Assembly (NCBI RefSeq): GCF_020905375.1 | Contig: NZ_JAJJBU010000007.1 | Location: 1-64,000 of the forward strand | Direction of reading: 5' to 3' | Length of the DNA stretch: 64,000 nucleotides | Source of the DNA: Arthrobacter cryoconiti | GTDB lineage: Bacteria; Actinomycetota; Actinomycetes; Actinomycetales; Micrococcaceae | Part shown: in pieces, positions 1 to 64,000 of the stretch | Numbering within the stretch: position 1 is the stretch's first letter | Layout: each line of letters opens with the position of its first letter | The notes under the pieces: model-generated | Database searches by the model: none | Told to the model about the DNA's origin: nothing | What the model saw: the letters and a program-made list of their open reading frames with translations, nothing else | Program-made: the position numbers and the translations under genes

Positions 1-10
1 GCTGCTCGTT

Positions 11-156
11 CTAGCCCCCCGATATGCCCGAACGTACGTCAACGTAAGGTGTGGGCGTGCAAACGCGGTGTGGTGGCGTGAAATTTCACGCCACCTCACC
101 GCTTTGGCACGCCCTCACGTTACGTTGACGTACGTTCGGGCATCTCGGGGCGCTAG
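11..156. repeat. 146-bp gapless near-perfect palindrome
   Basis: Two 73-nt arms meet at 83/84 with no spacer (centre AAATTT). Comparing the left arm with the reverse complement of the right arm gives 7 mismatches in 73. Both ends carry CTAG, and the right end runs four bases into the last codons of the neighbouring minus-strand gene, covering its stop codon. As RNA it would form one very long hairpin. There is no T-run beside it and no reading frame inside, so it could be an extreme terminator, a MITE-like or REP-like element, or a protein-binding cruciform. Confidence 0.9.
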
Positions 157-854
157 ATCGAGCAGCCGTCCGGGCCGCACACCTCTGCGTCGGCGCCATC
201 CGCGAGAATCGTCAGCGGATGGCCCTCCTGCCAGGCTTCATTGAGTGCTTGGGCGAACGTTTCCGCAGGCTGCGCGCCGGAGATCCCGTATTTGTTGTCA
301 ATGACGAAGAATGGCACGCCTGTCACTCCGATGGCGCGGGCCTGGGCGAAGTCCGCGCGTACTTCCTCCGCGTACATATCGGTATCCAAGGCGTCGTTGA
401 TTTCGGTTGCAGAGAGGCCGGCAGCAGTTCCTGTCCGGACCAGGAATTCGCGGGCGCCGATGTCTTCCCCATGCTCAAAGTGGCCTGAGAGGAGGGCTTC
501 CTTGACGGCGTCGGACTTGCCGTGCGCGGCCGCGAGATGGAGCAACTGATGGGCGTTGAAGCTATTCGCCACCACCAGGTTTTCAAATTTATAGTTCAGG
601 CCCTCCCCCTTTGCCTGCTCCAGGACGTTGCCGAGCATTCCCGCCAGCTGCTCGCGGTCCATGCCCTTCCGTTCAACTAGGTAATCCAGCTCAGTGCCGT
701 CATAGTGCTCGGGAAGAGTCGGGTCCAGCTGGTAACTGCGCCACTGCACTTCCACGGAGTCCTTGTGCGCAAAAGCGTTGAGTGCGCTCTCAAAACGACG
801 CTTGCCAATGAAGCACCAGGGACACGCGACGTCGGAGTAGATTTCAATCTTCAT
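153..854 (-). CDS. DsbA/FrnE family thiol oxidoreductase
   Basis: A 233-residue thioredoxin-fold protein of the FrnE/DsbA type (2-hydroxychromene-2-carboxylate isomerase-like superfamily). The redox motif C-P-W-C lies at residues 11-14, directly after the first beta strand (KIEIYSDVACPWC), and the helical insertion expected for FrnE follows. The cis-proline region is readable as GVTGVPFFVI near residue 185. There is no signal peptide, so it is probably cytoplasmic. I start at the ATG at 854; a TTG at 869 would only add five unlikely residues. The C-terminus carries an extra Cys pair (EVCGPDGCSI), which could be a second redox site or metal site. The stop codon lies inside a long palindrome. 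The family is clear, the substrate is not. Confidence 0.85.
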   Translation of the reverse strand: MKIEIYSDVACPWCFIGKRRFESALNAFAHKDSVEVQWRSYQLDPTLPEHYDGTELDYLVERKGMDREQLAGMLGNVLEQAKGEGLNYKFENLVVANSFNAHQLLHLAAAHGKSDAVKEALLSGHFEHGEDIGAREFLVRTGTAAGLSATEINDALDTDMYAEEVRADFAQARAIGVTGVPFFVIDNKYGISGAQPAETFAQALNEAWQEGHPLTILADGADAEVCGPDGCSI

Positions 855-1079
855 ACTGTCGCAAACCAAGACGGGTCAACAGATATTCCGGGAGCCCGGG
901 ACGCGTGACACTCCGGCGGCGCCCGTACTGCCCGGCACAAGGAAAGGGTAGGAGAGAACAATGTTTACAAGGAAACACTGCCTTCTCCCACCCTTTCTTC
1001 TGCTTGCTTTGAGGCTGGTTCACCGGGGCCCGGGGATCGGGCAAGTAGTGGCGGATAATCCGGTAGGAACCAACCAAAC

Positions 1080-2741
1080 TTAGGCGGCGGTGAGAACTGG
1101 TATCTTTGCCGTTTCTTTCTCAGGGGTTTCGTGCAGGTAATTTTCGTAGGCGGAGAGGGTGAGGAAAGCCGGGAAGTCCTCGCCTAGTGCCACGGCCTCG
1201 AAGATTTCCACGGCGTCCTCGAACCTGTCGGCGTCGAAGCGTGGCATCTTCTCAAATTCCTCTTCCAGCATCTCCTTGACCCAGTCGAAGGTGATGATCT
1301 CGCCTTCGTCGGTGATCGCCTGGCTGTGAATCCACTGCCAGATTTGGGACCGGGAGATTTCAGCGGTGGCTGCGTCTTCCATGAGGTTATTCAGGGCGAC
1401 GGCGCCGTGGCCGCGCAGCCAAGACTCGATGTACTGGATGCCAACCCAGATGTTGTCGCGGATACCCTGTTCAGTGATCCGTCCTTGCGTGCCCGCAACA
1501 TCTAGCAGCGCACGGTCATCAAGTTCAACGTCTTCGCGTAGACGGCTAATCTGGTTCGGGTTCCAGCCCAAAACGTCGTCGAAGACTGCCATTGCCACGG
1601 GCACCAGGTCCGGGTGTGCAACCCAAGAGCCGTCAAAGCCGTCATTGGCTTCCCGGGTCTTATCCGCACGAACTTTCTCCATGGCGTTGGCGTTGGCCTC
1701 GGGATCACGGCGGTTAGGCACAAACGCCGACATGCCTCCAATGGCCATGGCACCTCGACGGTGGCAGGCCCGCACCAACTGTTCGGTATAGGCACGCATG
1801 AACGGCGCTGTCATCGTGATCTGGTTCCGGTCCGGCAGGACGAAACGCGGCCCACGGGTTCGGAAGTTCTTGATGACGGAGAACAGGTAGTCCCAGCGTC
1901 CGGCGTTCAACCCTGACGCATGATCGCGCAGTTCATAGAGGATCTCTTCCATCTCGAACGCAGCCGTGATGGTCTCGATCAAGACGGTGGCGCGGATGGT
2001 GCCCTGCGGGATACCCAGTAGGTCTTGGGCTTGAATGAAAATGTCATTCCACAGCCGGGCTTCTAGGTGGTTTTCGATCTTCGGCAGGTAAAAGTACGGG
2101 CCTTTACCCTGGGCGATGAGCCGGCGCGCATTATGGAAGAAGAACAGACCAAAATCGACGATCCCACCGGCCATCGGCTTTCCGTTGATGAGCAGGTGCT
2201 TTTCCGGCAGGTGCCAACCACGTGGACGTACCACAATGGTGGGCAGCTCACCGGCGGCCAACTTGTATTCCTTGCCTTCGGGACTGGTGAAATCGATCCG
2301 GCGTTCCAAAGCATCGATCAGGTTCACCTGGCCACGGATAACGTTGCCCCACGTGGGGGTGGAGGAGTCCTCCATATCCGCCAACCACACCTTCGCCCCT
2401 GAGTTCAAGGCGTTGATGGTCATCTTGCGGTCTACTGGTCCGGTAATCTCCACGCGGCGATCTTCCAAGCCCGGTGCGGGAGGTGCAACACGCCAGTGCG
2501 GGTCTTCACGTATGGGGGAGGTGTGGGCCAAGTAGCGAGGATCCGAGCCGCTAAGGATTTGCGTGCGGCGGGTTTTTCTAGCAGCGAGCAACTCCGTCCG
2601 GCGCGCCGTCGTGGTGCGGTTGAGGGCGGCAATGAAATCCAGAGCTTCGGGGGTCAGGATTTCTTCTTGGCGGTGGATGGGCGGTGCTGTCAATGTGATG
2701 CCATTGAACGTTATTCCGTTCAGGCTGTTTGTTGAGTTCAT
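1080..2741 (-). CDS. aceB: Malate synthase A
   Basis: A 553-residue malate synthase of the A isoform (about 530-560 residues; the G isoform is over 700). It condenses glyoxylate with acetyl-CoA to malate in the glyoxylate shunt. Recognisable blocks are [15 protein letters not shown], which carries the conserved acidic patch, the arginine-rich VVRPRGWHL, the [17 protein letters not shown] segment with the Mg-binding Glu, and GLNAGRWDY. It lies downstream of aceA on the same strand, with 112 nt between them that hold a palindrome, so co-expression with partial termination is plausible. The start at the ATG at 2741 gives the expected N-terminus for the family. Confidence 0.97.
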
Positions 2742-2762
2742 GGGACGTGCTCCAAGTCTGGT

Positions 2763-2836
2763 TCAACTGACCCGCAGAAAACGGCGAAAATTCACGATTT
2801 TGCCGTGATTTTCGGCGTTTTCTGCGGGTCAGTTGA
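2763..2836. repeat. 74-bp palindrome between aceA and aceB
   Basis: The outer 20 or so bases of each arm are perfect inverted copies (TCAACTGACCCGCAGAAAAC on the plus strand). The inner part is inverted with one mismatch and a one-base bulge around a short loop near 2799. It occupies most of the aceA-aceB gap. In RNA it forms a strong hairpin and may act as a terminator or processing site that makes aceA more abundant than aceB. A dispersed repeat is the alternative. No second copy is seen in this window. Confidence 0.8.
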
Positions 2837-2853
2837 GTGGGAGTGAGGGAAGG

Positions 2854-4176
2854 TTAGTGGAACTGCGCGGCTTCTGTGGAGCCTGCCAATGCGAGGGTGC
2901 CACTGTTTGGGTTCAGTGCGCTCGCCACCAGATCGAAGTAGCCTGTGCCGACTTCGCGTTGGTGCTTGGTTGCGGTGTAGCCGCGGTCTTCGGAGGCAAA
3001 TTCGCGCTCCTGCAGTTCGACGTAGGAGCTCATGCCATTGCGGGCGTAACCATGGGCAAGGTCAAACATCGAGTGGTTCAGGGAATGGAAACCAGCCAGC
3101 GTGATGAACTGGAAGGTGAATCCCATGGCGCCAAGTTCGCGTTGGAACTTCGCGATGGTTTCGTCATCCAAATGCTTTTTCCAGTTGAACGACGGCGAGC
3201 AGTTGTAGGCGAGCATCTGGTCCGGGAATTCAGCCTTGACGGCTTCGGCGAACTTCTTCGCGTGTTCCAGGTCAGGGGTGCCGGTCTCCATCCAGATGAG
3301 GTCTGAAAAGGGAGCGTAAGCGCGGGCACGGGCAATGCACGGCTCAATTCCGTTGCGGACTTTATAAAAACCGTCCGCGGTGCGTTCGCCGGTTAAGAAT
3401 GGTTTGTCGAGTTCGTCGACGTCGGAGGTGATGAGGGTGGCGGCCTCGGCGTCTGTGCGGGCGATGATGACGGACGGGACACCGGCGACGTCGGCTGCTA
3501 GCCGTGCGGCGTTCAACGTGCGGACATGTTGTTTGGTGGGGATGAGGACCTTGCCACCAAGGTGACCGCACTTCTTTTCGCTAGCCAGTTGATCTTCCCA
3601 GTGGACGCCTGACGCGCCGGAATCGATCATGGACTTCATCAGCTCGTAGGCGTTGAGCGGGCCGCCAAAGCCGGCTTCGGCATCGGCCACGATCGGCACC
3701 AGCCAATCTTCAACGCTCTGGATGCCCTCGGAGAACTCGATCTGGTCTGCTCGGAGCAGGGCATTGTTGATGCGACGGACTACCTTGGGTACCGAGTCCA
3801 CGGGGTAGAGGGACTGGTCTGGGTAGGTGTTTCCGTTGGAATTGGCGTCGGCGGCGACCTGCCAGCCGGAAAGGTAGACAGCCTTCAGGCCGGCCTTGAC
3901 CTGCTGAACCGCTTGATTGCCGGTCAGTGCACCGAGTGCGTTGGTGTAGGCGCCTGGCTCGCCGTTGCGCAGTTGATCCCAGAGTTTTTCTGAACCGCGG
4001 CGGGCCAAGGTGTGTTCTTCAGTGACCCTACCGCGGAGCTTGACGACGTCGGCTGCGCTGTAGGAGCGCGTCACGCCTTCCCAGCGGGGATTGGCAGCCC
4101 ACTCGAGTTCAAGGTCGGAAGCGGCTTCGACGATTGACTTCTCCGGTGTCTTTGCGGATTCAAATGCTGCGCACAT
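2854..4176 (-). CDS. aceA: Isocitrate lyase
   Basis: A 440-residue isocitrate lyase that splits isocitrate into succinate and glyoxylate, the first glyoxylate-shunt step. The signature K-K-C-G-H is at residues 201-205, with Cys203 as the catalytic base. Other family blocks are [22 protein letters not shown] (Mg-binding Asp residues), RTDAEAA and YNCSPSFNW. The length is typical of the bacterial short form. The start ATG at 4176 is preceded on the minus strand by a purine-rich AAAGGAGC Shine-Dalgarno. It is divergent from the RamB-like regulator, matching the acetate-control arrangement known in corynebacteria. Confidence 0.98.
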
Positions 4177-4288
4177 GCTGGTCGCTCCTTTGCGATTTTC
4201 AGGTCCTTCGAGGCCCTGGAAGGGTGTTCCTTCTTCGTGATTTCAACTATTCCGGGCTTTTCAGGTACTCGCTAGGGGTAATTAGTGG

Positions 4289-4300
4289 AAAGATTTGCAC
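4289..4300. promoter_or_regulatory. Possible RamB-type site in aceA/regulator gap
   Basis: The sequence AAAGATTTGCAC lies between the divergent aceA and RamB-like genes. It resembles the corynebacterial RamB core (AAAGTTTGCAAA as I remember it) with one extra base. It is offered only because the adjacent gene encodes a RamB-like protein. A chance match is quite possible. Confidence 0.2.
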
Positions 4301-4321
4301 TTCTTCCCTTATGCTCAAGAA

Positions 4322-5818
4322 ATGAACAATGCAGGATGGAATCTCACCCCGGTCCGGTCTCGGGAAATCGAAAATGCTGCCATGGGCGAAGAACTCGACG
4401 TGATCGCTCTGGGTCGGCGGGTGCGCTATCTGCGCAAAAAGCTTGGCATGACGCTGGACGATTTGAGCGCAAAGGTCGGGGCTGCGCCGTCGCAGCTTTC
4501 ATTGATTGAAAACGGCAAACGCGAGCCCAAACTAACTCTGCTGACACGTCTCTCCGGAGCCCTTGGCTTGGGTCTTGATCAATTGCTTGAGGCAGAGCCG
4601 CCCAACCGCAGGGCAGCACTGGAAATTGAATTGGAACGCGCCCAACGAGGACCACTGTATGAGTCGCTGGGACTGCCCAAAGTTCGCGTCAGCTCGCGGC
4701 TTTCGATGGATATTTTGGAATCACTAGTGGGCTTGCAACATGAGCTTGAGCGGCGTCTGGACGAGCAGTCCGCCACACCGGAGGAGGCCCGGCGGGCCAA
4801 TAACGAATTACGGCTGGAGATGCGCGGACGCAACAACTATTACCCGGACATTGAACGCCAGGCCCAGGACTTACTGGCTGCGGTGGGGCATGACCGCGGG
4901 CCGCTCTCACATCACGTGGCCGCAGACATTGCCGAGCACCTAGGGTTTGACCTGCATTATGTGGGGGATCTGCCTCATTCCACCCGGTCCGTGACGGATT
5001 TGAAGAATCACCGTATTTATCTCACACAAGGCCAGCGTTCCGATCACGACCCCCGTTCGGTACTGCTCCAGGCTCTGGGCCACTACGTTTTGGGTCATCA
5101 GACACCGCGGAACTATGCAGACTTTTTACGTCAGCGCGTCTATACCAACTATTTTGCTGCCTCACTTTTGATGCCTGAGCGGGCCACCGTCGACTTCCTC
5201 AAGGAGGCCAAGGCCGCCAAGGAATTGGCCATCGAGGACATTCGGGACGCTTTTGCTGTCTCCTATGAAACGGCGGCGCACCGCTTTACAAATCTGGCAA
5301 CCGAACACTTGGGTATCACCACGCACTTTCAAAAAGTGCATGAGTCAGGGATTATTCACAAGGCTTATGAGAACGACGGCGTCAACTTTCCAGCCGATCA
5401 CACCGGGGCCATTGAGGGACAGGCCGTGTGCCGGTTCTGGACCTCCAGAGCCGTTTTTGAGGTGCCCGATAAATTCCGTGCCTTCAATCAGTACACGGAT
5501 ACGGCGGTGGGTACGTACTGGTGCACCGCCCGCACGGAACGTCATTCCTCCGGGGAATACTCACTCAGCATCGGAATACCATACGCCGAGGTGAAATGGT
5601 TCCGGGGCCGGGATACTACCGAACGATCGACCTCAAAGTGTCCGGACCCGTCATGCTGCCGGCGCCCCCCAGCGGAATTGTCGGCACAGTGGGCCGGTCA
5701 AGCCTGGCCGTCAACACGAGCCAACTCACATCTGCTCGCAGCCATGCCTCAAGGAGCGTTCCCTGGCGTGGATGAGACGGAAGTTTACAAATTTCTTTCG
5801 GCCCATGCCGAACGCTGA
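4322..5818 (+). CDS. RamB-like XRE/ImmA-IrrE family regulator
   Basis: A cytoplasmic transcription factor of about 498 residues. The N-terminal HTH_3 domain is at about residues 28-90 (GRRVRYLRKKLGMTLDDLSA...SQLSLIENGKREP). A middle ImmA/IrrE-like domain at about 190-320 and a C-terminal short-chain-fatty-acyl-type domain with a Cys cluster (CPDPSCC) follow. This is the layout of RamB and of propionate/acetate regulators. In the IrrE region the HExxH motif is degraded to Q-A-L-G-H (residues 250-254), so peptidase activity is unlikely and ligand sensing is more probable. It is divergent from aceA, so regulation of aceA/aceB by acetyl-CoA or acyl-CoA status is the natural inference. Starts at 4322 (MNNAG) or 4383 (MGEEL) are both possible. 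Confidence 0.85.
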   Translation: MNNAGWNLTPVRSREIENAAMGEELDVIALGRRVRYLRKKLGMTLDDLSAKVGAAPSQLSLIENGKREPKLTLLTRLSGALGLGLDQLLEAEPPNRRAALEIELERAQRGPLYESLGLPKVRVSSRLSMDILESLVGLQHELERRLDEQSATPEEARRANNELRLEMRGRNNYYPDIERQAQDLLAAVGHDRGPLSHHVAADIAEHLGFDLHYVGDLPHSTRSVTDLKNHRIYLTQGQRSDHDPRSVLLQALGHYVLGHQTPRNYADFLRQRVYTNYFAASLLMPERATVDFLKEAKAAKELAIEDIRDAFAVSYETAAHRFTNLATEHLGITTHFQKVHESGIIHKAYENDGVNFPADHTGAIEGQAVCRFWTSRAVFEVPDKFRAFNQYTDTAVGTYWCTARTERHSSGEYSLSIGIPYAEVKWFRGRDTTERSTSKCPDPSCCRRPPAELSAQWAGQAWPSTRANSHLLAAMPQGAFPGVDETEVYKFLSAHAER

Positions 5819-5880
5819 CAACAGCGCCTAATCACAAAAAACCTAACCATAAACGCCCGACAAAAAATGGGAGCACCCCT

Positions 5881-6885
5881 ATGAAACACTCCGTCATCAT
5901 GGATGTAGACACCGGCATTGACGATGCCATGGCGATTATGTTCGCCGTCAAACACCCAGACATTGACGTCAAGGCGATCAGTTGCGTCTGTGGCAACGTC
6001 AGCGTTGATAACGTCGTAAAAAATACCCTCAAAATCCTTGATGTTCTCAACGCTCCCACTATCCCGGTTGCAGCGGGCGCCGTCCGTCCGCTGATCGAAG
6101 AGGCACGCAGCGCGGCCCATGTGCATGGGGCGGGCGGGCTGGGGGATGTGAATCTGCCAGCAAGCTCACGTCAGGGGCAGCCCATCCATGCTGTTGAAAT
6201 GATGCGCCACATGCTTACGGAGTCGCTCACACCGATCACGATCGTAGCTCTGGCGCCCATGACGAACCTGGCCCTATTGCTGCGCACCTACCCCGAGTGC
6301 GCTGCGAAGATCGAACGGATCTTGTTCATGGGAGGTTCGGCATCGGTGGGAAACGCCACTGCCGTGGCGGAGTTCAACGTCTGGCACGACCCTGAGGCCG
6401 CCCACATTGTTCTCAACAGCGGGGTACCCCTGACGATGTATGGTCTGGACGTGTTTAACACGGTAGGCCTGGACGCTGAGCGTGTCAGAGTTCTGGCAGC
6501 CTCGGATAAGCATATTGCGCAGGTTTTAGGCGGTTTGCTGTCCTTCCAATTCCCCGGGGAAGAAGAAGCGCAAGAGAGCAGTCGCAGGCTTATCGGCGAC
6601 GCCGGGGCAGTGTGCGCCCTTGTTGCCGGTGATCTGATGGTCCGGGAGTCATTCCCCGTCCAGGTCCAGCTTGCCCAGGGGGCTAACCGGGGACAGACCA
6701 TAGTGGATCGTCGCGTCCATATCGGTGAAGACACCATCCACGGAACAGCAAGCGCTTGGCCCGTGGTTGAGGTGGTACTTTCCGCCGACGTCGACAAGGT
6801 CCTGGAACTGTTTTTCACAACGCTCGGAATCACAACGCCCGGAATCAAAACGCTCGGAGCGCCTGCCGCAGGAAGCACGCTGTAA
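5881..6885 (+). CDS. Inosine-uridine preferring nucleoside hydrolase
   Basis: A 334-residue nucleoside hydrolase (IunH/RihABC family) that cleaves the N-glycosidic bond of ribonucleosides. The calcium-binding signature DVDTGIDDA occupies residues 8-16. The conserved family block ILFMGGSASVGNATAVAEFNVW... follows, where the Asn-Asp residues bind ribose and Ca. The second Asp of the metal site is expected near GDAGAVCAL. There is no signal peptide, so it acts in the cytoplasm. The ATG at 5881 has GGGAG eight bases upstream. It precedes an SDR gene by 85 nt. The base preference cannot be told from sequence. Confidence 0.93.
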   Translation: MKHSVIMDVDTGIDDAMAIMFAVKHPDIDVKAISCVCGNVSVDNVVKNTLKILDVLNAPTIPVAAGAVRPLIEEARSAAHVHGAGGLGDVNLPASSRQGQPIHAVEMMRHMLTESLTPITIVALAPMTNLALLLRTYPECAAKIERILFMGGSASVGNATAVAEFNVWHDPEAAHIVLNSGVPLTMYGLDVFNTVGLDAERVRVLAASDKHIAQVLGGLLSFQFPGEEEAQESSRRLIGDAGAVCALVAGDLMVRESFPVQVQLAQGANRGQTIVDRRVHIGEDTIHGTASAWPVVEVVLSADVDKVLELFFTTLGITTPGIKTLGAPAAGSTL

Positions 6886-6935
6886 ACCCCGAACCCTTGA
6901 CCGCCGCCGCGATCCACAGCATGCTGGCAAGTACC

Positions 6936-6954
6936 CGCCAGTAACTAGCTGGCG
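6936..6954. promoter_or_regulatory. Short dyad upstream of SDR gene
   Basis: CGCCAG and CTGGCG form a perfect 6-bp dyad around TAACTAG, 17 nt before the SDR start codon. It could be an operator or a small RNA hairpin; nothing else supports a function. Confidence 0.25.
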
Positions 6955-6970
6955 TGTGGAAGGGGATCCC

Positions 6971-7744
6971 ATGGATTCACAATGCCAAAGGCTACGCGGC
7001 AAGATCGCCATCGTCACGGGAGCCAGTCGCGGGATCGGACTGGCCATTGCCGAAAGGCTAGTGGCGGAGGGTGCCCGCGTCTGCCTAACAGCACGCGGCG
7101 AGGATGCGCTGGCTGATGCTGTGGCAACATTCCCAGCAGGTGCGGCCATCGGCGTTGCCGGACACGCGGATGAGGCGAACCATCGCGCACAGGTGCTGGA
7201 CGCCGTCGTACGTGAATTTGGGGGGCTGGATATCCTGGTCAACAATGCCGGCATCAATCCCGCGTACGGCCCGCTGGAGTCGGCGGATCTAGATGCGGCT
7301 CGCAAGATCTTGGACGTGAACGTGCTGGCCACGCTCGCTTGGACGCAGGGGGCGCTGGGACATCGCGGACTGCATTTTCGCGAGCGGCGCGGGACGGTGG
7401 TGAACGTGTCATCGGTCAGTGCGCAGGTTCCGGCTGCTGGCATTGGTCTTTACGGCATCAGCAAGGCCGCCGTTTCCCATCTGACCCGGACCTTGGCGGC
7501 GGAACTCGCCCCGGAGATCCGGGTGAACGCCGTGGCCCCGGCTGTGGTCAAGACCAAATTTGCCAGCGCACTCTATGAAGGGCGCGAGGAACAGGTGGCC
7601 GCGAGTTACCCTCTTCAACGTTTAGGCACGCCCGACGACGTCGCCTCGGCAGTAGCGTTCCTCGCCTGCGCAGATGCTTCCTGGATCACAGGGCAGGTGT
7701 TGGTGCTCGACGGCGGCCTGCTTAACACCAGCAGTATCGGCTAA
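6971..7744 (+). CDS. SDR family oxidoreductase (FabG-like)
   Basis: A 257-residue classical short-chain dehydrogenase/reductase. The cofactor motif TGASRGIG is at about residues 17-24, followed by the structural NNAG, the catalytic Ser in NVSSVSAQ and the catalytic pair Y-G-I-S-K. The C-terminal ITGQVLVLDGG is typical. The Arg in LTARG after the second strand favours NADP(H). I start at the ATG at 6971, which has GGAAGGGG seven bases upstream; the open frame continues further 5' but lacks SDR sequence there. It precedes an acyl-CoA dehydrogenase by 30 nt, so an acyl-CoA or hydroxyacyl substrate is likely. Confidence 0.9.
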   Translation: MDSQCQRLRGKIAIVTGASRGIGLAIAERLVAEGARVCLTARGEDALADAVATFPAGAAIGVAGHADEANHRAQVLDAVVREFGGLDILVNNAGINPAYGPLESADLDAARKILDVNVLATLAWTQGALGHRGLHFRERRGTVVNVSSVSAQVPAAGIGLYGISKAAVSHLTRTLAAELAPEIRVNAVAPAVVKTKFASALYEGREEQVAASYPLQRLGTPDDVASAVAFLACADASWITGQVLVLDGGLLNTSSIG

Positions 7745-7774
7745 GAATTTTTCTTCCACAGTCAGGAGTCGTCC

Positions 7775-9022
7775 GTGCAGAGAACACATTCGTCTGGTCT
7801 GGATCCATCCGAAGTTGAGGATCTTCGCCTTCGCACCCGTGAGTTCATTCGCGGCCCCGTCATGGACGCGGAACCGCGGCCCGGACAGGCGCTGAACCTT
7901 GCGGTACGGCGCGAACTGGGGGCGGCTGCCAAGGTTGCGGGCGTTTATGCTCCGCACGTTGCCCGTGAATACGGCGGACAAGGCCTGGCCGTGGAGCAGT
8001 GGTCCGGCGTGTTTCAAGAGGCGGGCTATTCCCCGATCGGGCCAGCTGTGCTCAACTGCATGGCACCGGATGAGGGCAATATGCACATGCTCGCGTTGCT
8101 TGGAACGGAGCAACAAAAGCGTGATTATCTCCTTCCCCTGGCAGGAGGCGAGGCGACGTCCTGCTTCGCCATGTCCGAGCCCCACCCGGGGGCTGGATCT
8201 GATCCGGAGGCGCTGTCCACCACGGCGGCTCCGGCCGTGGGCGGTTGGATCATCAACGGGCACAAGCGTTTCATCAGCGGAGCCATGTTTGCCGGGTTCG
8301 TCATTGTGATGGCCCGCACCGCGGCTACGGAAAACGCTCCCGCGGGGGCCACCATGTTCCTGGTGAATATGGACACCCCCGGCGTTACGCTGGGCGCCCC
8401 CATTCACACCATGGACAGGTACCTCCCCGGCGGGCACCCGCATGTTGAGTTCGACGGCGTCAAGGTCCTGGGCTCGGCCGTCCTGGGTGAGGTGGGGCGT
8501 GCGTTCGCGCATGCGCAGCTTCGACTGGGCCCGGCCCGGCTAACTCATTGCATGCGCTGGTTGGGCTTGGCTCGGCGCGCCCATGACATCGCCATGGACA
8601 GGACCAATACCCGGAATATTTTTGGCTCGCACATTTCGGAGTTGGGCATTGCCCAGGACATGATCGCTTCTTCGGTTATTGATATTGAGAGCTCCGACGC
8701 GATCATTGCCAAGTGTGCCGCGCTACTTGCTAGTGATCCTAAGGCGGGATCAGCGCTCTCCTCGGTGGCTAAGGTGCACTGTTCGGAGGCCGTCTACCGT
8801 GTCATTGACCGCTCTTTGCAACTGTGCGGTGGGGACGGGGTCAGTGACGGGCTTCCATTGGCCCAATATCTCAACGAGGTGCGCCCCTTTAGGATCTATG
8901 ACGGTTCCACGGAAACTCACAAATGGGCCATTGCACGGCGGGCCACCAAGTCTCGGCGTCAGAGTGTTGAAGCTGGAGAGCCCTTCTTGGGCTCGGTGCG
9001 ATTCTATGAAGGGGGACGCTGA
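7775..9022 (+). CDS. Acyl-CoA dehydrogenase family protein (ACAD10/11-like)
   Basis: A 415-residue FAD flavoprotein of the acyl-CoA dehydrogenase family. N-terminal helical, middle beta (CFAMSEPHPGAGSDP, the FAD/acyl-binding loop) and C-terminal helical domains are recognisable, ending with RIYDGSTETHKWAIARR. The catalytic Glu common to many ACADs is not obvious at its usual place, as in the ACAD10/11 branch. The start is a GTG at 7775 with CAGGAG upstream. The stop overlaps the next gene, a kinase-like APH protein, by one base (TGATG). That pairing is the hallmark of ACAD10/11-type modules for 4-hydroxyacyl-CoA breakdown. Confidence 0.9.
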   Translation: MQRTHSSGLDPSEVEDLRLRTREFIRGPVMDAEPRPGQALNLAVRRELGAAAKVAGVYAPHVAREYGGQGLAVEQWSGVFQEAGYSPIGPAVLNCMAPDEGNMHMLALLGTEQQKRDYLLPLAGGEATSCFAMSEPHPGAGSDPEALSTTAAPAVGGWIINGHKRFISGAMFAGFVIVMARTAATENAPAGATMFLVNMDTPGVTLGAPIHTMDRYLPGGHPHVEFDGVKVLGSAVLGEVGRAFAHAQLRLGPARLTHCMRWLGLARRAHDIAMDRTNTRNIFGSHISELGIAQDMIASSVIDIESSDAIIAKCAALLASDPKAGSALSSVAKVHCSEAVYRVIDRSLQLCGGDGVSDGLPLAQYLNEVRPFRIYDGSTETHKWAIARRATKSRRQSVEAGEPFLGSVRFYEGGR

Positions 9023-10182
9023 TGAGCGGCCTGAACGAAGTCGCGCGCACACAGGCGCAGGCGGATGCGATGCCGATGGCGCCGCTGCTGATTTTGGACC
9101 GGGTGGAGGAGTTCTTGGATGCCTCCGGGCTGGGGAGCGGGCCCTTACATTGCTCCCGCATTGGTGAGGGAGCCTCGAACGTGACCTTTCGGATCAAACG
9201 GCGGGGGGTCGACGTCGTCCTGCGACGCGGACCGCGCCCGCCGCTTCCCCCCTCAACCCACGACATGGTCCGCGAAGCCCACATTCAACACATTCTGGCT
9301 CCACTCGGCATTGCTGTGCCGAAAATATTGGCCGTGTGTTCCGATCTGTTCGTGTTGGGGGTGCCGTTTTACGTGATGCAGTTCCTGGATGGGGACATCA
9401 TCACTGACGCGGTGCCCGCTCACCTTGACTCCAGCCGAGAGCGGCGCGAGATCAGTGCGGCGGTGGTGGACACATTGGTAAAGCTGCATCGGGTAGATAT
9501 CAGCCACGGAGAGATCGCTGGGATTGGACGGCCGGACGGATACCTGAAACGGCAAGTAGCTCGCTTTGCCTCACTGTGGGATGCGGGGGCCACCCGTGAT
9601 CTCCCACAGGTCCGGCACTTGGCAAAGTGGCTGGAAGCTAACCGGCCGGACACCCAACGGTCGGCGCTGATCCACGGCGATTACCGATTGGGAAACCTGA
9701 TGTTCCGTGCGCAGGGCCCGGCCCGAGTCCAGGCCGTCTTGGACTGGGAGATGGCTACGCTGGGTGACCCTTTGGCGGACTTGGGGTATCTCACCGCGAC
9801 CTATGCGCAGGCGCGGACACCTGGAACCGTCATGGAACTGAGCTCCGTGACGGCACAGCCCGGATTTCTCAACCGGGAGGAACTTGCGCACAGATACAAC
9901 GAGTCGTTTGGTTTGGACTTGTCCCCTTTGCCTTGGTACCAAACGTTGGCGCTGTGGAAGGCCGCTATATTCACCGAAGCGATCTATACCCGTTGGCTGC
10001 GCGGCGAGCACGGATCTTCCGGTGGACCCGGTGGACCCGGTGGACCCGGTAGCTCCGGTGCGAGTGAGGTGCGAGGCAAACCTGGCCAGGCCGACGTCGT
10101 CCATCATGAGCTCGGAGCCATGCTGGAGCACGGCGTACCGAAGCTTTTGGAAGCTGCCGCGGCCTGTGCCAAACGGCTATAA
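9022..10182 (+). CDS. APH-family kinase, ACAD10/11 kinase-domain-like
   Basis: A 386-residue aminoglycoside-phosphotransferase-fold kinase. Brenner's motif H-G-D-Y-R-L-G-N and the metal-binding DWEMATLGDPLADLGYL are clear. In bacterial LvaA and the N-terminal half of mammalian ACAD10/11, this fold phosphorylates the 4-hydroxyl of 4-hydroxyacyl-CoA so that the partner dehydrogenase module can eliminate phosphate. That role is inferred here from the one-base overlap with the upstream ACAD gene. Near residue 333 a Gly/Ser/Pro-rich linker (GSSGGPGGPGGPGSSGAS) encoded by a 9-bp tandem repeat interrupts the C-terminal helices. An antibiotic-resistance role is unlikely given the context. Confidence 0.88.
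   Translation: MSGLNEVARTQAQADAMPMAPLLILDRVEEFLDASGLGSGPLHCSRIGEGASNVTFRIKRRGVDVVLRRGPRPPLPPSTHDMVREAHIQHILAPLGIAVPKILAVCSDLFVLGVPFYVMQFLDGDIITDAVPAHLDSSRERREISAAVVDTLVKLHRVDISHGEIAGIGRPDGYLKRQVARFASLWDAGATRDLPQVRHLAKWLEANRPDTQRSALIHGDYRLGNLMFRAQGPARVQAVLDWEMATLGDPLADLGYLTATYAQARTPGTVMELSSVTAQPGFLNREELAHRYNESFGLDLSPLPWYQTLALWKAAIFTEAIYTRWLRGEHGSSGGPGGPGGPGSSGASEVRGKPGQADVVHHELGAMLEHGVPKLLEAAAACAKRL
10021..10047 (+). repeat. 9-bp tandem repeat inside APH gene
   Basis: Three exact copies of GGTGGACCC encode Gly-Gly-Pro repeats in a surface linker of the kinase-like protein. The repeats keep the reading frame, so copy-number change would alter linker length only. Confidence 0.85.
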
Positions 10183-10260
10183 ATAACAGGCGTGCACGGC
10201 ACCTGCGCGGACGGAGAAGGTGTGAGCATCGGCGGGTCAACGCAGCCCTAAGATGAAGAC

Positions 10261-10866
10261 ATGACGGATTTAGACACGCGTATGGATGAGAACGAAAAAA
10301 TCGACGAAAACCATGCGGAGAGCGCTCGACGCGCAGGTAAACTTGTCCGCCAGGTTCGCCGTAAAAGGGGACTGAGTCTGGCGAACTTGGCTGAAAAATC
10401 GGGGCTGAGCACTGGGCTTCTGAGCCAACTAGAACGCGGTGCCGGTAATCCGTCGTTCACCACTATCATCAAGATTTCTCAGGCACTTAATGTCCCTGCC
10501 AGCGAGTTTTTTAGCGGGCTTGATGAAGCAGGAACAGTGGTTCGTGCTGCATCGCGCCCGCTCCTCCAGCTGGCAGATAACAAGCTCGTGTATGAGCTCA
10601 TGACACCAAATATGCATGGTCAAATCGGCGTGGTGAAGACCGAGCTCACTCCCGGATTCAGCAACGAGGACGCCCAGCTTTCTCACGTCGGCGAAGAATG
10701 CACGATCGTCCTTGCCGGGCGTATCTATATTTCGGTTGACGGGACGGGCTACGAGCTCGGCGCAGGAGACGCTATTACGTACAATTCGTCCCTGAACCAC
10801 TGGTACAGAAATGAATCCGACGAGATCGCCAGCCTGCTTGGTGCCATGACCCCGCCGTCATTTTAG
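10261..10866 (+). CDS. XRE family regulator with C-terminal cupin
   Basis: A 201-residue regulator. The helix-turn-helix lies at about residues 26-82 (KRGLSLANLAEKSGLSTGLL...QLERGAGNPSFTTI), followed by a linker and a cupin_2 barrel at about 125-190 (GEECTIVLAGRIYISVDG...GDAITYNSSLNHWYRN), the small-molecule sensing part. Proteins of this build usually control a neighbouring transporter or catabolic operon. It ends convergently with the D-aminopeptidase gene, the stop codons overlapping by four bases, so it could control either the dpp operon or the upstream ACAD module. The ATG at 10261 is the only sensible start. Confidence 0.9.
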   Translation: MTDLDTRMDENEKIDENHAESARRAGKLVRQVRRKRGLSLANLAEKSGLSTGLLSQLERGAGNPSFTTIIKISQALNVPASEFFSGLDEAGTVVRAASRPLLQLADNKLVYELMTPNMHGQIGVVKTELTPGFSNEDAQLSHVGEECTIVLAGRIYISVDGTGYELGAGDAITYNSSLNHWYRNESDEIASLLGAMTPPSF

Positions 10867-11693
10867 GCTCCGCGCAGTACCGTATCAACGCCAATGAAGG
10901 ACTCAAAGGTTTCCAAAAGGTTTCTTTGCGCGCTCTCGATGCGCACCGTGCGCTCGCCGATTTTAGTAGTATTTTTAATCCACAAAGCCATCGAAACAAG
11001 ATCCGCGGAACGTAGGTCTAAATCGAGCTGGGCTGGAACGGCGATGTTCGCGACTTGAACCTCTCCACCAGCGACCCTCTCGATGGCGAGTTGAGCTGCT
11101 TCCCGGATTAGCCGGCACGACTCATTCGGGTGGAGACTCATGGCGCTCAGACGAGAAATCGATTCCTTGGTGACCACGTGCTGTGCTCCCGGCGCAAAAG
11201 CCCGAGTCTCCTCCCAGGTCAAGGAGTCGCCGGTCACGAGTGCGATCGGCACACCAAAATGTTGCGCGAACAGTGCATTGATTCCGCTCTCGCCCACCAA
11301 CGTCCCGTTGATGCGCGCAGCGGAGAACACTTGTGGGTTGAAGCTATGGCTCATATTGGACACCGGGCCGGAAATGGAGCCGTGATATCCCACAAAGAAA
11401 ATAGCGTCAAAACTCTCGTCGAGTCCCTGCATCATAAAATGCGGCTTTTGCTTCCCGGCGATGTACTGCGCACCACCTGCAACGGCCCGGGGATCCAGGT
11501 TTGCCATCCGTCCATGGGAGTCATTTATCACGATCTCCGTTGCGCCTCCGGCCAGGGCACCTTCAATGGCGGCGTTCACTTCATCCTGCAACAGTGCACA
11601 GGCAAGGGGGTAGTCATGCCCGCCGGGACGGCACTGGTCCCAGTCGACCACGCCTGCCACGCCTTCCATATCGAAAGATATCCAAACCTTCAT
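10863..11693 (-). CDS. dppA: M55 family D-aminopeptidase
   Basis: A 276-residue M55 metallopeptidase like Bacillus subtilis DppA, a self-compartmentalising zinc D-aminopeptidase that releases D-Ala from peptidoglycan-type peptides. The signature S-F-D-M-E-G puts Asp8 and Glu10 in place, with His60 (INDSHG), His104 (VGYHGS) and Glu135 (VGESG) as the remaining expected zinc ligands. The start ATG at 11693 gives the canonical MKVWISFDMEG N-terminus; ten further upstream codons look spurious. It is the last gene of a minus-strand run encoding a complete dipeptide ABC transporter, as in the B. subtilis dpp operon, so imported cell-wall peptides are the likely substrate. Confidence 0.92.
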   Translation of the reverse strand: MKVWISFDMEGVAGVVDWDQCRPGGHDYPLACALLQDEVNAAIEGALAGGATEIVINDSHGRMANLDPRAVAGGAQYIAGKQKPHFMMQGLDESFDAIFFVGYHGSISGPVSNMSHSFNPQVFSAARINGTLVGESGINALFAQHFGVPIALVTGDSLTWEETRAFAPGAQHVVTKESISRLSAMSLHPNESCRLIREAAQLAIERVAGGEVQVANIAVPAQLDLDLRSADLVSMALWIKNTTKIGERTVRIESAQRNLLETFESFIGVDTVLRGA

Positions 11694-11766
11694 GACGCCT
11701 CTTTCTTTTGCGAGTGCTAGCAACCAGCACTCTTGACTCCATCGTGGTGTCCTCTACGGACGGGTG

Positions 11767-12816
11767 TTACTGAGCACCATCTCTTTGCAGGATTGTGGAA
11801 AATATTGGTAGTTCGCCAGCACGCAAGCACGCGCTCGAGTGCAAACCGACAACGGTGCCGGCTATGTTTTGCAACGTCGGATCTACTTTCCTGCACTGAT
11901 CCTGGGCGAACGTGCACCGCGGACTAAACCGGCATCCCGGGGGAATGTCGATGGGGCTTGGCGGATCACCATGCACCACAAACTGCTGGTTGACACTCTC
12001 TGCGCTCATGCGCGGAATCGAGGCAATTAGAGCGCGCGTATACGGATGGCGCGGGTTTTTAAAGAGTTCCGCGGTCTCGGCAACTTCAACGATGCGGCCA
12101 AGGTACATGACAGCGACCCGCTGGCTGAGGTGTTGAACGACCGCTAAATTGTGGGCGATGAAAAGGATGCTCAATCCGAGTTCTTTTTGCAAAGACTCGA
12201 AAAGATCCAAGATGGTTGCTTGGACGGAAACATCCAGCGCCGAAACGGGTTCGTCCGCGATCAGTACGTCAGGCCGGACCGCAAGCGCCCGGGCGATCGC
12301 AATGCGCTGGCGCTGCCCACCCGAGAACTGGCTGGGATAGGCGGTGAGGGCATCCTCATCCATGCCTACTCGGTTCAGGATCCTAATACTTTCGTCACGC
12401 ACCTGATCCCGCGGAACTATCTGGTGCAGTAGCAAGAGCTCCTTAAGCATTGATCCGACACTGATCCGTGGGTTCAAGGACGAGTAAGGGTCCTGGAACA
12501 CCATTTGGATCCGTCGGCTTAGCTCCTTGTCCCGGTGGGCGGGCATCGGTGCACCATTGTAGGAAATGATGCCAGAAGAAGCGCCAATGCTGCCCACCAG
12601 CGTCTTTCCCAAAGTGGACTTGCCCGACCCTGACTCACCGACAAGGGCGAGAGTTTCCCCACGCCGCAGCTCAAGGTCCACTCCAGCTAGGGCGGTCAGC
12701 TCGGATCTACGGCCCGAGCCCTTCATGAATCGTTGCAAGACTGAGCTGCTCAGGCGGTATGTTTTCCTGATGTCGCTCATACCGAGAATCGCGGTGTCTA
12801 CGTCAGGCTGATTCAT
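11767..12816 (-). CDS. dppF: Dipeptide ABC transporter ATPase, DppF/OppF type
   Basis: A 349-residue ABC ATPase. Walker A is GESGSGKSTLGKT, the Q-loop is in VFQDPYSSLNPR, the signature is FSGGQRQRIAIARAL and Walker B is VLIADEPVSALD. The C-terminal oligopeptide-type extension with conserved Cys residues (PPGCRFSPRCTFAQDQCR) is present, a feature of Opp/Dpp ATPases. The start overlaps the stop of the DppD gene by four bases. It pairs with DppD to power the dipeptide permease. The substrate range is inferred from the dppA neighbour. Confidence 0.93.
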   Translation of the reverse strand: MNQPDVDTAILGMSDIRKTYRLSSSVLQRFMKGSGRRSELTALAGVDLELRRGETLALVGESGSGKSTLGKTLVGSIGASSGIISYNGAPMPAHRDKELSRRIQMVFQDPYSSLNPRISVGSMLKELLLLHQIVPRDQVRDESIRILNRVGMDEDALTAYPSQFSGGQRQRIAIARALAVRPDVLIADEPVSALDVSVQATILDLFESLQKELGLSILFIAHNLAVVQHLSQRVAVMYLGRIVEVAETAELFKNPRHPYTRALIASIPRMSAESVNQQFVVHGDPPSPIDIPPGCRFSPRCTFAQDQCRKVDPTLQNIAGTVVGLHSSACLRAGELPIFSTILQRDGAQ

Positions 12817-13802
12817 ACGAGGACTCCTGGGAATATTTCTTCAGTATGAAGACATGCAGAGTTCCGCCCCGGTTCCACGGGCAAAAGCCGAGGTTGAAGC
12901 GATGTGCAATCCGCTTGCGCATAGCGGCAGCGTGGAGCGAACTCACAACCCGGTGGGCGGTCCGCCAGATTTGGTGGGAAACCTGGAATGGGGATAAGTT
13001 CGCGCTCCGGTTGATCAAAATCTGGAGCGGAGGTGAGAAGCCCCTGGGTGTAGGGATGCCGAGGATCCTTGAAAACATCTTTCACTGGCCCGGTCTCCAC
13101 AATCCGGCCCGCGTACATCACGGCCAGCTTTGAACATGTCTGGTTCACCACGGCAAGGTCGTGCGTGACAAAAACCAGAGAAGCGCCAAAGTCCTCGCAC
13201 AGTTCTTCGAGCTGACGCAGCACCTGGTGCTGAACCGTCACATCGAGTGCAGTTGTTGGTTCGTCACAGAGCAAAAGCTTGGGGCGGCAAGATAACGCCA
13301 TGGCAATCATGACGCGTTGACGCAGGCCACCGGAAAGCTGGTGCGGATAGGCCTTTGCGCGCTGCTTTGGGTCCGGAATTCCCGTCCTCGCCATCATCGA
13401 AACGGCTAAATCCATGGCCGCAGAGCGTGATAGTCCGAGGTACCGGCGCGGTCCCTCTGCGATTTGTTCACCGACGCGCATCACCGGGTTTAGGGCTGTC
13501 ATCGGCTCTTGGAATACCATCGCGATTTCAGGGCCCATGAGCCGACGTCGCTTTTCGTTTTGCAGCCCGATGAGTTCCTGGCCCTTATATAGGATGCTTC
13601 CGGAGGATACGGTGACTCCGCCGGGAAGAAGGTTTGCGATGCTGCGCAGGGTCATCGACTTTCCTGATCCAGACTCACCAACCAACCCGAAACGTTCACC
13701 GGCCTCCACCGAGAAACTCACGCCTTCGACGATCTTGGTGCGCGCTTTGCTACCCATGACGCTGATCGAAAGGTCAGTCACTTCAAGCAATGGTGTTGAC
13801 AT
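12813..13802 (-). CDS. dppD: Dipeptide ABC transporter ATPase, DppD/OppD type
   Basis: A 329-residue ABC ATPase with Walker A GESGSGKSMTLRS, Q-loop MVFQEPMTALNPV, signature LSGGLRQRVMIAMAL (a Leu replaces the more usual Gln after GG) and Walker B LLLCDEPTTALD. The C-terminal OppC/D-type tail has the Cys-rich segment RPPGCEFAPRCRYAQADC, which carries an Fe-S cluster in some homologues. It lies three bases after the DppC stop and overlaps dppF by four bases, so the two ATPases are translationally coupled. Confidence 0.93.
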   Translation of the reverse strand: MSTPLLEVTDLSISVMGSKARTKIVEGVSFSVEAGERFGLVGESGSGKSMTLRSIANLLPGGVTVSSGSILYKGQELIGLQNEKRRRLMGPEIAMVFQEPMTALNPVMRVGEQIAEGPRRYLGLSRSAAMDLAVSMMARTGIPDPKQRAKAYPHQLSGGLRQRVMIAMALSCRPKLLLCDEPTTALDVTVQHQVLRQLEELCEDFGASLVFVTHDLAVVNQTCSKLAVMYAGRIVETGPVKDVFKDPRHPYTQGLLTSAPDFDQPERELIPIPGFPPNLADRPPGCEFAPRCRYAQADCTSLQPRLLPVEPGRNSACLHTEEIFPGVLV

Positions 13803-13805
13803 TAG

Positions 13806-14696
13806 TTATTTCCGCCTTTCGGGGCTCAGTTGCTCGGACAGGCCGTCTCCTAGCCAGGAGACACCGAGGCTTGTGACAACAACCAGCAAACCTGGAAGCG
13901 TCGCTTGGAGCCAGTGGCTGGTGATGAACTCCTGGCCGTCCAAGATCATGCTTCCCCACTCCGCCGTCGGAGGTGCGATTCCCAGGCCAAGGTAACCGAG
14001 GGTCACGACTCCCATGATGTTCATGACGATGTCGCTCATGCCATAAATGATGGACTGCGAGAGCACGTTAGGACCGATGTGCCGGAAAAGTACCCGGGCG
14101 TGGGACATTCCGCTTAAGCGCGCCCCGACGACATAGTCCAATTCCTTGGCGACAATCACCTCGCCACGGACGATCTTTGTATAGGCCACCCAACTCACGG
14201 CAGCGATTGCGAGATAGATGCTGGCTTCTCCTGAGCCAAGAATGAAGACCAATACGATCACCATAACCAGGAACGGGAACGCGAAAAAGACGTCGACGAT
14301 GCGCATTACCAACGTGTCAAACCAGCCACCGAAGTACCCGGCGAGTGCGCCAAGAATTGATCCGAAGACAAAGGGAATGATGACAGATAGGAACCCGATG
14401 CGCAGGTCAACCCGGGTACCCCACAACAACCGGGTGAGAATATCTCTGCCGTACTTGTCGGTACCAAACCAATGCGCCGCGCTCGGGTCTTGGAGAGCAT
14501 GGCGCAGGTCTTGCTGAATCGGATCGTACGGCGTCAGAATCGGGGCGAAAACGGCCACGAAAATGAGCAGCCCAATGACTATCATTCCGGCCACAAGGGA
14601 AGTATTGGTGTACCACGGCTTCAGCGCACGGGAGCGCTTTTTTGCCGAGCGACGCAGGCCTCGATTATTGGCAGGAACGGGGATGGTTCGCGTCAT
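13806..14696 (-). CDS. dppC: Dipeptide ABC transporter permease, DppC type
   Basis: A 296-residue inner-membrane permease of the OppC/DppC branch. After a basic cytoplasmic N-terminus the first membrane helix is VAGMIVIGLLIFVAVFAPIL, followed by the OppC hallmark LTPYDP...GTDKYGRDILTRLLWGTR. The cytoplasmic EAA-type loop is readable at GARLSGMSHARVLFRHIGPN. About six membrane segments are expected. The start overlaps the DppB stop by four bases. Confidence 0.93.
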   Translation of the reverse strand: MTRTIPVPANNRGLRRSAKKRSRALKPWYTNTSLVAGMIVIGLLIFVAVFAPILTPYDPIQQDLRHALQDPSAAHWFGTDKYGRDILTRLLWGTRVDLRIGFLSVIIPFVFGSILGALAGYFGGWFDTLVMRIVDVFFAFPFLVMVIVLVFILGSGEASIYLAIAAVSWVAYTKIVRGEVIVAKELDYVVGARLSGMSHARVLFRHIGPNVLSQSIIYGMSDIVMNIMGVVTLGYLGLGIAPPTAEWGSMILDGQEFITSHWLQATLPGLLVVVTSLGVSWLGDGLSEQLSPERRK

Positions 14697-15652
14697 GAGC
14701 GCACACTTCCGGTGAGATTAACGCGGGGATCCAGCAGTGTGTATGTCAGATCAGTAAGAATTCCCACGCCAACGACGAACAGTCCTACGAAGAGTGTGAC
14801 GGCCTGGATGGTGGGGAAGTCACGCGTGAAAATTGAATTCAGCATGAGTGAGCCAAGCCCCGGAATCGCGAATACCTTTTCGATGACGATCGATCCGCCG
14901 ACCAGGTAACCCATGGTGACACCAATGACCGAGACTGTGGGGATGGCCGCGTTACGCAACACATGGTGACGAAAGAGCGTCACACCAGCTGATCCCTTTG
15001 AGCGGGCCGTGGCTACGTATTCTGAGCCCAGAACATCGATGGTCGATGAGCGCAGGCTACGAATTATTGTTGGGGTCAAAGCGATACCCAAGGTCAAGGC
15101 CGGAAGAAACAGATAATACAGGTGCTCCAACGCAGTGTTCCCATAGCCTCCCACCGGAAAAAGGCGAAGGTTCACCGCCAAGATCAGTATCAGCATGATC
15201 CCCACCCAGAACTGGGGCATTCCCTGGCCGATCAAGGTGTAAATACGAACGACGATGTCGCGCCCGCGGTTTGGTGCGGTTGCGGCAATCGCAGCGAGCG
15301 GGATCGCGATGATGAGTGCAAGTGTCAGAGAATAGGCCACCAGCGAGAGAGTCACGGGAATCGCTGCGAGCACGATCTCCACAACGGGACGCTGATACGT
15401 GAAGCTGGTGCCGAGATCGCCCTGAAAAAGGTGTGAGACGAAGAGGCCGTATTGGTTCCAGATCGGTTGATCCAAACCCAGCTGGGTTCGGAGCGCTGCA
15501 ATGGTGGCAGGCGTGGCCTTATCGCCAAGAATCGCGGTTGCAGGATCACCGGGGAGTAGATGAGCCATGAGAAAAACTACAAGGGTAACGCCGAAAACAA
15601 CTGGGATCGCTTGAATGAGCCGGACCGGGATGAAACTCAACCGTTGAAGCAA
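14693..15652 (-). CDS. dppB: Dipeptide ABC transporter permease, DppB type
   Basis: A 319-residue permease of the OppB/DppB branch. The first helix is AIPVVFGVTLVVFLMAHLLPGDPA, with the usual LPGDPA end. The EAA loop is at YVATARSKGSAGVTLFRHHVLRNA, and the C-terminal segment GIGVTMGYLVGGS to LTYTLLDPRV is conserved. About six membrane helices are expected. It lies 91 nt after the substrate-binding protein gene, and a strong hairpin in that gap probably reduces read-through so that the binding protein is made in excess. Confidence 0.93.
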   Translation of the reverse strand: MLQRLSFIPVRLIQAIPVVFGVTLVVFLMAHLLPGDPATAILGDKATPATIAALRTQLGLDQPIWNQYGLFVSHLFQGDLGTSFTYQRPVVEIVLAAIPVTLSLVAYSLTLALIIAIPLAAIAATAPNRGRDIVVRIYTLIGQGMPQFWVGIMLILILAVNLRLFPVGGYGNTALEHLYYLFLPALTLGIALTPTIIRSLRSSTIDVLGSEYVATARSKGSAGVTLFRHHVLRNAAIPTVSVIGVTMGYLVGGSIVIEKVFAIPGLGSLMLNSIFTRDFPTIQAVTLFVGLFVVGVGILTDLTYTLLDPRVNLTGSVRS

Positions 15653-15710
15653 CTTTGCCTCCTTTCACGGATTTTTGCGCTGCCGCAAAGTGGAGTGCCT
15701 AACGATGCTT

Positions 15711-15738
15711 CGGGTCTGCGCTTTTCAGCGCAGACCCG
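15711..15738 (-). terminator. Intra-operon hairpin after binding-protein gene
   Basis: A perfect 12-bp stem (CGGGTCTGCGCT with its complement) around a TTTC loop starts six bases after the stop codon of the substrate-binding protein gene. No long T-run follows on the minus strand, so it is more likely a 3'-end stabiliser or partial terminator between the binding protein and the permease genes. Confidence 0.7.
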
Positions 15739-15743
15739 TGCAA

Positions 15744-17318
15744 CTACTTCGTCTTGTAAACGTCCTCTAGGTGATAGTTGCCAAGCGGCGTCACTAAGAA
15801 GTCCTTCACGGTGTCCCGCATGGCGTATCCATAGGGGGAGTAGTAGAGGTACGCGAGGAATGCGTCGTCGCCCGTCTTCTGCTGAAGTTGCTTGTAGAGG
15901 TCAGCGCGGACCTTGGGGTCAGTTTCGCGCTGGGCATCCCTGTTCAACTTGATAACGTCGGGATTTTCGTAGCTCGTGTAGTCTGACTTCGCTCCACCGG
16001 CTGGGTCTACAGCAAAAGTTGTCCACTGGTCAGGGTCTGGAATGTCCATGGTCCAACCGGTCAGCGTCATGTCGTAGTCACCGGCATTGATTGCGGCGCG
16101 GCCAGCAGTCGGGTCCAAGGGGGTGATCTCGACGTCGATCCCAATCTCTTTGAGTTCTGATTGGATAATCTGTGCGTTCGAGGCTTTCTCGGTGTTACCC
16201 GAGGAGATCAGAAGCTTAGTCGAGAACCCCTTGGGTACCGATGACTTGGCCATTTCTGCTTTTGCCTTGTCGAGGTCCAATGATGGGCCTTTGACGTCCT
16301 TGTCGTAGTAAGGCGTGCCGGGTGACAGCAGAGAATTGGCCGGGGTACCGTGACCGAAAAGAACCGCATCCACTAGTGCTTGGCGATCGATCGCGTAAGC
16401 AATTGCGCGGCGAACATGTACATCGGCAAACGGCTTGCGAAGTTGGTTGAATGCGACATGATCGATTGCGGTTGACTCGAAGGCCTTCGTGGCGATTCCA
16501 GGGGTTTTCCCCAGACTGTCAAAGCTGGACCAATCTGGAGCTTCCACAATGTCTGCCTGTGAGCCTTGCAGCTGAAGCTTGCGCGTGTTCACGTCAGGAA
16601 CAACATTCCAGGTAACGCTGTCAAGATAGGGCTTACCGGCTTGCCAGTAGTTCTTGTTCTTCGCAAAAGTCAGAGTCTGACCCTTTTTCCAGGTGTCGAA
16701 AACGAACGGACCAGTGCCAACGGGAGCCTGGTAGAACTCATCGGCAGTTTTGCCGCCGTAGTTGTTCGGGACGATCGCGTTGCTGAACATCGCCAGGTCC
16801 GCGATGAGAGGGGTCCACGGATAGTTCGCAGTGACCTTTATGGTGGTGTCATCCACGACCGCAACGTCCTTGATTGCCGCATTGATGTAACCCCAGCCAC
16901 CAGAGGATGCCGTCTTGGTGTCCTGATCGATGGAGAATTTCACGTCCGCGGCGGTCATGGGAGCACCAGAGGAGAAGTGGACGTCATCGCGTAGCTTGAT
17001 GGTGTAGCTCAGCTGGTCTGCTGAAACCTCGTAGCTCTTGGCGAGCCAAGGCTTGGCGTCTTTACCATCATTGCTGACGGTGAACAGCGGTTCCATGATT
17101 TGCTGTGCGGTGAAAATTGAGGGGTTGTCGTGGACAGTGGTGAGATTCAAGGAGGTGGCGCCGGCCGCCTGGGTGATGACGAGGTCGCCACCGGCAGCCG
17201 GAGTTCCACCAGCGCCATCGCCGCCTGACTGTGAAGTCGCTCCGGGGGCGCAACCGGAGAGTGCGAGGCTGCTCGCAGCAAACAGAACGAGTGGGAGGTA
17301 GAGGTGATTTCGTTTCAT
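15744..17318 (-). CDS. Peptide-binding lipoprotein, SBP family 5
   Basis: A 524-residue extracytoplasmic solute-binding protein. The signal peptide has a KRNH n-region, a hydrophobic LPLVLFAASSLAL core and the lipobox L-S-G-C, so Cys near residue 22 would be lipidated. A Gly/Ser-rich linker follows. Family 5 features include the IMEPLFTVSNDGK...PWLAKSYEVS opening and the RRAIAYAIDRQALVDAVLFGHG block. The ATG at 17318 is chosen because it starts the signal peptide; upstream codons add non-signal sequence. It leads the dpp operon. Confidence 0.94.
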   Translation of the reverse strand: MKRNHLYLPLVLFAASSLALSGCAPGATSQSGGDGAGGTPAAGGDLVITQAAGATSLNLTTVHDNPSIFTAQQIMEPLFTVSNDGKDAKPWLAKSYEVSADQLSYTIKLRDDVHFSSGAPMTAADVKFSIDQDTKTASSGGWGYINAAIKDVAVVDDTTIKVTANYPWTPLIADLAMFSNAIVPNNYGGKTADEFYQAPVGTGPFVFDTWKKGQTLTFAKNKNYWQAGKPYLDSVTWNVVPDVNTRKLQLQGSQADIVEAPDWSSFDSLGKTPGIATKAFESTAIDHVAFNQLRKPFADVHVRRAIAYAIDRQALVDAVLFGHGTPANSLLSPGTPYYDKDVKGPSLDLDKAKAEMAKSSVPKGFSTKLLISSGNTEKASNAQIIQSELKEIGIDVEITPLDPTAGRAAINAGDYDMTLTGWTMDIPDPDQWTTFAVDPAGGAKSDYTSYENPDVIKLNRDAQRETDPKVRADLYKQLQQKTGDDAFLAYLYYSPYGYAMRDTVKDFLVTPLGNYHLEDVYKTK

Positions 17319-17338
17319 CGGTGGTCTCAATCCTTCGC

Positions 17339-17356
17339 CTGCACAACACTGTGCAG
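17339..17356. promoter_or_regulatory. 7-bp dyad in dpp operon leader
   Basis: CTGCACA and TGTGCAG form a perfect dyad with a 4-base spacer (ACAC on the plus strand). It lies between the predicted promoter and the start of the binding-protein gene, 20 nt before the start codon, which is a classic roadblock-operator position. A leader hairpin is the alternative. Confidence 0.45.
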
Positions 17357-17390
17357 ATTGAATCAAAAATTATTGATATTATCGAGTGAA

Positions 17391-17419
17391 AATCTACATC
17401 TAATATTGAACGCAATCAA
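17391..17419 (-). promoter_or_regulatory. Candidate sigma-70-type promoter for dpp operon
   Basis: On the minus strand TTGATT and TAGATT are separated by 17 nt, in the most AT-rich part of the gap upstream of the binding-protein gene. Each box matches the consensus at 4 of 6 positions. It lies 73 nt upstream of the start codon, leaving room for the dyad in the leader. Confidence 0.35.
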
Positions 17420-17521
17420 CAGTTAAGTGAAAAATTTCCGTTATATTTTGCTCAAGTGCTGGTCCGCAGCCCGGAGTCGTGTACCTTTTTCCGTGCTTGC
17501 CCCTAGCTGGAGCCTTACCTT

Positions 17522-17644
17522 ATGAATGGAGTAATTGTGGTCATGTCTGATAGAAATCGACCTGCCCAGAACATCAAACGCGCTGAGGGTAGTGAAAAGG
17601 TGGCGAACTTGCGCGCGGGCTACTCAATGGTGGGTCAGCCATGA
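17522..17644 (+). CDS. Small ORF overlapping patB start (possible leader)
   Basis: A 40-codon frame starting at an ATG with GGAG nine bases upstream. Its stop TGA overlaps the ATG of the PatB-like gene (ATGA). The peptide (MNGVIVVMSDRNRPAQ...) has no membrane segment or known motif. The patB start itself has only a weak Shine-Dalgarno, so translation of this frame could couple to patB. A leader peptide, a regulatory uORF or a chance frame are all possible, and I do not recognise the sequence. Confidence 0.35.
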   Translation: MNGVIVVMSDRNRPAQNIKRAEGSEKVANLRAGYSMVGQP

Positions 17645-18819
17645 TGGATCTGGCAGCCCAGTTCGATGCACTCAGCATCAATCAACTCCGGCAAGCGGGC
17701 GGGGTTAAGTTCTCCACTTATCCGGATGCCATCGGCGCATTTGTTGCCGAGATGGATTTTGGCACAGCGCCGGAAATTGTTAGCGCCGTTCACACTGCGA
17801 CTGACGCAGGACTTTTTGGCTACTTGCCACCGCAACTTCCTCTCGAGATGTCAACCGCTACGGCGCGATGGCAGCGGGATGCCTATGGGTGGGATGTGCC
17901 AGCTTCGCGAATCCATCCCATCGCCGACGTGTTGAAGGTCCTCGAGCTGACAATCCTGCATTTCTCCAAGCCGGGCTCGGCCGTGATCGTCCCCACCCCC
18001 AGCTATATGAAATTTCTCAGCACCGCGGATGAGTTGGGCCGTGACGTGATTGAAGTTCCGTTGGTTCGCAATAACGGACGCGATGAGATGGACCTTGACG
18101 GGCTGGATAAGGCGTTTAGAGCAGGCGGCCATCTTTTGATGCTCTGCAACCCCTTCAATCCGCTGGGACGCGTCTTTTCCCGTGCGGAACTAGTTGCAAT
18201 CAGTGAGGTGGTGGAGCGCCACGGCGGACGAGTTTTTGCCGACGAGATTCACGCCCCCCTCGTGTACGAAGGCCGAAAACACATCCCCTACGCATCCATC
18301 TCATCCGAAACTGCATCCCACACGATCACCGGCACATCAGCGGCTAAAGCTTGGAACATTCCAGGACTCAAATGCGCCCAGATCATCCTCAGCAATGACG
18401 CAGATGCTGCAATTTGGGAGCCCCTTGCAAGCGCTGCCAGACACGGGGCCAGTAACCTCGGAGTCATTGCCAACACCGTGGCCTACAACGAAGGCGCCCC
18501 CTGGCTAAATGGAGTGCTTTCCTACCTGGATAACAACCGCAAGATCCTCGGAGAGCAGCTGGCGGCTCTGATCCCCGAGATCGGGTACCAGCCACCAGAA
18601 GGTACCTATGTGGGTTGGTTGGATTGCCGTAGCCTAGGCCTGCGCGAAAGCCCAGCCGACTTCTTTAGAGAACACGCGGGTGTTGCGCTGACGGACGGGC
18701 GTTCATGCGGGAGGGCTGGAGAAGGTTTTGTCCGTTTCATTTTCGCCACACCTCGCCCGATCTTGGAACAGGCGCTCGAACGAATGGCTCAAGCCCTGCA
18801 GCGGCACAGGCTTGGCTGA
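17641..18819 (+). CDS. patB: PatB/MalY-type PLP C-S lyase / aminotransferase
   Basis: A 392-residue fold-type I PLP enzyme of the MalY/PatB family, typically a cystathionine beta-lyase or cysteine-S-conjugate lyase. The opening VAEMDFGTAPEIVSA matches the family's WVADMDF motif. NPFNPLGRVFS carries the substrate/PLP loop and DEIHAPLVYEG the PLP-ring Asp. The Schiff-base Lys is in GTSAAKAWNIPGLKCAQ. Either ATG of the ATGATG at 17641 could start it. It is divergent from the dpp operon, so a role in processing imported peptides or S-conjugates is possible but not shown. Confidence 0.88.
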   Translation: MMDLAAQFDALSINQLRQAGGVKFSTYPDAIGAFVAEMDFGTAPEIVSAVHTATDAGLFGYLPPQLPLEMSTATARWQRDAYGWDVPASRIHPIADVLKVLELTILHFSKPGSAVIVPTPSYMKFLSTADELGRDVIEVPLVRNNGRDEMDLDGLDKAFRAGGHLLMLCNPFNPLGRVFSRAELVAISEVVERHGGRVFADEIHAPLVYEGRKHIPYASISSETASHTITGTSAAKAWNIPGLKCAQIILSNDADAAIWEPLASAARHGASNLGVIANTVAYNEGAPWLNGVLSYLDNNRKILGEQLAALIPEIGYQPPEGTYVGWLDCRSLGLRESPADFFREHAGVALTDGRSCGRAGEGFVRFIFATPRPILEQALERMAQALQRHRLG

Positions 18820-18961
18820 AATCATGCGCCGCTGCGGTTTGTTCAGACGATGAACAGCAGGAGCAGGAGTGGGTAGGTGAGGAAAAGATCTTTGCGAGCC
18901 AAAACGTAGACGCATCCCGTGGCGACGGACAACGCAACGCCGTAAAGCCCGGTAGTTGCGT

Positions 18962-19783
18962 CTACGGCATGAAGTTCGCAGTGGATAAAGACACTTGGCG
19001 TGGTTTTCGGGTGGCCAGTATCGCAACGAGTGCCACGATGGCCATGGACCAGCCGATGCTAACCAAGCCAGTTCCCCAACCGAGACCTCCGCGAGCGTGC
19101 GAAACGCCCATCCAGTCAGCAAACGATGCGCCAAGTGGACGAGTGAGGATGTACGCTGCCCAAAAAGCGAGAATTGGGTTCAGACCCAGCTTCCAATGGG
19201 CGAGTGCTGGGATGGCAATAGCTGTGGCGAAGAGGATGCCAGAGCCCAGATAACCCCAGTGAAGTGTTACCGCGGTGAGGTCTCCGACGGCTGTCCCCAG
19301 GGCAAACGTGGCCAGTACAGCAGCCCAGTAGAACGCTTCGCGCCGCCGGGTATAGACGCTGTGGATAGACAACGTTCCCTCCACCCGTTTCCATGCCAGG
19401 AACACAAGTGTGAGAACCACGGCATAAAACACGCTAGAAACCGCGTACGGAATGCCCAAGCCCACGTGCAGCACGTCCGCGGCCATGGTGCCAAAAACGC
19501 TGACCATCACGACGGCCAGCCAGTAGACCCACGGGATGTAGCGCTTACGCGAGAACTGTAGGACTAAGGCGGCTACGAAACACACACCACCGATGCCCAC
19601 AGCAAGCACTGGGTCCAGCGTGTGTGCCAGGAAATCGCTGGTGGTTTCCCCCATCCCGGTCGTCAAGACTTTGATGATCCAGAAGAGCACGGTGACTTCG
19701 GGGACTCTGGCCAAAGACGCTGGAACGGTGGATGATCCGCAGAGTGTCAGCTCCGGGGGCTCCGGTGAAATTTGATCAGGCAT
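18962..19783 (-). CDS. DUF347 repeat membrane protein (COG4705 type)
   Basis: A 273-residue polytopic membrane protein with the DUF347 repeat. The repeat core is clearest at IIKVLTTGMGETTSDFLAHT near residue 35 and again, diverged, at FALGTAVGDLTAVTL and AYILTRPLGASFADWMGV. About eight hydrophobic helices are readable. Function is unknown; some relatives are annotated as membrane-anchored or manganese-exporter-like, which I cannot confirm. I use the ATG at 19783; an upstream frame start would add a 32-residue polar stretch. A perfect dyad covers this start codon. Confidence 0.8.
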   Translation of the reverse strand: MPDQISPEPPELTLCGSSTVPASLARVPEVTVLFWIIKVLTTGMGETTSDFLAHTLDPVLAVGIGGVCFVAALVLQFSRKRYIPWVYWLAVVMVSVFGTMAADVLHVGLGIPYAVSSVFYAVVLTLVFLAWKRVEGTLSIHSVYTRRREAFYWAAVLATFALGTAVGDLTAVTLHWGYLGSGILFATAIAIPALAHWKLGLNPILAFWAAYILTRPLGASFADWMGVSHARGGLGWGTGLVSIGWSMAIVALVAILATRKPRQVSLSTANFMP

Positions 19784-19790
19784 GATCAAA
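19771..19790. promoter_or_regulatory. Perfect dyad overlapping DUF347 gene start
   Basis: TTTGATCA and TGATCAAA form an 8-bp perfect dyad with a 4-base spacer. On the minus strand the start codon ATG overlaps the first arm and spacer. It could be an operator acting at the start of transcription or translation, or an RNA hairpin that hides the start codon. Confidence 0.45.
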
Positions 19791-19974
19791 TTCTGCGGCG
19801 ACTGGCTGGGAAGCTCCGGGGAGCCGCCACTGACGCGGTGCTCCGAAATCGGCACGCTTGCGTGATACGCCCCACACATTTATGCTTAGTGTGCGCTATA
19901 AGAACTTGAAATTCAAATAGCGAACATATTTATGATGGTTCGCCATCACCCACAATGTAGTGAGGAGCACGCCT

Positions 19975-21867
19975 GTGCAGTTCCACCATCACGGATACGT
20001 TTCCGGTGACCCGCGCGTTCAAGAAGCGGCCGGGACCGGGATCGACCGCCCCGAGGAACTGCCCGAGGAAGTTGACGTTCTGATCGTCGGTTCCGGACCG
20101 GCGGGCATGATCACAGCAGCTCAGCTCTCACAGTTTCCCAGCATCACCACACGCGTTGTGGAGCGGCGGGGTGGCCGTCTGGCGATTGGCCAAGCTGACG
20201 GTATCCAAGCACGCAGCGTGGAAACGTTTCAGGCCTTTGGATTCGCGGAGCGGATCATTACCGAGGCCTACCGAATAACGGAGATGGCGTTCTGGCGACC
20301 CGATCTAAAGGACCCCACGCGGATCGTTCGTGGCGGCCGTGCCGTTGACGACACCACCGGCATCAGCGAATTCCCGCACCTGATCGTCAACCAAGCCCGT
20401 GTCCTGGACTACTTTGCCGAGGTTGCGCTCAACTCACCGACCCGATTGACGCCTGACTACGGCTGGGACTTTAGCTCACTTGAGGTTACCGGCGACGGCG
20501 AATACCCCGTGAAAGTTACCCTTGTCCGCAGCGGCGGGGCGGACGACGGCGCCGTGCGCATCGTGCGTGCCAAATACGTTGTCGGCGCCGACGGTGCCCG
20601 GAGCAAAGTCCGCGACTCCATCGCTTGCACCATGGACGGGGACAAAGCCAACCATGCGTGGGGTGTCATGGACGTGTTGGCGAAAACCGACTTTCCTGAC
20701 ATCCGCACCAAGTGCGCAATCCAGTCCCACGACGGCGGATCTATCCTGTTAATCCCACGTGAGGGTGGCTACCTCTTCCGCATGTATGTGGATCTGGGCG
20801 TGGTGCCGGAGGAAGACAAAGGCGCAATCCGCAACACCACCATCGAGGAGATCATCGGCAAGGCCAATAAAATCCTCCACCCTTACACCTTGGACGTGCG
20901 CAATGTTGCCTGGCATAGCGTCTACGAAGTGGGGCACCGTCTCACCGACCGCTTCGACGATGTCCGCCCGGAAGCGATCGGTTCTGTGTCCCCGCGTGTT
21001 TTCATCACCGGCGATGCCTGCCACACGCACAGTGCCAAGGCTGGTCAAGGCATGAACGTCTCCATGCAAGATGGTTTCAACATCGGGTGGAAGCTGGCGC
21101 ACGTTCTTGAGGGCCGGAGCCCGGAGAGCCTGCTCTCCACGTACTCGGCCGAGCGCCAAGTTGTCGCGAAGAACCTCATCGACTTCGACAAAGAATGGTC
21201 GACGATGATGGCCAAGAAGCCTGAGGAGTTTGAGAACCCCAACGATCTAGAGGACTTCTACGTGCGCACAGCCGAGTTCCCCGCCGGGTTCATGACGACG
21301 TACGCGCCCTCAATGCTCACCGTCGAGCCCACTCATCAGGAGCTCGCCACAGGGTTTCCAATGGGCAAACGATTCAAGTCGGCACGAGTTTCTCGCGTCT
21401 GCGACACGAACCCAATTCATCTGGGCCACCATGCTACCGCTGACGGACGGTGGCGCATCTATGTCTTCGCCGACCCGTCTGTGGCCGGTGCGCAATCTCC
21501 CGTGAGCGAACTTGCAAAGTGGCTCTCCACGTCGCCAAAGTCGCCGCTTGCCGCCACCGCGAAGGGGCTCGACGCCGACGCCTGGTTCGATGTGAAGGTC
21601 ATCTACCAGCAGGCGCATGAGGATATAGACATCAATGCGGTTCCCGCCGTTTTCAAACCAGACGTTGGGCCGTTCCAACTCACTGATTTTGAGTTGGTGT
21701 ACGGAGTCGTTCTTGACGAGGACATCTTTGACTCCAGAGGGATCAGCCGCGACGGTGCCATCGTCGTCGTGCGTCCTGACCAGTACGTGGCGAATATCCT
21801 CCCACTTTGCGCTACGGCAGAGCTGGCTGAATTCTTTGACCGAATCCATACCGGGCAGAGCATCTAG
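19975..21867 (+). CDS. FAD-dependent aromatic hydroxylase (MobA/phenol hydroxylase type)
   Basis: A 630-residue single-component flavoprotein hydroxylase. The FAD motif is VDVLIVGSGPAGM near residue 25. A DG-type motif (YVVGADGARSKVRDS) and the GD motif (RVFITGDACHTHSAKAGQGMN) follow, then a C-terminal thioredoxin-like dimerisation domain ending IVVVRPDQYVANILPL. The whole reads close to 3-hydroxybenzoate 4-monooxygenase MobA (for example the shared QADGIQARSVETF, AWGVMDVLAKTDFPD and LIPREGG segments). The start is a GTG at 19975 with GAGGAG upstream. Its position beside the hpa genes suggests a hydroxyphenylacetate or hydroxybenzoate substrate. It ends convergently with the next gene across a strong terminator. 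Confidence 0.88.
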   Translation: MQFHHHGYVSGDPRVQEAAGTGIDRPEELPEEVDVLIVGSGPAGMITAAQLSQFPSITTRVVERRGGRLAIGQADGIQARSVETFQAFGFAERIITEAYRITEMAFWRPDLKDPTRIVRGGRAVDDTTGISEFPHLIVNQARVLDYFAEVALNSPTRLTPDYGWDFSSLEVTGDGEYPVKVTLVRSGGADDGAVRIVRAKYVVGADGARSKVRDSIACTMDGDKANHAWGVMDVLAKTDFPDIRTKCAIQSHDGGSILLIPREGGYLFRMYVDLGVVPEEDKGAIRNTTIEEIIGKANKILHPYTLDVRNVAWHSVYEVGHRLTDRFDDVRPEAIGSVSPRVFITGDACHTHSAKAGQGMNVSMQDGFNIGWKLAHVLEGRSPESLLSTYSAERQVVAKNLIDFDKEWSTMMAKKPEEFENPNDLEDFYVRTAEFPAGFMTTYAPSMLTVEPTHQELATGFPMGKRFKSARVSRVCDTNPIHLGHHATADGRWRIYVFADPSVAGAQSPVSELAKWLSTSPKSPLAATAKGLDADAWFDVKVIYQQAHEDIDINAVPAVFKPDVGPFQLTDFELVYGVVLDEDIFDSRGISRDGAIVVVRPDQYVANILPLCATAELAEFFDRIHTGQSI

Positions 21868-21895
21868 CGCAACTAAGAGTGTTTGGCTCAACATG

Positions 21896-21938
21896 AAAAG
21901 CCGGGCCCCGCAGCGAAATCACTGCGGGCCCGGCTTTT
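21896..21938. terminator. Bidirectional terminator
   Basis: AAAAGCCGGGCCC and GGGCCCGGCTTTT pair around a partly paired GC-rich loop, with A-run and T-run flanks on both strands. It sits between the convergent hydroxylase and MhuD-like genes. Confidence 0.9.
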
Positions 21939-21949
21939 ACCAAAAGCTC

Positions 21950-22240
21950 TTAGCCCAAGTCCACCACTTCAAACTCGAGCAAGTCCATGCCACTGGCCAC
22001 CGGAGCCTGACCGGAAGGATCATGAGGGGTCCTCTTGGCACGCCAGTTTTCAAAGTCCTCCCGCGTTGCCCATTGCGTGTAGACGAAGTATCGCTCGTCC
22101 CCGGCGACAGGGCGCAGAAGCTGAAATCCTTCAAACCCCGGCGAGCCGTCCACTGAATGTTTGCGGGCAGCGAAGCGTGCTTCGAGTTCGGACCCCGCCA
22201 CGACCGGGACTTTGAGTGCATTGATGACAACGATGGACAC
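21950..22240 (-). CDS. MhuD-like heme-degrading monooxygenase (ABM fold)
   Basis: A 96-residue antibiotic-biosynthesis-monooxygenase-fold protein. From the GTG at 22240 (preceded by GGAAGGAGC), Asn7 and Trp66 fall exactly where mycobacterial MhuD has its catalytic Asn7 and Trp66, and a His at 73 is close to the heme ligand His75. The shared segments ENSPGF-like DGSPGFEGFQLLRPV and LLEFEVV strengthen the match. MhuD-type enzymes open heme without a reductase and release iron. It lies downstream of hpaI on the same strand but 78 nt away, and its link to aromatic catabolism is unclear. Iron supply for the non-heme Fe dioxygenase is a speculative connection. Confidence 0.78.
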   Translation of the reverse strand: MSIVVINALKVPVVAGSELEARFAARKHSVDGSPGFEGFQLLRPVAGDERYFVYTQWATREDFENWRAKRTPHDPSGQAPVASGMDLLEFEVVDLG

Positions 22241-22318
22241 TTTTGCTCCTTCCGGGCCCGGTGGTACCGAGCCGCCTGTTGATGGTTTAAGCGTACGTCC
22301 ACACGCGGCTCGCAAAGA

Positions 22319-23128
22319 CTAGTAGCTGGCGGAGGGGCCGGCGTCGAAGGAGTTGATGTACTTGGCGGCAAGCGCCTCACTGCCACGGGCTAACAGTGCG
22401 ACGTCGGCGCCCGTGAGAATGAAGTCCACGCCTGCGCTCATGTAATGCAGCGCCATGGGCTCAGCAAAAGCGTTTACGCCCACCGGCATTCCCGCCGCGT
22501 TGGCGGCCTTAATGCAATGCTCGACGGCGGCCACCACGCGCGGATTCTCCTGCTCTCCCAGGACTCCCATGGACGCGGCAAGATCTGAGGGCCCAATGAA
22601 GACAGCGTCAATCCCGTCCACGGCCATGATGGCCTCGACGTTCTCAACGGCTTGAGACGACTCGATCTGGACTATTACTGTGATGGTCTGCGCGGCCACG
22701 GAAAGGTAGTCCGGGATCCGGTTCCAACGGGCGGAACGCGCCAGGGCAGAGCCCACACCGCGTACGCCATTCGGGGGATAACGGGTCGCAGCGACGGCGG
22801 CGGCGGCGTCGTCCGGGGTGTGGACCATGGGGATGAGCAGCGACTGCGCTCCGAGGTCCAAATATTGCTTGATGATCACAGTGTCATTGACGGGCGGGCG
22901 CACCACAGCCGTAACCGGATAGCCGTTGATGGCCTGCAATTGGGCCAGCACGGATTCTAAACCGTTTGGGCTGTGTTCGGCGTCGATCAACAGCCAGTCA
23001 AGTCCTGACCCAGCACAGATTTCGGCTACCAAAGGGCTGCCCGAGCACACCCACATTCCCGTCAATGGGCGCTGGGCGGTAGCTAAATCATCCTTGAACG
23101 ACGGCTGAGATTTTAGCGGAACTGGCAT
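22319..23128 (-). CDS. hpaI: HpcH/HpaI aldolase (4-hydroxy-2-oxoheptanedioate aldolase)
   Basis: A 269-residue class II pyruvate aldolase. It is expected to cleave 4-hydroxy-2-oxoheptane-1,7-dioate into pyruvate and succinic semialdehyde, the final hpa step. Family features are LDWLLIDAEHSPN with the catalytic His, VIVQIESSQAVENVEAI with a metal-binding Glu, and AVFIGPSDLAASMG with the metal-binding Asp. The start ATG at 23128 overlaps the 3' end of hpaH by 16 nt, so the genes are translationally coupled. Context inside the hpa operon supports the specific name. Confidence 0.92.
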   Translation of the reverse strand: MPVPLKSQPSFKDDLATAQRPLTGMWVCSGSPLVAEICAGSGLDWLLIDAEHSPNGLESVLAQLQAINGYPVTAVVRPPVNDTVIIKQYLDLGAQSLLIPMVHTPDDAAAAVAATRYPPNGVRGVGSALARSARWNRIPDYLSVAAQTITVIVQIESSQAVENVEAIMAVDGIDAVFIGPSDLAASMGVLGEQENPRVVAAVEHCIKAANAAGMPVGVNAFAEPMALHYMSAGVDFILTGADVALLARGSEALAAKYINSFDAGPSASY

Positions 23129-23898
23129 GTGATGGTACCCAGCTTTCCGTAGTCGGCGAAGACAGTGTCTCCGGCATTGACCCACATGGGACGCGTGAAA
23201 GAGCCGGCGAGAATTAGCTCCCCAGCCTTGAGGGTGTCTCCGTGCGGGGCGATCTTATTGGCCAGCCATGACACTCCCTGAGCCGGATGGTTCAGGACAC
23301 CGGCAGCTACCCCGGTCTCTTCGATAGTCTGGTTTTTGAACAGGATAGCGGCCACCCAACGCAGGTCGACGTCGTCGGGCCGGACAGGCGTCCCACCCAC
23401 CACCATGGCACCCATGGCGGCGTTGTCGCTGATGGTATCGACGATTGTCCGGCCCTCCATCTCAATCCGTGAGTCCAAGATCTCCAGTGCCGGCACGACG
23501 TATTCGGTGGCTCGCAGGACATCGAAGAGGGTGGCATCGGGGCCGCTGATGTCTTCCTTGAGCAAGAAGGCCAGCTCCACTTCAACACGCGGGTGTGAAT
23601 ATTGCTTCCAGTCCACTGTGCAGCCATTCTCCAAGATCATGTCCTTGAAAATGACGCCGTAGTCCGGCTCCGTGATACCCGTGGCGTACTGCATGGCTTT
23701 GGACGTCAAGCCGATTTTGTGCCCGCCCAGCACCCTGCCAGCAGATTCGCCACGTTCCCTCCACAGCCTCTGCACACGGTAAGAATCCTCCACCGTCATC
23801 TCCGGGTATCTCTGGGTCAGTCGTGGTACCGGGATCCGGCTCTTGCCCGCCTCGACCAGTTCGTCGGCGATGTCTGCAATGGTCGCTTCATCAAGCAT
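23113..23898 (-). CDS. hpaH: 2-oxo-hept-4-ene-1,7-dioate hydratase
   Basis: A 261-residue hydratase of the MhpD/HpaH branch of the fumarylacetoacetate-hydrolase superfamily. It adds water to 2-oxohept-4-enedioate to form the HpaI substrate. Diagnostic segments are GYKIGLTS-like LGGHKIGLTSKAMQ, the metal-binding Glu in PRVEVELAFLLKEDI, and a central EILDSRI. The ATG at 23898 has AGGAG nine bases upstream. The gene sits between hpaD and hpaI on the minus strand with an overlap into hpaI. Confidence 0.93.
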   Translation of the reverse strand: MLDEATIADIADELVEAGKSRIPVPRLTQRYPEMTVEDSYRVQRLWRERGESAGRVLGGHKIGLTSKAMQYATGITEPDYGVIFKDMILENGCTVDWKQYSHPRVEVELAFLLKEDISGPDATLFDVLRATEYVVPALEILDSRIEMEGRTIVDTISDNAAMGAMVVGGTPVRPDDVDLRWVAAILFKNQTIEETGVAAGVLNHPAQGVSWLANKIAPHGDTLKAGELILAGSFTRPMWVNAGDTVFADYGKLGTITCQFR

Positions 23899-23969
23899 GG
23901 TGTTTCTCCTAACGTTTTGAAGGGCTGAGCGTAGAACCAAAAGCCGGGTGAGGCGATGGCATTTGTCAG

Positions 23970-25043
23970 CTAGAGCTGGGTGCCCAACTTGAAGCCGCGC
24001 TCTTCGCCCGGTTCGCGGGTGAAGGAAAAGCCGTCTGCTCCCACAGTGACGGCCATTTCTGAGGAGTCTGTGCGTTGGATGACCGGCTGCGGCTTGCCAT
24101 CTAGGTCAAGGACCAAGGACGCCTCGGTGTACCAGGATGGGACTACGGGGTTGCCCCACCAGTCGCGGCGCTGATTATCATGGACGTCCCAGGTGACCGT
24201 GGGATTGTCAGGGTCACCGGTGTAATAGTCCTGCGTGTAGATCTCGATACGGTGGTCATCCGGGTCAAGGATGTAAAGGTAGAACGCATTGGAGACACCG
24301 TGGCGGCCTGGCCCGCGTTCAATCCGGTCTGAGATGCGAAGCGCACCCATTTTGTCGCAGATGGCGATGATGTTCGCCTTCTCGTGGGTGGCAAAGGCTA
24401 CGTGGTGCATGCGGGGGCCGTCGCCGCCGGTCAGAGCAGTGTCATGGACCGTCTGCTTACGGTGCATCCAAGCGGCATAAGTGACGCCGTCGGAGTCCTG
24501 GATGTCCTCAGAAACCCGGAAACCCAAGTCCTCGAGGTATTTGCGGCCGCGTGGAACGTCCGGGGTGACCTGGTTGAAATGGTCAAGACGGACCAGCTCG
24601 CCAGCGGAGTAGAGGTCGTAGCGCCGGGTGAGGCGTTCAACATGTGTGGTCTCGTAAAAAAACTCGTAGGGGAAACCCAGCGGATCCTCAACGCGCAAGG
24701 CATCCCCGATGCCTTTGACGAATCCATCCTTGCGCCGCTCCGTGCGGCAGCCCAATTCCTTGTAATACGTTTCTGCAGCATCCACCTCGGCCGGTGATTT
24801 CACCCGGAATGCTGCGGCGGCAACGGCCGCCACAGGGCCCTTGCGTAGCACCAGATTGTGGTGGATGAACTCCTCCAAGGAGCGCAGGTAAATGGTGTTC
24901 TCGTCCTCTTCGGTGACATGCAGACCCAAGAGGCCCACATAAAACTCACGGGACTTGGCCAGGTCAGTGACCACGAGTTCCATGTAGGCGCAGCGGACGA
25001 TGTCCGGTGCCGGAGACGTGGGGGTGGGAACAAAATTAGTCAT
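23970..25043 (-). CDS. hpaD: 3,4-dihydroxyphenylacetate 2,3-dioxygenase
   Basis: A 357-residue type I (VOC-fold) extradiol dioxygenase that opens the homoprotocatechuate ring next to the hydroxyls. Counting from the ATG at 25043, the metal ligands fall at His155, His214 and Glu267, and the second-sphere His200 and Tyr257 are also present, exactly the numbering of Brevibacterium fuscum HPCD and Arthrobacter globiformis MndD. Those two use Fe and Mn respectively, and the sequence alone does not tell which applies here. An AGGAG site lies eight bases before the start. It is followed by hpaH. Confidence 0.97.
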   Translation of the reverse strand: MTNFVPTPTSPAPDIVRCAYMELVVTDLAKSREFYVGLLGLHVTEEDENTIYLRSLEEFIHHNLVLRKGPVAAVAAAAFRVKSPAEVDAAETYYKELGCRTERRKDGFVKGIGDALRVEDPLGFPYEFFYETTHVERLTRRYDLYSAGELVRLDHFNQVTPDVPRGRKYLEDLGFRVSEDIQDSDGVTYAAWMHRKQTVHDTALTGGDGPRMHHVAFATHEKANIIAICDKMGALRISDRIERGPGRHGVSNAFYLYILDPDDHRIEIYTQDYYTGDPDNPTVTWDVHDNQRRDWWGNPVVPSWYTEASLVLDLDGKPQPVIQRTDSSEMAVTVGADGFSFTREPGEERGFKLGTQL

Positions 25044-25069
25044 GATGTACTCCTCGTTGAGTGGAATGC

Positions 25070-26575
25070 CTAGTGGGTGGTGGAGGCGCCGAATTTGGGG
25101 GTGTGGACGGTGCCCAGAGTGATGTGAACGGCTTGCTGATCGGTGTAAAAGTCGATCGAGCGGAACCCACCCTCGTGGCCCAAACCGGACGCCTTGACGC
25201 CACCGAATGGGGTGCGTAGATCACGCACATTGTGGCTGTTTAGCCACACCATTCCGGCTTCCACACTTTGGGCGAAGTTGTGGGCGCGCGTCAGGTTCTG
25301 CGTCCAGATGTAAGCGGCAAGCCCGTACTTGACGCCATTTGCCAACTCCAGCGCCTCTTCATCGGTGTCGAAGGGGGTGATGGCCACCACGGGACCAAAG
25401 ATTTCTTCTTGGAAGATCCGGGCGTCCGGCTTGACGTCAGCGAAGACGGTAGGAGCCACGTAGTTGCCGTGATCCAGTCCTTCGGGACGTCCGCCACCAG
25501 CCAGCAGGCGGCCCTCGGACTTGCCAATGTCAACGTAGGACATGACCTTGTTGTAGTGCTCGGGATGGACCAAAGCGCCGACTTCAGTCGCGGGGTCATG
25601 CGGATCCCCGACCACGATGTTCTTGGCACGGGCGGCATACTTTTCGCAGAATTCGTCGTAAATGGAGCGTTCCACCAGGATGCGTGAGCCAGCCGTGCAG
25701 CGCTCGCCGTTGAGGGAGAAGACACCGAAAAGGGCGGAGTCGATCGCGGCGTCCAGATCGGCGTCGGCAAATATTACGCAGGGGCTCTTGCCGCCCAATT
25801 CCATGGACAGCCCTTTCAAATTAGTGGCCGCGTTGCGGAAGATCGTCTGTCCGGTGGTGGTCTCCCCGGTGAAGGAGATCAACGGTACATCCGGGTGCTT
25901 GACGAGCGCGTCGCCTGCTTCCTCGCCCAAGCCATTGACGAGGTTGAACACGCCCTTGGGCAGGCCGGCCTCTTCAAAGATTCCCGCCCACAGTGATGCG
26001 GAGAGCGGGGTGAACTCGGCGGGCTTGAGTACCACGGTGCACCCGGAGGCGATCGACGGCGCCAACTTCCAGGATTCGAGCATAAACGGTGTGTTCCAGG
26101 GCGTTATGAGGCCCGCGACACCGATCGGCTTGCGGTTGACGTAGTTGATCTGGGAGCCGGGGACCTTCATGGCGTCGTCGAACTGGGCCACGATCAGATC
26201 GGCAAAGAAACGGAAGTTCTCGGCGGCACGCAGCGCCTGGCCGCGTGCTTGGGTGATGGGCAAACCGGAGTCGAAGCTCTCCAACTCGGCCAAACGCGCT
26301 TCCGCAGCTTCTACGGCGTCGGCGATCTTGTTCAGAATACGGGCACGTTCCCGTGGCTTCATGCGTGGCCATGGGCCGTCGGTGAAAGCGCGAGTTGCTG
26401 CGGCGACGGCGAGGTCTATGTCTTCTTTTTGGCCCGCGGCGGCAGTTGCGTAATTCGTGTTGGACACCGGGTCCAGCACGTCAAACGTCGCCCCATTGAC
26501 GGAGTCGACAAACTCTCCGTCAATGTAGTGCTGGATGCGGGTTGGTAGGTCTTGTGGGATGTAGTGCTCAGACAT
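25070..26575 (-). CDS. hpaE: 5-carboxymethyl-2-hydroxymuconate semialdehyde dehydrogenase
   Basis: A 501-residue NAD-dependent aldehyde dehydrogenase. The Asn of INGxITPWNTP-type VAGLITPWNTPFM, the Gly motif FTGETTTGQTI, the catalytic Glu in ELGGKSPCVIFADAD and the catalytic Cys in GERCTAGSRILVE are all present. It would oxidise the ring-cleavage aldehyde made by HpaD. Assignment as HpaE rather than another ALDH rests on its place directly upstream of hpaD with only 26 nt between them and on overall resemblance to HpaE. Confidence 0.93.
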   Translation of the reverse strand: MSEHYIPQDLPTRIQHYIDGEFVDSVNGATFDVLDPVSNTNYATAAAGQKEDIDLAVAAATRAFTDGPWPRMKPRERARILNKIADAVEAAEARLAELESFDSGLPITQARGQALRAAENFRFFADLIVAQFDDAMKVPGSQINYVNRKPIGVAGLITPWNTPFMLESWKLAPSIASGCTVVLKPAEFTPLSASLWAGIFEEAGLPKGVFNLVNGLGEEAGDALVKHPDVPLISFTGETTTGQTIFRNAATNLKGLSMELGGKSPCVIFADADLDAAIDSALFGVFSLNGERCTAGSRILVERSIYDEFCEKYAARAKNIVVGDPHDPATEVGALVHPEHYNKVMSYVDIGKSEGRLLAGGGRPEGLDHGNYVAPTVFADVKPDARIFQEEIFGPVVAITPFDTDEEALELANGVKYGLAAYIWTQNLTRAHNFAQSVEAGMVWLNSHNVRDLRTPFGGVKASGLGHEGGFRSIDFYTDQQAVHITLGTVHTPKFGASTTH

Positions 26576-26603
26576 GGGGCGGGTCCTTTTCTTCTGTGGT
26601 GGT

Positions 26604-27308
26604 CTAGCGGGAGGCAGGCAGTGGTGTAGCTAAGTGTGCTGGTGCTGTGCGTTGTGCGTGATTACTACGGGCCAAATAGGCGTCAAGGGTGGCGGCGCGA
26701 TGAGCCCGGGCGGCGTGTTCGATTTCCTCGAAGCTGGCACCATGTTCGAGGAGCTGGAGGAGTGCTTCGTGTTCGCCCACAGACTGCTGCGCCCGGCCCG
26801 GGACATAACTGAACGTGGAGGAACGCAGTGCCTGTAAACGGTTCCAACCACGATGCACCAGGTCCAGGATGTGCGGATTGGGGCAGTTTTCGAACAAAAC
26901 GCTGTGGAATTCCAAGTTCAAAGCAGTGAAACGGATCGGATCGAAGTGCTCCAAGCAAGCACGCATTTCGGCATTGACTGCCCGGGCCCTGGCTAAGTCC
27001 GACGGCGTGATCAGTGGTGCCGACAATGCTGTAGCCGCACCCTCAACAATGCTCAGGGTTTGCATCGTAAAAAGGTATTCGGTGGGGTCGATCCCGGCTA
27101 CAGTGGCACCAACGTTGCGTTCAAAGGTGACGTAATTTTCTGCTTCCAGCCGACGGATGGCCTCGCGAACAGGGACTGTGGAGAAATCCAAATCCTGAGC
27201 AATCCTGGCCAGCACCAACCGGTAACCGGGGGTGTATACCCCGGCCAGGATCTTCTCCTTGATGGCAGCGTATGCCCTCTCCGACTTGCTGCCCGCGTCC
27301 GGTGTCAT
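26604..27308 (-). CDS. GntR/FCD family regulator of the hpa operon
   Basis: A 234-residue regulator. A winged helix-turn-helix occupies about residues 7-75 (KSERAYAAIKEKILAGVYTPG...STVPVREAIRRLEAENYV), followed by an all-helical FCD ligand domain with His residues that usually bind metal and an organic acid. The start ATG at 27308 overlaps the stop of the upstream fusion gene (TAATG), so it is transcribed within the hpa operon. A 7-bp dyad of the shape bound by FCD regulators lies in front of the operon, suggesting autoregulation by a pathway intermediate. Confidence 0.92.
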   Translation of the reverse strand: MTPDAGSKSERAYAAIKEKILAGVYTPGYRLVLARIAQDLDFSTVPVREAIRRLEAENYVTFERNVGATVAGIDPTEYLFTMQTLSIVEGAATALSAPLITPSDLARARAVNAEMRACLEHFDPIRFTALNLEFHSVLFENCPNPHILDLVHRGWNRLQALRSSTFSYVPGRAQQSVGEHEALLQLLEHGASFEEIEHAARAHRAATLDAYLARSNHAQRTAPAHLATPLPASR

Positions 27309-28777
27309 TAGACGGAAACTGGGTTCGGGTGGGTGGTGGACCATTCGACAAACCGGGTGCGCCATGCCGGATTCATCGGGTAGAGACCTTCAACGCTATT
27401 TCCCGCAGCGACCATGTCTGCAATAAACGTTTCCTCGTGTTCTTGCGCGATGGCGTCATTAGCCACTTCCTCAGCGAGCGACGGCGGGATGACCAGCAGG
27501 CCGTCCGCGTCGCCAACGATGATGTCCCCTGGCTGGACGGTTGCTCCGCCGCAGGAAATGGTCAAGTCGGTATCCCAGGGGATGTGGCGCCGGCCCAGCA
27601 CTGCTGGGTGTGCGCCGTTATGGAACGTGGGAATATCCATGGCGGTGACAGCCGCGACGTCGCGCACTCCGCCGTCGGTCACTATGGCCACGGCTCCGTT
27701 GATCTGGGCACGCAGGGCCAAGATGTCACCGAGCGTACCCGTTCCGCTCTCCCCGCGTGCCTCCATGACCAGTACGTCGCCGTCGTTGAGGGTATTGATG
27801 ATGCGCTTTTGAGCGTTGTAACCTCCGCCGTGGGTCTTGAACAGATCCTCCCGGTTCGGGACAAAGCGCAAGGTGCGAGCGGTACCGGCGATCCGCACGT
27901 CCGGACGGGTCGAGTTGAGGCCGTCGATGCTGACATTGTTGAGTCCGCGTTTGCGTAATTGTGAGCTGAGGGTTGCCGTGCCTACGCTGGTCAATTTGCG
28001 TCGCAGTTCAGCGCTGAGTCCCTTGGGTGCCAAACCGGCAGCCTCGGCGGAACCATAGGCGTCTTCACGGTCGACGTCGGTGGCCCGGGGGCGGTTGCCG
28101 AATTCGGCGAATTCGACGCTGCCTTGAGTGACGGTGGTGTGCAAGCGCCCTGTAGATAAGCCGGTGTCGGGGGAGTCGACCTCCACCTCAATGACGTCGC
28201 CGGGGACCGCCACCGAAGATCCAGCGGGAGTGCCGGTCAGGATGACGTCCCCCGGTTCTAAGGTCATCAGCTGGGACAGATCGGCAATGATCCGAGCGAA
28301 GGAGAAGATGAGCCCGGCTGTTGTGTCATCTTGAACGATGCTCCCATTGACCCAGGTGCGCACGCGCAATTTGGCGGGATCCACGCTTGCTGCGGGTATC
28401 AAGTCAGGGCCGAAGGGGGTGAATCCATCACCGGATTTGGAGCGGACATTGGAGCCCTTGTCCGCGTATTTCATGTCGTAGATGCCCAAATCGTTGCTTG
28501 CGGTGACGTAGCCAACGTGTGACCAGGCCGCATCGAGGCTGACCCGGCGGGCGGTTGTGCCAATGACCAGGGCGATCTCACCTTCGTAGGCAAGAAGCTC
28601 GCACCCTGCCGGACGCTCCACCTCTGAGCCAGAGAGACTCAGTGAGGAGGAAGCCTTGAGGAAGTATGAAGGGTTTGCTGGCGTCCGGCCGCGCTGATCT
28701 GCGCGGGACGTAAACGCCAGGTGGACGGCGATGACCTTGCTCGTCTGCTTGAGGGTGGCTGCGGTGACTTGTTCCAC
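27308..28777 (-). CDS. hpaG: FAH-family / RraA-like fusion (HpaG-type decarboxylase/isomerase)
   Basis: A 489-residue two-domain protein. Residues 1 to about 230 are a fumarylacetoacetate-hydrolase-family domain (metal-binding Glu in LLAYEGEIALVIG, then VTASNDLGIYDMKYADKG, MTLEPGDVILTGTPAG) resembling HpaG. From about 265 to 470 there is an RraA/HMG-aldolase-like domain, seen in GTATLSSQLRKRG, NDGDVLVMEARGE, GAVAIVTDGGVRDV and DIIVGDADGLLVIPP. Classical HpaG is two FAH domains, so the second half has been replaced. The pathway needs an isomerase and a decarboxylase at this point, and no other gene here fills these roles. The start is a GTG at 28777 with CAGGAG nine bases upstream. Confidence 0.85.
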   Translation of the reverse strand: MEQVTAATLKQTSKVIAVHLAFTSRADQRGRTPANPSYFLKASSSLSLSGSEVERPAGCELLAYEGEIALVIGTTARRVSLDAAWSHVGYVTASNDLGIYDMKYADKGSNVRSKSGDGFTPFGPDLIPAASVDPAKLRVRTWVNGSIVQDDTTAGLIFSFARIIADLSQLMTLEPGDVILTGTPAGSSVAVPGDVIEVEVDSPDTGLSTGRLHTTVTQGSVEFAEFGNRPRATDVDREDAYGSAEAAGLAPKGLSAELRRKLTSVGTATLSSQLRKRGLNNVSIDGLNSTRPDVRIAGTARTLRFVPNREDLFKTHGGGYNAQKRIINTLNDGDVLVMEARGESGTGTLGDILALRAQINGAVAIVTDGGVRDVAAVTAMDIPTFHNGAHPAVLGRRHIPWDTDLTISCGGATVQPGDIIVGDADGLLVIPPSLAEEVANDAIAQEHEETFIADMVAAGNSVEGLYPMNPAWRTRFVEWSTTHPNPVSV

Positions 28778-28837
28778 TGGACGCTCCTGGCTTGGCTGTG
28801 AGACCTGTGGGCCGACGGTCCGACCCGTTCATCAAAT

Positions 28838-28854
28838 ATCATATCGTATATGAT
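28838..28854. promoter_or_regulatory. GntR-type operator before hpa operon
   Basis: ATCATAT and ATATGAT form a perfect dyad around CGT, in a short AT-rich island 61 nt before the first hpa gene. FCD-type GntR regulators typically bind such AT-rich dyads, and one is encoded as the second gene of this operon. Confidence 0.65.
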
Positions 28855-28939
28855 CCACTATGAACTGTAATGGCGGTCACGTCAACCCCTCGCGCAGGGT
28901 GTCCGACGTCGGGGTGGCAGGGTGTCCCACGTCGAAGGA

Positions 28940-28993
28940 GACGGAGAGTGCCGAAACAGACGTTGCGCAACACCTTTCTCGGCGCGCTCCGTC
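28940..28993. repeat. Interrupted inverted repeat downstream of iclR-type gene
   Basis: GACGGAG/CTCCGTC and GCCGA/TCGGC pair symmetrically across 3-base internal loops. The apical loop contains the perfect palindrome GTTGCGCAAC (28962-28971). It lies 18 nt past the stop of the minus-strand IclR gene and may be its terminator or a protein-binding site. No T-run is visible. Confidence 0.45.
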
Positions 28994-29010
28994 TGATTCG
29001 ACGCGGGGGC

Positions 29011-29742
29011 TTACGCTAGCTGCGTCTCAATGGCCCGGGCGCTGGTGGCCAGCCTTGCGCCAATGTACTGAGCATCCGTCCCGGAGCCTAGGAAGACTAC
29101 GCAGATGGCTGCGGGTACGCCGCCGGGGATGTGAATGGGGGCTGCGATGGCAGAGACGCCGGGTAGGACCTCGTCATGGCTAGTGGCGTAACCGGCAATT
29201 TGTGCGGCACGTGCTTCTGGGCGATAGGGCAGGCCCGGTGCCATCTTCGCCCACGCGTCCTCGCTGATGGCGGATTGGATGGCGATACCTGGCGCCCCTG
29301 AGCTGAACGAGTGCCGGGTGCCGGGACGCTGGGCCAGTGTTGCCCCGGGTTGGCGGGGCTCCACGGTGAGTAGGGTGACGGAATCACGGTGATCCCACAC
29401 TGCAATGAAGGCCGTCATGGCCAGCTCGTTGGCTAGCTCTGTTAGTTCCGGCAGGGAGGCCGTCTGCAGATCCCGGGCGACGCCGCGGGCCAGAGTCGCC
29501 ATTCCGGGTCCGATCATGACCCGTCCGGCGTCGTCGCGCATGAGCAGAGAGTGGTCTTCAAGCGTACGCAGAATTCGGTAGGCGATGGAGCGATGGACGC
29601 CAAGAGCCTCGGAAAGCTCCGCAATGCTCATGGGCCGGTCTGCTCCAGCTAAAATCTCCAGGGCGCGGATGCCTCGGGACAAGGTTTGGGAGTGGGCTGG
29701 AACCTTCTTCTCCAGATGGCCAGCTTCTGCTTCTTGGCTCAA
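29011..29742 (-). CDS. IclR family transcriptional regulator
   Basis: A regulator of about 243 residues. The winged HTH is at about residues 18-75 (TLSRGIRALEILAGADRPMSIAELSEALGVHRSIAYRIL). The effector domain follows, with the usual small-residue-rich GAPGIAIQSAI and VSAIAAPIHIPGG segments. IclR proteins often control aromatic-acid catabolism and sense a substrate or intermediate. The start is uncertain: a TTG at 29742 with AAGGGAG just upstream is my choice, and the frame stays open to 29880. It is divergent from the MHS transporter gene with a dyad in between, so control of that transporter is likely. Confidence 0.85.
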   Translation of the reverse strand: MSQEAEAGHLEKKVPAHSQTLSRGIRALEILAGADRPMSIAELSEALGVHRSIAYRILRTLEDHSLLMRDDAGRVMIGPGMATLARGVARDLQTASLPELTELANELAMTAFIAVWDHRDSVTLLTVEPRQPGATLAQRPGTRHSFSSGAPGIAIQSAISEDAWAKMAPGLPYRPEARAAQIAGYATSHDEVLPGVSAIAAPIHIPGGVPAAICVVFLGSGTDAQYIGARLATSARAIETQLA

Positions 29743-29981
29743 AGCTCTCCCTTGTAGATCTACGGCGATTGACGCGTCGCGGTGCGTGCAGTGGCCCTTC
29801 CGAAATGGAAGGTTTGAGCATCGAGGATTGGTGTGGCAGCGTGCGTATTTTAGTGTTCCATAGTCGCAATGGACATTCAATTAAAGAACTATTTTTGAAG
29901 TCGTCCGTCGGTGACGTTTGGGAAACGTTCGCGAAAAACATGTGAACTGGCCCACACTGTGTGCTAATCTGGCCGACATAC

Positions 29982-30005
29982 ATTACCGTCCGAACGGTCG
30001 GTAAT
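29982..30005. promoter_or_regulatory. 24-bp imperfect palindrome upstream of MHS transporter
   Basis: ATTACCG, CCG, CGG and CGGTAAT are arranged symmetrically around AA, with a single mismatched pair (T opposite T) on each side. It lies 48-71 nt before the transporter start in the iclR-transporter divergent gap. The ACCG...CGGT shape is reminiscent of TetR-family operators, but an IclR-type target cannot be excluded. Confidence 0.55.
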
Positions 30006-30052
30006 GAATTGCTCTCAGCAGCCGCGCCTATGCGCCGAACAATGGAGTCCGA

Positions 30053-31411
30053 ATGGCCCCCTCCCCAACAGCGGTCCCGTCCCGCAGCTCAGAAACTCGT
30101 CGAGTCCTTGCAGGCACGCTCGTCGGCACAACGATCGAATGGTACGACTTCTTCATCTTCGCTCAGCTCACGGCAACCCTGCTGACGCCGCTGTTCCTGA
30201 AGCCACTGAGCGAGAGCAACCCCGGGCTCGGGCAGATTTTGGCGTTTGCCACGATCGGTATCTCCTTCCTCTTCCGTCCCCTGGGAGCCATAGTCGCCGG
30301 ACATTTGGGTGACAAGTTTGGCCGCAAACGGATTCTGGTTCTCACGCTCATTCTCATGGGTTCAGCCACGGCACTCATTGGTTTGCTGCCCACGTACCAG
30401 CAAATCGGTGTGGCGGCTCCGATGCTGCTAGTGCTGTTGCGGGTCATCCAGGGTTTCTCCGCTGGCGGCGAATGGGGTGGCGCGGCGCTAATGGCCGTGG
30501 AGCATGCGCCCGATAACAAGCGTGGCTATTTCGGCGCTTACCCGCAGATTGGTGTTCCGCTGGGCATGATCCTTGCCACCGGCATGCTGTACATTTTGCG
30601 AACTGCCATGACAACAGAACAGTTCACGGCTTGGGGCTGGCGCATTCCGTTCCTGCTTTCGGTGGTACTGGTGGCCGTCGGCTATCTCATTCGACGCGCT
30701 GTGGAGGAGTCTCCCATCTTCAAGCAGTTGGCTCTCCGTAAGGCTTCCGAGCACACTCCCTTAAAGCAGCTGTTCCAGACCAATACCAAGCAGGTCATCC
30801 AGGCCGCTCTGATCTTTGTTTCAAATAACGCAGCCGGCTACCTGGTGATCGCGTTCTTCATCGCCTACACGACCAAGGTGCTGAAGATGCCCGTGGCGCC
30901 GGTGTTGCTAGCTACCACCATTGGCTCCTTTGGCTGGCTCGTCTTCACCCTTGTGGGCGGCTGGCTTTCGGATAAGATCGGCCGGCGCGCTACATTCCTG
31001 ATTGGATATGCGTTGGTGTTCGTATGGATGATTCCGATGTTCCTTTTGGTCGACACCGGCAGCGTCTTCCTCTACGGTGTGGGAATCTTCGTTCTAACCA
31101 TCGGTCTGGGCCTGTCCTATGGCCCGCAATCAGCCATGTATGCCGAGATGTTCCCGGCTCACATCCGCTACTCGGGTATCTCGATCGGCTACGCGATTGG
31201 CGCCATCTTGGGTGGCGCGTTTGCCGCCACGGTGGCAGAAGTTCTGTTGCAAAAGACTGGCTGGTCCGGCTCGATCGCGCTGTACATCATGGCGCTGACG
31301 GTGGTGTCAATGGCCGCTGTGGTGTGGGTTGGTGAGACACGGGGAAACAACTTGCACGTGGAGGACCTTGACGAGGAACTCGTCAAGGCTGCTGCCGCGC
31401 GAGCACTATAG
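30053..31411 (+). CDS. MFS transporter, metabolite:H+ symporter (MHS) family
   Basis: A 452-residue twelve-helix permease. The MHS opening GTLVGTTIEWYDFFIFAQLTA is diagnostic, followed by the loop 2-3 motif GHLGDKFGRKRILVLTL and RVIQGFSAGGEWGGAALMAVEHAP. The second half repeats the loop motif as GGWLSDKIGRRATF. MHS members carry shikimate, dicarboxylates, aromatic acids or proline/betaine. Placement beside an IclR gene and the hpa operon suggests an aryl acetate such as 4-hydroxyphenylacetate. The long hairpin after its stop ends the transcript. Confidence 0.92.
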   Translation: MAPSPTAVPSRSSETRRVLAGTLVGTTIEWYDFFIFAQLTATLLTPLFLKPLSESNPGLGQILAFATIGISFLFRPLGAIVAGHLGDKFGRKRILVLTLILMGSATALIGLLPTYQQIGVAAPMLLVLLRVIQGFSAGGEWGGAALMAVEHAPDNKRGYFGAYPQIGVPLGMILATGMLYILRTAMTTEQFTAWGWRIPFLLSVVLVAVGYLIRRAVEESPIFKQLALRKASEHTPLKQLFQTNTKQVIQAALIFVSNNAAGYLVIAFFIAYTTKVLKMPVAPVLLATTIGSFGWLVFTLVGGWLSDKIGRRATFLIGYALVFVWMIPMFLLVDTGSVFLYGVGIFVLTIGLGLSYGPQSAMYAEMFPAHIRYSGISIGYAIGAILGGAFAATVAEVLLQKTGWSGSIALYIMALTVVSMAAVVWVGETRGNNLHVEDLDEELVKAAAARAL

Positions 31412-31444
31412 GAAAACGTTCCTGACTTATTAGAGGAACATCCT

Positions 31445-31496
31445 GGCAATAAATAGGGGCGGTCCGGCGTGTGCCGGACCGCCCCTATTTATTGCC
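31445..31496. terminator. Strong bidirectional terminator
   Basis: A perfect 24-bp stem (GGCAATAAATAGGGGCGGTC... with its complement) has a 4-base GTGT loop. It stands between the convergent MHS transporter and APC permease genes. The stem base is AT-rich on both sides, so it should work in both directions. Confidence 0.93.
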
Positions 31497-31505
31497 GGAA
31501 GAAGA

Positions 31506-33032
31506 TCATGCGGAAGGGTCTGGGGCGCCACCGTAACCGATGCCCTGGTAGATCTCCGGATGCGTCTTCTTTAGCCGCATCCCCCACAGCAGGCCAGCGA
31601 TACCAGGGACGATTATGATCGCCGGCAGTATGACGGACAGTGGCGAGAAGCCCTCTGAGCCGATGAGCAGGTTGAAATTGACCACGATCAGCACAAATAC
31701 GATGCCCAGCGTGAGTGCCGAGAGGGACGGGGCGATGAGTCGAGTCCACGCCGAGTATTCGCCTGTGTGCTTGCGGAAGTACCCGATCACTGCCACCGAG
31801 ATCAGCACCAGCAGCAATACCAGGCCGAACGCGCCGGTGTTAGTCAGCCAGGTAAAGAAGGTCAAGACCGGATATAGCGGGCCAAGCTCGGAGCCAGTGC
31901 CGGCGATCGCGAATGTGACCAGCATGAGAAGAGCCAGCGCGGATTGAGCGAGGGAACCGGCCACAGGGGCGTGATGCTTGTTGACTCGGGCTAAAGACCG
32001 AGGCAGGACGCCTTCGCGACCCAGTGAGAAGGCATAACGGGCCACGGCATTGTGGAAGGCGATAAGAGCCGCCAGCAAGCTGGTCACAAACAGCACTTGA
32101 GCAACATCAGAGACGATGAGTGCACCGTGGGCCGTGAGAAAATTGAAGAGCAGATCGGGACCCTGTTTCTGCGACTCACCGATGATTTGGCTTGGCCCTG
32201 TACCGATGATCATGGCCCATGAGGAGACGGCGTAGAAGACGGAAATAATGCCAACGGAGATGAAGGTGGCCCGCGCGATCGAGCGTTTGGGATCCTTCGC
32301 TTCCTCGCTGTAAATTGCCGCGGATTCAAAGCCCATGAAAGCAGCCATGCTAAATGATAGTGCGGCGCCGACGCTAGCTGTGAAAAGGTCCGACGGCGCC
32401 AACCCGGCGCCGCTGACTCCTTCCGGGCGGACAGCGAGAGAAACGACATCGAAGACGATTACAGCTAGGAACTCGCCGAGCACGAGTACCCCAATCACTT
32501 TGGCGGAGAAATCTACCTTGTTCACTCCGAGCCAGCCAACGATCACAAAACCGACGAGCGCGCCGACCCACCAAGGGATGTTTGTGTTCAGTTTGGCGTT
32601 GACGAAAGACGCCAGTGCGAAGCCGAAAAGGCCGTAGATCCCAACCTGCATGGCGTTGTAGGAAACGAGTGCCACCCAAGCGGCTCCGACACCCGCTGCC
32701 CGACCGATCCCCTGGGCGATGTAGGCGTAGAACGCACCTGCGTTGCGGATATGCGAGCTCATGGCTGCGTATCCGACGGCGAACAGGGCTAGGCAAACGC
32801 CTAATACGACGAAGGAAAGCGGGACGCCCAGATTAGCACTGACTGCGAAATTGCTTGGTACACCTCCTCCAACCACTGTCAATGGTGCAGAAGCGGCGAT
32901 TATCATAACGACCAAGGCCGGCACGCCAAGGGTCCTTTTGCTTAGGCCGTGGCCAGCAGCTGGCCCACTGCTGACAGTGGTACCGGGTTCAGCGCCGCTG
33001 CCGGGGGGATTGAGAATTTGTTTCTGTGACAT
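31506..33032 (-). CDS. APC superfamily amino acid/amine permease
   Basis: A 508-residue twelve-helix permease of the APC superfamily. The first helix carries the ligand-binding unwound motif VVMIIAASAPLTVVGGGVPS. The family block FMGFESAAIYSEEAKDPKRSIARAT around residue 250 is clear. I use the ATG at 33032, which has TGGAGGTTCTT in front. It lies next to aldehyde dehydrogenase and amine oxidase genes, and the latter make an aromatic amine a likely substrate, though the exact cargo is unknown. Confidence 0.9.
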   Translation of the reverse strand: MSQKQILNPPGSGAEPGTTVSSGPAAGHGLSKRTLGVPALVVMIIAASAPLTVVGGGVPSNFAVSANLGVPLSFVVLGVCLALFAVGYAAMSSHIRNAGAFYAYIAQGIGRAAGVGAAWVALVSYNAMQVGIYGLFGFALASFVNAKLNTNIPWWVGALVGFVIVGWLGVNKVDFSAKVIGVLVLGEFLAVIVFDVVSLAVRPEGVSGAGLAPSDLFTASVGAALSFSMAAFMGFESAAIYSEEAKDPKRSIARATFISVGIISVFYAVSSWAMIIGTGPSQIIGESQKQGPDLLFNFLTAHGALIVSDVAQVLFVTSLLAALIAFHNAVARYAFSLGREGVLPRSLARVNKHHAPVAGSLAQSALALLMLVTFAIAGTGSELGPLYPVLTFFTWLTNTGAFGLVLLLVLISVAVIGYFRKHTGEYSAWTRLIAPSLSALTLGIVFVLIVVNFNLLIGSEGFSPLSVILPAIIIVPGIAGLLWGMRLKKTHPEIYQGIGYGGAPDPSA

Positions 33033-33225
33033 AAGAACCTCCATTGGGAGAATAAAGATGTTTTGAGTGTGTCAGGGACCACATTCGGTGGCTTGTTGTT
33101 CACGGCAGCGCCGTTGACGGACAGCGCAGACCTTCTTGTCAAAACCAACTGCGGAAGCTGCGGCCGTGACGGTTTCCCCTCTGCGAGCCGGTCTCCGAAA
33201 GTGGGTGTGAGTGACTCGTTTCAAC

Positions 33226-33266
33226 GCCAAGGGCCGCCGTCACGAATCGTGGCGGCGGCCCTTGGC
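33226..33266 (-). terminator. Terminator downstream of aldehyde dehydrogenase gene
   Basis: A 20-bp stem (GCCAAGGGCCGCCGTCACGA with its complement, one wobble pair) with almost no loop lies 13 nt after the minus-strand stop codon. It separates the aldehyde dehydrogenase and APC permease genes, so these are probably separate transcripts. Confidence 0.85.
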
Positions 33267-33278
33267 CCATGCTAATTT

Positions 33279-34688
33279 CTAGCCGTTGATCACTTGCGGG
33301 ACTCCTAAGGCTTTGAGACCCTCGACGCCGAACTCAAGACCGTAGCCGGATTGTTTGGCTCCCCCGAAGGGAATGCGCGGATCCACAGCGCCATGCTTAT
33401 TGATCCATACGGTTCCGGCCTGGATCTGGGCGGCCACGTCTCGGGCCGCCTCCAAATCCGATGACCAGACGGACGCGCCCAGGCCAACGTCTAGGCCGTT
33501 GGCCATGGCTACGGCTTCCGCAACGGTGTTGTAGCGAATGATGGGAAGGACGGGGCCGAACTGTTCCTCGCGGACGAGTGGGTTGTCATTGTTGATGTCA
33601 GCCATGAGCGTGGTCGGGTAGAAGTAGCCGGGCTGGTCGGCCTGAGGGTCGCCGCCGAGCAGTACTCGCGCGCCAGAATCCTTGGCCGACTCCACCAAGC
33701 GGGCCACGATGTCATATTGTTGCTGGTTTTGTAGCGGTCCCAGCACATTGTTTTCATCCAAACCCACCCCCATGGGTGCGGCTGCGGCGACACTCGTTAG
33801 TGCCTGGCAGACGTCGTCGTAGATGTCTGTGTGTACGTAAAGGCGCTTGAGGGCGGCGCACGTCTGACCGGTGTTGATGAATGCGCCCCAAAAGAGGCCC
33901 TCGGCAATGACGGCCGGATCCGCATCAGGGAGTACGATCCCGGCGTCGTTACCGCCCAACTCCAGCGTGAGCCGCTTGACGGTGTCGGCTGAGGACCTAA
34001 TGATCTCTTTGCCAGTGGCTGTGGAACCGGTAAACATGACCTTGCCGATTTCTGGGTGTGAGGCCAGCCGGGCGCCTACCTCGCGTCCTCCCGAGACCAC
34101 GCTGAGCACGCCTTCGGGTAGTTCCTTGTTGATCACGTGAGCCAGTGCCAGCACGCTCAAGGGAGTGTATTCAGATGGCTTCACCACCACGGTGTTGCCC
34201 ATGCGCAATGCGGGGGCCAGCTGCCAGACAGTGATCATCATGGGCCAATTCCAGGGGCCGATCGCACCCACGACACCGATGGGACGGTAGTAGATCTTGG
34301 CGTAGCTTTCGCCGTCGTCCACTACGGTCTCGGCATCCAGCGGGGTGCTGGCCGCTGCACGAAGCCATGCTGCGCAGGCGCCAACTTCAAACCGGGCATT
34401 CGGTCCGTTGAGCGGCTTACCCTGCTCGCGAGAGAGTATGCGGGCGAGTTCCTCGGCGTTACTTTCGATAGCGTCGGCAGCCTTATGCAACGCTGCGCTA
34501 CGAGCCTCGTGGCCCAGCGCGGCCCACTGGGGCTGGGCGGCCCCGGCGGCACTGATAGCGAGCTCGAGGTCTTCGAGAGTGTGAACCGGGGCTTCTCCGA
34601 CCTCGGCGCCGGTGGCCGGGTCCAAGATGGTGCGCCTCTCACCGGTAGTGGGCGTGATTTTGCTCAGGATGTCGGTGTGGTTTTCCAT
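33279..34688 (-). CDS. NAD(P)-dependent aldehyde dehydrogenase
   Basis: A 469-residue aldehyde dehydrogenase. The Asn-containing GAIGPWNWPM, the Gly motif FTGSTATGKEI, the catalytic Glu in LELGGNDAGIV and the catalytic Cys in GQTCAALKRLYV are all visible. The ATG at 34688 is preceded by AGGGGAGC. Given a FeaR-like regulator directly upstream and an amine oxidase nearby, it probably oxidises phenylacetaldehyde or 4-hydroxyphenylacetaldehyde to the acid. Succinic semialdehyde from the hpa pathway is another candidate. Confidence 0.9.
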   Translation of the reverse strand: MENHTDILSKITPTTGERRTILDPATGAEVGEAPVHTLEDLELAISAAGAAQPQWAALGHEARSAALHKAADAIESNAEELARILSREQGKPLNGPNARFEVGACAAWLRAAASTPLDAETVVDDGESYAKIYYRPIGVVGAIGPWNWPMMITVWQLAPALRMGNTVVVKPSEYTPLSVLALAHVINKELPEGVLSVVSGGREVGARLASHPEIGKVMFTGSTATGKEIIRSSADTVKRLTLELGGNDAGIVLPDADPAVIAEGLFWGAFINTGQTCAALKRLYVHTDIYDDVCQALTSVAAAAPMGVGLDENNVLGPLQNQQQYDIVARLVESAKDSGARVLLGGDPQADQPGYFYPTTLMADINNDNPLVREEQFGPVLPIIRYNTVAEAVAMANGLDVGLGASVWSSDLEAARDVAAQIQAGTVWINKHGAVDPRIPFGGAKQSGYGLEFGVEGLKALGVPQVING

Positions 34689-34853
34689 GAATGCTCCCCT
34701 TCGAGTCTGTGGGCCCAAGGACGGCTGAGCCGCGCCTTGCTACCCCCAGTGTTACTGGCCTGTCCCGTGCCGTCTTGTCTATGCGCGAAGTTCACTTGAC
34801 CGCGGGCGAACAAGGCCGACGTCGGCTTGGTGGGCCGGCGCGCGATAGTTTTG

Positions 34854-35816
34854 TTAGGTGTGGAGAAGCGGATGCCGGTAGCTGCTTGGCGACTCCCCAA
34901 AGGAGGTGCGGAATATGCGGCTGAAGTGGGCTGCATCCACCAGGCCCCAGCGCGAGGCGATGCTGCTAACTGGCCGGTGTGCTTGAAGGGGGTCCCGTAG
35001 CTCACGCCGGCAATTCTCTAGTCGACGGGTTCGGATCCAGCTCGCCACGCTCGTCCCGGACTCCTGGAACACCGTGTGCAGATGACGCGTTGAAATGAAA
35101 TGCTCGCCGGCAATGCTGGCCGGCGAGAGTTCTGGATCGCCTAAGTTGGCCTCAATGAAGCGGCGGATCCTGCCCAATAGTTCTTCGTGGGGGCGCTCTG
35201 CTGTGCGGGGCGAACGGTCTAGTTGAGCCGCAAATAGCGTTCCCAACAAGTCGATGATGTTGTGGGCTAGGCGATGCCCGCTGGGCCCGGAGAGGATATC
35301 CAAATTGTCCGCAAGCTCGGTCATGAAGGGGCTGATCATTCGTCCCAAGCCCTCGTCTCCTGGCATGCGCACGGCTGTGAGTGAGCCGATTGACCCAGCA
35401 GGTAAGTCAAGGGCTGTATGGGGAAACATCAACACCAGAGTACGGAAATCGGATTCGAACCCAAGTGTGTAGGGGCGGTGTGTGTCATAGATGGCTAGAT
35501 CGCCCGGGCGCAGCACGGCTTCGCGATTGTCCTGGACCAGAAGCCCTGTGCCGGAAAGCTGCAGGTTGAGTTTGTAGTACAGCTTGTCGGTGTGTGAAAT
35601 GAGTGAGGGCGTGCGGTGGACGCTGTGTCCGGTGGCGGTGACTTCGACTATGGCCAACTCATCCAAGAGCCGCGAGCGTAACCGACCCGCAAAGTGGTCG
35701 GTGTCGCTAGAGCGGACATGCAGCGGTACAAACGATTTCGAGATGAGATCGTGCCAGTCGGAGAAGGAAGCGGCGACGGCGGTCTGGACGGCATCTGTGG
35801 TGAGGGCGGAAGTCAT
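34854..35816 (-). CDS. AraC family regulator, FeaR-like
   Basis: A 320-residue activator. The N-terminal AraC-binding-like domain (residues 25-185, including LSGTGLLVQDNREAVLRPGDLAIYDTHRPYTL) is followed by two helix-turn-helices at about 215-315 (LSPASIAGEHFISTRHLHTVFQ and SIASRWGLVDAAHFSRIFRTSFGESP). This build matches FeaR, which activates amine oxidase and phenylacetaldehyde dehydrogenase genes in enterobacteria. The aldehyde dehydrogenase gene lies immediately downstream, and the copper amine oxidase gene is 0.8 kb away on the other strand. Confidence 0.88.
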   Translation of the reverse strand: MTSALTTDAVQTAVAASFSDWHDLISKSFVPLHVRSSDTDHFAGRLRSRLLDELAIVEVTATGHSVHRTPSLISHTDKLYYKLNLQLSGTGLLVQDNREAVLRPGDLAIYDTHRPYTLGFESDFRTLVLMFPHTALDLPAGSIGSLTAVRMPGDEGLGRMISPFMTELADNLDILSGPSGHRLAHNIIDLLGTLFAAQLDRSPRTAERPHEELLGRIRRFIEANLGDPELSPASIAGEHFISTRHLHTVFQESGTSVASWIRTRRLENCRRELRDPLQAHRPVSSIASRWGLVDAAHFSRIFRTSFGESPSSYRHPLLHT

Positions 35817-35928
35817 GGGAATCCCTTGATGTCAGTGGGCACTTTTCATCAGTGTAGGAGCAGAATGTGTCCGTTGTCACTTATTATTCGACGATTGGCG
35901 AAAAACCCAACTTATGTTCACTCATTGC

Positions 35929-36522
35929 TTACGCCGGTCCCAGTAAGAGCAAATACGCCTCGAGTTGAGCATTTAGCTGAGCCGGAAGGTGCTGCGTGGG
36001 TGACATGGCGGCAATGATCTGGGCGCCTAGTAGCATGCTCATGAGTTGATTGATGATGTCCTCATTGCTGGCTCTGGCCGTAACCTCTCCCATTTCCCGT
36101 GCTCGAGATAAGTGTCCAGCCATCGTGTTCCGCCACTCTTCCATTGACGTCTCATGAAGTTGTGCTTTGGCTGGGTCGGTAAGTGCCTTTTGCCAAAAGG
36201 GAATCACGATGCGTGCCTCGTTGATACGGTCCTCATCCAGAGGCAGAACCTCCAAAGCGAAAGCGCGCAGAGCGGCCATGCCGGCTAGCCCGGTGGAGGT
36301 GGTGGCAATTCGTTGGTTGGTCTGGTTGAACACGTGGCCGAAGGCGGACGTGATCAGGTCGTCCTTGGTGGGGAAGTAAGGTTTTAAGGCGCCGTTTGCG
36401 AAGCCAGCTTCAGTGGCGATTTCCCGCATGGTGGCACCCTCGATGCCGTGCCTGGCGATGATGCGCCAAGTGGCATTCACTAAGTCAAGGCGGCGCTGGT
36501 GGTGGTCAACGATCTTGGGCAC
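35929..36522 (-). CDS. TetR family regulator (BetI-like)
   Basis: A 197-residue repressor. The HTH spans about residues 8-55 (VNATWRIIARHGIEGATMREIATEAGFANGALKPYFPTKDDL), with GALKPYFP in place of the common GSLYYYFP. The C-terminal helical domain binds an unknown ligand. The start is a GTG at 36522, with GGAG eight bases upstream. It is divergent from the copper amine oxidase gene across 136 nt, so it may repress that gene in response to amine or aldehyde. Confidence 0.88.
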   Translation of the reverse strand: MPKIVDHHQRRLDLVNATWRIIARHGIEGATMREIATEAGFANGALKPYFPTKDDLITSAFGHVFNQTNQRIATTSTGLAGMAALRAFALEVLPLDEDRINEARIVIPFWQKALTDPAKAQLHETSMEEWRNTMAGHLSRAREMGEVTARASNEDIINQLMSMLLGAQIIAAMSPTQHLPAQLNAQLEAYLLLLGPA

Positions 36523-36593
36523 GTTAGTTCTCCAGTCGGGCCGGGATGGCAAAAATTATGGGGTTACCCCTTGTGATGCATCTTACGTGTGGG

Positions 36594-36615
36594 TATTCTC
36601 TACAACCATAGAATA
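36594..36615. promoter_or_regulatory. Weak dyad in amine-oxidase upstream region
   Basis: TATTCT and AGAATA form a 6-bp dyad with a 10-base spacer, 44 nt before the amine oxidase start in the tetR-tynA gap. The long spacer is unusual for TetR sites. It is a weak candidate only. Confidence 0.25.
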
Positions 36616-36658
36616 AAAACTTTAGTCCTTTGACCCACTCCAAAAGAAAGGGCGAACT

Positions 36659-38605
36659 ATGCCTTCCGCCGTCACGGACATTGAAGTATCTGCTTACCAA
36701 TTGGCCACAAGCGCCGAAATCACCGCAGTGCGGGATATCCTCCAAGGAGCTGGGCTCATGGGGGATTCCGGTCGGATCGCGTACTTGGGCCTACTTGACC
36801 CGCCTCGAAAGCGTGACACCGAATCTGCACTAGCGAGACGTTTTCGCGTCTTCCTCCACGATGTTTCCGGCGCGTCACCCAAAGACGTAATCGTTTCCCT
36901 GACTAGCGGGAGCGTTGAGTCCGCCGTCGAGCTGGAGACAGCCAAAACCGGTGAGCTACCGGTACTGGAGGAGGAATTCGCCGTTGTTGAGGAAATCTTG
37001 GCAATTCATCCCGAATGGCTCAAGGCACTTGCCGCGCGCAACTTGGACGTGTCCAAGGTTCGTGTGGCGCCTCTGTCCGCGGGCGTGTTTGAATACCCCG
37101 ACGAAAAAGGCCGGCGCATCCTGCGCGGGCTTGCCTTCGTTCAGGACTTCCCGGAAGACAGCGCCTGGGCGCACCCTGTGGATGGATTAGTCGCCTATGT
37201 GGACATTGTGAATAAAAGTGTGGATTCGGTGCTGGACTACGGAGTGGTTCCGGTGCCGGCTGAGCACGGAAACTACACGGACCCAGAATTGACAGGGCCA
37301 TTGCGGAAGAGCCAAAAACCAATAAACATCACTCAGCCGGAGGGGCCCAGCTTCACAGTCAGCAGCGGCAACCATGTGGAGTGGGAAAAATGGAGCCTGG
37401 ATGTAGGCTTCGATGCCCGCGAGGGCGTGGTTCTTTACAATATTGCATTCCAAGACGCCGACCGCAAGCGCTCTATTATCAATCGGGCCTCGATCGCGGA
37501 AATGGTGGTCCCGTACGGTGATCCCTCACCCGTTCGGTCCTGGCAAAACTACTTTGATACCGGTGAATACCAGGTGGGCCAGTACGCAAATTCCTTGGAA
37601 CTAGGCTGCGATTGCCTGGGGGAAATCACGTATCTCTCACCTGTGCTCAGCGATGCCTTCGGTAACCCACGCACCATCCACAATGGCATCTGCATGCATG
37701 AAGAGGATTGGTCCATCCTCTCCAAGCACTCAGATATGTGGACCGGGATCGACTACACGCGGCGCAACCGCCGTTTGGTGGTCTCCTTCTTCACCACGAT
37801 CGGTAACTACGATTACGGCTTCTACTGGTACCTCTACCTGGACGGCACGATTGAATTCGAGGCCAAGGCCACCGGCGTTGTCTTCACGAGCGCCTATCCC
37901 GGCAAGAATTACCCCTACGCCTCTGAGCTGGCCCCAGGGCTCGGAGCTCCCTACCACCAGCACGTTTTCAGTGCTCGCTTGGATATGGCGTTGGACGGGA
38001 CCGTGAACAGAGTGGAAGAGGAAGATGTGGTGCGTGTTCCCATGGGTGAGGGCAATGAGCGCGGCAACGCTTTTACCCGCAAACGCACCGTGCTGACGAC
38101 CGAACAGCAAGGCGTGCGGGAGGCTGACATGCGCAAGGGGCGCACGTGGGTCATCTCCAATCCGACGTCGCTGAACCGACTGGGGGATCCAGTGGCTTAC
38201 AAACTGCACCCGCAGGGTGGCCCCACACTGCTGGCGGATCCCGAGTCATCGATCGCCCGGCGTGCTGCCTTTGCTACCAAGGACTTGTGGGTCACCCGGT
38301 TTGAGCAGGAAGAGCGGTACCCCACAGGAGACTTCGTGAACCAGCACAGCGGCGGGGCTGGGCTCCCTGCTTACATCGCAGCGGACCGAGACATAGACGG
38401 ACAAGACATAGTTCTCTGGCACACTTTCGGTCTCACTCACTTTCCACGGGTGGAAGACTGGCCCATAATGCCTGTTGACGCCGTCGGCTTCAAGCTGCGC
38501 CCCGAGGGATTCTTTGATCGCAGCCCCGTCCTGGATGTCCCTGCCAGTACTCCGGGTGATTGCCACGAGAACGGGGGAGAGGGTGGCGCTCCCTGCCATT
38601 GCTGA
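36659..38605 (+). CDS. tynA: Copper amine oxidase (phenylethylamine oxidase type)
   Basis: A 648-residue copper/TPQ amine oxidase that converts primary aromatic amines to aldehyde, ammonia and H2O2. It reads as a near relative of A. globiformis phenylethylamine oxidase along the whole length. The TPQ precursor is Tyr384 in TIGNYDYG, the catalytic base Asp300 in YFDTGEY, and the copper ligands are His433, His435 (PYHQHVF) and His594 (TFGLTHF). There is no signal peptide, as in the A. globiformis enzyme. The Cys/His-ended C-terminus ([16 protein letters not shown]) is richer in Cys than the relative I recall. The last 23 nt overlap a small membrane protein gene. Confidence 0.97.
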
Positions 38606-39071
38606 GAGGGCTGTCAGCGTCTCGCAGTCGGGCGTGCGCCGGGGGTTTAGAACGCAGGCGCGGCTGTGCGCAGCCGTAGCCATCATCTCGGTGGCCGCAC
38701 ACTTATGGATGGCCTGGGAACACCGACTAATGCCATGGGAAAGTGCTGCCATGGTGTTGATGGCGGCCATCTGCTTGCCGTGTGCCATCGGGGTGTGGCG
38801 AGATGGGAGTGAACGTGGGGTGCGCTGGCTCTTCCTCATGGCTTTGGTGATGGTTGCCTGGCATACCGCAGTCGTCTTGGCCCCCGTGTCGATGGCAGGT
38901 CATGGGCATGGGGGCATGCCAAATATGGATATGGCGATGCCTGTGACCGTGCCGGGAACGGGCGCCGGGGCGATGTTGGCGATCATCGCCCTAGAGTTAG
39001 CAGTGGCAGCACTTGCGGCAGGGTCTTTGCGCCGGGTTCGCATAAATGCGAGCGCGGACGCTGGTGCCTGA
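38583..39071 (+). CDS. Small membrane protein with His/Met-rich loop (candidate copper handling)
   Basis: A 162-residue protein with four predicted membrane helices (about residues 29-47, 53-72, 81-102 and 124-146). Basic residues before helix 1, between helices 2 and 3, and after helix 4 put both ends inside, so the loop between helices 3 and 4 is outside. That loop reads [19 protein letters not shown], a dense His/Met cluster typical of copper-binding segments. The GTG at 38583 has GGGGGAGAG upstream and lies inside the end of the copper amine oxidase gene. I do not recognise a family. Copper acquisition or delivery for the amine oxidase is an inference from loop and overlap. Confidence 0.7.
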
Positions 39072-39186
39072 GCTAACAAAGCACCATCCCGGAGAGTTGC
39101 GGTTTTCGATACTCTGATGGTGGCCACAAAAGCCGCGCCCATGAACTTCATGGGTGCGGCATGGGCGGACAACGGATGAGGTCGGT

Positions 39187-40104
39187 ATGAAAATTCTTGT
39201 AGTGGGAGCCGGTGCCACCGGCGGGTATTTCGGTGGGAAACTGATTGCGGACGGTCGCGACGTCACCTTCCTGGTCCGCGAGCGCCGAGCCAGCACGCTA
39301 CGTGAACGAGGGCTGCGGATCGTAGGGCTTGGCGAGCCGCAGGTTCTTGCGCCGAAGCTTGTCCAGGCCGATAACCTCAGCGGCCCCTTCGACGTGGTTC
39401 TGATTACCGTCAAAGCAGGCGGACTAGCTGGCGCAATCGCTGACCTTGCCCCGGCCGTAGGCCCTCACACCGTGATCATCCCGTTCCTCAACGGTATGGC
39501 GCACATGGACGCATTAGAGCGCGCCTTCGGTGCCGGCGCGGTACTTGGCAGCGTGGTGCGTGTGGTCACTACCCTTAACGACGACGGCGACATCCTTCAG
39601 CTCGCACCCTTGGCGCAATGGGATTTTGGCGAACAAACCGGTGCTCCCAGCGATCGTGTCCGCGCCATTCTCGCTGAGCTGGATGTCCCTGGCTTCACCG
39701 TCCAAGCTGTCCCGGACGCTAGAGCCTTGATGTGGCACAAGTGGGTTTTTATCGTCACGGCGGGGGTGGTGACATGCTTGATGCGCGGTAGCGTCGGAGC
39801 CATTGTGGCTGTTCCTGGCGGTCTTGAATTTATTCACGCTGCGTTGGCCGAATCCGTAGCAGTGTCAACGCAGGCGGGCTATCCGGTTCCTGATGAAGCA
39901 CTAGTTGCCGCATTGACCATGCTGACGGAGCCCGGCTCAGCGTTCACTTCCTCGCTCTACCGAGACGTGGTGGCAGGGCTCCCGAACGAGTCCGAGCATC
40001 TGCTAGGCGACTTCGCCCGCAGAGCCGCGGATTTGGGCCTGTCCACACCACTAATTGATTTGGCGCTGATGCAGTTGCGTGTCCATGCGGCAGCAGCGCT
40101 GTAG
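39187..40104 (+). CDS. panE: Ketopantoate reductase family protein
   Basis: A 305-residue NADPH-dependent reductase of the ApbA/PanE family. The Rossmann motif GAGATGGYFGG begins at residue 7, and the catalytic Lys is expected in ALMWHKWVFIVTAGVVTCL near residue 190. PanE reduces 2-dehydropantoate to pantoate for CoA synthesis. Paralogues with other 2-oxo acid substrates are common, and no pantothenate gene is nearby, so the substrate is open. The ATG at 39187 gives the canonical MKILVVGAG start. Confidence 0.82.
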   Translation: MKILVVGAGATGGYFGGKLIADGRDVTFLVRERRASTLRERGLRIVGLGEPQVLAPKLVQADNLSGPFDVVLITVKAGGLAGAIADLAPAVGPHTVIIPFLNGMAHMDALERAFGAGAVLGSVVRVVTTLNDDGDILQLAPLAQWDFGEQTGAPSDRVRAILAELDVPGFTVQAVPDARALMWHKWVFIVTAGVVTCLMRGSVGAIVAVPGGLEFIHAALAESVAVSTQAGYPVPDEALVAALTMLTEPGSAFTSSLYRDVVAGLPNESEHLLGDFARRAADLGLSTPLIDLALMQLRVHAAAAL

Positions 40105-40130
40105 CCGGGTCTCCTAGGACATCAACGCTC

Positions 40131-41057
40131 TCAACTGCTGAACGGAGTCAGGACAATTTTGCCGCTGACATGCCCGGCCATGCTGGATTCGAAAGCGGCA
40201 GCCAATTCCTCCATGGGATAGCTGGCTGCGACATCAACGCTTAGCGTTCCGGCGCCCACCATGACGCTGAGACGCTCAAGCTCCCCACGGTCAGGACGGA
40301 CCCAGATATAGCGTCCGCCCGCAGCGTCGACGGAACCGTCGGCAAGTGAGGCGTGCTTTCCTCCGGACGTGAGCACAGCAAGTGTTTGTTCCACGACGTT
40401 CCCCGCGAAATCCGCCACAGCATCCACACCCTCCGGAGCCAGTGTCCGGACGTTTTGCACCAGGTTTTCCCCATATTCCACCGGTTCGGCACCTAGCTCA
40501 CGCAAGCGTTCATGGTTTTTCTTTGACGCCGTTGCAATGACCCTTGCTCCGGCATTCACGGCGAGTTGGATGGCCATCCTGCCCACACCGCCGGCGCCAT
40601 TGTGAATCAACAAGGTGTGCCCGGTCTCCAGGTCTAGGGCATCAAGGGTGCGCAGTGCGCTCAAGCCCGTCAGTGGTAGACCGGCCGCCTGTTCCCATGT
40701 CAGGGATTGCGGCTTATGGGCCACCACCGAAGCCGGTAGAGCCACCAACTGCGCGAATGTGCCGCCTTGGACGGTGTCCCGGCGGCCATAGGAATATACC
40801 GCATCTCCCACTGCAAACTCTGGAGTATCGAAGCCCACAGCTTCCACCACGCCGGCCACATCCCAGCCCGGGATCACGGGAAAAGTGATGTCCATGAGAG
40901 TGTCAAGGTACCCGGCCATGATCTTCCAATCCACGGGGTTCACGCTGGCAGCTTTTACCCGTATCAAAACGGCACCCGGCGCGACCTTGGGAGTGGGCAG
41001 CTCGGAAACCTCCAAAACCTCGGTACCGCCAAATTGTGTGTATGTCATGGCTTTCAT
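40131..41057 (-). CDS. NADP-dependent quinone oxidoreductase / zinc-free MDR
   Basis: A 308-residue medium-chain reductase of the zinc-independent quinone oxidoreductase type. The GroES-like start MKAMTYTQFGGTEVLEVSELP, the domain border WDVAGVVEAVG and the NADPH motif HNGAGGVGRMAIQLA are characteristic, and no zinc-ligand Cys set is present. Likely a reductase for quinones or enones. It stands alone between convergent and divergent neighbours. Confidence 0.88.
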   Translation of the reverse strand: MKAMTYTQFGGTEVLEVSELPTPKVAPGAVLIRVKAASVNPVDWKIMAGYLDTLMDITFPVIPGWDVAGVVEAVGFDTPEFAVGDAVYSYGRRDTVQGGTFAQLVALPASVVAHKPQSLTWEQAAGLPLTGLSALRTLDALDLETGHTLLIHNGAGGVGRMAIQLAVNAGARVIATASKKNHERLRELGAEPVEYGENLVQNVRTLAPEGVDAVADFAGNVVEQTLAVLTSGGKHASLADGSVDAAGGRYIWVRPDRGELERLSVMVGAGTLSVDVAASYPMEELAAAFESSMAGHVSGKIVLTPFSS

Positions 41058-41182
41058 GGGAAACCGCCTTTCGTCGTCTATGGGGCCAACTCGCAGAAGT
41101 GCCCGAAGATTCCCGGGGCCGGTGAGTAGGGGAGCCGGTGAGTAGGGGCGCAGGTGGACAGGCGAGCGGGTACGCTTCCTTC

Positions 41183-41953
41183 ATGACTTCGCGCCAACGC
41201 TACGCCTATGGATCAGACCCGTCGCAGTGGGCCGAACTCTTCCTACCCGATGGATACGGCCATCCCGACTCTGTGGGGATTGCCGGTGTTGCCGTGGTGA
41301 TCCATGGCGGTTACTGGCGCAGTACTTATGGGGCTGAGCTGGGCGAGCCATTGGCTGCGGACCTTGCCGCACACGGCATTCCGGCATGGAACCTTGAATA
41401 CCGCCGGATGGGCAACGGTGGTGGCTGGCCGCAGACATTCGCGGACATTGCAGCCGGTATTGACGCCTTATCTGAGCCTGCCTCAGTGCATGGGCTGGAC
41501 CTCTCGCGAGTTGTGGCCCTGGGGCACTCGGCCGGCGGCCAGCTCGCTGTGTGGGCGGCTGGCCGCTCTGCCTTCCCGGCCGGAGCTGTCGGGGCCAATC
41601 CAGCGGTGCCTCTCTCCGGCGTCGTCAGTGCGTCAGGAGTACTGAACCTAGCTCAGGCGAAGCAATTACGGCTAAGCGGCGGAGCGGTGAAAAAATTATT
41701 GGGACGCAAAGTCTCCTTGGCCGATCCCATGGAAGCCTTGCCTCTGCCGGTGCCCGTTTACGCCGTGCATGCTCTCAACGATCAGCATGTGCCCGCCTCG
41801 CAGAGTCACAGTTACGTGGAGGCTGCGCTGAGGTCAGGAGCAGAGGCGCATCTGGTGGAAGTCCCTGGCGACCATTTCGATCTGATTGATGTTTCCAGCG
41901 ACGCATACAGTGTTTGCCGCGGCCTTGTGCGCAGGTTGATGCAGCGGGCGTAA
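41183..41953 (+). CDS. kynB: Alpha/beta hydrolase, kynurenine formamidase-like
   Basis: A 256-residue alpha/beta hydrolase. The oxyanion segment [13 protein letters not shown], the nucleophile elbow GHSAGG and the late acid/His pair ([21 protein letters not shown]) match arylformamidase-type hydrolases that turn N-formylkynurenine into kynurenine. The ATG at 41183 gives a good N-terminus. Tryptophan 2,3-dioxygenase follows 38 nt downstream on the same strand, which makes the kynurenine-pathway role likely. It belongs to the HGGxW esterase group rather than the metal-dependent KynB fold, so the symbol denotes function only. Confidence 0.82.
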
Positions 41954-41991
41954 AGTGTTGGAAAGCCGTATCTGGAAGGTTGGCCAAACAC

Positions 41992-42873
41992 ATGCCCGAG
42001 AATCACTTGCCCGAGACAACTGGGTGCCCCAATACTCGGATTATTGAATCCGGTATTGAAACGGATTTCAGCGACAAGATGAGCTATGGCAGCTACCTTG
42101 CCTTGGACACGCTTTTGGATGCGCAACGGCCCGTGAGCGAACACCACGATGAGATGCTGTTCATCATTCAGCACCAGACCTCAGAACTGTGGCTGAAGTT
42201 GATGCTGCACGAGTTGCGGGCAGTCCGTCAACAATTAGCGGCGGATAATTTGCGGGCGGCCATGAAAGGTGTGGCCCGCATCAAGCACATCCAACGTTCC
42301 CTCACTGAGCAGTGGAGCGTGCTGGCCACACTGACGCCAAGCGAATATGCCCAGTTCAGGGACGAATTGGGCTCTTCCTCCGGGTTCCAGTCTTATCAGT
42401 ACAGGGCCGTGGAGTTCATGCTCGGCAATAAGAACGCTGGCATGCTAAAAGTGTTTGCCGCGAACCCGCCCGCCCAAGCCATGCTTGCCAAGATCCTGGG
42501 TCAGACAAGTATTTACGATGAGTTCTTACAGCTTTTAGCCCGGCGGGGGTTCAACGTCCCCGCTGAGGTATTGGAGCGGGATATCACCCACGCCCACGTG
42601 TTCAACGCCGATCTGGTGCAGCTCATTCGCGTTGTCTACGAACGTCCCGATGACCACTGGGACCTGTACGAGGCTTGTGAGGAGCTCGTGGACTTGGAAG
42701 ATAACTTTCAGCTGTGGCGTTTCCGCCATGTCCGCACCGTCAACCGCATCATTGGCATGAAGGTTGGTACGGGGGGTTCCTCCGGCGTTGGCTTCTTGCA
42801 GAAGGCGCTGGATCTGACCTTCTTCCCGGAGCTGTATGCCGTGCGTACCGAGGTCGGCAACGTCGCCGGTTAG
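41992..42873 (+). CDS. kynA: Tryptophan 2,3-dioxygenase
   Basis: A 293-residue heme dioxygenase that opens the indole ring of L-tryptophan to N-formylkynurenine. Expected residues are His61 in [11 protein letters not shown] (the active-site His) and His246 in [15 protein letters not shown] (the heme ligand), with [11 protein letters not shown] closing the substrate site. The length is typical of bacterial TDO. The ATG at 41992 is chosen; upstream in-frame codons lie within the end of kynB. No kynureninase gene is near, so the rest of the pathway must lie elsewhere or kynurenine is the end product. Confidence 0.96.
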
Positions 42874-44033
42874 GTTTTACGCACAGGGGTGGGTTTGCGC
42901 GACTCCCAGCGACGAAGCGACGGCGCGTCGAGGGCTGCCTCCACCCAGCGGCCCATACTCGCGTACGCATTTTCGCGCACCTTGGCTGGGGAGAGAAAAA
43001 TGTCATGAAAGGCCCCGGCGATCCTGTGCAAAGTGACGTCCGGGCCTAGATCCAGTGCCCGGCGTGCCACGGAGTCGACATTGAGGACCACGTCCGCGAC
43101 CAGCGCATCAGCGGACCATTTGGGTTGAAGATAGCTTTTATCCGAAAGCATGACCAAAACCGGTACGTCCAGCCCGAGTCCGCGAGCCACCAGAGCCTGC
43201 CCCTGGAACACTGCGTTGAGGAACGTTGGGGAAACGGGAAAACCACGGTCCGGACGCCACTTTGGCTCGTAGTCCCATTCGCCGTCAAAACGCGAAGATA
43301 CGGCCCTGGTGTAAAAACCGGGGTCGATCCCAGGCAGGGGAGCCAGCGGCCACCACCGTGATCTGGCCTGCATCAGTGGAGCCATCACCACCCGCCCCAT
43401 CTCATTGGCCTGGAATTCTAGCCAAGGACTGTTCAGTACGACGGCGGCTGCCGCGCCCGGGTGCCGGGCTGCCCACAAGCTCAGCGTGAGTCCGCCGGTG
43501 GAATGCCCCAATAAAACCAAGGGGCGTTCCACCGGCAGCACATGCGGTACTGGGCGTTCTCTGCCTGCGAGGGCGTCAAAAGCCGCGCCCAAACGCTGCC
43601 TAGCTTCCTCCAAGAAAGCGTGCTCAAAACTCTGTTGGTCGTGGGTTTCGTCCGTCGAGCTAAGAGGCAGCACTGCCTCGGCGACCCCGCTGCGTCCCAT
43701 GGCCGCCAACGCGGCGTCCAGATCGGCGTCGTACTCGGTGAGAGAGCCAACCTGGCCCGGAGTGAGTCCGGGGCGCAGGCTGCGGCCATAATTATGGAGG
43801 TCAAGTGCGTAGAAATTTGCACCGGACTTGTGCCAAAATTGCGCCAATTCCCGTTGGAAGAAGTAATCAGACCAGCCATGGACATAAAGCACATCAGCAC
43901 CTGTGATGGCGGACGGTTCCCATTGCTCGGCGTTGCCGATATAACGGATCAAGGTGGCGAGGTTACCGGAAGGCAGCTCCAGAGTTAGCTGTTCAAAGTC
44001 GGGACCAAGAACGTCGGGCTGCCATGTGCTCAT
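42870..44033 (-). CDS. Alpha/beta hydrolase (monoacylglycerol lipase-like)
   Basis: A 387-residue hydrolase of the serine aminopeptidase S33/lysophospholipase type. [11 protein letters not shown] is the oxyanion strand, [13 protein letters not shown] the nucleophile elbow, and GAFHDIFLS near the end holds the catalytic His. It ends convergently with kynA, stop codons overlapping by four bases. No signal peptide. Natural substrate unknown, probably a glycerolipid or ester. Confidence 0.85.
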
Positions 44034-44049
44034 GACTGGATGCTACCCG

Positions 44050-45516
44050 CTATGACCAGTATCCGAGCGAGAACTCAGCAATGACGACCGAAAGCATGAA
44101 CGACGCGGTGATCGCCACCAGGCCGACGGGGATAATCTTCCAGCCAATGTTTTTTAGCAGTGGCACGTCCTTACCAAGTGAGAGGCCGGCAAGTGTCAGC
44201 ATTACCGTGGCAATCGAGAGGAAGTCCACAGAGGAGACCAGTTTTGTCAACGGCCCGGCGGCGAAGAACCATGGGCTTGAAGCGTAGGCACCGATGGTCG
44301 TGATCCAGATGATGGCCGAGACCTTGCGGGAAATCTTGTGTAGGAACAGTCCCAGAACTACCAGAGCCATGAGGACCACATAACCGCCAATGACATTCCA
44401 GTGCAGACCCTTGGCGGCCACAGATGCCGTGCCGATGCCCAGAATGGAAAGCACGCTCAGGGACAGCCATAACGGTAGCTTCACCTCGGCAGTGGATTGG
44501 GCCACTTTGTCGCGGAAATCGCGGTTGGCGTCATCCACGGCGCCAGCGGATCCTGATGCGTCGGGGGATACTGACGTGGTGGTGGCTCCTGACACGTCGG
44601 CGGCTCCTGACGCGCCGGCGGTTTCAGGAGCAAAGGTGACGGAGCTGCTGGTGGTTCCACCTGCGACGACGGCGGCCGAAGCCGTAACGGTCTGTGCCTG
44701 CAGGGCTGCCGCGGTGCGCTTGCGCGTGAGTAGCTTGTAGAACTTGTCGGCCAGTGGCAGCGAGACATAAATGCCCACATAGACGCCCAAGATGGTGGTG
44801 ATCAGGTTGGAGACGGCCGCGATGCCAAGAATGGCCGTCTCATTTCCGGGGTAAGCGGTGGTGATGCTTGCTACGGAGGCTGCCATCATGGATCCTGAGC
44901 CGACGCCGGAGCCCATAGCGAGGGCCAACGGGTTGAAGATCCCCCAGTTGGCAACCAAGGACGTCAACAAGGTGATGAAAACTGCGCCGAAGAGTGTGCC
45001 AAAAACGTACATTGCCAGCACACCGCGGTACTGATCAGAGTCCGGGCCGTACTTTTCCGAGACCATGGCAAATGACGGCTCGCGGTCCAGCGAGAACGTG
45101 GCACCGACGGTTGCCGTACCCATGCGGAGCAACACGGCCAAAGGAAGAGCCAGGAATACGGTTCCCAAAAGGTGTCCGACCTCCTGCAACAGCAACGCCG
45201 GACCGGCCTTCACGAGTACCGGAAGGCTGGGGCCGATGTTGAAAGCCAAGCGGGCTACCAGGAGCATTACGGCAACACCGACCAATGCGGCAGCAACCTT
45301 TTGCAGGTCCAAGCCCAGTGGCTTGAACTTTTGTACTGATATCAAGAGGCCCACGATCAGACCCCAGACCATGGGGAAAATAACTATCGAGCCGATGCCG
45401 ACGTTGATCTTAGCCGAGCCGATGAATTGCACGGCCAAAGCAATCACCAAGGCTAAAAGTGCAATCGGTAGGGTGTGCTTGAGCCCAGCCTTTGCTGGTG
45501 CGGGACGAGTGCTCAT
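44050..45516 (-). CDS. DUF3100 family multi-pass membrane transporter
   Basis: A 488-residue membrane protein of two hydrophobic halves. About seven helices lie before residue 275 and five after 345. They are joined by a polar Ala/Ser/Thr-rich linker (residues 280-335) of low complexity. The segments GNETAILGIAAVSNLITT and IIWITTIGAYASSPWFF are typical of the DUF3100 family as I recall it. It overlaps the upstream amidohydrolase gene by four bases, a pairing seen repeatedly for this family, so uptake of the amidohydrolase substrate is a fair inference. Substrate unknown. Confidence 0.75.
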   Translation of the reverse strand: MSTRPAPAKAGLKHTLPIALLALVIALAVQFIGSAKINVGIGSIVIFPMVWGLIVGLLISVQKFKPLGLDLQKVAAALVGVAVMLLVARLAFNIGPSLPVLVKAGPALLLQEVGHLLGTVFLALPLAVLLRMGTATVGATFSLDREPSFAMVSEKYGPDSDQYRGVLAMYVFGTLFGAVFITLLTSLVANWGIFNPLALAMGSGVGSGSMMAASVASITTAYPGNETAILGIAAVSNLITTILGVYVGIYVSLPLADKFYKLLTRKRTAAALQAQTVTASAAVVAGGTTSSSVTFAPETAGASGAADVSGATTTSVSPDASGSAGAVDDANRDFRDKVAQSTAEVKLPLWLSLSVLSILGIGTASVAAKGLHWNVIGGYVVLMALVVLGLFLHKISRKVSAIIWITTIGAYASSPWFFAAGPLTKLVSSVDFLSIATVMLTLAGLSLGKDVPLLKNIGWKIIPVGLVAITASFMLSVVIAEFSLGYWS

Positions 45517-46733
45517 GATGTGAATTCCTTGGAGGGGTTGGCGTGGCCGGCTGCGATGAAGCGGCTGCGCTGATCAGGATTGATGGCGGCGTCGGCAGTG
45601 GTCCAAGCCAGCGCGGTAGCGGCTTCGAACATGACGGCATAGGCTTCGGGGGTGTTGGCCAAAGCGGCGAAATCGTGGGAGTGGATGGGTACATCTGCGC
45701 CCGGAATGCTCAGCCACGGGTGCAGGCTGGGGATAATTTGGGAAATGTTGCCCATGTCCGTGGAGCCCCCGCCCATTCCGGCTGCCGGCGTCGTGTCCTT
45801 ACCGAAAACATCCATGGCCGCCGTCCAGTTTGCGGCAAGTTCGTCGTCTTGCAGGAGCGGTTCATACAACGGCTCCGTCGATTCAACGGCCAGTTCCGTT
45901 CCGGTAGCCAGTGCGGCGCCTTCGAAGCAACGTCGAACACGGACCAGTAGGGCTTCATAGGCGGGCAAGGTGAACGCCCTGCATTCAAACTCGACGACGG
46001 CGCGTTCGGGGATGATGTTGGTGACCTTGCCAGCTTCGGCAATGTACAGGCCCACACGCTGGTCTCCTGGGATTTGCTGGCGCAGCAAACCGATGGCGAC
46101 CTGGCTGATGACGGCCGCGTCAGCTGCGTTGACACCCAAGTGCGGAGCGGCAGCAGCGTGCGCGGCTTTGCCGGTGAACGTCGCCCGGTAGCGGCCCACC
46201 GCCTGTGCGCTGGTTCCGGCCGGGTTATAGGTGACCCCATCCTGGACGGGATGGACCATCATGGCCAGCCCGACGCCGTCGAACGCCCCGTCTTCGAGCA
46301 TGAGGACCTTACCGCCGCCGTGTTCTTCGGCAGGGGTACCGATCGCTTTGAGCGTGATGCCAAGTTTGTCGGCTAGAGGTGCGAGGGCCAGAGCCGCAGC
46401 TACGGACGCACCAGCGATGAGATTGTGTCCGCAGGCATGGCCGATTCCCGGCAACGCGTCATATTCGATGCACAGTGCGACGGTCAGGTCTCCGCTTCCG
46501 GCGGTAGCGCTGAAGGCCGTAGCTAGCCCGGACGTGCCGGTTTCAACGCTGAAACCGCCCTCGCGTAGCAGGGACGTAATGCCGGCAGATGCGCGTACTT
46601 CCTCAAAGGAAAGCTCGGGATGAGCATGGATATCGACGGCAAGTGCCTGAACTTTCTCGCGCCAATGATCGATTCCGGCGGCCAGCTCCGCATGGATGCC
46701 GGCCCGCGATTCTGTGATGTTGCCAAGGTTCAA
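45513..46733 (-). CDS. M20 family amidohydrolase (AbgB/HipO-like)
   Basis: A 406-residue zinc aminoacylase/carboxypeptidase-type enzyme of the M20D branch. Metal-site segments are IHAHPELSFEE, GHACGHNLI (Cys-bridged metal site) and GTPAEEHGGGK, with the dimerisation lid between residues 190 and 300, and STDMGNISQ plus HSHDF near the end. The start is a TTG at 46733 with AGGAGAG upstream; the frame continues 5' without supporting features. It splits N-acyl or peptide-like bonds such as aminobenzoyl-glutamate or indole-amino acid conjugates. It is in an operon with a RpiR regulator and a DUF3100 transporter. Confidence 0.88.
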   Translation of the reverse strand: MNLGNITESRAGIHAELAAGIDHWREKVQALAVDIHAHPELSFEEVRASAGITSLLREGGFSVETGTSGLATAFSATAGSGDLTVALCIEYDALPGIGHACGHNLIAGASVAAALALAPLADKLGITLKAIGTPAEEHGGGKVLMLEDGAFDGVGLAMMVHPVQDGVTYNPAGTSAQAVGRYRATFTGKAAHAAAAPHLGVNAADAAVISQVAIGLLRQQIPGDQRVGLYIAEAGKVTNIIPERAVVEFECRAFTLPAYEALLVRVRRCFEGAALATGTELAVESTEPLYEPLLQDDELAANWTAAMDVFGKDTTPAAGMGGGSTDMGNISQIIPSLHPWLSIPGADVPIHSHDFAALANTPEAYAVMFEAATALAWTTADAAINPDQRSRFIAAGHANPSKEFTS

Positions 46734-46788
46734 GATGTTCTCTCCTAGGTGCTGGAAAATAGCTGAGTCAAAAGTTTGCTGAGTGGGA

Positions 46789-47664
46789 TTAATCCAGATG
46801 GACGCCGAGGTCTTTCCATAGCTGTTGGGACCGGCGCAGGGTTTCACGGCTGCGTTCTGGATGGGCGGCTTGCATGCCCGCTAGCAGCCCGTAGACCACA
46901 GAGGTTGTTGCCGTGACCGACTGGAAAAAGCCGATTCCTTCGGAGGGGACAATGAGCAAGTGCTCGGCGATGTCCGCGAGACGTCCACGCCGCATATCAC
47001 TGATGGCGATAATGGTGGCGCCAGCCTCATGGGCGGCCTCCGCGGCGGCGATCAACTGCCCGATCGATCGCCAAATGTTGATGACGACGATCACGTCGCC
47101 TGGGCCCATCGTGTTAGTGCTGGTCACTAGGTGGACGCCAGCGCGGCTCTCAAGGGAAATTGGGTAGCCCATGGTGGAGCCCAAGTGGGCCATGACGACA
47201 GCGGGCGCGGCGTAAGAGCCATGCCCTATCACCAGAATCGAGCGCGCCGCTGCCAGCGTGGCGATGGTGGCTTCGACGTCGGCGGAGGTGTTGTTCTTCA
47301 GCGTGAGGCGGAGGTTCTCAATGTCCTGGGTCAGGGCGGCCTGTAACGGATTGTTGTGCTGGCCATGCTGAACCAGTGTGTCTTCGCTGGAGATTTTCGC
47401 CAAGTAGCGTGAGCGGAGTTCGCGCTGCAGATCCGGCCAGCCGTCGAACCCCAAGGCTTGTGCCGCCCGAACAACCGTTGAATTGTTCACATCGGCATGA
47501 CGGGCTATCTCGGCGATCTCTGCGTAAGAGGCGAGTTGGGGTTGGCGCATGATGACGTTTGCCACCCGGTTTTGGGCCCTCGGCAGGGTAGTCTTCGCCA
47601 GAATGTCATCGAGCCAGTCGATGCCCGGGCTCGCGGTGCCCTCAGAAGATGTTAGTTGCGTCAC
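46789..47664 (-). CDS. RpiR/MurR family regulator with SIS domain
   Basis: A 291-residue regulator. The HTH_6 domain at about residues 20-95 (AQNRVANVIMRQPQLASYAEIAEIARHADVNNSTVVRAAQALGFDG) is followed by a SIS phosphosugar-binding domain at about 135-270 (ILVIGHGSYAAPAVVMAHLG...DVIVVINIWRSIGQLIAAAE). The start is a GTG at 47664, directly beside two TGCAAT-N4-ATTGCA sites, so it most likely regulates its own operon with the amidohydrolase and transporter. The inducer may be an amino sugar or a peptidoglycan fragment, or the SIS domain may sense another ligand. Confidence 0.9.
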   Translation of the reverse strand: MTQLTSSEGTASPGIDWLDDILAKTTLPRAQNRVANVIMRQPQLASYAEIAEIARHADVNNSTVVRAAQALGFDGWPDLQRELRSRYLAKISSEDTLVQHGQHNNPLQAALTQDIENLRLTLKNNTSADVEATIATLAAARSILVIGHGSYAAPAVVMAHLGSTMGYPISLESRAGVHLVTSTNTMGPGDVIVVINIWRSIGQLIAAAEAAHEAGATIIAISDMRRGRLADIAEHLLIVPSEGIGFFQSVTATTSVVYGLLAGMQAAHPERSRETLRRSQQLWKDLGVHLD

Positions 47665-47710
47665 TCTGCAATTATGATTGCAGAACGGTGAATATGCAAT
47701 CTGGATTGCA
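47665..47710. promoter_or_regulatory. Paired TGCAAT-N4-ATTGCA operator sites
   Basis: TCTGCAAT-TATG-ATTGCAGA (47665-47684) is a perfect 8-bp dyad. TGCAAT-CTGG-ATTGCA (47695-47710) repeats the same 6-bp core with the same 4-base spacer, centres 28 bp apart. They abut the GTG start of the RpiR-type gene and overlap its presumed promoter. Confidence 0.8.
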
Positions 47711-47872
47711 GAACCTATTTTGTGGTGATCTGGCACCCGGCGTTGCGCTGCCTACCGCGCCTATACTGGAAAAGCCGGAAACGTGGCCCATTAGGACGGC
47801 TTTCCAGGCGGGCGTTTGAGACCCCAGAACCGGGGCGTGGCCTTCGCAGGTACCGAACAGAGGATGAGAATT

Positions 47873-48487
47873 ATGGCGCATTGGCAGGAATCAATCGCAG
47901 TTTGGGGCCCGGCGTGGTCGGCGGTGCGCGGTTTATCTGGTGAGATGCGCCACGACGATGTGAGCCACGCGGATGCACTGCGGGAGCGCTTAGTAGCGTG
48001 GCCGGATGCTCAAGAGCAGGCCACAACCTTTACTGGTTCCATTTTGACGCTGGCCACCGAGGAAGCCGCCGCATCCCGCGAATTTGCCGCCGGACTGGGT
48101 CTGAAGGAGACGAGTGCACTGGTACTGCTCAGTGCTAGGACAGATGATTTGGATCTGTCCCCTTCCTTACCCGCGGATGCCAATATTGCTGAGGCGCCCA
48201 TGGAGGACTACGACGCCGTTGAGGTTGCTCTCTTTGACCGCCCTGTTGCTGACGGCCGCATCAAGCTCGAGGATGGCCTCGCGGTACTGGGCCAGTTGCG
48301 TGTTGCAGAGGACCAAGAAGAATTGGTGGGCGTGTTTGAACAAGCCATGGTGGCTGTACTCGGAGACGAAGCGTTCCAGCATGGTGCGGACGTCCTGTAT
48401 TTGGTAGCTGATCCTGCCCAAGCAGAGCGCTTCGCAAAGGTTGACGGTTGGTCTAAGGTCGCTGAGCTTCTGAGCTTCAGTCGGTGA
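47873..48487 (+). CDS. Hypothetical protein, weakly GNAT-like C-terminus
   Basis: A 204-residue soluble acidic protein I do not recognise. The last third (EDQEELVGVFEQAMVAVLGDEAFQHGADVLYLVADPAQAERFAKVDGWSKVAEL, quoted by ends) has the helix-strand-helix rhythm of GNAT acetyltransferase C-termini, where the residue run 'ADPAQAERFAKVDGW' would be the acetyl-CoA end. The N-terminal part has no match to me. The ATG at 47873 has GAGG nine bases upstream. A 23-bp tandem repeat begins 28 nt past the stop. Confidence 0.55.
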   Translation: MAHWQESIAVWGPAWSAVRGLSGEMRHDDVSHADALRERLVAWPDAQEQATTFTGSILTLATEEAAASREFAAGLGLKETSALVLLSARTDDLDLSPSLPADANIAEAPMEDYDAVEVALFDRPVADGRIKLEDGLAVLGQLRVAEDQEELVGVFEQAMVAVLGDEAFQHGADVLYLVADPAQAERFAKVDGWSKVAELLSFSR

Positions 48488-48514
48488 ATGCTGCTAACGG
48501 CGGCGCCCTCGCCT

Positions 48515-48622
48515 AGCTGGTGGGGTGAGACTCGCCCAGCTGGTGGGGTGAGACTTGCCCGGCTGGTGGGGTTAGACTCGCACAGCTGGTGGGGTGAGAC
48601 TCGCCCGGCTGGCTGGGTGAGA
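48515..48622 (+). repeat. 23-bp tandem repeat (4 full copies plus a degenerate fifth)
   Basis: Units start at 48515, 48538, 48561, 48584 and 48607 with the consensus AGCTGGTGGGGTGAGACTCG followed by CCC. Copies differ at one to five positions and the fifth decays after about 16 bases. The period is not a multiple of three and no gene crosses it. No spacers separate the units, so it is a minisatellite, not CRISPR. Confidence 0.9.
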
Positions 48623-48785
48623 AATGGCGGGTTGAGAAACCTGGTGCTGGGCCAAAACAACAAAAACATGGCAGAATTGGTGCTGGCCCGGGTGCAGACG
48701 GGCCCAGTGATAATACAGCCGGCCGGCTGCCCTAGAGGATGTGACGGCTGGGCGAACCACTACCCAATAGATTGAGACGTTCACC

Positions 48786-49550
48786 ATGCCCTCCCTGCGC
48801 AATACTGCCGCAAACCCACCTCCCACCGACACACCCGAAGCTCCTACGTCGTCGGCTGGTTCCGCTGGAGTTCCTGCACTCACCGCTGGCGCCCGGTTCG
48901 CCGACGTCGGAAGTCGTCACTATGGCATCTTGTTGGCGTCGATGGCAGTCATCGTCATCCTCTCCAACATCGGCGCCTCTAAGGGCGTGTTGTTTGGACC
49001 AATCGTCACCGACGGCGGATTTTTCTTGTTCCCGTTTGCCTACATTTTGGGCGACGTCATCAGCGAAATTTACGGCTTCAAGATGGCCCGCAAGGCAATT
49101 CTGACTACGTTCGCGCTGTCAGTTTTCGCTTCACTGTCCTACTGGGTCATCATCGCGCTGCCAGGTTTCACGGACGATTATGGAATCGCTAAACAGGCAG
49201 CCTTGGTTGAAGCATTGGGGCCGGTGCCGCAAATTGTGCTGGCCAGCCTGCTCGCGTTTCTGGTGGGACAGACTATCAACTCCCAGATCATGGTCCGGCT
49301 CAAAGCTCGGCAAGGAGAGCGCAAGCTGTGGATGCGGCTCATGGGATCTAGCGGGGTAGGCGAATTCTTTGACACGCTGATTTTCTGCCTCATCGCGGCC
49401 CCTGTCATTGGGATCGTGGGCTTTGGCATGTTCGCCAACTACGTCATAGTCGGATTTGTCTACAAAGTGGGGGTGCAGTACGCGCTGATTCCCGTCACCA
49501 CACTGGCAATCGGCTGGTTCAAGCGCCACGAACCGACGTACCCGAAGTAG
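48786..49550 (+). CDS. yhhQ: Queuosine precursor transporter (YhhQ/VUT family)
   Basis: A 254-residue membrane protein with about six helices after a polar N-terminal tail of some 45 residues. Family marks are SNIGASKGVLFGPIV, FPFAYILGDVISEIYGFKMARK and the late GSSGVGEFFDTLIFCLIAA, which carry conserved polar residues inside the membrane. YhhQ-type proteins import queuine-pathway bases such as preQ0/preQ1. The facing gene encodes Tgt, which inserts such a base into tRNA, so the pair forms a salvage module. The ATG at 48786 follows a weak Shine-Dalgarno. Confidence 0.92.
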   Translation: MPSLRNTAANPPPTDTPEAPTSSAGSAGVPALTAGARFADVGSRHYGILLASMAVIVILSNIGASKGVLFGPIVTDGGFFLFPFAYILGDVISEIYGFKMARKAILTTFALSVFASLSYWVIIALPGFTDDYGIAKQAALVEALGPVPQIVLASLLAFLVGQTINSQIMVRLKARQGERKLWMRLMGSSGVGEFFDTLIFCLIAAPVIGIVGFGMFANYVIVGFVYKVGVQYALIPVTTLAIGWFKRHEPTYPK

Positions 49551-49557
49551 TCACTGC

Positions 49558-49629
49558 GCCGAGACTGACGGAGCGCTGCGAGAATGGCGCTGCGCCACGT
49601 CTGACTCGGCGGGCTCCGTCGGTCTCGGC
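49558..49629. terminator. Long inverted repeat between convergent yhhQ and tgt
   Basis: Arms GCCGAGACTGACGGAGC (49558-49574) and its complement (49613-49629) match with a single wobble. The 38-base loop contains a second small dyad (TGGCG-CTG-CGCCA). It is probably a bidirectional terminator, although no T-run is present. Confidence 0.7.
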
Positions 49630-49648
49630 AAGAGTGGGGAGCAGTTCG

Positions 49649-51672
<2,024 letters not shown>

Positions 51673-51676
<4 letters not shown>

Positions 51677-53388
51677 GTGCATTGACAAGCGTGATGGCGA
51701 GCATTGCTCCCGCCGCACCCACAGCCACCCGTGGCGTCGATGTGACGGCGCTGGCAGTTGTCATCATTTTGTTTATCTTCGTGGGAGTCCTGGGCTTCTA
51801 CGCAGCGCGCTGGCGTACCGGGGGCAATAAGGACGGGCTGCATTCCCTTGACGAGTGGGGCCTTGGTGGTCGCAGCTTCGGTACTTGGGTTACGTGGTTC
51901 CTGTTGGGAGGAGACCTGTATACGGCCTACACCTTTGTGGCAGTTCCGGCAGCCATGTGGGCTGCAGGTTCGGTGAGTGGCTTCTTCGCGGTGCCGTACA
52001 CAATCGTCCTCTACCCGATAGTGTTCTTGCTCATGGCTCGTCTCTGGTCGGTGTCTAAACGCCATGGCTTCGTCACGACGGCCGACTTTGTGGGTGGACG
52101 CTACGGCAGCAAGCCGCTGGCGCTCGCAGTGGCTGTGACCGGAATTGTGGCCACCATGCCCTATATTGCGTTGCAGCTGGTGGGTATTAAGGCCGTCCTG
52201 ACGGTGCTGGGCGTGGGCAGTGCGGACAATTGGTTCCTCAATGATCTGCCGCTGATCGTGGCGTTTGGTGTGCTCGCTGTTTACACGTACACATCCGGTC
52301 TGCGTGCCCCTGCCATGATTGCTGTGGTGAAAGACGTGCTGATCTACCTGGCTGTCATTGTTGCCATCATCTACCTGCCGCAGAAATTTGGCGGCTGGGA
52401 GCACATTTTCGGTGCTGCCCAAGAAAAGATGACAACCATCAACCCGGCTACCGGTAAGGTCCCTGGCCCGTTCATTCCGGGCGCCGATAGCTACGCCGCC
52501 TATGCCACACTGGCGCTGGGCTCGGCGATGGCGCTGTTCATGTATCCGCACTCCATTACCGGCGTGCTGGCTACCAAGAGCCGTAACACCATCCGTAAGA
52601 ACGCCGCTATTTTGCCCCTGTATTCTCTGGTGCTGGGCTTTTTGGCGCTGCTCGGTTATGTGGCCATTGCTGCGGGTACTCATCCGCTGGAGTTGGACGG
52701 CAAGACCATCAACCCGCAGCTGGTGGTCCCGCAGCTGTTCTTGGATAACTTCCCGTCTTGGTTTGCCGGCGTAGCGCTGGCCGCCATTGCGGTGGGCGCA
52801 TTGGTGCCGGCTGCCATTATGTCCATTGCGGCAGCTAACATGTTCACCCGAAACATTTACAAGGAGTTCTTCAAGAAGGATGCCACCCCGAGGCAGGAGG
52901 CGCAGGTCTCTAAGATTTCCTCCTTGGTGGTGAAATTTGGTGCGTTGATCTTTGTCATCGGTATGGATGCTTCCGCGGCGATCAACATGCAGCTGTTGGG
53001 CGGCATCTGGATCCTGCAGACGTTCCCGGCGATTGTTGCGGGCCTGTACACTCGCTGGTTCCATCGCTGGGCACTGTTTGCCGGCTGGGCTGTGGGTATC
53101 ATCTACGGTACTTACGCCGCCTATAGCGTGGTCAATCCGGTCACGCATGCGCATTTCGGTGGTTCAATCGCAGCCATTCCGGGGACCAACATCAAGGTGT
53201 ACATCGCGATCACGGCGTTTGTGCTCAACGCCGTGGTGTCCCTGGTCCTGACACTGGTCCTTAAAGCATTGAAGGTTCCTGTCGGCAAGGACATCACCAA
53301 GCCTTCAGACTTTGGCGCCAATGAGGACGACCCCGAGGTTTCGGCCTTCGCTGCCCGGTCCGTGGATACGGCCGGTCCAGTTATCTAG
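51673..53388 (+). CDS. mctP: Sodium:solute symporter, MctP-like monocarboxylate permease
   Basis: A 571-residue SSS-family transporter with about 13 helices. Conserved stretches are EWGLGGRSFGTWVTWFLLGGDLYTAYTFVAVP, in the position of the first sodium/substrate helix, GFVTTADFVGGRYGS, and the core repeat AALAIGALVPAAIMSIAAANMFTRN-like segment near residue 380. Resemblance to rhizobial MctP and the DUF3311 partner suggest uptake of short monocarboxylates such as lactate, pyruvate or acetate, which fits a cell equipped with the glyoxylate shunt. It is translationally coupled to the upstream gene by ATGA. Confidence 0.9.
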
Positions 53389-53423
53389 GGTTGTGAAGCG
53401 CAAGCTTCGCATAAGAAAGGTGA

Positions 53424-53457
53424 GGTGCGACGGCGGCCAAGCGGCCGGCGTCGCACC
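53424..53457 (+). terminator. Terminator downstream of mctP
   Basis: GGTGCGACG-CGGCC arms pair with one central G-G mismatch around an AAGC loop, starting 36 nt after the stop codon; a short T-run (ATTTTG) follows eight bases later. Confidence 0.75.
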
Positions 53458-53509
53458 ACACCATTTTGCTGCGTCAAGTGCCCACGCTGCGCTTGGGTGC
53501 TAACAGCAA

Positions 53510-54226
53510 TTACGTGCGCGGATAGTAAGTCTCCATGAAGGAGTCCCAGTGTGCTGCGATGGATTCAAACGCGGCGGCGCCCAGGCCAAAAGTGCTGGCT
53601 ATGATCAGGGCGCCTGGGTGCTCGGGGATGGCGTCCATACGTGGCTGCTCAGCCAGAATGAGTAGGCCGTCGCCATGTTCGGCGTAGTCCGCCACGCTCA
53701 GCCCCAACTGAGTGTCCGTGCGGTACCAAACCTTGCCACTAAGACGTGCGCCCGTATTTAGTGTGAGCTCATATTTTTCGCCCGGTTCCGGAAGCCACCC
53801 GGTGTCGATGCCCAGAGCGGTCCACAAATTGGTGTGTTCGGAGCTGGTTCCGTCCGCGAAGAAGGTCCGCCTTGGCGTTTGCGGATGGCGCTCAAGTTTG
53901 AACTTGAGAGCTTGGATGAACATGACCCAACTCTCCGTGATGTTGGAGTCGTACTGCGCCAATTCACCGGTGGTTTTAGTCCGGGTGAGTGTGAGTCTTG
54001 TGCCGTCCGGATGAGGATCCAGGGAGAAGAAGTCGCCACTTTCCAGCTGCAGGCGACGGTGGTCCGCCGATTCCTTGACGTTGGATTCGTAGATTTGGGC
54101 GATTTCATCTTCGAGGCCATCCGCATCCCAGCCATGCCACTGGGCTATTTTGGCAGGGTCGCGAAGCATCCGCCATACTTGCTCGGCATCTGCGTTGACA
54201 AGCACTGAGAGTTGGTTTGTCTCCAT
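53510..54226 (-). CDS. SRPBCC (START-like) domain protein
   Basis: A 238-residue protein with a Bet v1/START-type ligand-binding fold. The opening TNQLSVLVNADAEQVWRMLRDPAKIAQWHGW is typical of SRPBCC proteins, and a second, shorter hydrophobic-cavity half is suggested after residue 150. Function unknown; such proteins bind hydrophobic ligands or act in toxin-antitoxin and stress settings. It is 33 nt downstream of the NUDIX gene on the same strand, so co-transcription is likely. Confidence 0.75.
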   Translation of the reverse strand: METNQLSVLVNADAEQVWRMLRDPAKIAQWHGWDADGLEDEIAQIYESNVKESADHRRLQLESGDFFSLDPHPDGTRLTLTRTKTTGELAQYDSNITESWVMFIQALKFKLERHPQTPRRTFFADGTSSEHTNLWTALGIDTGWLPEPGEKYELTLNTGARLSGKVWYRTDTQLGLSVADYAEHGDGLLILAEQPRMDAIPEHPGALIIASTFGLGAAAFESIAAHWDSFMETYYPRT

Positions 54227-54259
54227 GGTCGGTAATCTACGCTGCTTCGCAGAAACCGG

Positions 54260-54799
54260 CTAGCGTCCCAATCCTGCGTAGGAGATCGCTTGGCGCACTA
54301 GCGCTCCGCGACCGCCCACGAATTCTGACTGAACACCGGGGCTGAGCACCTCATCTGGCGTCATCCACGTCAATTCCAGGGCATCCTGACGCGGTTCGCA
54401 TTCGCCTGTGACGGGAATGACGTAGACCAATGCAACTGCATGCTGGCGTTCGTCGGTGAACCCGGTTTCGGACGGTGAGGGTAAGTATTCAGCCACAGTG
54501 AAAGGAACCGGACTCACAGGCAGCTGCGGGAACGCCAGCGGGCCTAGATCCTTCTCGACATGGCGGACCAGGGCCGCTCGAATGGTCTCTCGGAACAGCA
54601 CGCGGCCTGAAACCAGTGTGCGAACCATGGACCCTTCGTCGTCTGCTTGCAGCAATAATCCCACCTCGTTGACGTAACCGAGGGGGTCAAGGCGGACCGG
54701 AACAACCTCCACGTAGACCATGGGGAGGCGGTTTCTGGCCTCATACAAGTCTTCGTTGGATAGCCAGCCGGGGTACGGGTCGGGGGTGCGTACGCTCAT
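54260..54799 (-). CDS. NUDIX-fold DUF4916 protein
   Basis: A 179-residue protein of the DUF4916 branch of the NUDIX fold. The position of the NUDIX box is occupied by SGRVLFRETIRAALVRHVEKDLG, where GX5E is kept but the REUXEE core reads R-H-V-E-K-D, so classical diphosphate hydrolysis is doubtful. The opening WLSNEDLYEARNRLPMVYVEVVPV is a DUF4916 hallmark. It is followed by the SRPBCC gene. Confidence 0.8.
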   Translation of the reverse strand: MSVRTPDPYPGWLSNEDLYEARNRLPMVYVEVVPVRLDPLGYVNEVGLLLQADDEGSMVRTLVSGRVLFRETIRAALVRHVEKDLGPLAFPQLPVSPVPFTVAEYLPSPSETGFTDERQHAVALVYVIPVTGECEPRQDALELTWMTPDEVLSPGVQSEFVGGRGALVRQAISYAGLGR

Positions 54800-54863
54800 G
54801 TATCAGTTCTACCTCATGTACCCGCACCTTTGTTGGTACAACCGCTTTTGTGGCCACATTCGT

Positions 54864-55526
54864 TTACGCGTCAGAGCGTCGAATGTGTAGTGAGATTCCT
54901 TGCGGGCCCTGAATCTGGAGCGTGTCAGCAGCAAACTCACTGTCAAGTTCTGCGCCGGCTAGGCGGGTGCGTAGATTCGTGAGGTCGCCGTCGCAAACGA
55001 AACACAGTTCGACGCCGTTCGCCGGGCCCGTCTGGACCTCCATGAAGCCCCCATTCTTGGCCATGAACGCCTGGTTGCTATCCGGGACCGGACGTGCGCC
55101 GATGTTTGCCAGCACTGCCCGGGCGGCATCCGCATCAGGGGTATGCCACACCTGGATTACGCTCAGTTGGCAAGATGGTGTTTCGTAGTTTGGCGCGTCG
55201 ATCACGGGGTCCGCCAGAAAACTGAAACCGTCTGGGGCGGTGACACGGGCCGCGGGACCGTGGTCTGAATCGACCAAGGTGGCAGCGGTGCCGTCCGCGC
55301 ACGTGCGGCTAACAAAGATCTCCCGATCCCGGATTTCAAAACCGAGCTGGAGCGTGCCGTCTTGGGGACTGCCCGCGGGTGCCCGATGCAAACCAACCCT
55401 GCCATTGCCGGAATCTAGAAGACGCCAATCGCTAGAATTCTGTACGTAGGACAGACCTAGTGCCAGCAGCAGAGCGGCATGTTCGTCAATTTTTGAGGTG
55501 AAAAGGATGGGGCGAACTCGCAGCAC
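54864..55526 (-). CDS. VOC (glyoxalase-like) superfamily protein
   Basis: A 220-residue protein with two glyoxalase/bleomycin-resistance-type beta-alpha-beta-beta-beta modules, about residues 1-105 and 115-218. The metal-ligand pattern is not evident: the second module has GGFMEVQTG where a Glu ligand can sit, but its partner His residues are missing. It may therefore bind rather than transform small molecules. Separate transcript from its neighbours is possible. Confidence 0.7.
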   Translation of the reverse strand: MLRVRPILFTSKIDEHAALLLALGLSYVQNSSDWRLLDSGNGRVGLHRAPAGSPQDGTLQLGFEIRDREIFVSRTCADGTAATLVDSDHGPAARVTAPDGFSFLADPVIDAPNYETPSCQLSVIQVWHTPDADAARAVLANIGARPVPDSNQAFMAKNGGFMEVQTGPANGVELCFVCDGDLTNLRTRLAGAELDSEFAADTLQIQGPQGISLHIRRSDA

Positions 55527-55587
55527 TATTTCCTCCTGGTCGGTGGTATCCCCACGCTACCAACGTTAGTGTGCAGCCCTGACCGGG

Positions 55588-56718
55588 CTACGCAGCTCGC
55601 GACGTTTTGCTACATGTTGCGGCGGCCTCGAAGACGATCCAGCGCTGCAACGCAGCGGAGAGAGTGGTTGGCTCAGGGATACCCACGAGTCCCTTAGCAG
55701 TGTTTACCACCAAGCGTTGAGCGACCCCGCGTGTTCTTTCCGGTAAGCGCCGATCCAGAGCTGCAAGCGCCATGTAGCGGCACAAAATACCGGTGAAGAG
55801 ATTGCCGTCGCCGCCAGCTTCTAGCCGCAGCCCGCCCTCGGTAACTTCAAGTTCGCGGGCGACGGCGTCCACCAGTTCCGCGGCCTGGTGTGCGTACCGA
55901 GGGTGATCCAGTTGCAGAAGGGCTGCCAGAATGGGGCCTTGATTGTAGGTATATATGGTGCGCTCAATGTCCTTGACCGCGGTGGTTGGTGCCGCAGACG
56001 GGTGGATGCCGTCTAGGTAAAGCCCAATCGTGGGATCAAACAATTCGCGGCGCAGCCAGTCCACAATGGCCTGTGCCCGTTCCATCTCACCGATCCGGGC
56101 AAAGTGAAGTGCCGTGGGGCCGTTGGCTGGTGTGTTTTTGTAATCGCGCTTCTTTGACCAATAAATGCCGCCGCCCAGGACGCCGTCGTGGGCGCAGGCA
56201 AGCTGGTGAGTCAACGTTGAGCTGGCCACCATGGACAAGAATCCCGGACGTTGAGATAAGGAACCGATCCTGCCCGTGGCCGGACCAGCTCCTCTGGCCG
56301 GACCGGCTAAGTTGGCGGCACGCACTAAGTCGTTGAGCCGTCCCGTGGCCAATGCCAACCAGGCCATGTCGTCATAAAAGTGGTTGGGAAAGCGGCCAAA
56401 ATTGCGCAGGAGAATCCCGCGCAAAAGTGCTCTGGCTTGCCGTACAGAGCTCAGGGCGGTGACGTGGGATCCCATCCGCAATGCCCGGAAGCCGGAATCG
56501 ACCACGGCGTCTAGATAGTGTGCCTGCCACCAGTAATGCCATTCGTTCCAGGGTGCAGGGCTCGTCGGAGCGGGGTGCGAAATGGCGCCTATCTGAGTTC
56601 CGGGAAGCCAGAGAGGAGAGTAAGAGAAGCGGGAATTCACCGCACTGCGGTCAGCAGCTGCCAAGTTGTCCCAGTTGGGAGGCAAGGAACGGGCAAGGGG
56701 GCCGGCTGCTTCGGTCAT
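55588..56718 (-). CDS. Glycoside hydrolase family 76-like protein
   Basis: A 376-residue (alpha/alpha)6-barrel-type protein resembling GH76 endo-alpha-1,6-mannanases. The catalytic Asp pair is in NHFYDDMAWLALA, followed by the aromatic GGIYWSKKRDYKNTPANG and IYTYNQGPILAALL, all in GH76 order. No signal peptide is visible, so it would act in the cytoplasm, which is unusual for this secreted family. Possible targets are mannan or mannosylated cell-wall lipids. It is divergent from a SDR/acyl-CoA dehydrogenase pair. Confidence 0.8.
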   Translation of the reverse strand: MTEAAGPLARSLPPNWDNLAAADRSAVNSRFSYSPLWLPGTQIGAISHPAPTSPAPWNEWHYWWQAHYLDAVVDSGFRALRMGSHVTALSSVRQARALLRGILLRNFGRFPNHFYDDMAWLALATGRLNDLVRAANLAGPARGAGPATGRIGSLSQRPGFLSMVASSTLTHQLACAHDGVLGGGIYWSKKRDYKNTPANGPTALHFARIGEMERAQAIVDWLRRELFDPTIGLYLDGIHPSAAPTTAVKDIERTIYTYNQGPILAALLQLDHPRYAHQAAELVDAVARELEVTEGGLRLEAGGDGNLFTGILCRYMALAALDRRLPERTRGVAQRLVVNTAKGLVGIPEPTTLSAALQRWIVFEAAATCSKTSRAA

Positions 56719-56835
56719 GGACCCAGCGTACTGTTTGTTGGCTAAGCCGCGTTTACCCCGACAAATTCAGTTAGTATGCATTAACGCAGTTTATGAGACC
56801 GCGAAGGCGGTCAAGGACCTCGACGAGGAGGAACC

Positions 56836-57615
56836 ATGGAGATTTTAGACGACGGTACCGTCGCACTGATCACCGGCGGAGCATCGGGCCTAGGTGCTGC
56901 GACGGCGAGGCGGTTATATGCCGGCGGCGCCGCCGTCGTGCTCGTTGATTTGCCACAATCTCGAGGCGCTGAACTGGCTGCTGAGCTCGGCGACCGGGCG
57001 GTGTTTGTTCCCGTGGACGTCACCAACGAAGATCAGGTGAACGAGGCCATTGCCGCCGCCACCGCTCTCGGCACCTTACGGATCGTCGTCAACTGCGCAG
57101 GGGTGGCCACCCCGGGTAAGGTCTTGGGCCGTGAGGGTGTCCTGCCGTTGGAGCAGTTCAGCAGGGTGGTCCAGATCAACCTGATCGGCACGTTCAACGT
57201 GGTCCGTCTGTGCGCTGCGGCCATGGCGACGACGGAGGCTCTTGCTGGTGAGTTCGGCCAAGAACGTGGAGTCATCGTCAACACGGCATCGGTAGCAGCC
57301 TTTGACGGGCAGATAGGTCAGCCCGCCTACGCAGCGTCCAAGGGAGCCGTAGCGGCTATGACGTTGCCGTTGGCGCGCGAACTAGCACGCTCGCTGATCC
57401 GCGTCGTCACCATCGCCCCGGGAATCTTCGAAACTCCCATGCTTGCTGGTTTGCCGCAGGCCGCGCAGGATTCCTTAGGTGCCCAGGTTCCGCACCCTTC
57501 GCGGCTGGGCAAGCCTGCAGAGTATGCGGCGCTGGTGGAACATATTGTTGCCAACGCGATGCTCAATGGCGAAACCATCAGACTCGACGGCGCTATCCGG
57601 ATGTCGCCTAAATGA
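56836..57615 (+). CDS. SDR, 3-hydroxyacyl-CoA dehydrogenase type II-like
   Basis: A 259-residue SDR. The cofactor motif TGGASGLG, acidic LVDLP after strand two (NAD preference), NCAGVA, catalytic Ser in [14 protein letters not shown] and Y-A-A-S-K pair are visible. The segment [14 protein letters not shown] is typical of HSD10/FadB2-type 3-hydroxyacyl-CoA dehydrogenases. The ATG at 56836 has GAGGAGG upstream. It overlaps the following acyl-CoA dehydrogenase gene by four bases, so the two probably catalyse consecutive beta-oxidation reactions. Confidence 0.9.
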
Positions 57616-58802
57616 GTGTTGAACTGCCCACGGCTGACTTTTACGATTTTGAATCTGAGCTCACGGAGACCGAAGTCGCCAAGTTGGTGCAGCTGCGTGA
57701 ATTCTTGACGCTCGAGGTGGCTCCTCATGCGACCAAGTGGTGGAACGATGCCGAATTCCCGGCCCACATTTTACCCAAGATTGCGGCCCTGGGGCTGGCG
57801 GCTCCGGACCGTCGTAGTTTCAGCCACCTGTTCACCGGGCTGGTCATAGCCGAAATGACACGCACGGACACGTCGCTGGCCACGTTCTTTTTGGTTCACC
57901 ATGACCTCTTTGTCCAAGCACTGATCGATTTCGGTTCCGAGGAGCAACAGCAGCGGCTGCTCCCGGACGCCATCGCCCTGCGCACCACGGGTGCTTTTGC
58001 GCTCACCGAGCCGGATCATGGCAGCGATGTTGCTGGCGGAATGGTCACGACCGCGCGCAAAGTCACGGACGAGGACGGCACCCACTGGGTACTCAATGGC
58101 GCCAAACGGTGGATCGGCAACGGGACGTTCTGCGAGCACATGCTGCTGTGGTCCCGGGACGCTGACTCGGGGAAGGTGCGTGGCTTCATTCTCGATGGGT
58201 CGCTGCCGGGGGTGACCCGGACAAAAATAGAGCACAAGATTGCCCTGCGCACAGTACAGAACGCGCACATCGTTTTGGAGAACGTACGGGTAGAGGAGCG
58301 GGACAGGTTCTGTGGCGTGGAGTCTTTTAGCGACACCAACAAGCTACTGCGCGGATCACGCATCTCCGTAGCATGGCAGGCTGTAGGGCAGCAGTTTGCC
58401 GCCTTTGATGTGGCCCGGGCCTATGCACTGGAACGCCAACAGTTCGGCAAACCGTTGGCTTCCTTTCAGATGATCCAGAGTCAACTGGTGAAAATGTTAG
58501 GCAACGCCACGTCCTCGTTGGCCATGATGGCACGGATTGCCACCCTCCAGGACCAAGGGGCTGTGGGCGGATCTGACGCCACCATGGCGCAGGTGGCGCT
58601 GGCGAAGGCGCACACTACCGCCGCTATGCGCGAGACCGTCGCCATGGGCCGTTCCATTCTGGGCGGTAACGGCATAGTGAGCGACTATCGGATGGCTAAG
58701 ATCTTCTCCGATGCTGAGGCTATTTACACTTACGAGGGCTCGCATGAGATCAACACGCTGATTGCCGGGCGGACTATCACAGGAATCTCCGCGATCGTTT
58801 GA
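57612..58802 (+). CDS. Acyl-CoA dehydrogenase (glutaryl-CoA dehydrogenase-like branch)
   Basis: A 396-residue FAD enzyme. The middle-domain motif [14 protein letters not shown] and the catalytic Glu in [21 protein letters not shown] are clear. The C-terminal IAGR(x)ITGI block and [15 protein letters not shown] resemble the glutaryl-CoA dehydrogenase/ACX4 branch. The Arg that binds the glutaryl carboxylate cannot be assigned with confidence, so a short-chain or branched substrate is possible. Coupled to the upstream SDR by ATGA. Confidence 0.9.
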
Positions 58803-58810
58803 TGCGCGGA

Positions 58811-58846
58811 CCGTGAGGCGGAGCAGATTCCAACTCCGCCTCACGG
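58811..58846. terminator. Bidirectional terminator
   Basis: A perfect 13-bp stem (CCGTGAGGCGGAG with its complement) around a 10-base loop, nine bases after the acyl-CoA dehydrogenase stop and 20 bases from the convergent DUF1684 stop. Confidence 0.88.
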
Positions 58847-58865
58847 ATTCCTCTACCGGACTCCT

Positions 58866-59672
58866 CTACTTGCGCGGATCTTTCTCGCCAGCCTCGATGG
58901 GGGCGTTAATAGTGTTGCCGGCAACGGGGGATGGGCACGTGCCGTAGTCGGTGAAGGCGCTGGGATAATTAATGGCGCGGTTGAAGTCCACCACAACGGT
59001 TCCGTCCGGGCGCGGCTTGGTCAATTCGAGCTTGCGCCAATGGGAGCTGGTGTCATTGTTCGTCTCGTCGTAGAACGTGACGATCAGCGAGTCCAGGGCG
59101 GCCTCTTGGGCGGCTAGGCGGTACGTGGTTCCGTCAAGGTCAAATACGACGTCTCCAACAAGGATCGTGAGTCCTGGCACCTCTGGGTTGGCGGTGGCGA
59201 CGACTGTAGTGCGCGGCTGCTCGTAACGTTCAAAAGTAGCGGTGAATACCAAATCTGGATTGTAGTCAAAGACCGGTACACCTGAAAAATTGACGAAAGT
59301 GGGGGAATCCGAATCGCGTGTGCGGATCATGTAGCGGTCAGCGCGCATGCCCAGTTCCACCACGACGGATCCGGAGCGTACCCACCGGATCGATTCCTCA
59401 TCCGCCAACGTGGCCGTAATAGTTCCGCTGACCACGGTGCCGCCATCCACCAGCGTGAGTGCATCTTCCGTACCGACCGTGAGAGTTGCCCTCACGCCGT
59501 CGGCACTCCACAGTCCTGGAACACCGGCCAGTGCCGAAGGGGTGGTGGGAAGCCATTGGAATGAGCTGAGAGTTAGCCAGCCGTGATCGGAAGCCAGGGC
59601 CGCGTTACGACCCGTCCGGAATCGGTTCCAGCGTTCGCTTAGGCGAGTCAGTTCGGCGGTTTGAGTGGTCAT
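58866..59672 (-). CDS. DUF1684 family protein
   Basis: A 268-residue cytoplasmic protein. The family is recognised by WNRFRTGRNAALASDHGWLTLSSFQWL at the start (the RxxRxxxLxxxxGWLxL pattern) and by the C-terminal VVDFNRAINYPSAFTDYGTCPSP, a variant of the DFNRAxNPPCAYTxxxTCP motif with Ser-Ala-Phe where Cys-Ala-Tyr is common. Structure and reaction are unknown to me. Confidence 0.85.
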   Translation of the reverse strand: MTTQTAELTRLSERWNRFRTGRNAALASDHGWLTLSSFQWLPTTPSALAGVPGLWSADGVRATLTVGTEDALTLVDGGTVVSGTITATLADEESIRWVRSGSVVVELGMRADRYMIRTRDSDSPTFVNFSGVPVFDYNPDLVFTATFERYEQPRTTVVATANPEVPGLTILVGDVVFDLDGTTYRLAAQEAALDSLIVTFYDETNNDTSSHWRKLELTKPRPDGTVVVDFNRAINYPSAFTDYGTCPSPVAGNTINAPIEAGEKDPRK

Positions 59673-60127
59673 GGTGCTCCTAGCGGCTCAGGTGTCTTGT
59701 TTCACTGTAGACACAACGGAAGCGGTGGGCCCCGTATTCCAACCGAGCAGCACTGTAGGTTCTCGCTTTGGATGTCACTTTTCTCGGTTTTGTGTCACCA
59801 GCCGCCGCATTGTCAGGGTCCTTGTTCAGGATCAAAAGATCCGTGCCATGTTGCATTGGGTAGAGGGGTGGCAGCCGGATACTTTTGATTAACCCCTCCA
59901 ACTTTCGGGGACCACGCCAATACCCAACGGACCCGGATAGTTGGGTCGTCGAACCCGGAGCAGATCGCCTTCATTTTCATCGACGGTAAACAGTCTGTAG
60001 GAAAGTGACAGGAAATTGAGAATCTCAGTGATCTTTGTCCGCGCATCGTCGCAGGTCAGAGCGGTTCGTTGGTGACAGGCAGCCCGGGATCCTATAAGCA
60101 CTGCTCTGGGGGTGGGAGAATAATTCG
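59673..60127. other. 455-nt region with no convincing gene
   Basis: The gap holds the promoter regions of two divergent genes. A minus-strand frame at 59889-60101 ends in a protein-like stretch (LRVRRPNYPGPLGIGVVPES), and a neighbouring frame continues with another (VNQKYPAATPLPNATWHGSF), as if a small gene had decayed by frameshift. Neither has a convincing start or ribosome site. No RNA gene or clear hairpin is seen. Confidence 0.4.
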
Positions 60128-60688
60128 ATGGAATCGAATACTGATCTGAACAAGGACATGAAGCGGTTCGCGCCGGGCACAGTGGATGTGCAAGAGGACG
60201 GCAGCATGGTCCTGACGCTTACGCGCACCTACGCAGCAGCGCCAGCGGACGTGTGGGCAATGCTGACGCAGCCGGAAAAGACGGAACTTTGGTGGGCCAA
60301 AGTACGCGGCAAGGCCCAGACAGGCTCCCCTTTCGATCTCAAATGGCTCAACGTGAAGGATGAGCACGGCCATGCTGATGAGACCGAGTGGTGGAATGGC
60401 AGGGTCATCCAGGGGCAGGCGCCGGACGTGCTCGAAATTTCCAACGCCATGCACGGCACCATCCGTGTGGAGCTTTCAGCCGACGGCACCGGCACCAAGA
60501 TGGTGTTCGCCAACATTATTTCCGTGCCGAAGGATGTGGCACTGATGTCTCTCTCTGGCTGGCATGTCCACCTCGATCACTTGGCAGAAGCACTGGATGG
60601 TAAAAAAGTGGACTGGGCGCACTGGTGGGATGATTTCTACCCTTGCTGGGAGCAGGTTCACGCCGCCTATCAAAGCGCTGATCGCTGA
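60128..60688 (+). CDS. AHSA1/SRPBCC family protein
   Basis: A 186-residue activator-of-Hsp90-type (AHSA1) START-like protein. The opening LTRTYAAAPADVWAMLTQPEKTELWWAKVRG and the late GWHVHLDHLAEALDG, followed by WAHWWDDFYPCW, are typical. Bacterial members usually have unknown ligands or sit beside ArsR regulators; none is here. Nothing ties it to its neighbours. Confidence 0.85.
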   Translation: MESNTDLNKDMKRFAPGTVDVQEDGSMVLTLTRTYAAAPADVWAMLTQPEKTELWWAKVRGKAQTGSPFDLKWLNVKDEHGHADETEWWNGRVIQGQAPDVLEISNAMHGTIRVELSADGTGTKMVFANIISVPKDVALMSLSGWHVHLDHLAEALDGKKVDWAHWWDDFYPCWEQVHAAYQSADR

Positions 60689-60818
60689 CATTATGTGAGA
60701 CGGTCTGGCCCGTGTGAGCGTTGGCACAGTAGTATCCAAAGTGTCTATCCACTGACTTACACCGTATCCAGCGCAGCATACGATCCTGGCAATTACAGAC
60801 CGTAAAGGACGCGCACTC

Positions 60819-63626
60819 ATGAGTTCAGAACGCCCTGCCACCCCGGCCGAGACCACCGAAGACACGGAGCTACGCCGTGATGTGCGGCGGGTCAGTACCC
60901 TGCTCGGTGAGTCACTGGTCCGCCAGCACGGACCCGAGTTACTGGCCTTGGTGGAGCAGGTGCGCCTGCTGACCAAGGAGTCCAAAGAAGCTGCCCGGGG
61001 CGAAACTGGCACTGGGCCCTGGAGCGCCAACGACGTCGCTGAGCAGGTTCGCGAGGTACTTGCGTCCCTGCCGCTTGAGCAGGCAACAGAGTTGGTGCGT
61101 GCTTTCGCGTTTTACTTTCACCTGGCCAACGCGGCCGAACAGGTCCATCGCGTCCGCAGTTTGCGGACGCGCGAGGACAAAGATGGTTGGCTCGCCAGAA
61201 CTGTCAAAGAGATCGCAGAGCAGGCCGGCACCGAAACGTTGCAAAAAGTTGTTAACGCACTGGATGTTCGGCCTATTTTCACCGCCCATCCGACGGAGGC
61301 GTCGCGGCGCTCCGTTTTGGATAAAGTCCGCAAGATCTCTGACATCCTTGCGACTCCGTCCGTGGACGGCAGCACCATCCGGCGTCGCCAGGACCGCAAA
61401 CTTGCCGAAGTCATAGACCAGATGTGGCAGACGGATGAGCTGCGCCAGATTGCACCGACTCCTCTGGACGAGGCCCGCAACGCCATTTACTACCTGAAGA
61501 ATATTTTTAGCGATGCCATGCCCGAGGTCCTTACAGAGCTCAGCGAACTGCTGGCGGAGCGCGGCGTGGTGCTCGCACCGAATGCTGCACCGTTGCGCTT
61601 TGGCTCCTGGATTGGCGGTGACCGCGACGGCAACCCGAATGTGACTTCTGAGGTCACCAGGGAGGTCCTGGTGTTGCAAAACGCTAACGCGATCAAGATC
61701 AGTATTGCCTTGATTGATGAATTACTTAGTGTCTTATCCAACTCCAGCACTCTCACGGGTGCAGACGCGGAGCTTACCGATTCGATTGCCACAGATTTGG
61801 CGAATCTTCCCGGCTTGGATGCCCGTGTCCTGGTGCTAAATGCGCAAGAGCCGTACCGTCTCAAGCTCACCTGTATCAAGGCAAAACTCTTGAACACACG
61901 CAAGCGCGCCGCTGCGGATGCCTACCATGAACATGGGCGCGATTATGCGAGCACTGCCGAGCTGATCGCAGACTTCCAATTGTTGGATTCCTCGCTGCGC
62001 AATAATCGGGCCACGCTCGTAGCTGACGGAGCCCTCGCCAGCGTCGTTCGTGTCATTTCCTCCTTCGGCCTGCACCTTGCCACTTTGGACATTCGCGAAC
62101 ATGCTGATCATCATCATGAGGCCGTGGGCCAGCTCATGGATCGCGTCGGGGACTTGGCTAAGCCGTATGCGGACCTGGACCGGGCTGAACGCCTCCACGC
62201 GCTCAGCGTCGAACTGGCCAGCCGCCGCCCACTTTCTGGTCACCCCATTAAGCTCGACGGCGGTGCGAACGGCACGTACGACGTCTTCCGGGTGGTGCGC
62301 CGGGCACTGCGTACCTATGGCCCAGATGTTGTGGAGACCTACATTATTTCCATGACGAGGGGTGCCGACGATGTCTTGGCGCCCGCTGTTCTGGCCCGCG
62401 AGGCTGGCTTGATCGCGCTGACCGGGCCCAACAGGTATGCGAAGATCGGCTTTGCTCCGCTGTTGGAAACGGTGGATGAGCTTCGATCCTCGGCGCAGAT
62501 CGTTGACCAGCTACTTTCTGACCCGTCGTACCGCGAATTGGTGCGCCTGCGCGGTGATGTCCAGGAGATCATGCTCGGATACTCGGATTCCAATAAGGAA
62601 TCAGGGGTCATGACCAGCCAGTGGGAAATCCACAAAACGCAACGAAAACTGCGTGAAGTTGCCACTAAACACGGTGTGAGCGTGCGCATGTTCCACGGTC
62701 GGGGTGGCTCCGTAGGGCGTGGTGGCGGCCCCACTTATGATGCCATTTTGGCTCAGCCCAATGGTGTTCTTGAAGGTGCCATCAAGTTCACAGAACAGGG
62801 TGAGGTTATTTCCGATAAATACTCATTGCCCGAGCTGGCCCGAGAAAACCTAGAGTTATCGCTGGCAGCTGTTATGCAAGGCTCGGCGCTGCACCGGGCA
62901 CCTCGCCATGGTGAGGACGATCTATTGCGGTACGGGGACGTCATGGAAATAGTCTCCGACGCCGCCTTCGCCAGTTATCGAGACTTGATCTTGGACAAGG
63001 ACCTGCCCGCCTACTTCATGGCTTCCACGCCGGTGGAGCAGCTTGGCAGCTTGAACATCGGCTCCCGGCCCTCTAAACGCCCGGACTCCGGAGCTGGACT
63101 TGGCGGACTGCGGGCTATCCCGTGGGTGTTTGGCTGGACCCAGTCCCGGCAGATAGTGCCGGGCTGGTTTGGTGTGGGATCCGGTCTAAAGGCGGCACGG
63201 GAAGCAGGCCGCGGAGACGAGCTGGCGGAAATGATCGCCAACTGGCATTTCTTTTCCTCCACGCTCTCCAACGTGGAGATGACGCTGGCCAAGACGGATA
63301 TGGAAATCGCAGCCCACTATGTGCGTACCCTTGTTCCGGCACCGTTACAACACTTGTTCACCACTATCCGCGCCGAGTATGAGCTCACCGTGGCCGAGCT
63401 TCGACTCTTGAACGGCGAAACAGAGCTGCTGGATCGCCAGCCGGTGCTCAAGCGCTCCCTCGATGTGCGGGATCAATATTTGGACCCCATCTCCTACCTT
63501 CAGGTGGAGCTGTTACGCCGCATTCGGGACGCTGAGAAAACGAATACTGAGCTTGACGAGCGTCTGCAGCGAGCCATGCTCATCACAGTGAACGGTGTGG
63601 CGGCCGGTCTGCGCAATACGGGGTAA
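60819..63626 (+). CDS. ppc: Phosphoenolpyruvate carboxylase
   Basis: A 935-residue PEP carboxylase that adds bicarbonate to PEP to make oxaloacetate, refilling the TCA cycle. The catalytic His157 is in [13 protein letters not shown], and the second signature [15 protein letters not shown] holds the Gly/Arg loop. [11 protein letters not shown] and the C-terminal LRNTG (the last four residues usually close the active site) are present. Length is normal. The ATG at 60819 is the first good start. Together with aceA and aceB it gives the cell anaplerotic routes. Confidence 0.97.
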
Positions 63627-63776
63627 GAACCGCCGCTCCGCAGGGTAGGAGCTGCTGCCCGCACCGCGCAATACGCGACTTCGTCGGGTGTCCGCGGCGA
63701 CGCCCACCCCACCGCCAAAACCTGCCTTACTGCGGGTCGGCAGGCGTCCCGGTTGGCAACCCTTAAGCTTGGAACC

Positions 63777-64000
63777 ATGCCTTCTTTTCGCGCCACGCTT
63801 CAGATCACCGGCCTGCGCCCCGGCCATGCCCCGGGTGAGGTCATGGATATGGCCATCGCGGTCGTTGGCTCCTCTCATGTGGTGGAGGCAAACCAGCTCG
63901 ACGTTGTTGCTGGAGTCCCACGCATCACCATCCGTTTCATGGTGGAGGCTAGCGAATACGACTCCGAGAACCGCAGTGCACGCGATACGGCTGCCTCCTT
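63777..64000 (+). CDS. Hypothetical protein, 3' end beyond window
   Basis: The first 74 codons of a plus-strand gene start at the ATG at 63777. The visible part (MPSFRATLQITGLRPGHAPG..., then a strand-rich stretch) has no signal peptide or motif I recognise. The frame is open to the edge, so only the N-terminus is described. It lies 150 nt after ppc. Confidence 0.6.
   Translation, partial: MPSFRATLQITGLRPGHAPGEVMDMAIAVVGSSHVVEANQLDVVAGVPRITIRFMVEASEYDSENRSARDTAAS

Follow-up and report, generated by a model that had tools for sequence, protein, structure and literature searches.

A four-helix membrane protein encoded beside copper amine oxidase genes of Arthrobacter and its relatives, a candidate partner in copper supply

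The amine oxidase and the gene that overlaps it

The locus considered here raises the question of whether a small membrane protein, encoded by a gene that overlaps the end of a copper amine oxidase (CAO) gene in Arthrobacter cryoconiti, supplies that enzyme with copper, as a first-pass annotation of the DNA had suggested. The window, a stretch of 64,000 nucleotides (contig NZ_JAJJBU010000007.1, positions 1 to 64,000), contains the CAO gene on the forward strand (36659-38605, 648 aa). Its product matches PF01179 (E = 4.8e-153) and also AGAO-like_N2, and its best PDB sequence matches are phenylethylamine oxidase. It has the features of a copper amine oxidase like AGAO, the A. globiformis amine oxidase (PDB 1AV4) of which many structures have been solved: the PF01179 domain, an NYDY motif that places TPQ at Tyr384, and the HxH ligands (HQH at residues 433/435). 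On the reverse strand, profile matches identify a TetR-type regulator gene divergent from the CAO gene (35929-36552), a FeaR-like AraC-type regulator (34854-35816; NF007243, 166.9 bits, under the cut-off of 199), and an aldehyde dehydrogenase (33279-34718) that would likely catalyze the step after the CAO; these are presumably the neighbors to be expected for phenylethylamine use.

The small protein, for which the name DN was coined in this analysis, is encoded on the forward strand by a frame of 162 codons (38583-39071, stop included) with a GTG start at 38583, immediately preceded by GGGGGAGAGG. The CAO stop codon ends at 38605, so that the two genes share 23 nt (38583-38605, forward strand), an overlap already claimed in the first-pass annotation and confirmed here from both frames. 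Downstream of DN, in the stretch 39072-39175 (z = -5.2), a strong hairpin without a U-run (39132-39160, forward strand), missed by the terminator scan, is a possible end of a two-gene CAO-DN message.

The CAO has no signal peptide and so most likely works in the cytoplasm. The fetched DN loci contain 111 CAOs, of which six were too short at the start and 105 were usable; no hydrophobic N-terminal stretch is present in 103 of the 105, and in the two that were flagged the hydrophobic stretch is upstream of a plausible start. CAOs without a signal peptide would accordingly be cytoplasmic enzymes.

The 14-residue C-terminal tail of the window CAO (38561-38602) is rich in Cys and His, and the fetched loci have CHC, HCH and SCH there. 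Of 106 CAOs, 103 have a CH, HC, CC or CxC motif among their final 15 residues, and AGAO ends in SHCHG, while five distant CAOs (L361-L365, 24-26% identity) have no such Cys/His tail. The tail was rejected as a DN-specific tag, since tails of this kind are also found in CAOs without DN; no role for it was seen in the accessible parts of the literature examined.

Association of DN with amine oxidase genes

A profile of DN (A1, E 0.001) detected the protein at 138 places in 130 of 395 genomes sampled from the family, and a broader profile (A2, E at most 1e-5) in 165 of them; PF01179, taken as the marker of CAO, was found in 204 of the 395. Co-occurrence with CAO genes, which the first-pass annotation had put forward as a check on its proposal, is nearly complete on the side of DN: CAO is present in 163 of the 165 genomes with DN by A2 (and in 128 of the 130 by A1), 41 of the 204 genomes with CAO are without a DN match, and 189 genomes have neither (Fisher p = 2e-68, relatedness being ignored in this as in all Fisher tests here). 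The two genomes with DN and no CAO are G297 and G386. Counted by genus (32 in all), DN occurs in 21 and CAO in 24. In the window's genus, DN is present in eight of 23 genomes and CAO in ten, among which are all eight with DN (CAO in 8/8 genomes with DN versus 2/15 without, p = 9e-5), and the eight CAOs of the genus that are 82-100% identical to the window CAO all have DN directly behind them.

Adjacency was scored on the fetched DNA and the eight loci of the genus; the PF01179 table gave only 150 CAO places. DN is directly behind CAO at 98 of the 138 places and head-to-head with it at 17 (15 within 500 nt); at two it is further behind on the same strand, at two in front, and at 19 no CAO lies within 3.5 kb. 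Ten of these 19 have a CAO approximately 3.6 to 8 kb away, which brings 129 of the 138 within about 8 kb; the gene is not common away from CAO genes, and the opposite is what the first-pass annotation had named as counting against its proposal. No CAO is present in the stretch read around the other nine (G247, G103, G209, G386, G199, G277, G297, G238 and G002), of which the DN of G238 is a fragment and that of G002 a likely false match. Where DN is directly behind CAO, it starts 20 nt or less from the CAO stop in 94 of 98 cases and overlaps it in 54, a count biased toward overlap by the rule that DN starts at the earliest ATG or GTG from 60 nt upstream of the CAO stop; L284 and L326, with odd CAO ends, were scored as directly behind despite gaps of 284 and 186 nt. 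The vicinity of CAO and DN across these differing arrangements shows that their link outlives rearrangement.

Across 104 pairs, the sequence identities of DN and CAO are correlated (r = 0.73, 0 of 500 permutations), and this correlation, to which relatedness contributes, is support for the pairing and not proof of it. Three genomes (G029, G221 and G201) possess two DN-CAO pairs each: the two DNs within one genome are 24-35% identical, and each shares more identity (41-52%) with DNs from elsewhere, in most cases ones of matching arrangement, the exception being L212 (G201), whose best-matching DNs are of the head-to-head type.

A scan of genome contigs gave 63 named loci, 62 of which entered alignment A4 (L273 was without a protein); some of them are shared with the family sample, and the two sets are not independent. 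Nearly all are from Arthrobacter, Pseudarthrobacter and Paenarthrobacter, with Specibacter cremeus and Georgenia thermotolerans also among them, and CAO is directly in front of DN in 57, opposite in one, further off in one, and outside the fetched stretch in four. At L315, from A. globiformis NBRC 12137, the CAO matches 1av4 (AGAO) over all 638 residues, and DN starts 9 nt behind the stop codon of this AGAO gene. A sample of 296 genomes of the phylum contains DN in six and CAO in 31; five of the six DN genomes have CAO (p = 5e-5), and these five include the window genome and another of its family. Beyond the family, the strongest match (G467, E = 7e-20) is beside neither of the CAOs of its genome, and the matches in G527 and G673, where DN and CAO are apart, and in G588, where there is no CAO, are weak (2e-5 to 9e-4).

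Some individual loci are of separate interest. At L164/L298, a DN has no CAO within about 10 kb, and its neighbors are frames that we take to resemble NADH dehydrogenase and cytochrome b of the bc1 complex. A head-to-head DN with an internal stop (L216, G004:C47:10938-11162) is perhaps a decaying copy; the same genome contains an intact pair as well. L334 and L335 contain weak DN-like matches (E = 2e-5 and 2e-4) that lie inside longer frames rich in Met or His, and L334 also carries frames that are presumably DUF305-like and cation-efflux-like. A single plasmid record, that of Paenarthrobacter aurescens TC1, matches DN (34% over 51%) at a position with no annotated feature.

Fold, conserved residues and relation to known families

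The AlphaFold2 model of DN, built with the window protein and 62 relatives, has helices at residues 14-46, 51-74, 77-99 and 126-161, with a mean pLDDT of 82.5, a pTM of 0.67, and scores of 56-64 for the blocks covering residues 101-130. Over 87 relatives, the mean number of K+R per sequence is 3.94 in the N-terminus, 0.17 in loop 1-2, 1.98 in loop 2-3, 0.28 in loop 3-4 and 3.64 in the C-terminus, a bias which by the positive-inside rule would place both ends inside and the His loop (residues 103-121, codons 38889-38945, forward strand) outside. A protein of four helices with an outward loop, as described in the first-pass annotation, is thus supported by the model for its helices and by the charge bias for its orientation. 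Judged by the predicted helix ends, H94, H40 and E138 would be placed in the outer half of the membrane, M90 near the middle, and C64 and C67 closer to the inner face.

A filter for length and CxxC left 145 of the 155 DN sequences collected; removing redundancy reduced these to 90, of which 87 were aligned (alignment A2, mean column identity 16%), L194, L199 and L228 being excluded. H40, C64 and C67 are each present in all 87, the CxxC figure being partly due to the filter; M90 and H94 are present in 86, H109 in 85, H107 in 83, and E138 in 75, with Asp in another ten. Among the 138 unfiltered rows, C64/C67 are found in 100/98% of the 98 directly behind CAO, in 94/94% of the 17 head-to-head, and in 94/94% of the 19 without a nearby CAO, in which E138 is down to 47% (Asp 47%). 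In the 87 relatives, H, C or M occupies every one of the seven most conserved columns (hypergeometric p = 2.3e-7, with H, C and M at 21 of the 162 positions and the C columns partly selected by the filter). MxxxH occurs in 85 of the 87, and MxxxMxxxH in 60.

The 19-residue loop in which the first-pass annotation had recognized a His/Met pattern is present, and its histidines are conserved, but its methionines are not: 66 of the 87 relatives have no Met at positions 104-129, six have at least three, and loop Met is mostly confined to the window's genus. A strict HxH is found in 64 of the 87, the His pair of the loop being spaced differently elsewhere. Judged from the alignment, the loop is a conserved His pair to which Met is a local addition, and the strongest signal of DN is in residues that the first-pass annotation did not name, namely H40, CxxC, MxxxH and E138 of the helices.

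DN has no significant match in Pfam (the window protein and 87 relatives) or NCBIfam, its best match in PHROGs has E = 0.11, no PDB sequence is significantly related to it (best E = 0.06), and none of 152 Foldseek matches to PDB folds reaches E 0.001. Assignment to DUF5134 (PF17197) is not supported, with no match of the window DN or of the 87 relatives at E 0.01 and an hhalign probability of 6%, and neither is kinship with a five-helix protein found behind other CAOs (1.8% profile probability). The 7TMR-DISM family was set aside (E = 0.11 for the window DN, 8e-4 for one relative, and E 0.01 reached by four of the 87): its scores are under the curated cut-off where one is shown, and are read as generic helix similarity.

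By sequence DN is in none of the described copper importer families tested, and it may work like those of the CTR, CcoA or CopD type. The CTR proteins of eukaryotes resemble DN in being small, with an outer His/Met region, a Met motif in a helix, and Cys/His near the inside; they differ in having three helices that form a trimer, as opposed to the four predicted for DN, which has no match to the Ctr domain in Pfam. CcoA and CalT, which are MFS copper importers, are like DN membrane proteins tied to one copper enzyme with Met/His ligands in helices, but according to the accessible text CcoA has 12 predicted helices, the seventh and eighth of which carry the motifs MxxxM and HxxxM (PMC5829832). 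The modeled DN has four helices and not the 12-helix MFS fold, its MxxxH and MxxxMxxxH are similar to these two motifs yet different, and it has no MFS match at a curated cut-off, with just one of the 87 relatives reaching E = 0.0096 against an MFS molybdate model. For YcnJ, the available part of PMC13344008 describes an outer capture of copper and then a conserved His in the membrane domain, with a copper enzyme that needs YcnJ at low copper. The same order would hold for DN as proposed below, but CopD/YcnJ proteins have an outer domain where DN has only a loop, and DN matches neither CopD nor CopC.

Membrane proteins other than DN are also encoded behind CAOs. When 93 CAO loci, which had short flanks and included some CAOs twice, were scanned by a rule of thumb, non-DN proteins with a His loop were found behind some CAOs, and many other CAOs showed none. 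At L017/L078 such a protein overlaps the CAO, and at L248/L100 and L096 five-helix proteins with a His loop are 1 and 43 nt behind it. Hydropathy predicts five to six helices for the five-helix type (L017:953-1507, L248:5179-5808 and L096:2830-3414), of which the L017 copy has no Pfam match, and which may be distantly related to DUF5134 (66% by profile comparison). DUF5134 is itself behind CAO at L022/L087 (L022:657-1313) and L024 (L024:3592-4275), the CAOs of L022 and L024 being approximately 46% identical to that of the window, and is a possible second copper partner. Like DN, DUF5134 has helices with a His/Met loop, and in G009 and G005 it follows other CAOs, but its invariant residues are different and its profile comparison with DN gave the 6% probability stated above; it is often elsewhere, with a CAO fragment within 1.5 kb in two of 13 family matches.

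A proposed route for copper and its alternatives

DN quite probably handles a metal for CAO, and that it brings copper in is somewhat on the probable side of even. The reading that we favor, with modest confidence, is that DN is a dedicated protein for the uptake of copper and its hand-over to a CAO without a signal peptide. The outward pair H107/H109 would capture copper, which would be passed inward first by four residues of the helix bundle (H40, H94, E138 and M90) and then by C64xxC67 nearer the inner face. The apo-CAO, made beside DN, would take the copper at its three-His site and then make TPQ itself, and the Cys/His tail of the CAO may help to receive the ion. The copper delivery suggested by the first-pass annotation is partly supported and, in its main point, strengthened: linkage to CAO (163/165 genomes, 129/138 places) and the conserved loop histidines speak for it, and the absence of the loop methionines from most relatives speaks against that part of it. 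Weighing against the favored reading are the 41 genomes with CAO and no DN match, the two with DN and no CAO, the nine DN places with no CAO in the stretch read, the DN matches of G467, which is apart from its CAOs, and of G588, and the presence of Cys/His tails on CAOs that lack DN.

Metal-type residues and linkage to CAO would be equally expected if DN moved copper outward, or buffered it at the membrane, and so protected the cell during CAO synthesis. Nothing in the DN sequence fixes the direction, and a weak relative in G588 (E = 2e-5) is near genes that we take to be DUF305-like and cation-efflux-like; nevertheless, DN is paired with one enzyme and not with copper-resistance genes, and it contains no ATPase, RND or CDF signature, so that export or buffering appears unlikely. 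The overlap or very close spacing of the two genes (94 of 98 starts within 20 nt, under a start rule that favors overlap) would also suit a membrane dock or assembly partner of CAO with a metal site that is structural or holds, for example, zinc. A cytoplasmic enzyme would dock at the inner face, whereas the conserved H, C and M residues are in the helices and the outer loop, and a docking function is quite unlikely.

Two conserved His residues at similar depth in two helices could instead make DN a small heme or redox protein, with H40/H94 as axial ligands and the CxxC as a thiol pair, handling H2O2 or the electrons of amine oxidation. The weak Foldseek matches do include designed heme four-helix bundles (5vju and 8d9p, E = 1.1 and 1.4), but none is at E 0.001 or better, there is no CxxCH, and such a role would have no need of M90, E138 or the outer histidines, which makes it very unlikely. 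The least probable of these alternatives is that DN is a mere passenger of an amine-catabolic cluster, unconnected with copper: at several places DN does have transporters and regulators of these clusters as its neighbors, but the pairing persists through different arrangements and the best-conserved columns are of metal type.

Copper supply by DN would be compatible with what is reported of the Arthrobacter CAO HarA, for which the available part of PMC6345859 describes the addition of Cu2+ to minimal medium to obtain TPQ-containing enzyme in a foreign host. If DN was absent from that host, as seems probable, a partner would not be essential when copper is plentiful, and the copper requirement of HarA fits a partner needed at low copper. 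In agreement with the first-pass annotation, which knew of no such partner, no DN-like partner of a CAO is described among the matches listed from the open-access literature, to the extent that its text was available; most subscription papers are outside this scope, and a mention elsewhere is possible. The terms 'chaperone' and 'copper delivery' are absent from the accessible text of a review of AGAO biogenesis (PMC3382800). Bacteria are thought to avoid cytosolic copper (PMC5171941, accessible part), and a review, likewise available in part, considers it likely that further, uncharacterized copper importers exist (PMC7558416).

More tentatively, and at a less than even chance, DN may found a family, so far undescribed, of copper importers reduced to four helices and dedicated to one cytoplasmic enzyme, with a route from the outer His pair through M90/H94/H40/E138 and the CxxC to the apo-enzyme. 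Other CAOs have, at the corresponding place, at least one further and sequence-unrelated kind of His-loop membrane protein (DUF5134 and the five-helix type, perhaps its distant kin), so that pairing of this sort would have evolved on more than one occasion. The quinone-copper enzyme AGAO has been much studied, and a conserved DN gene is located 9 nt behind its gene. DN makes both the copper supply of CAOs and the question of uncharacterized importers testable in a laboratory soil bacterium, and it might help in making active amine oxidases.
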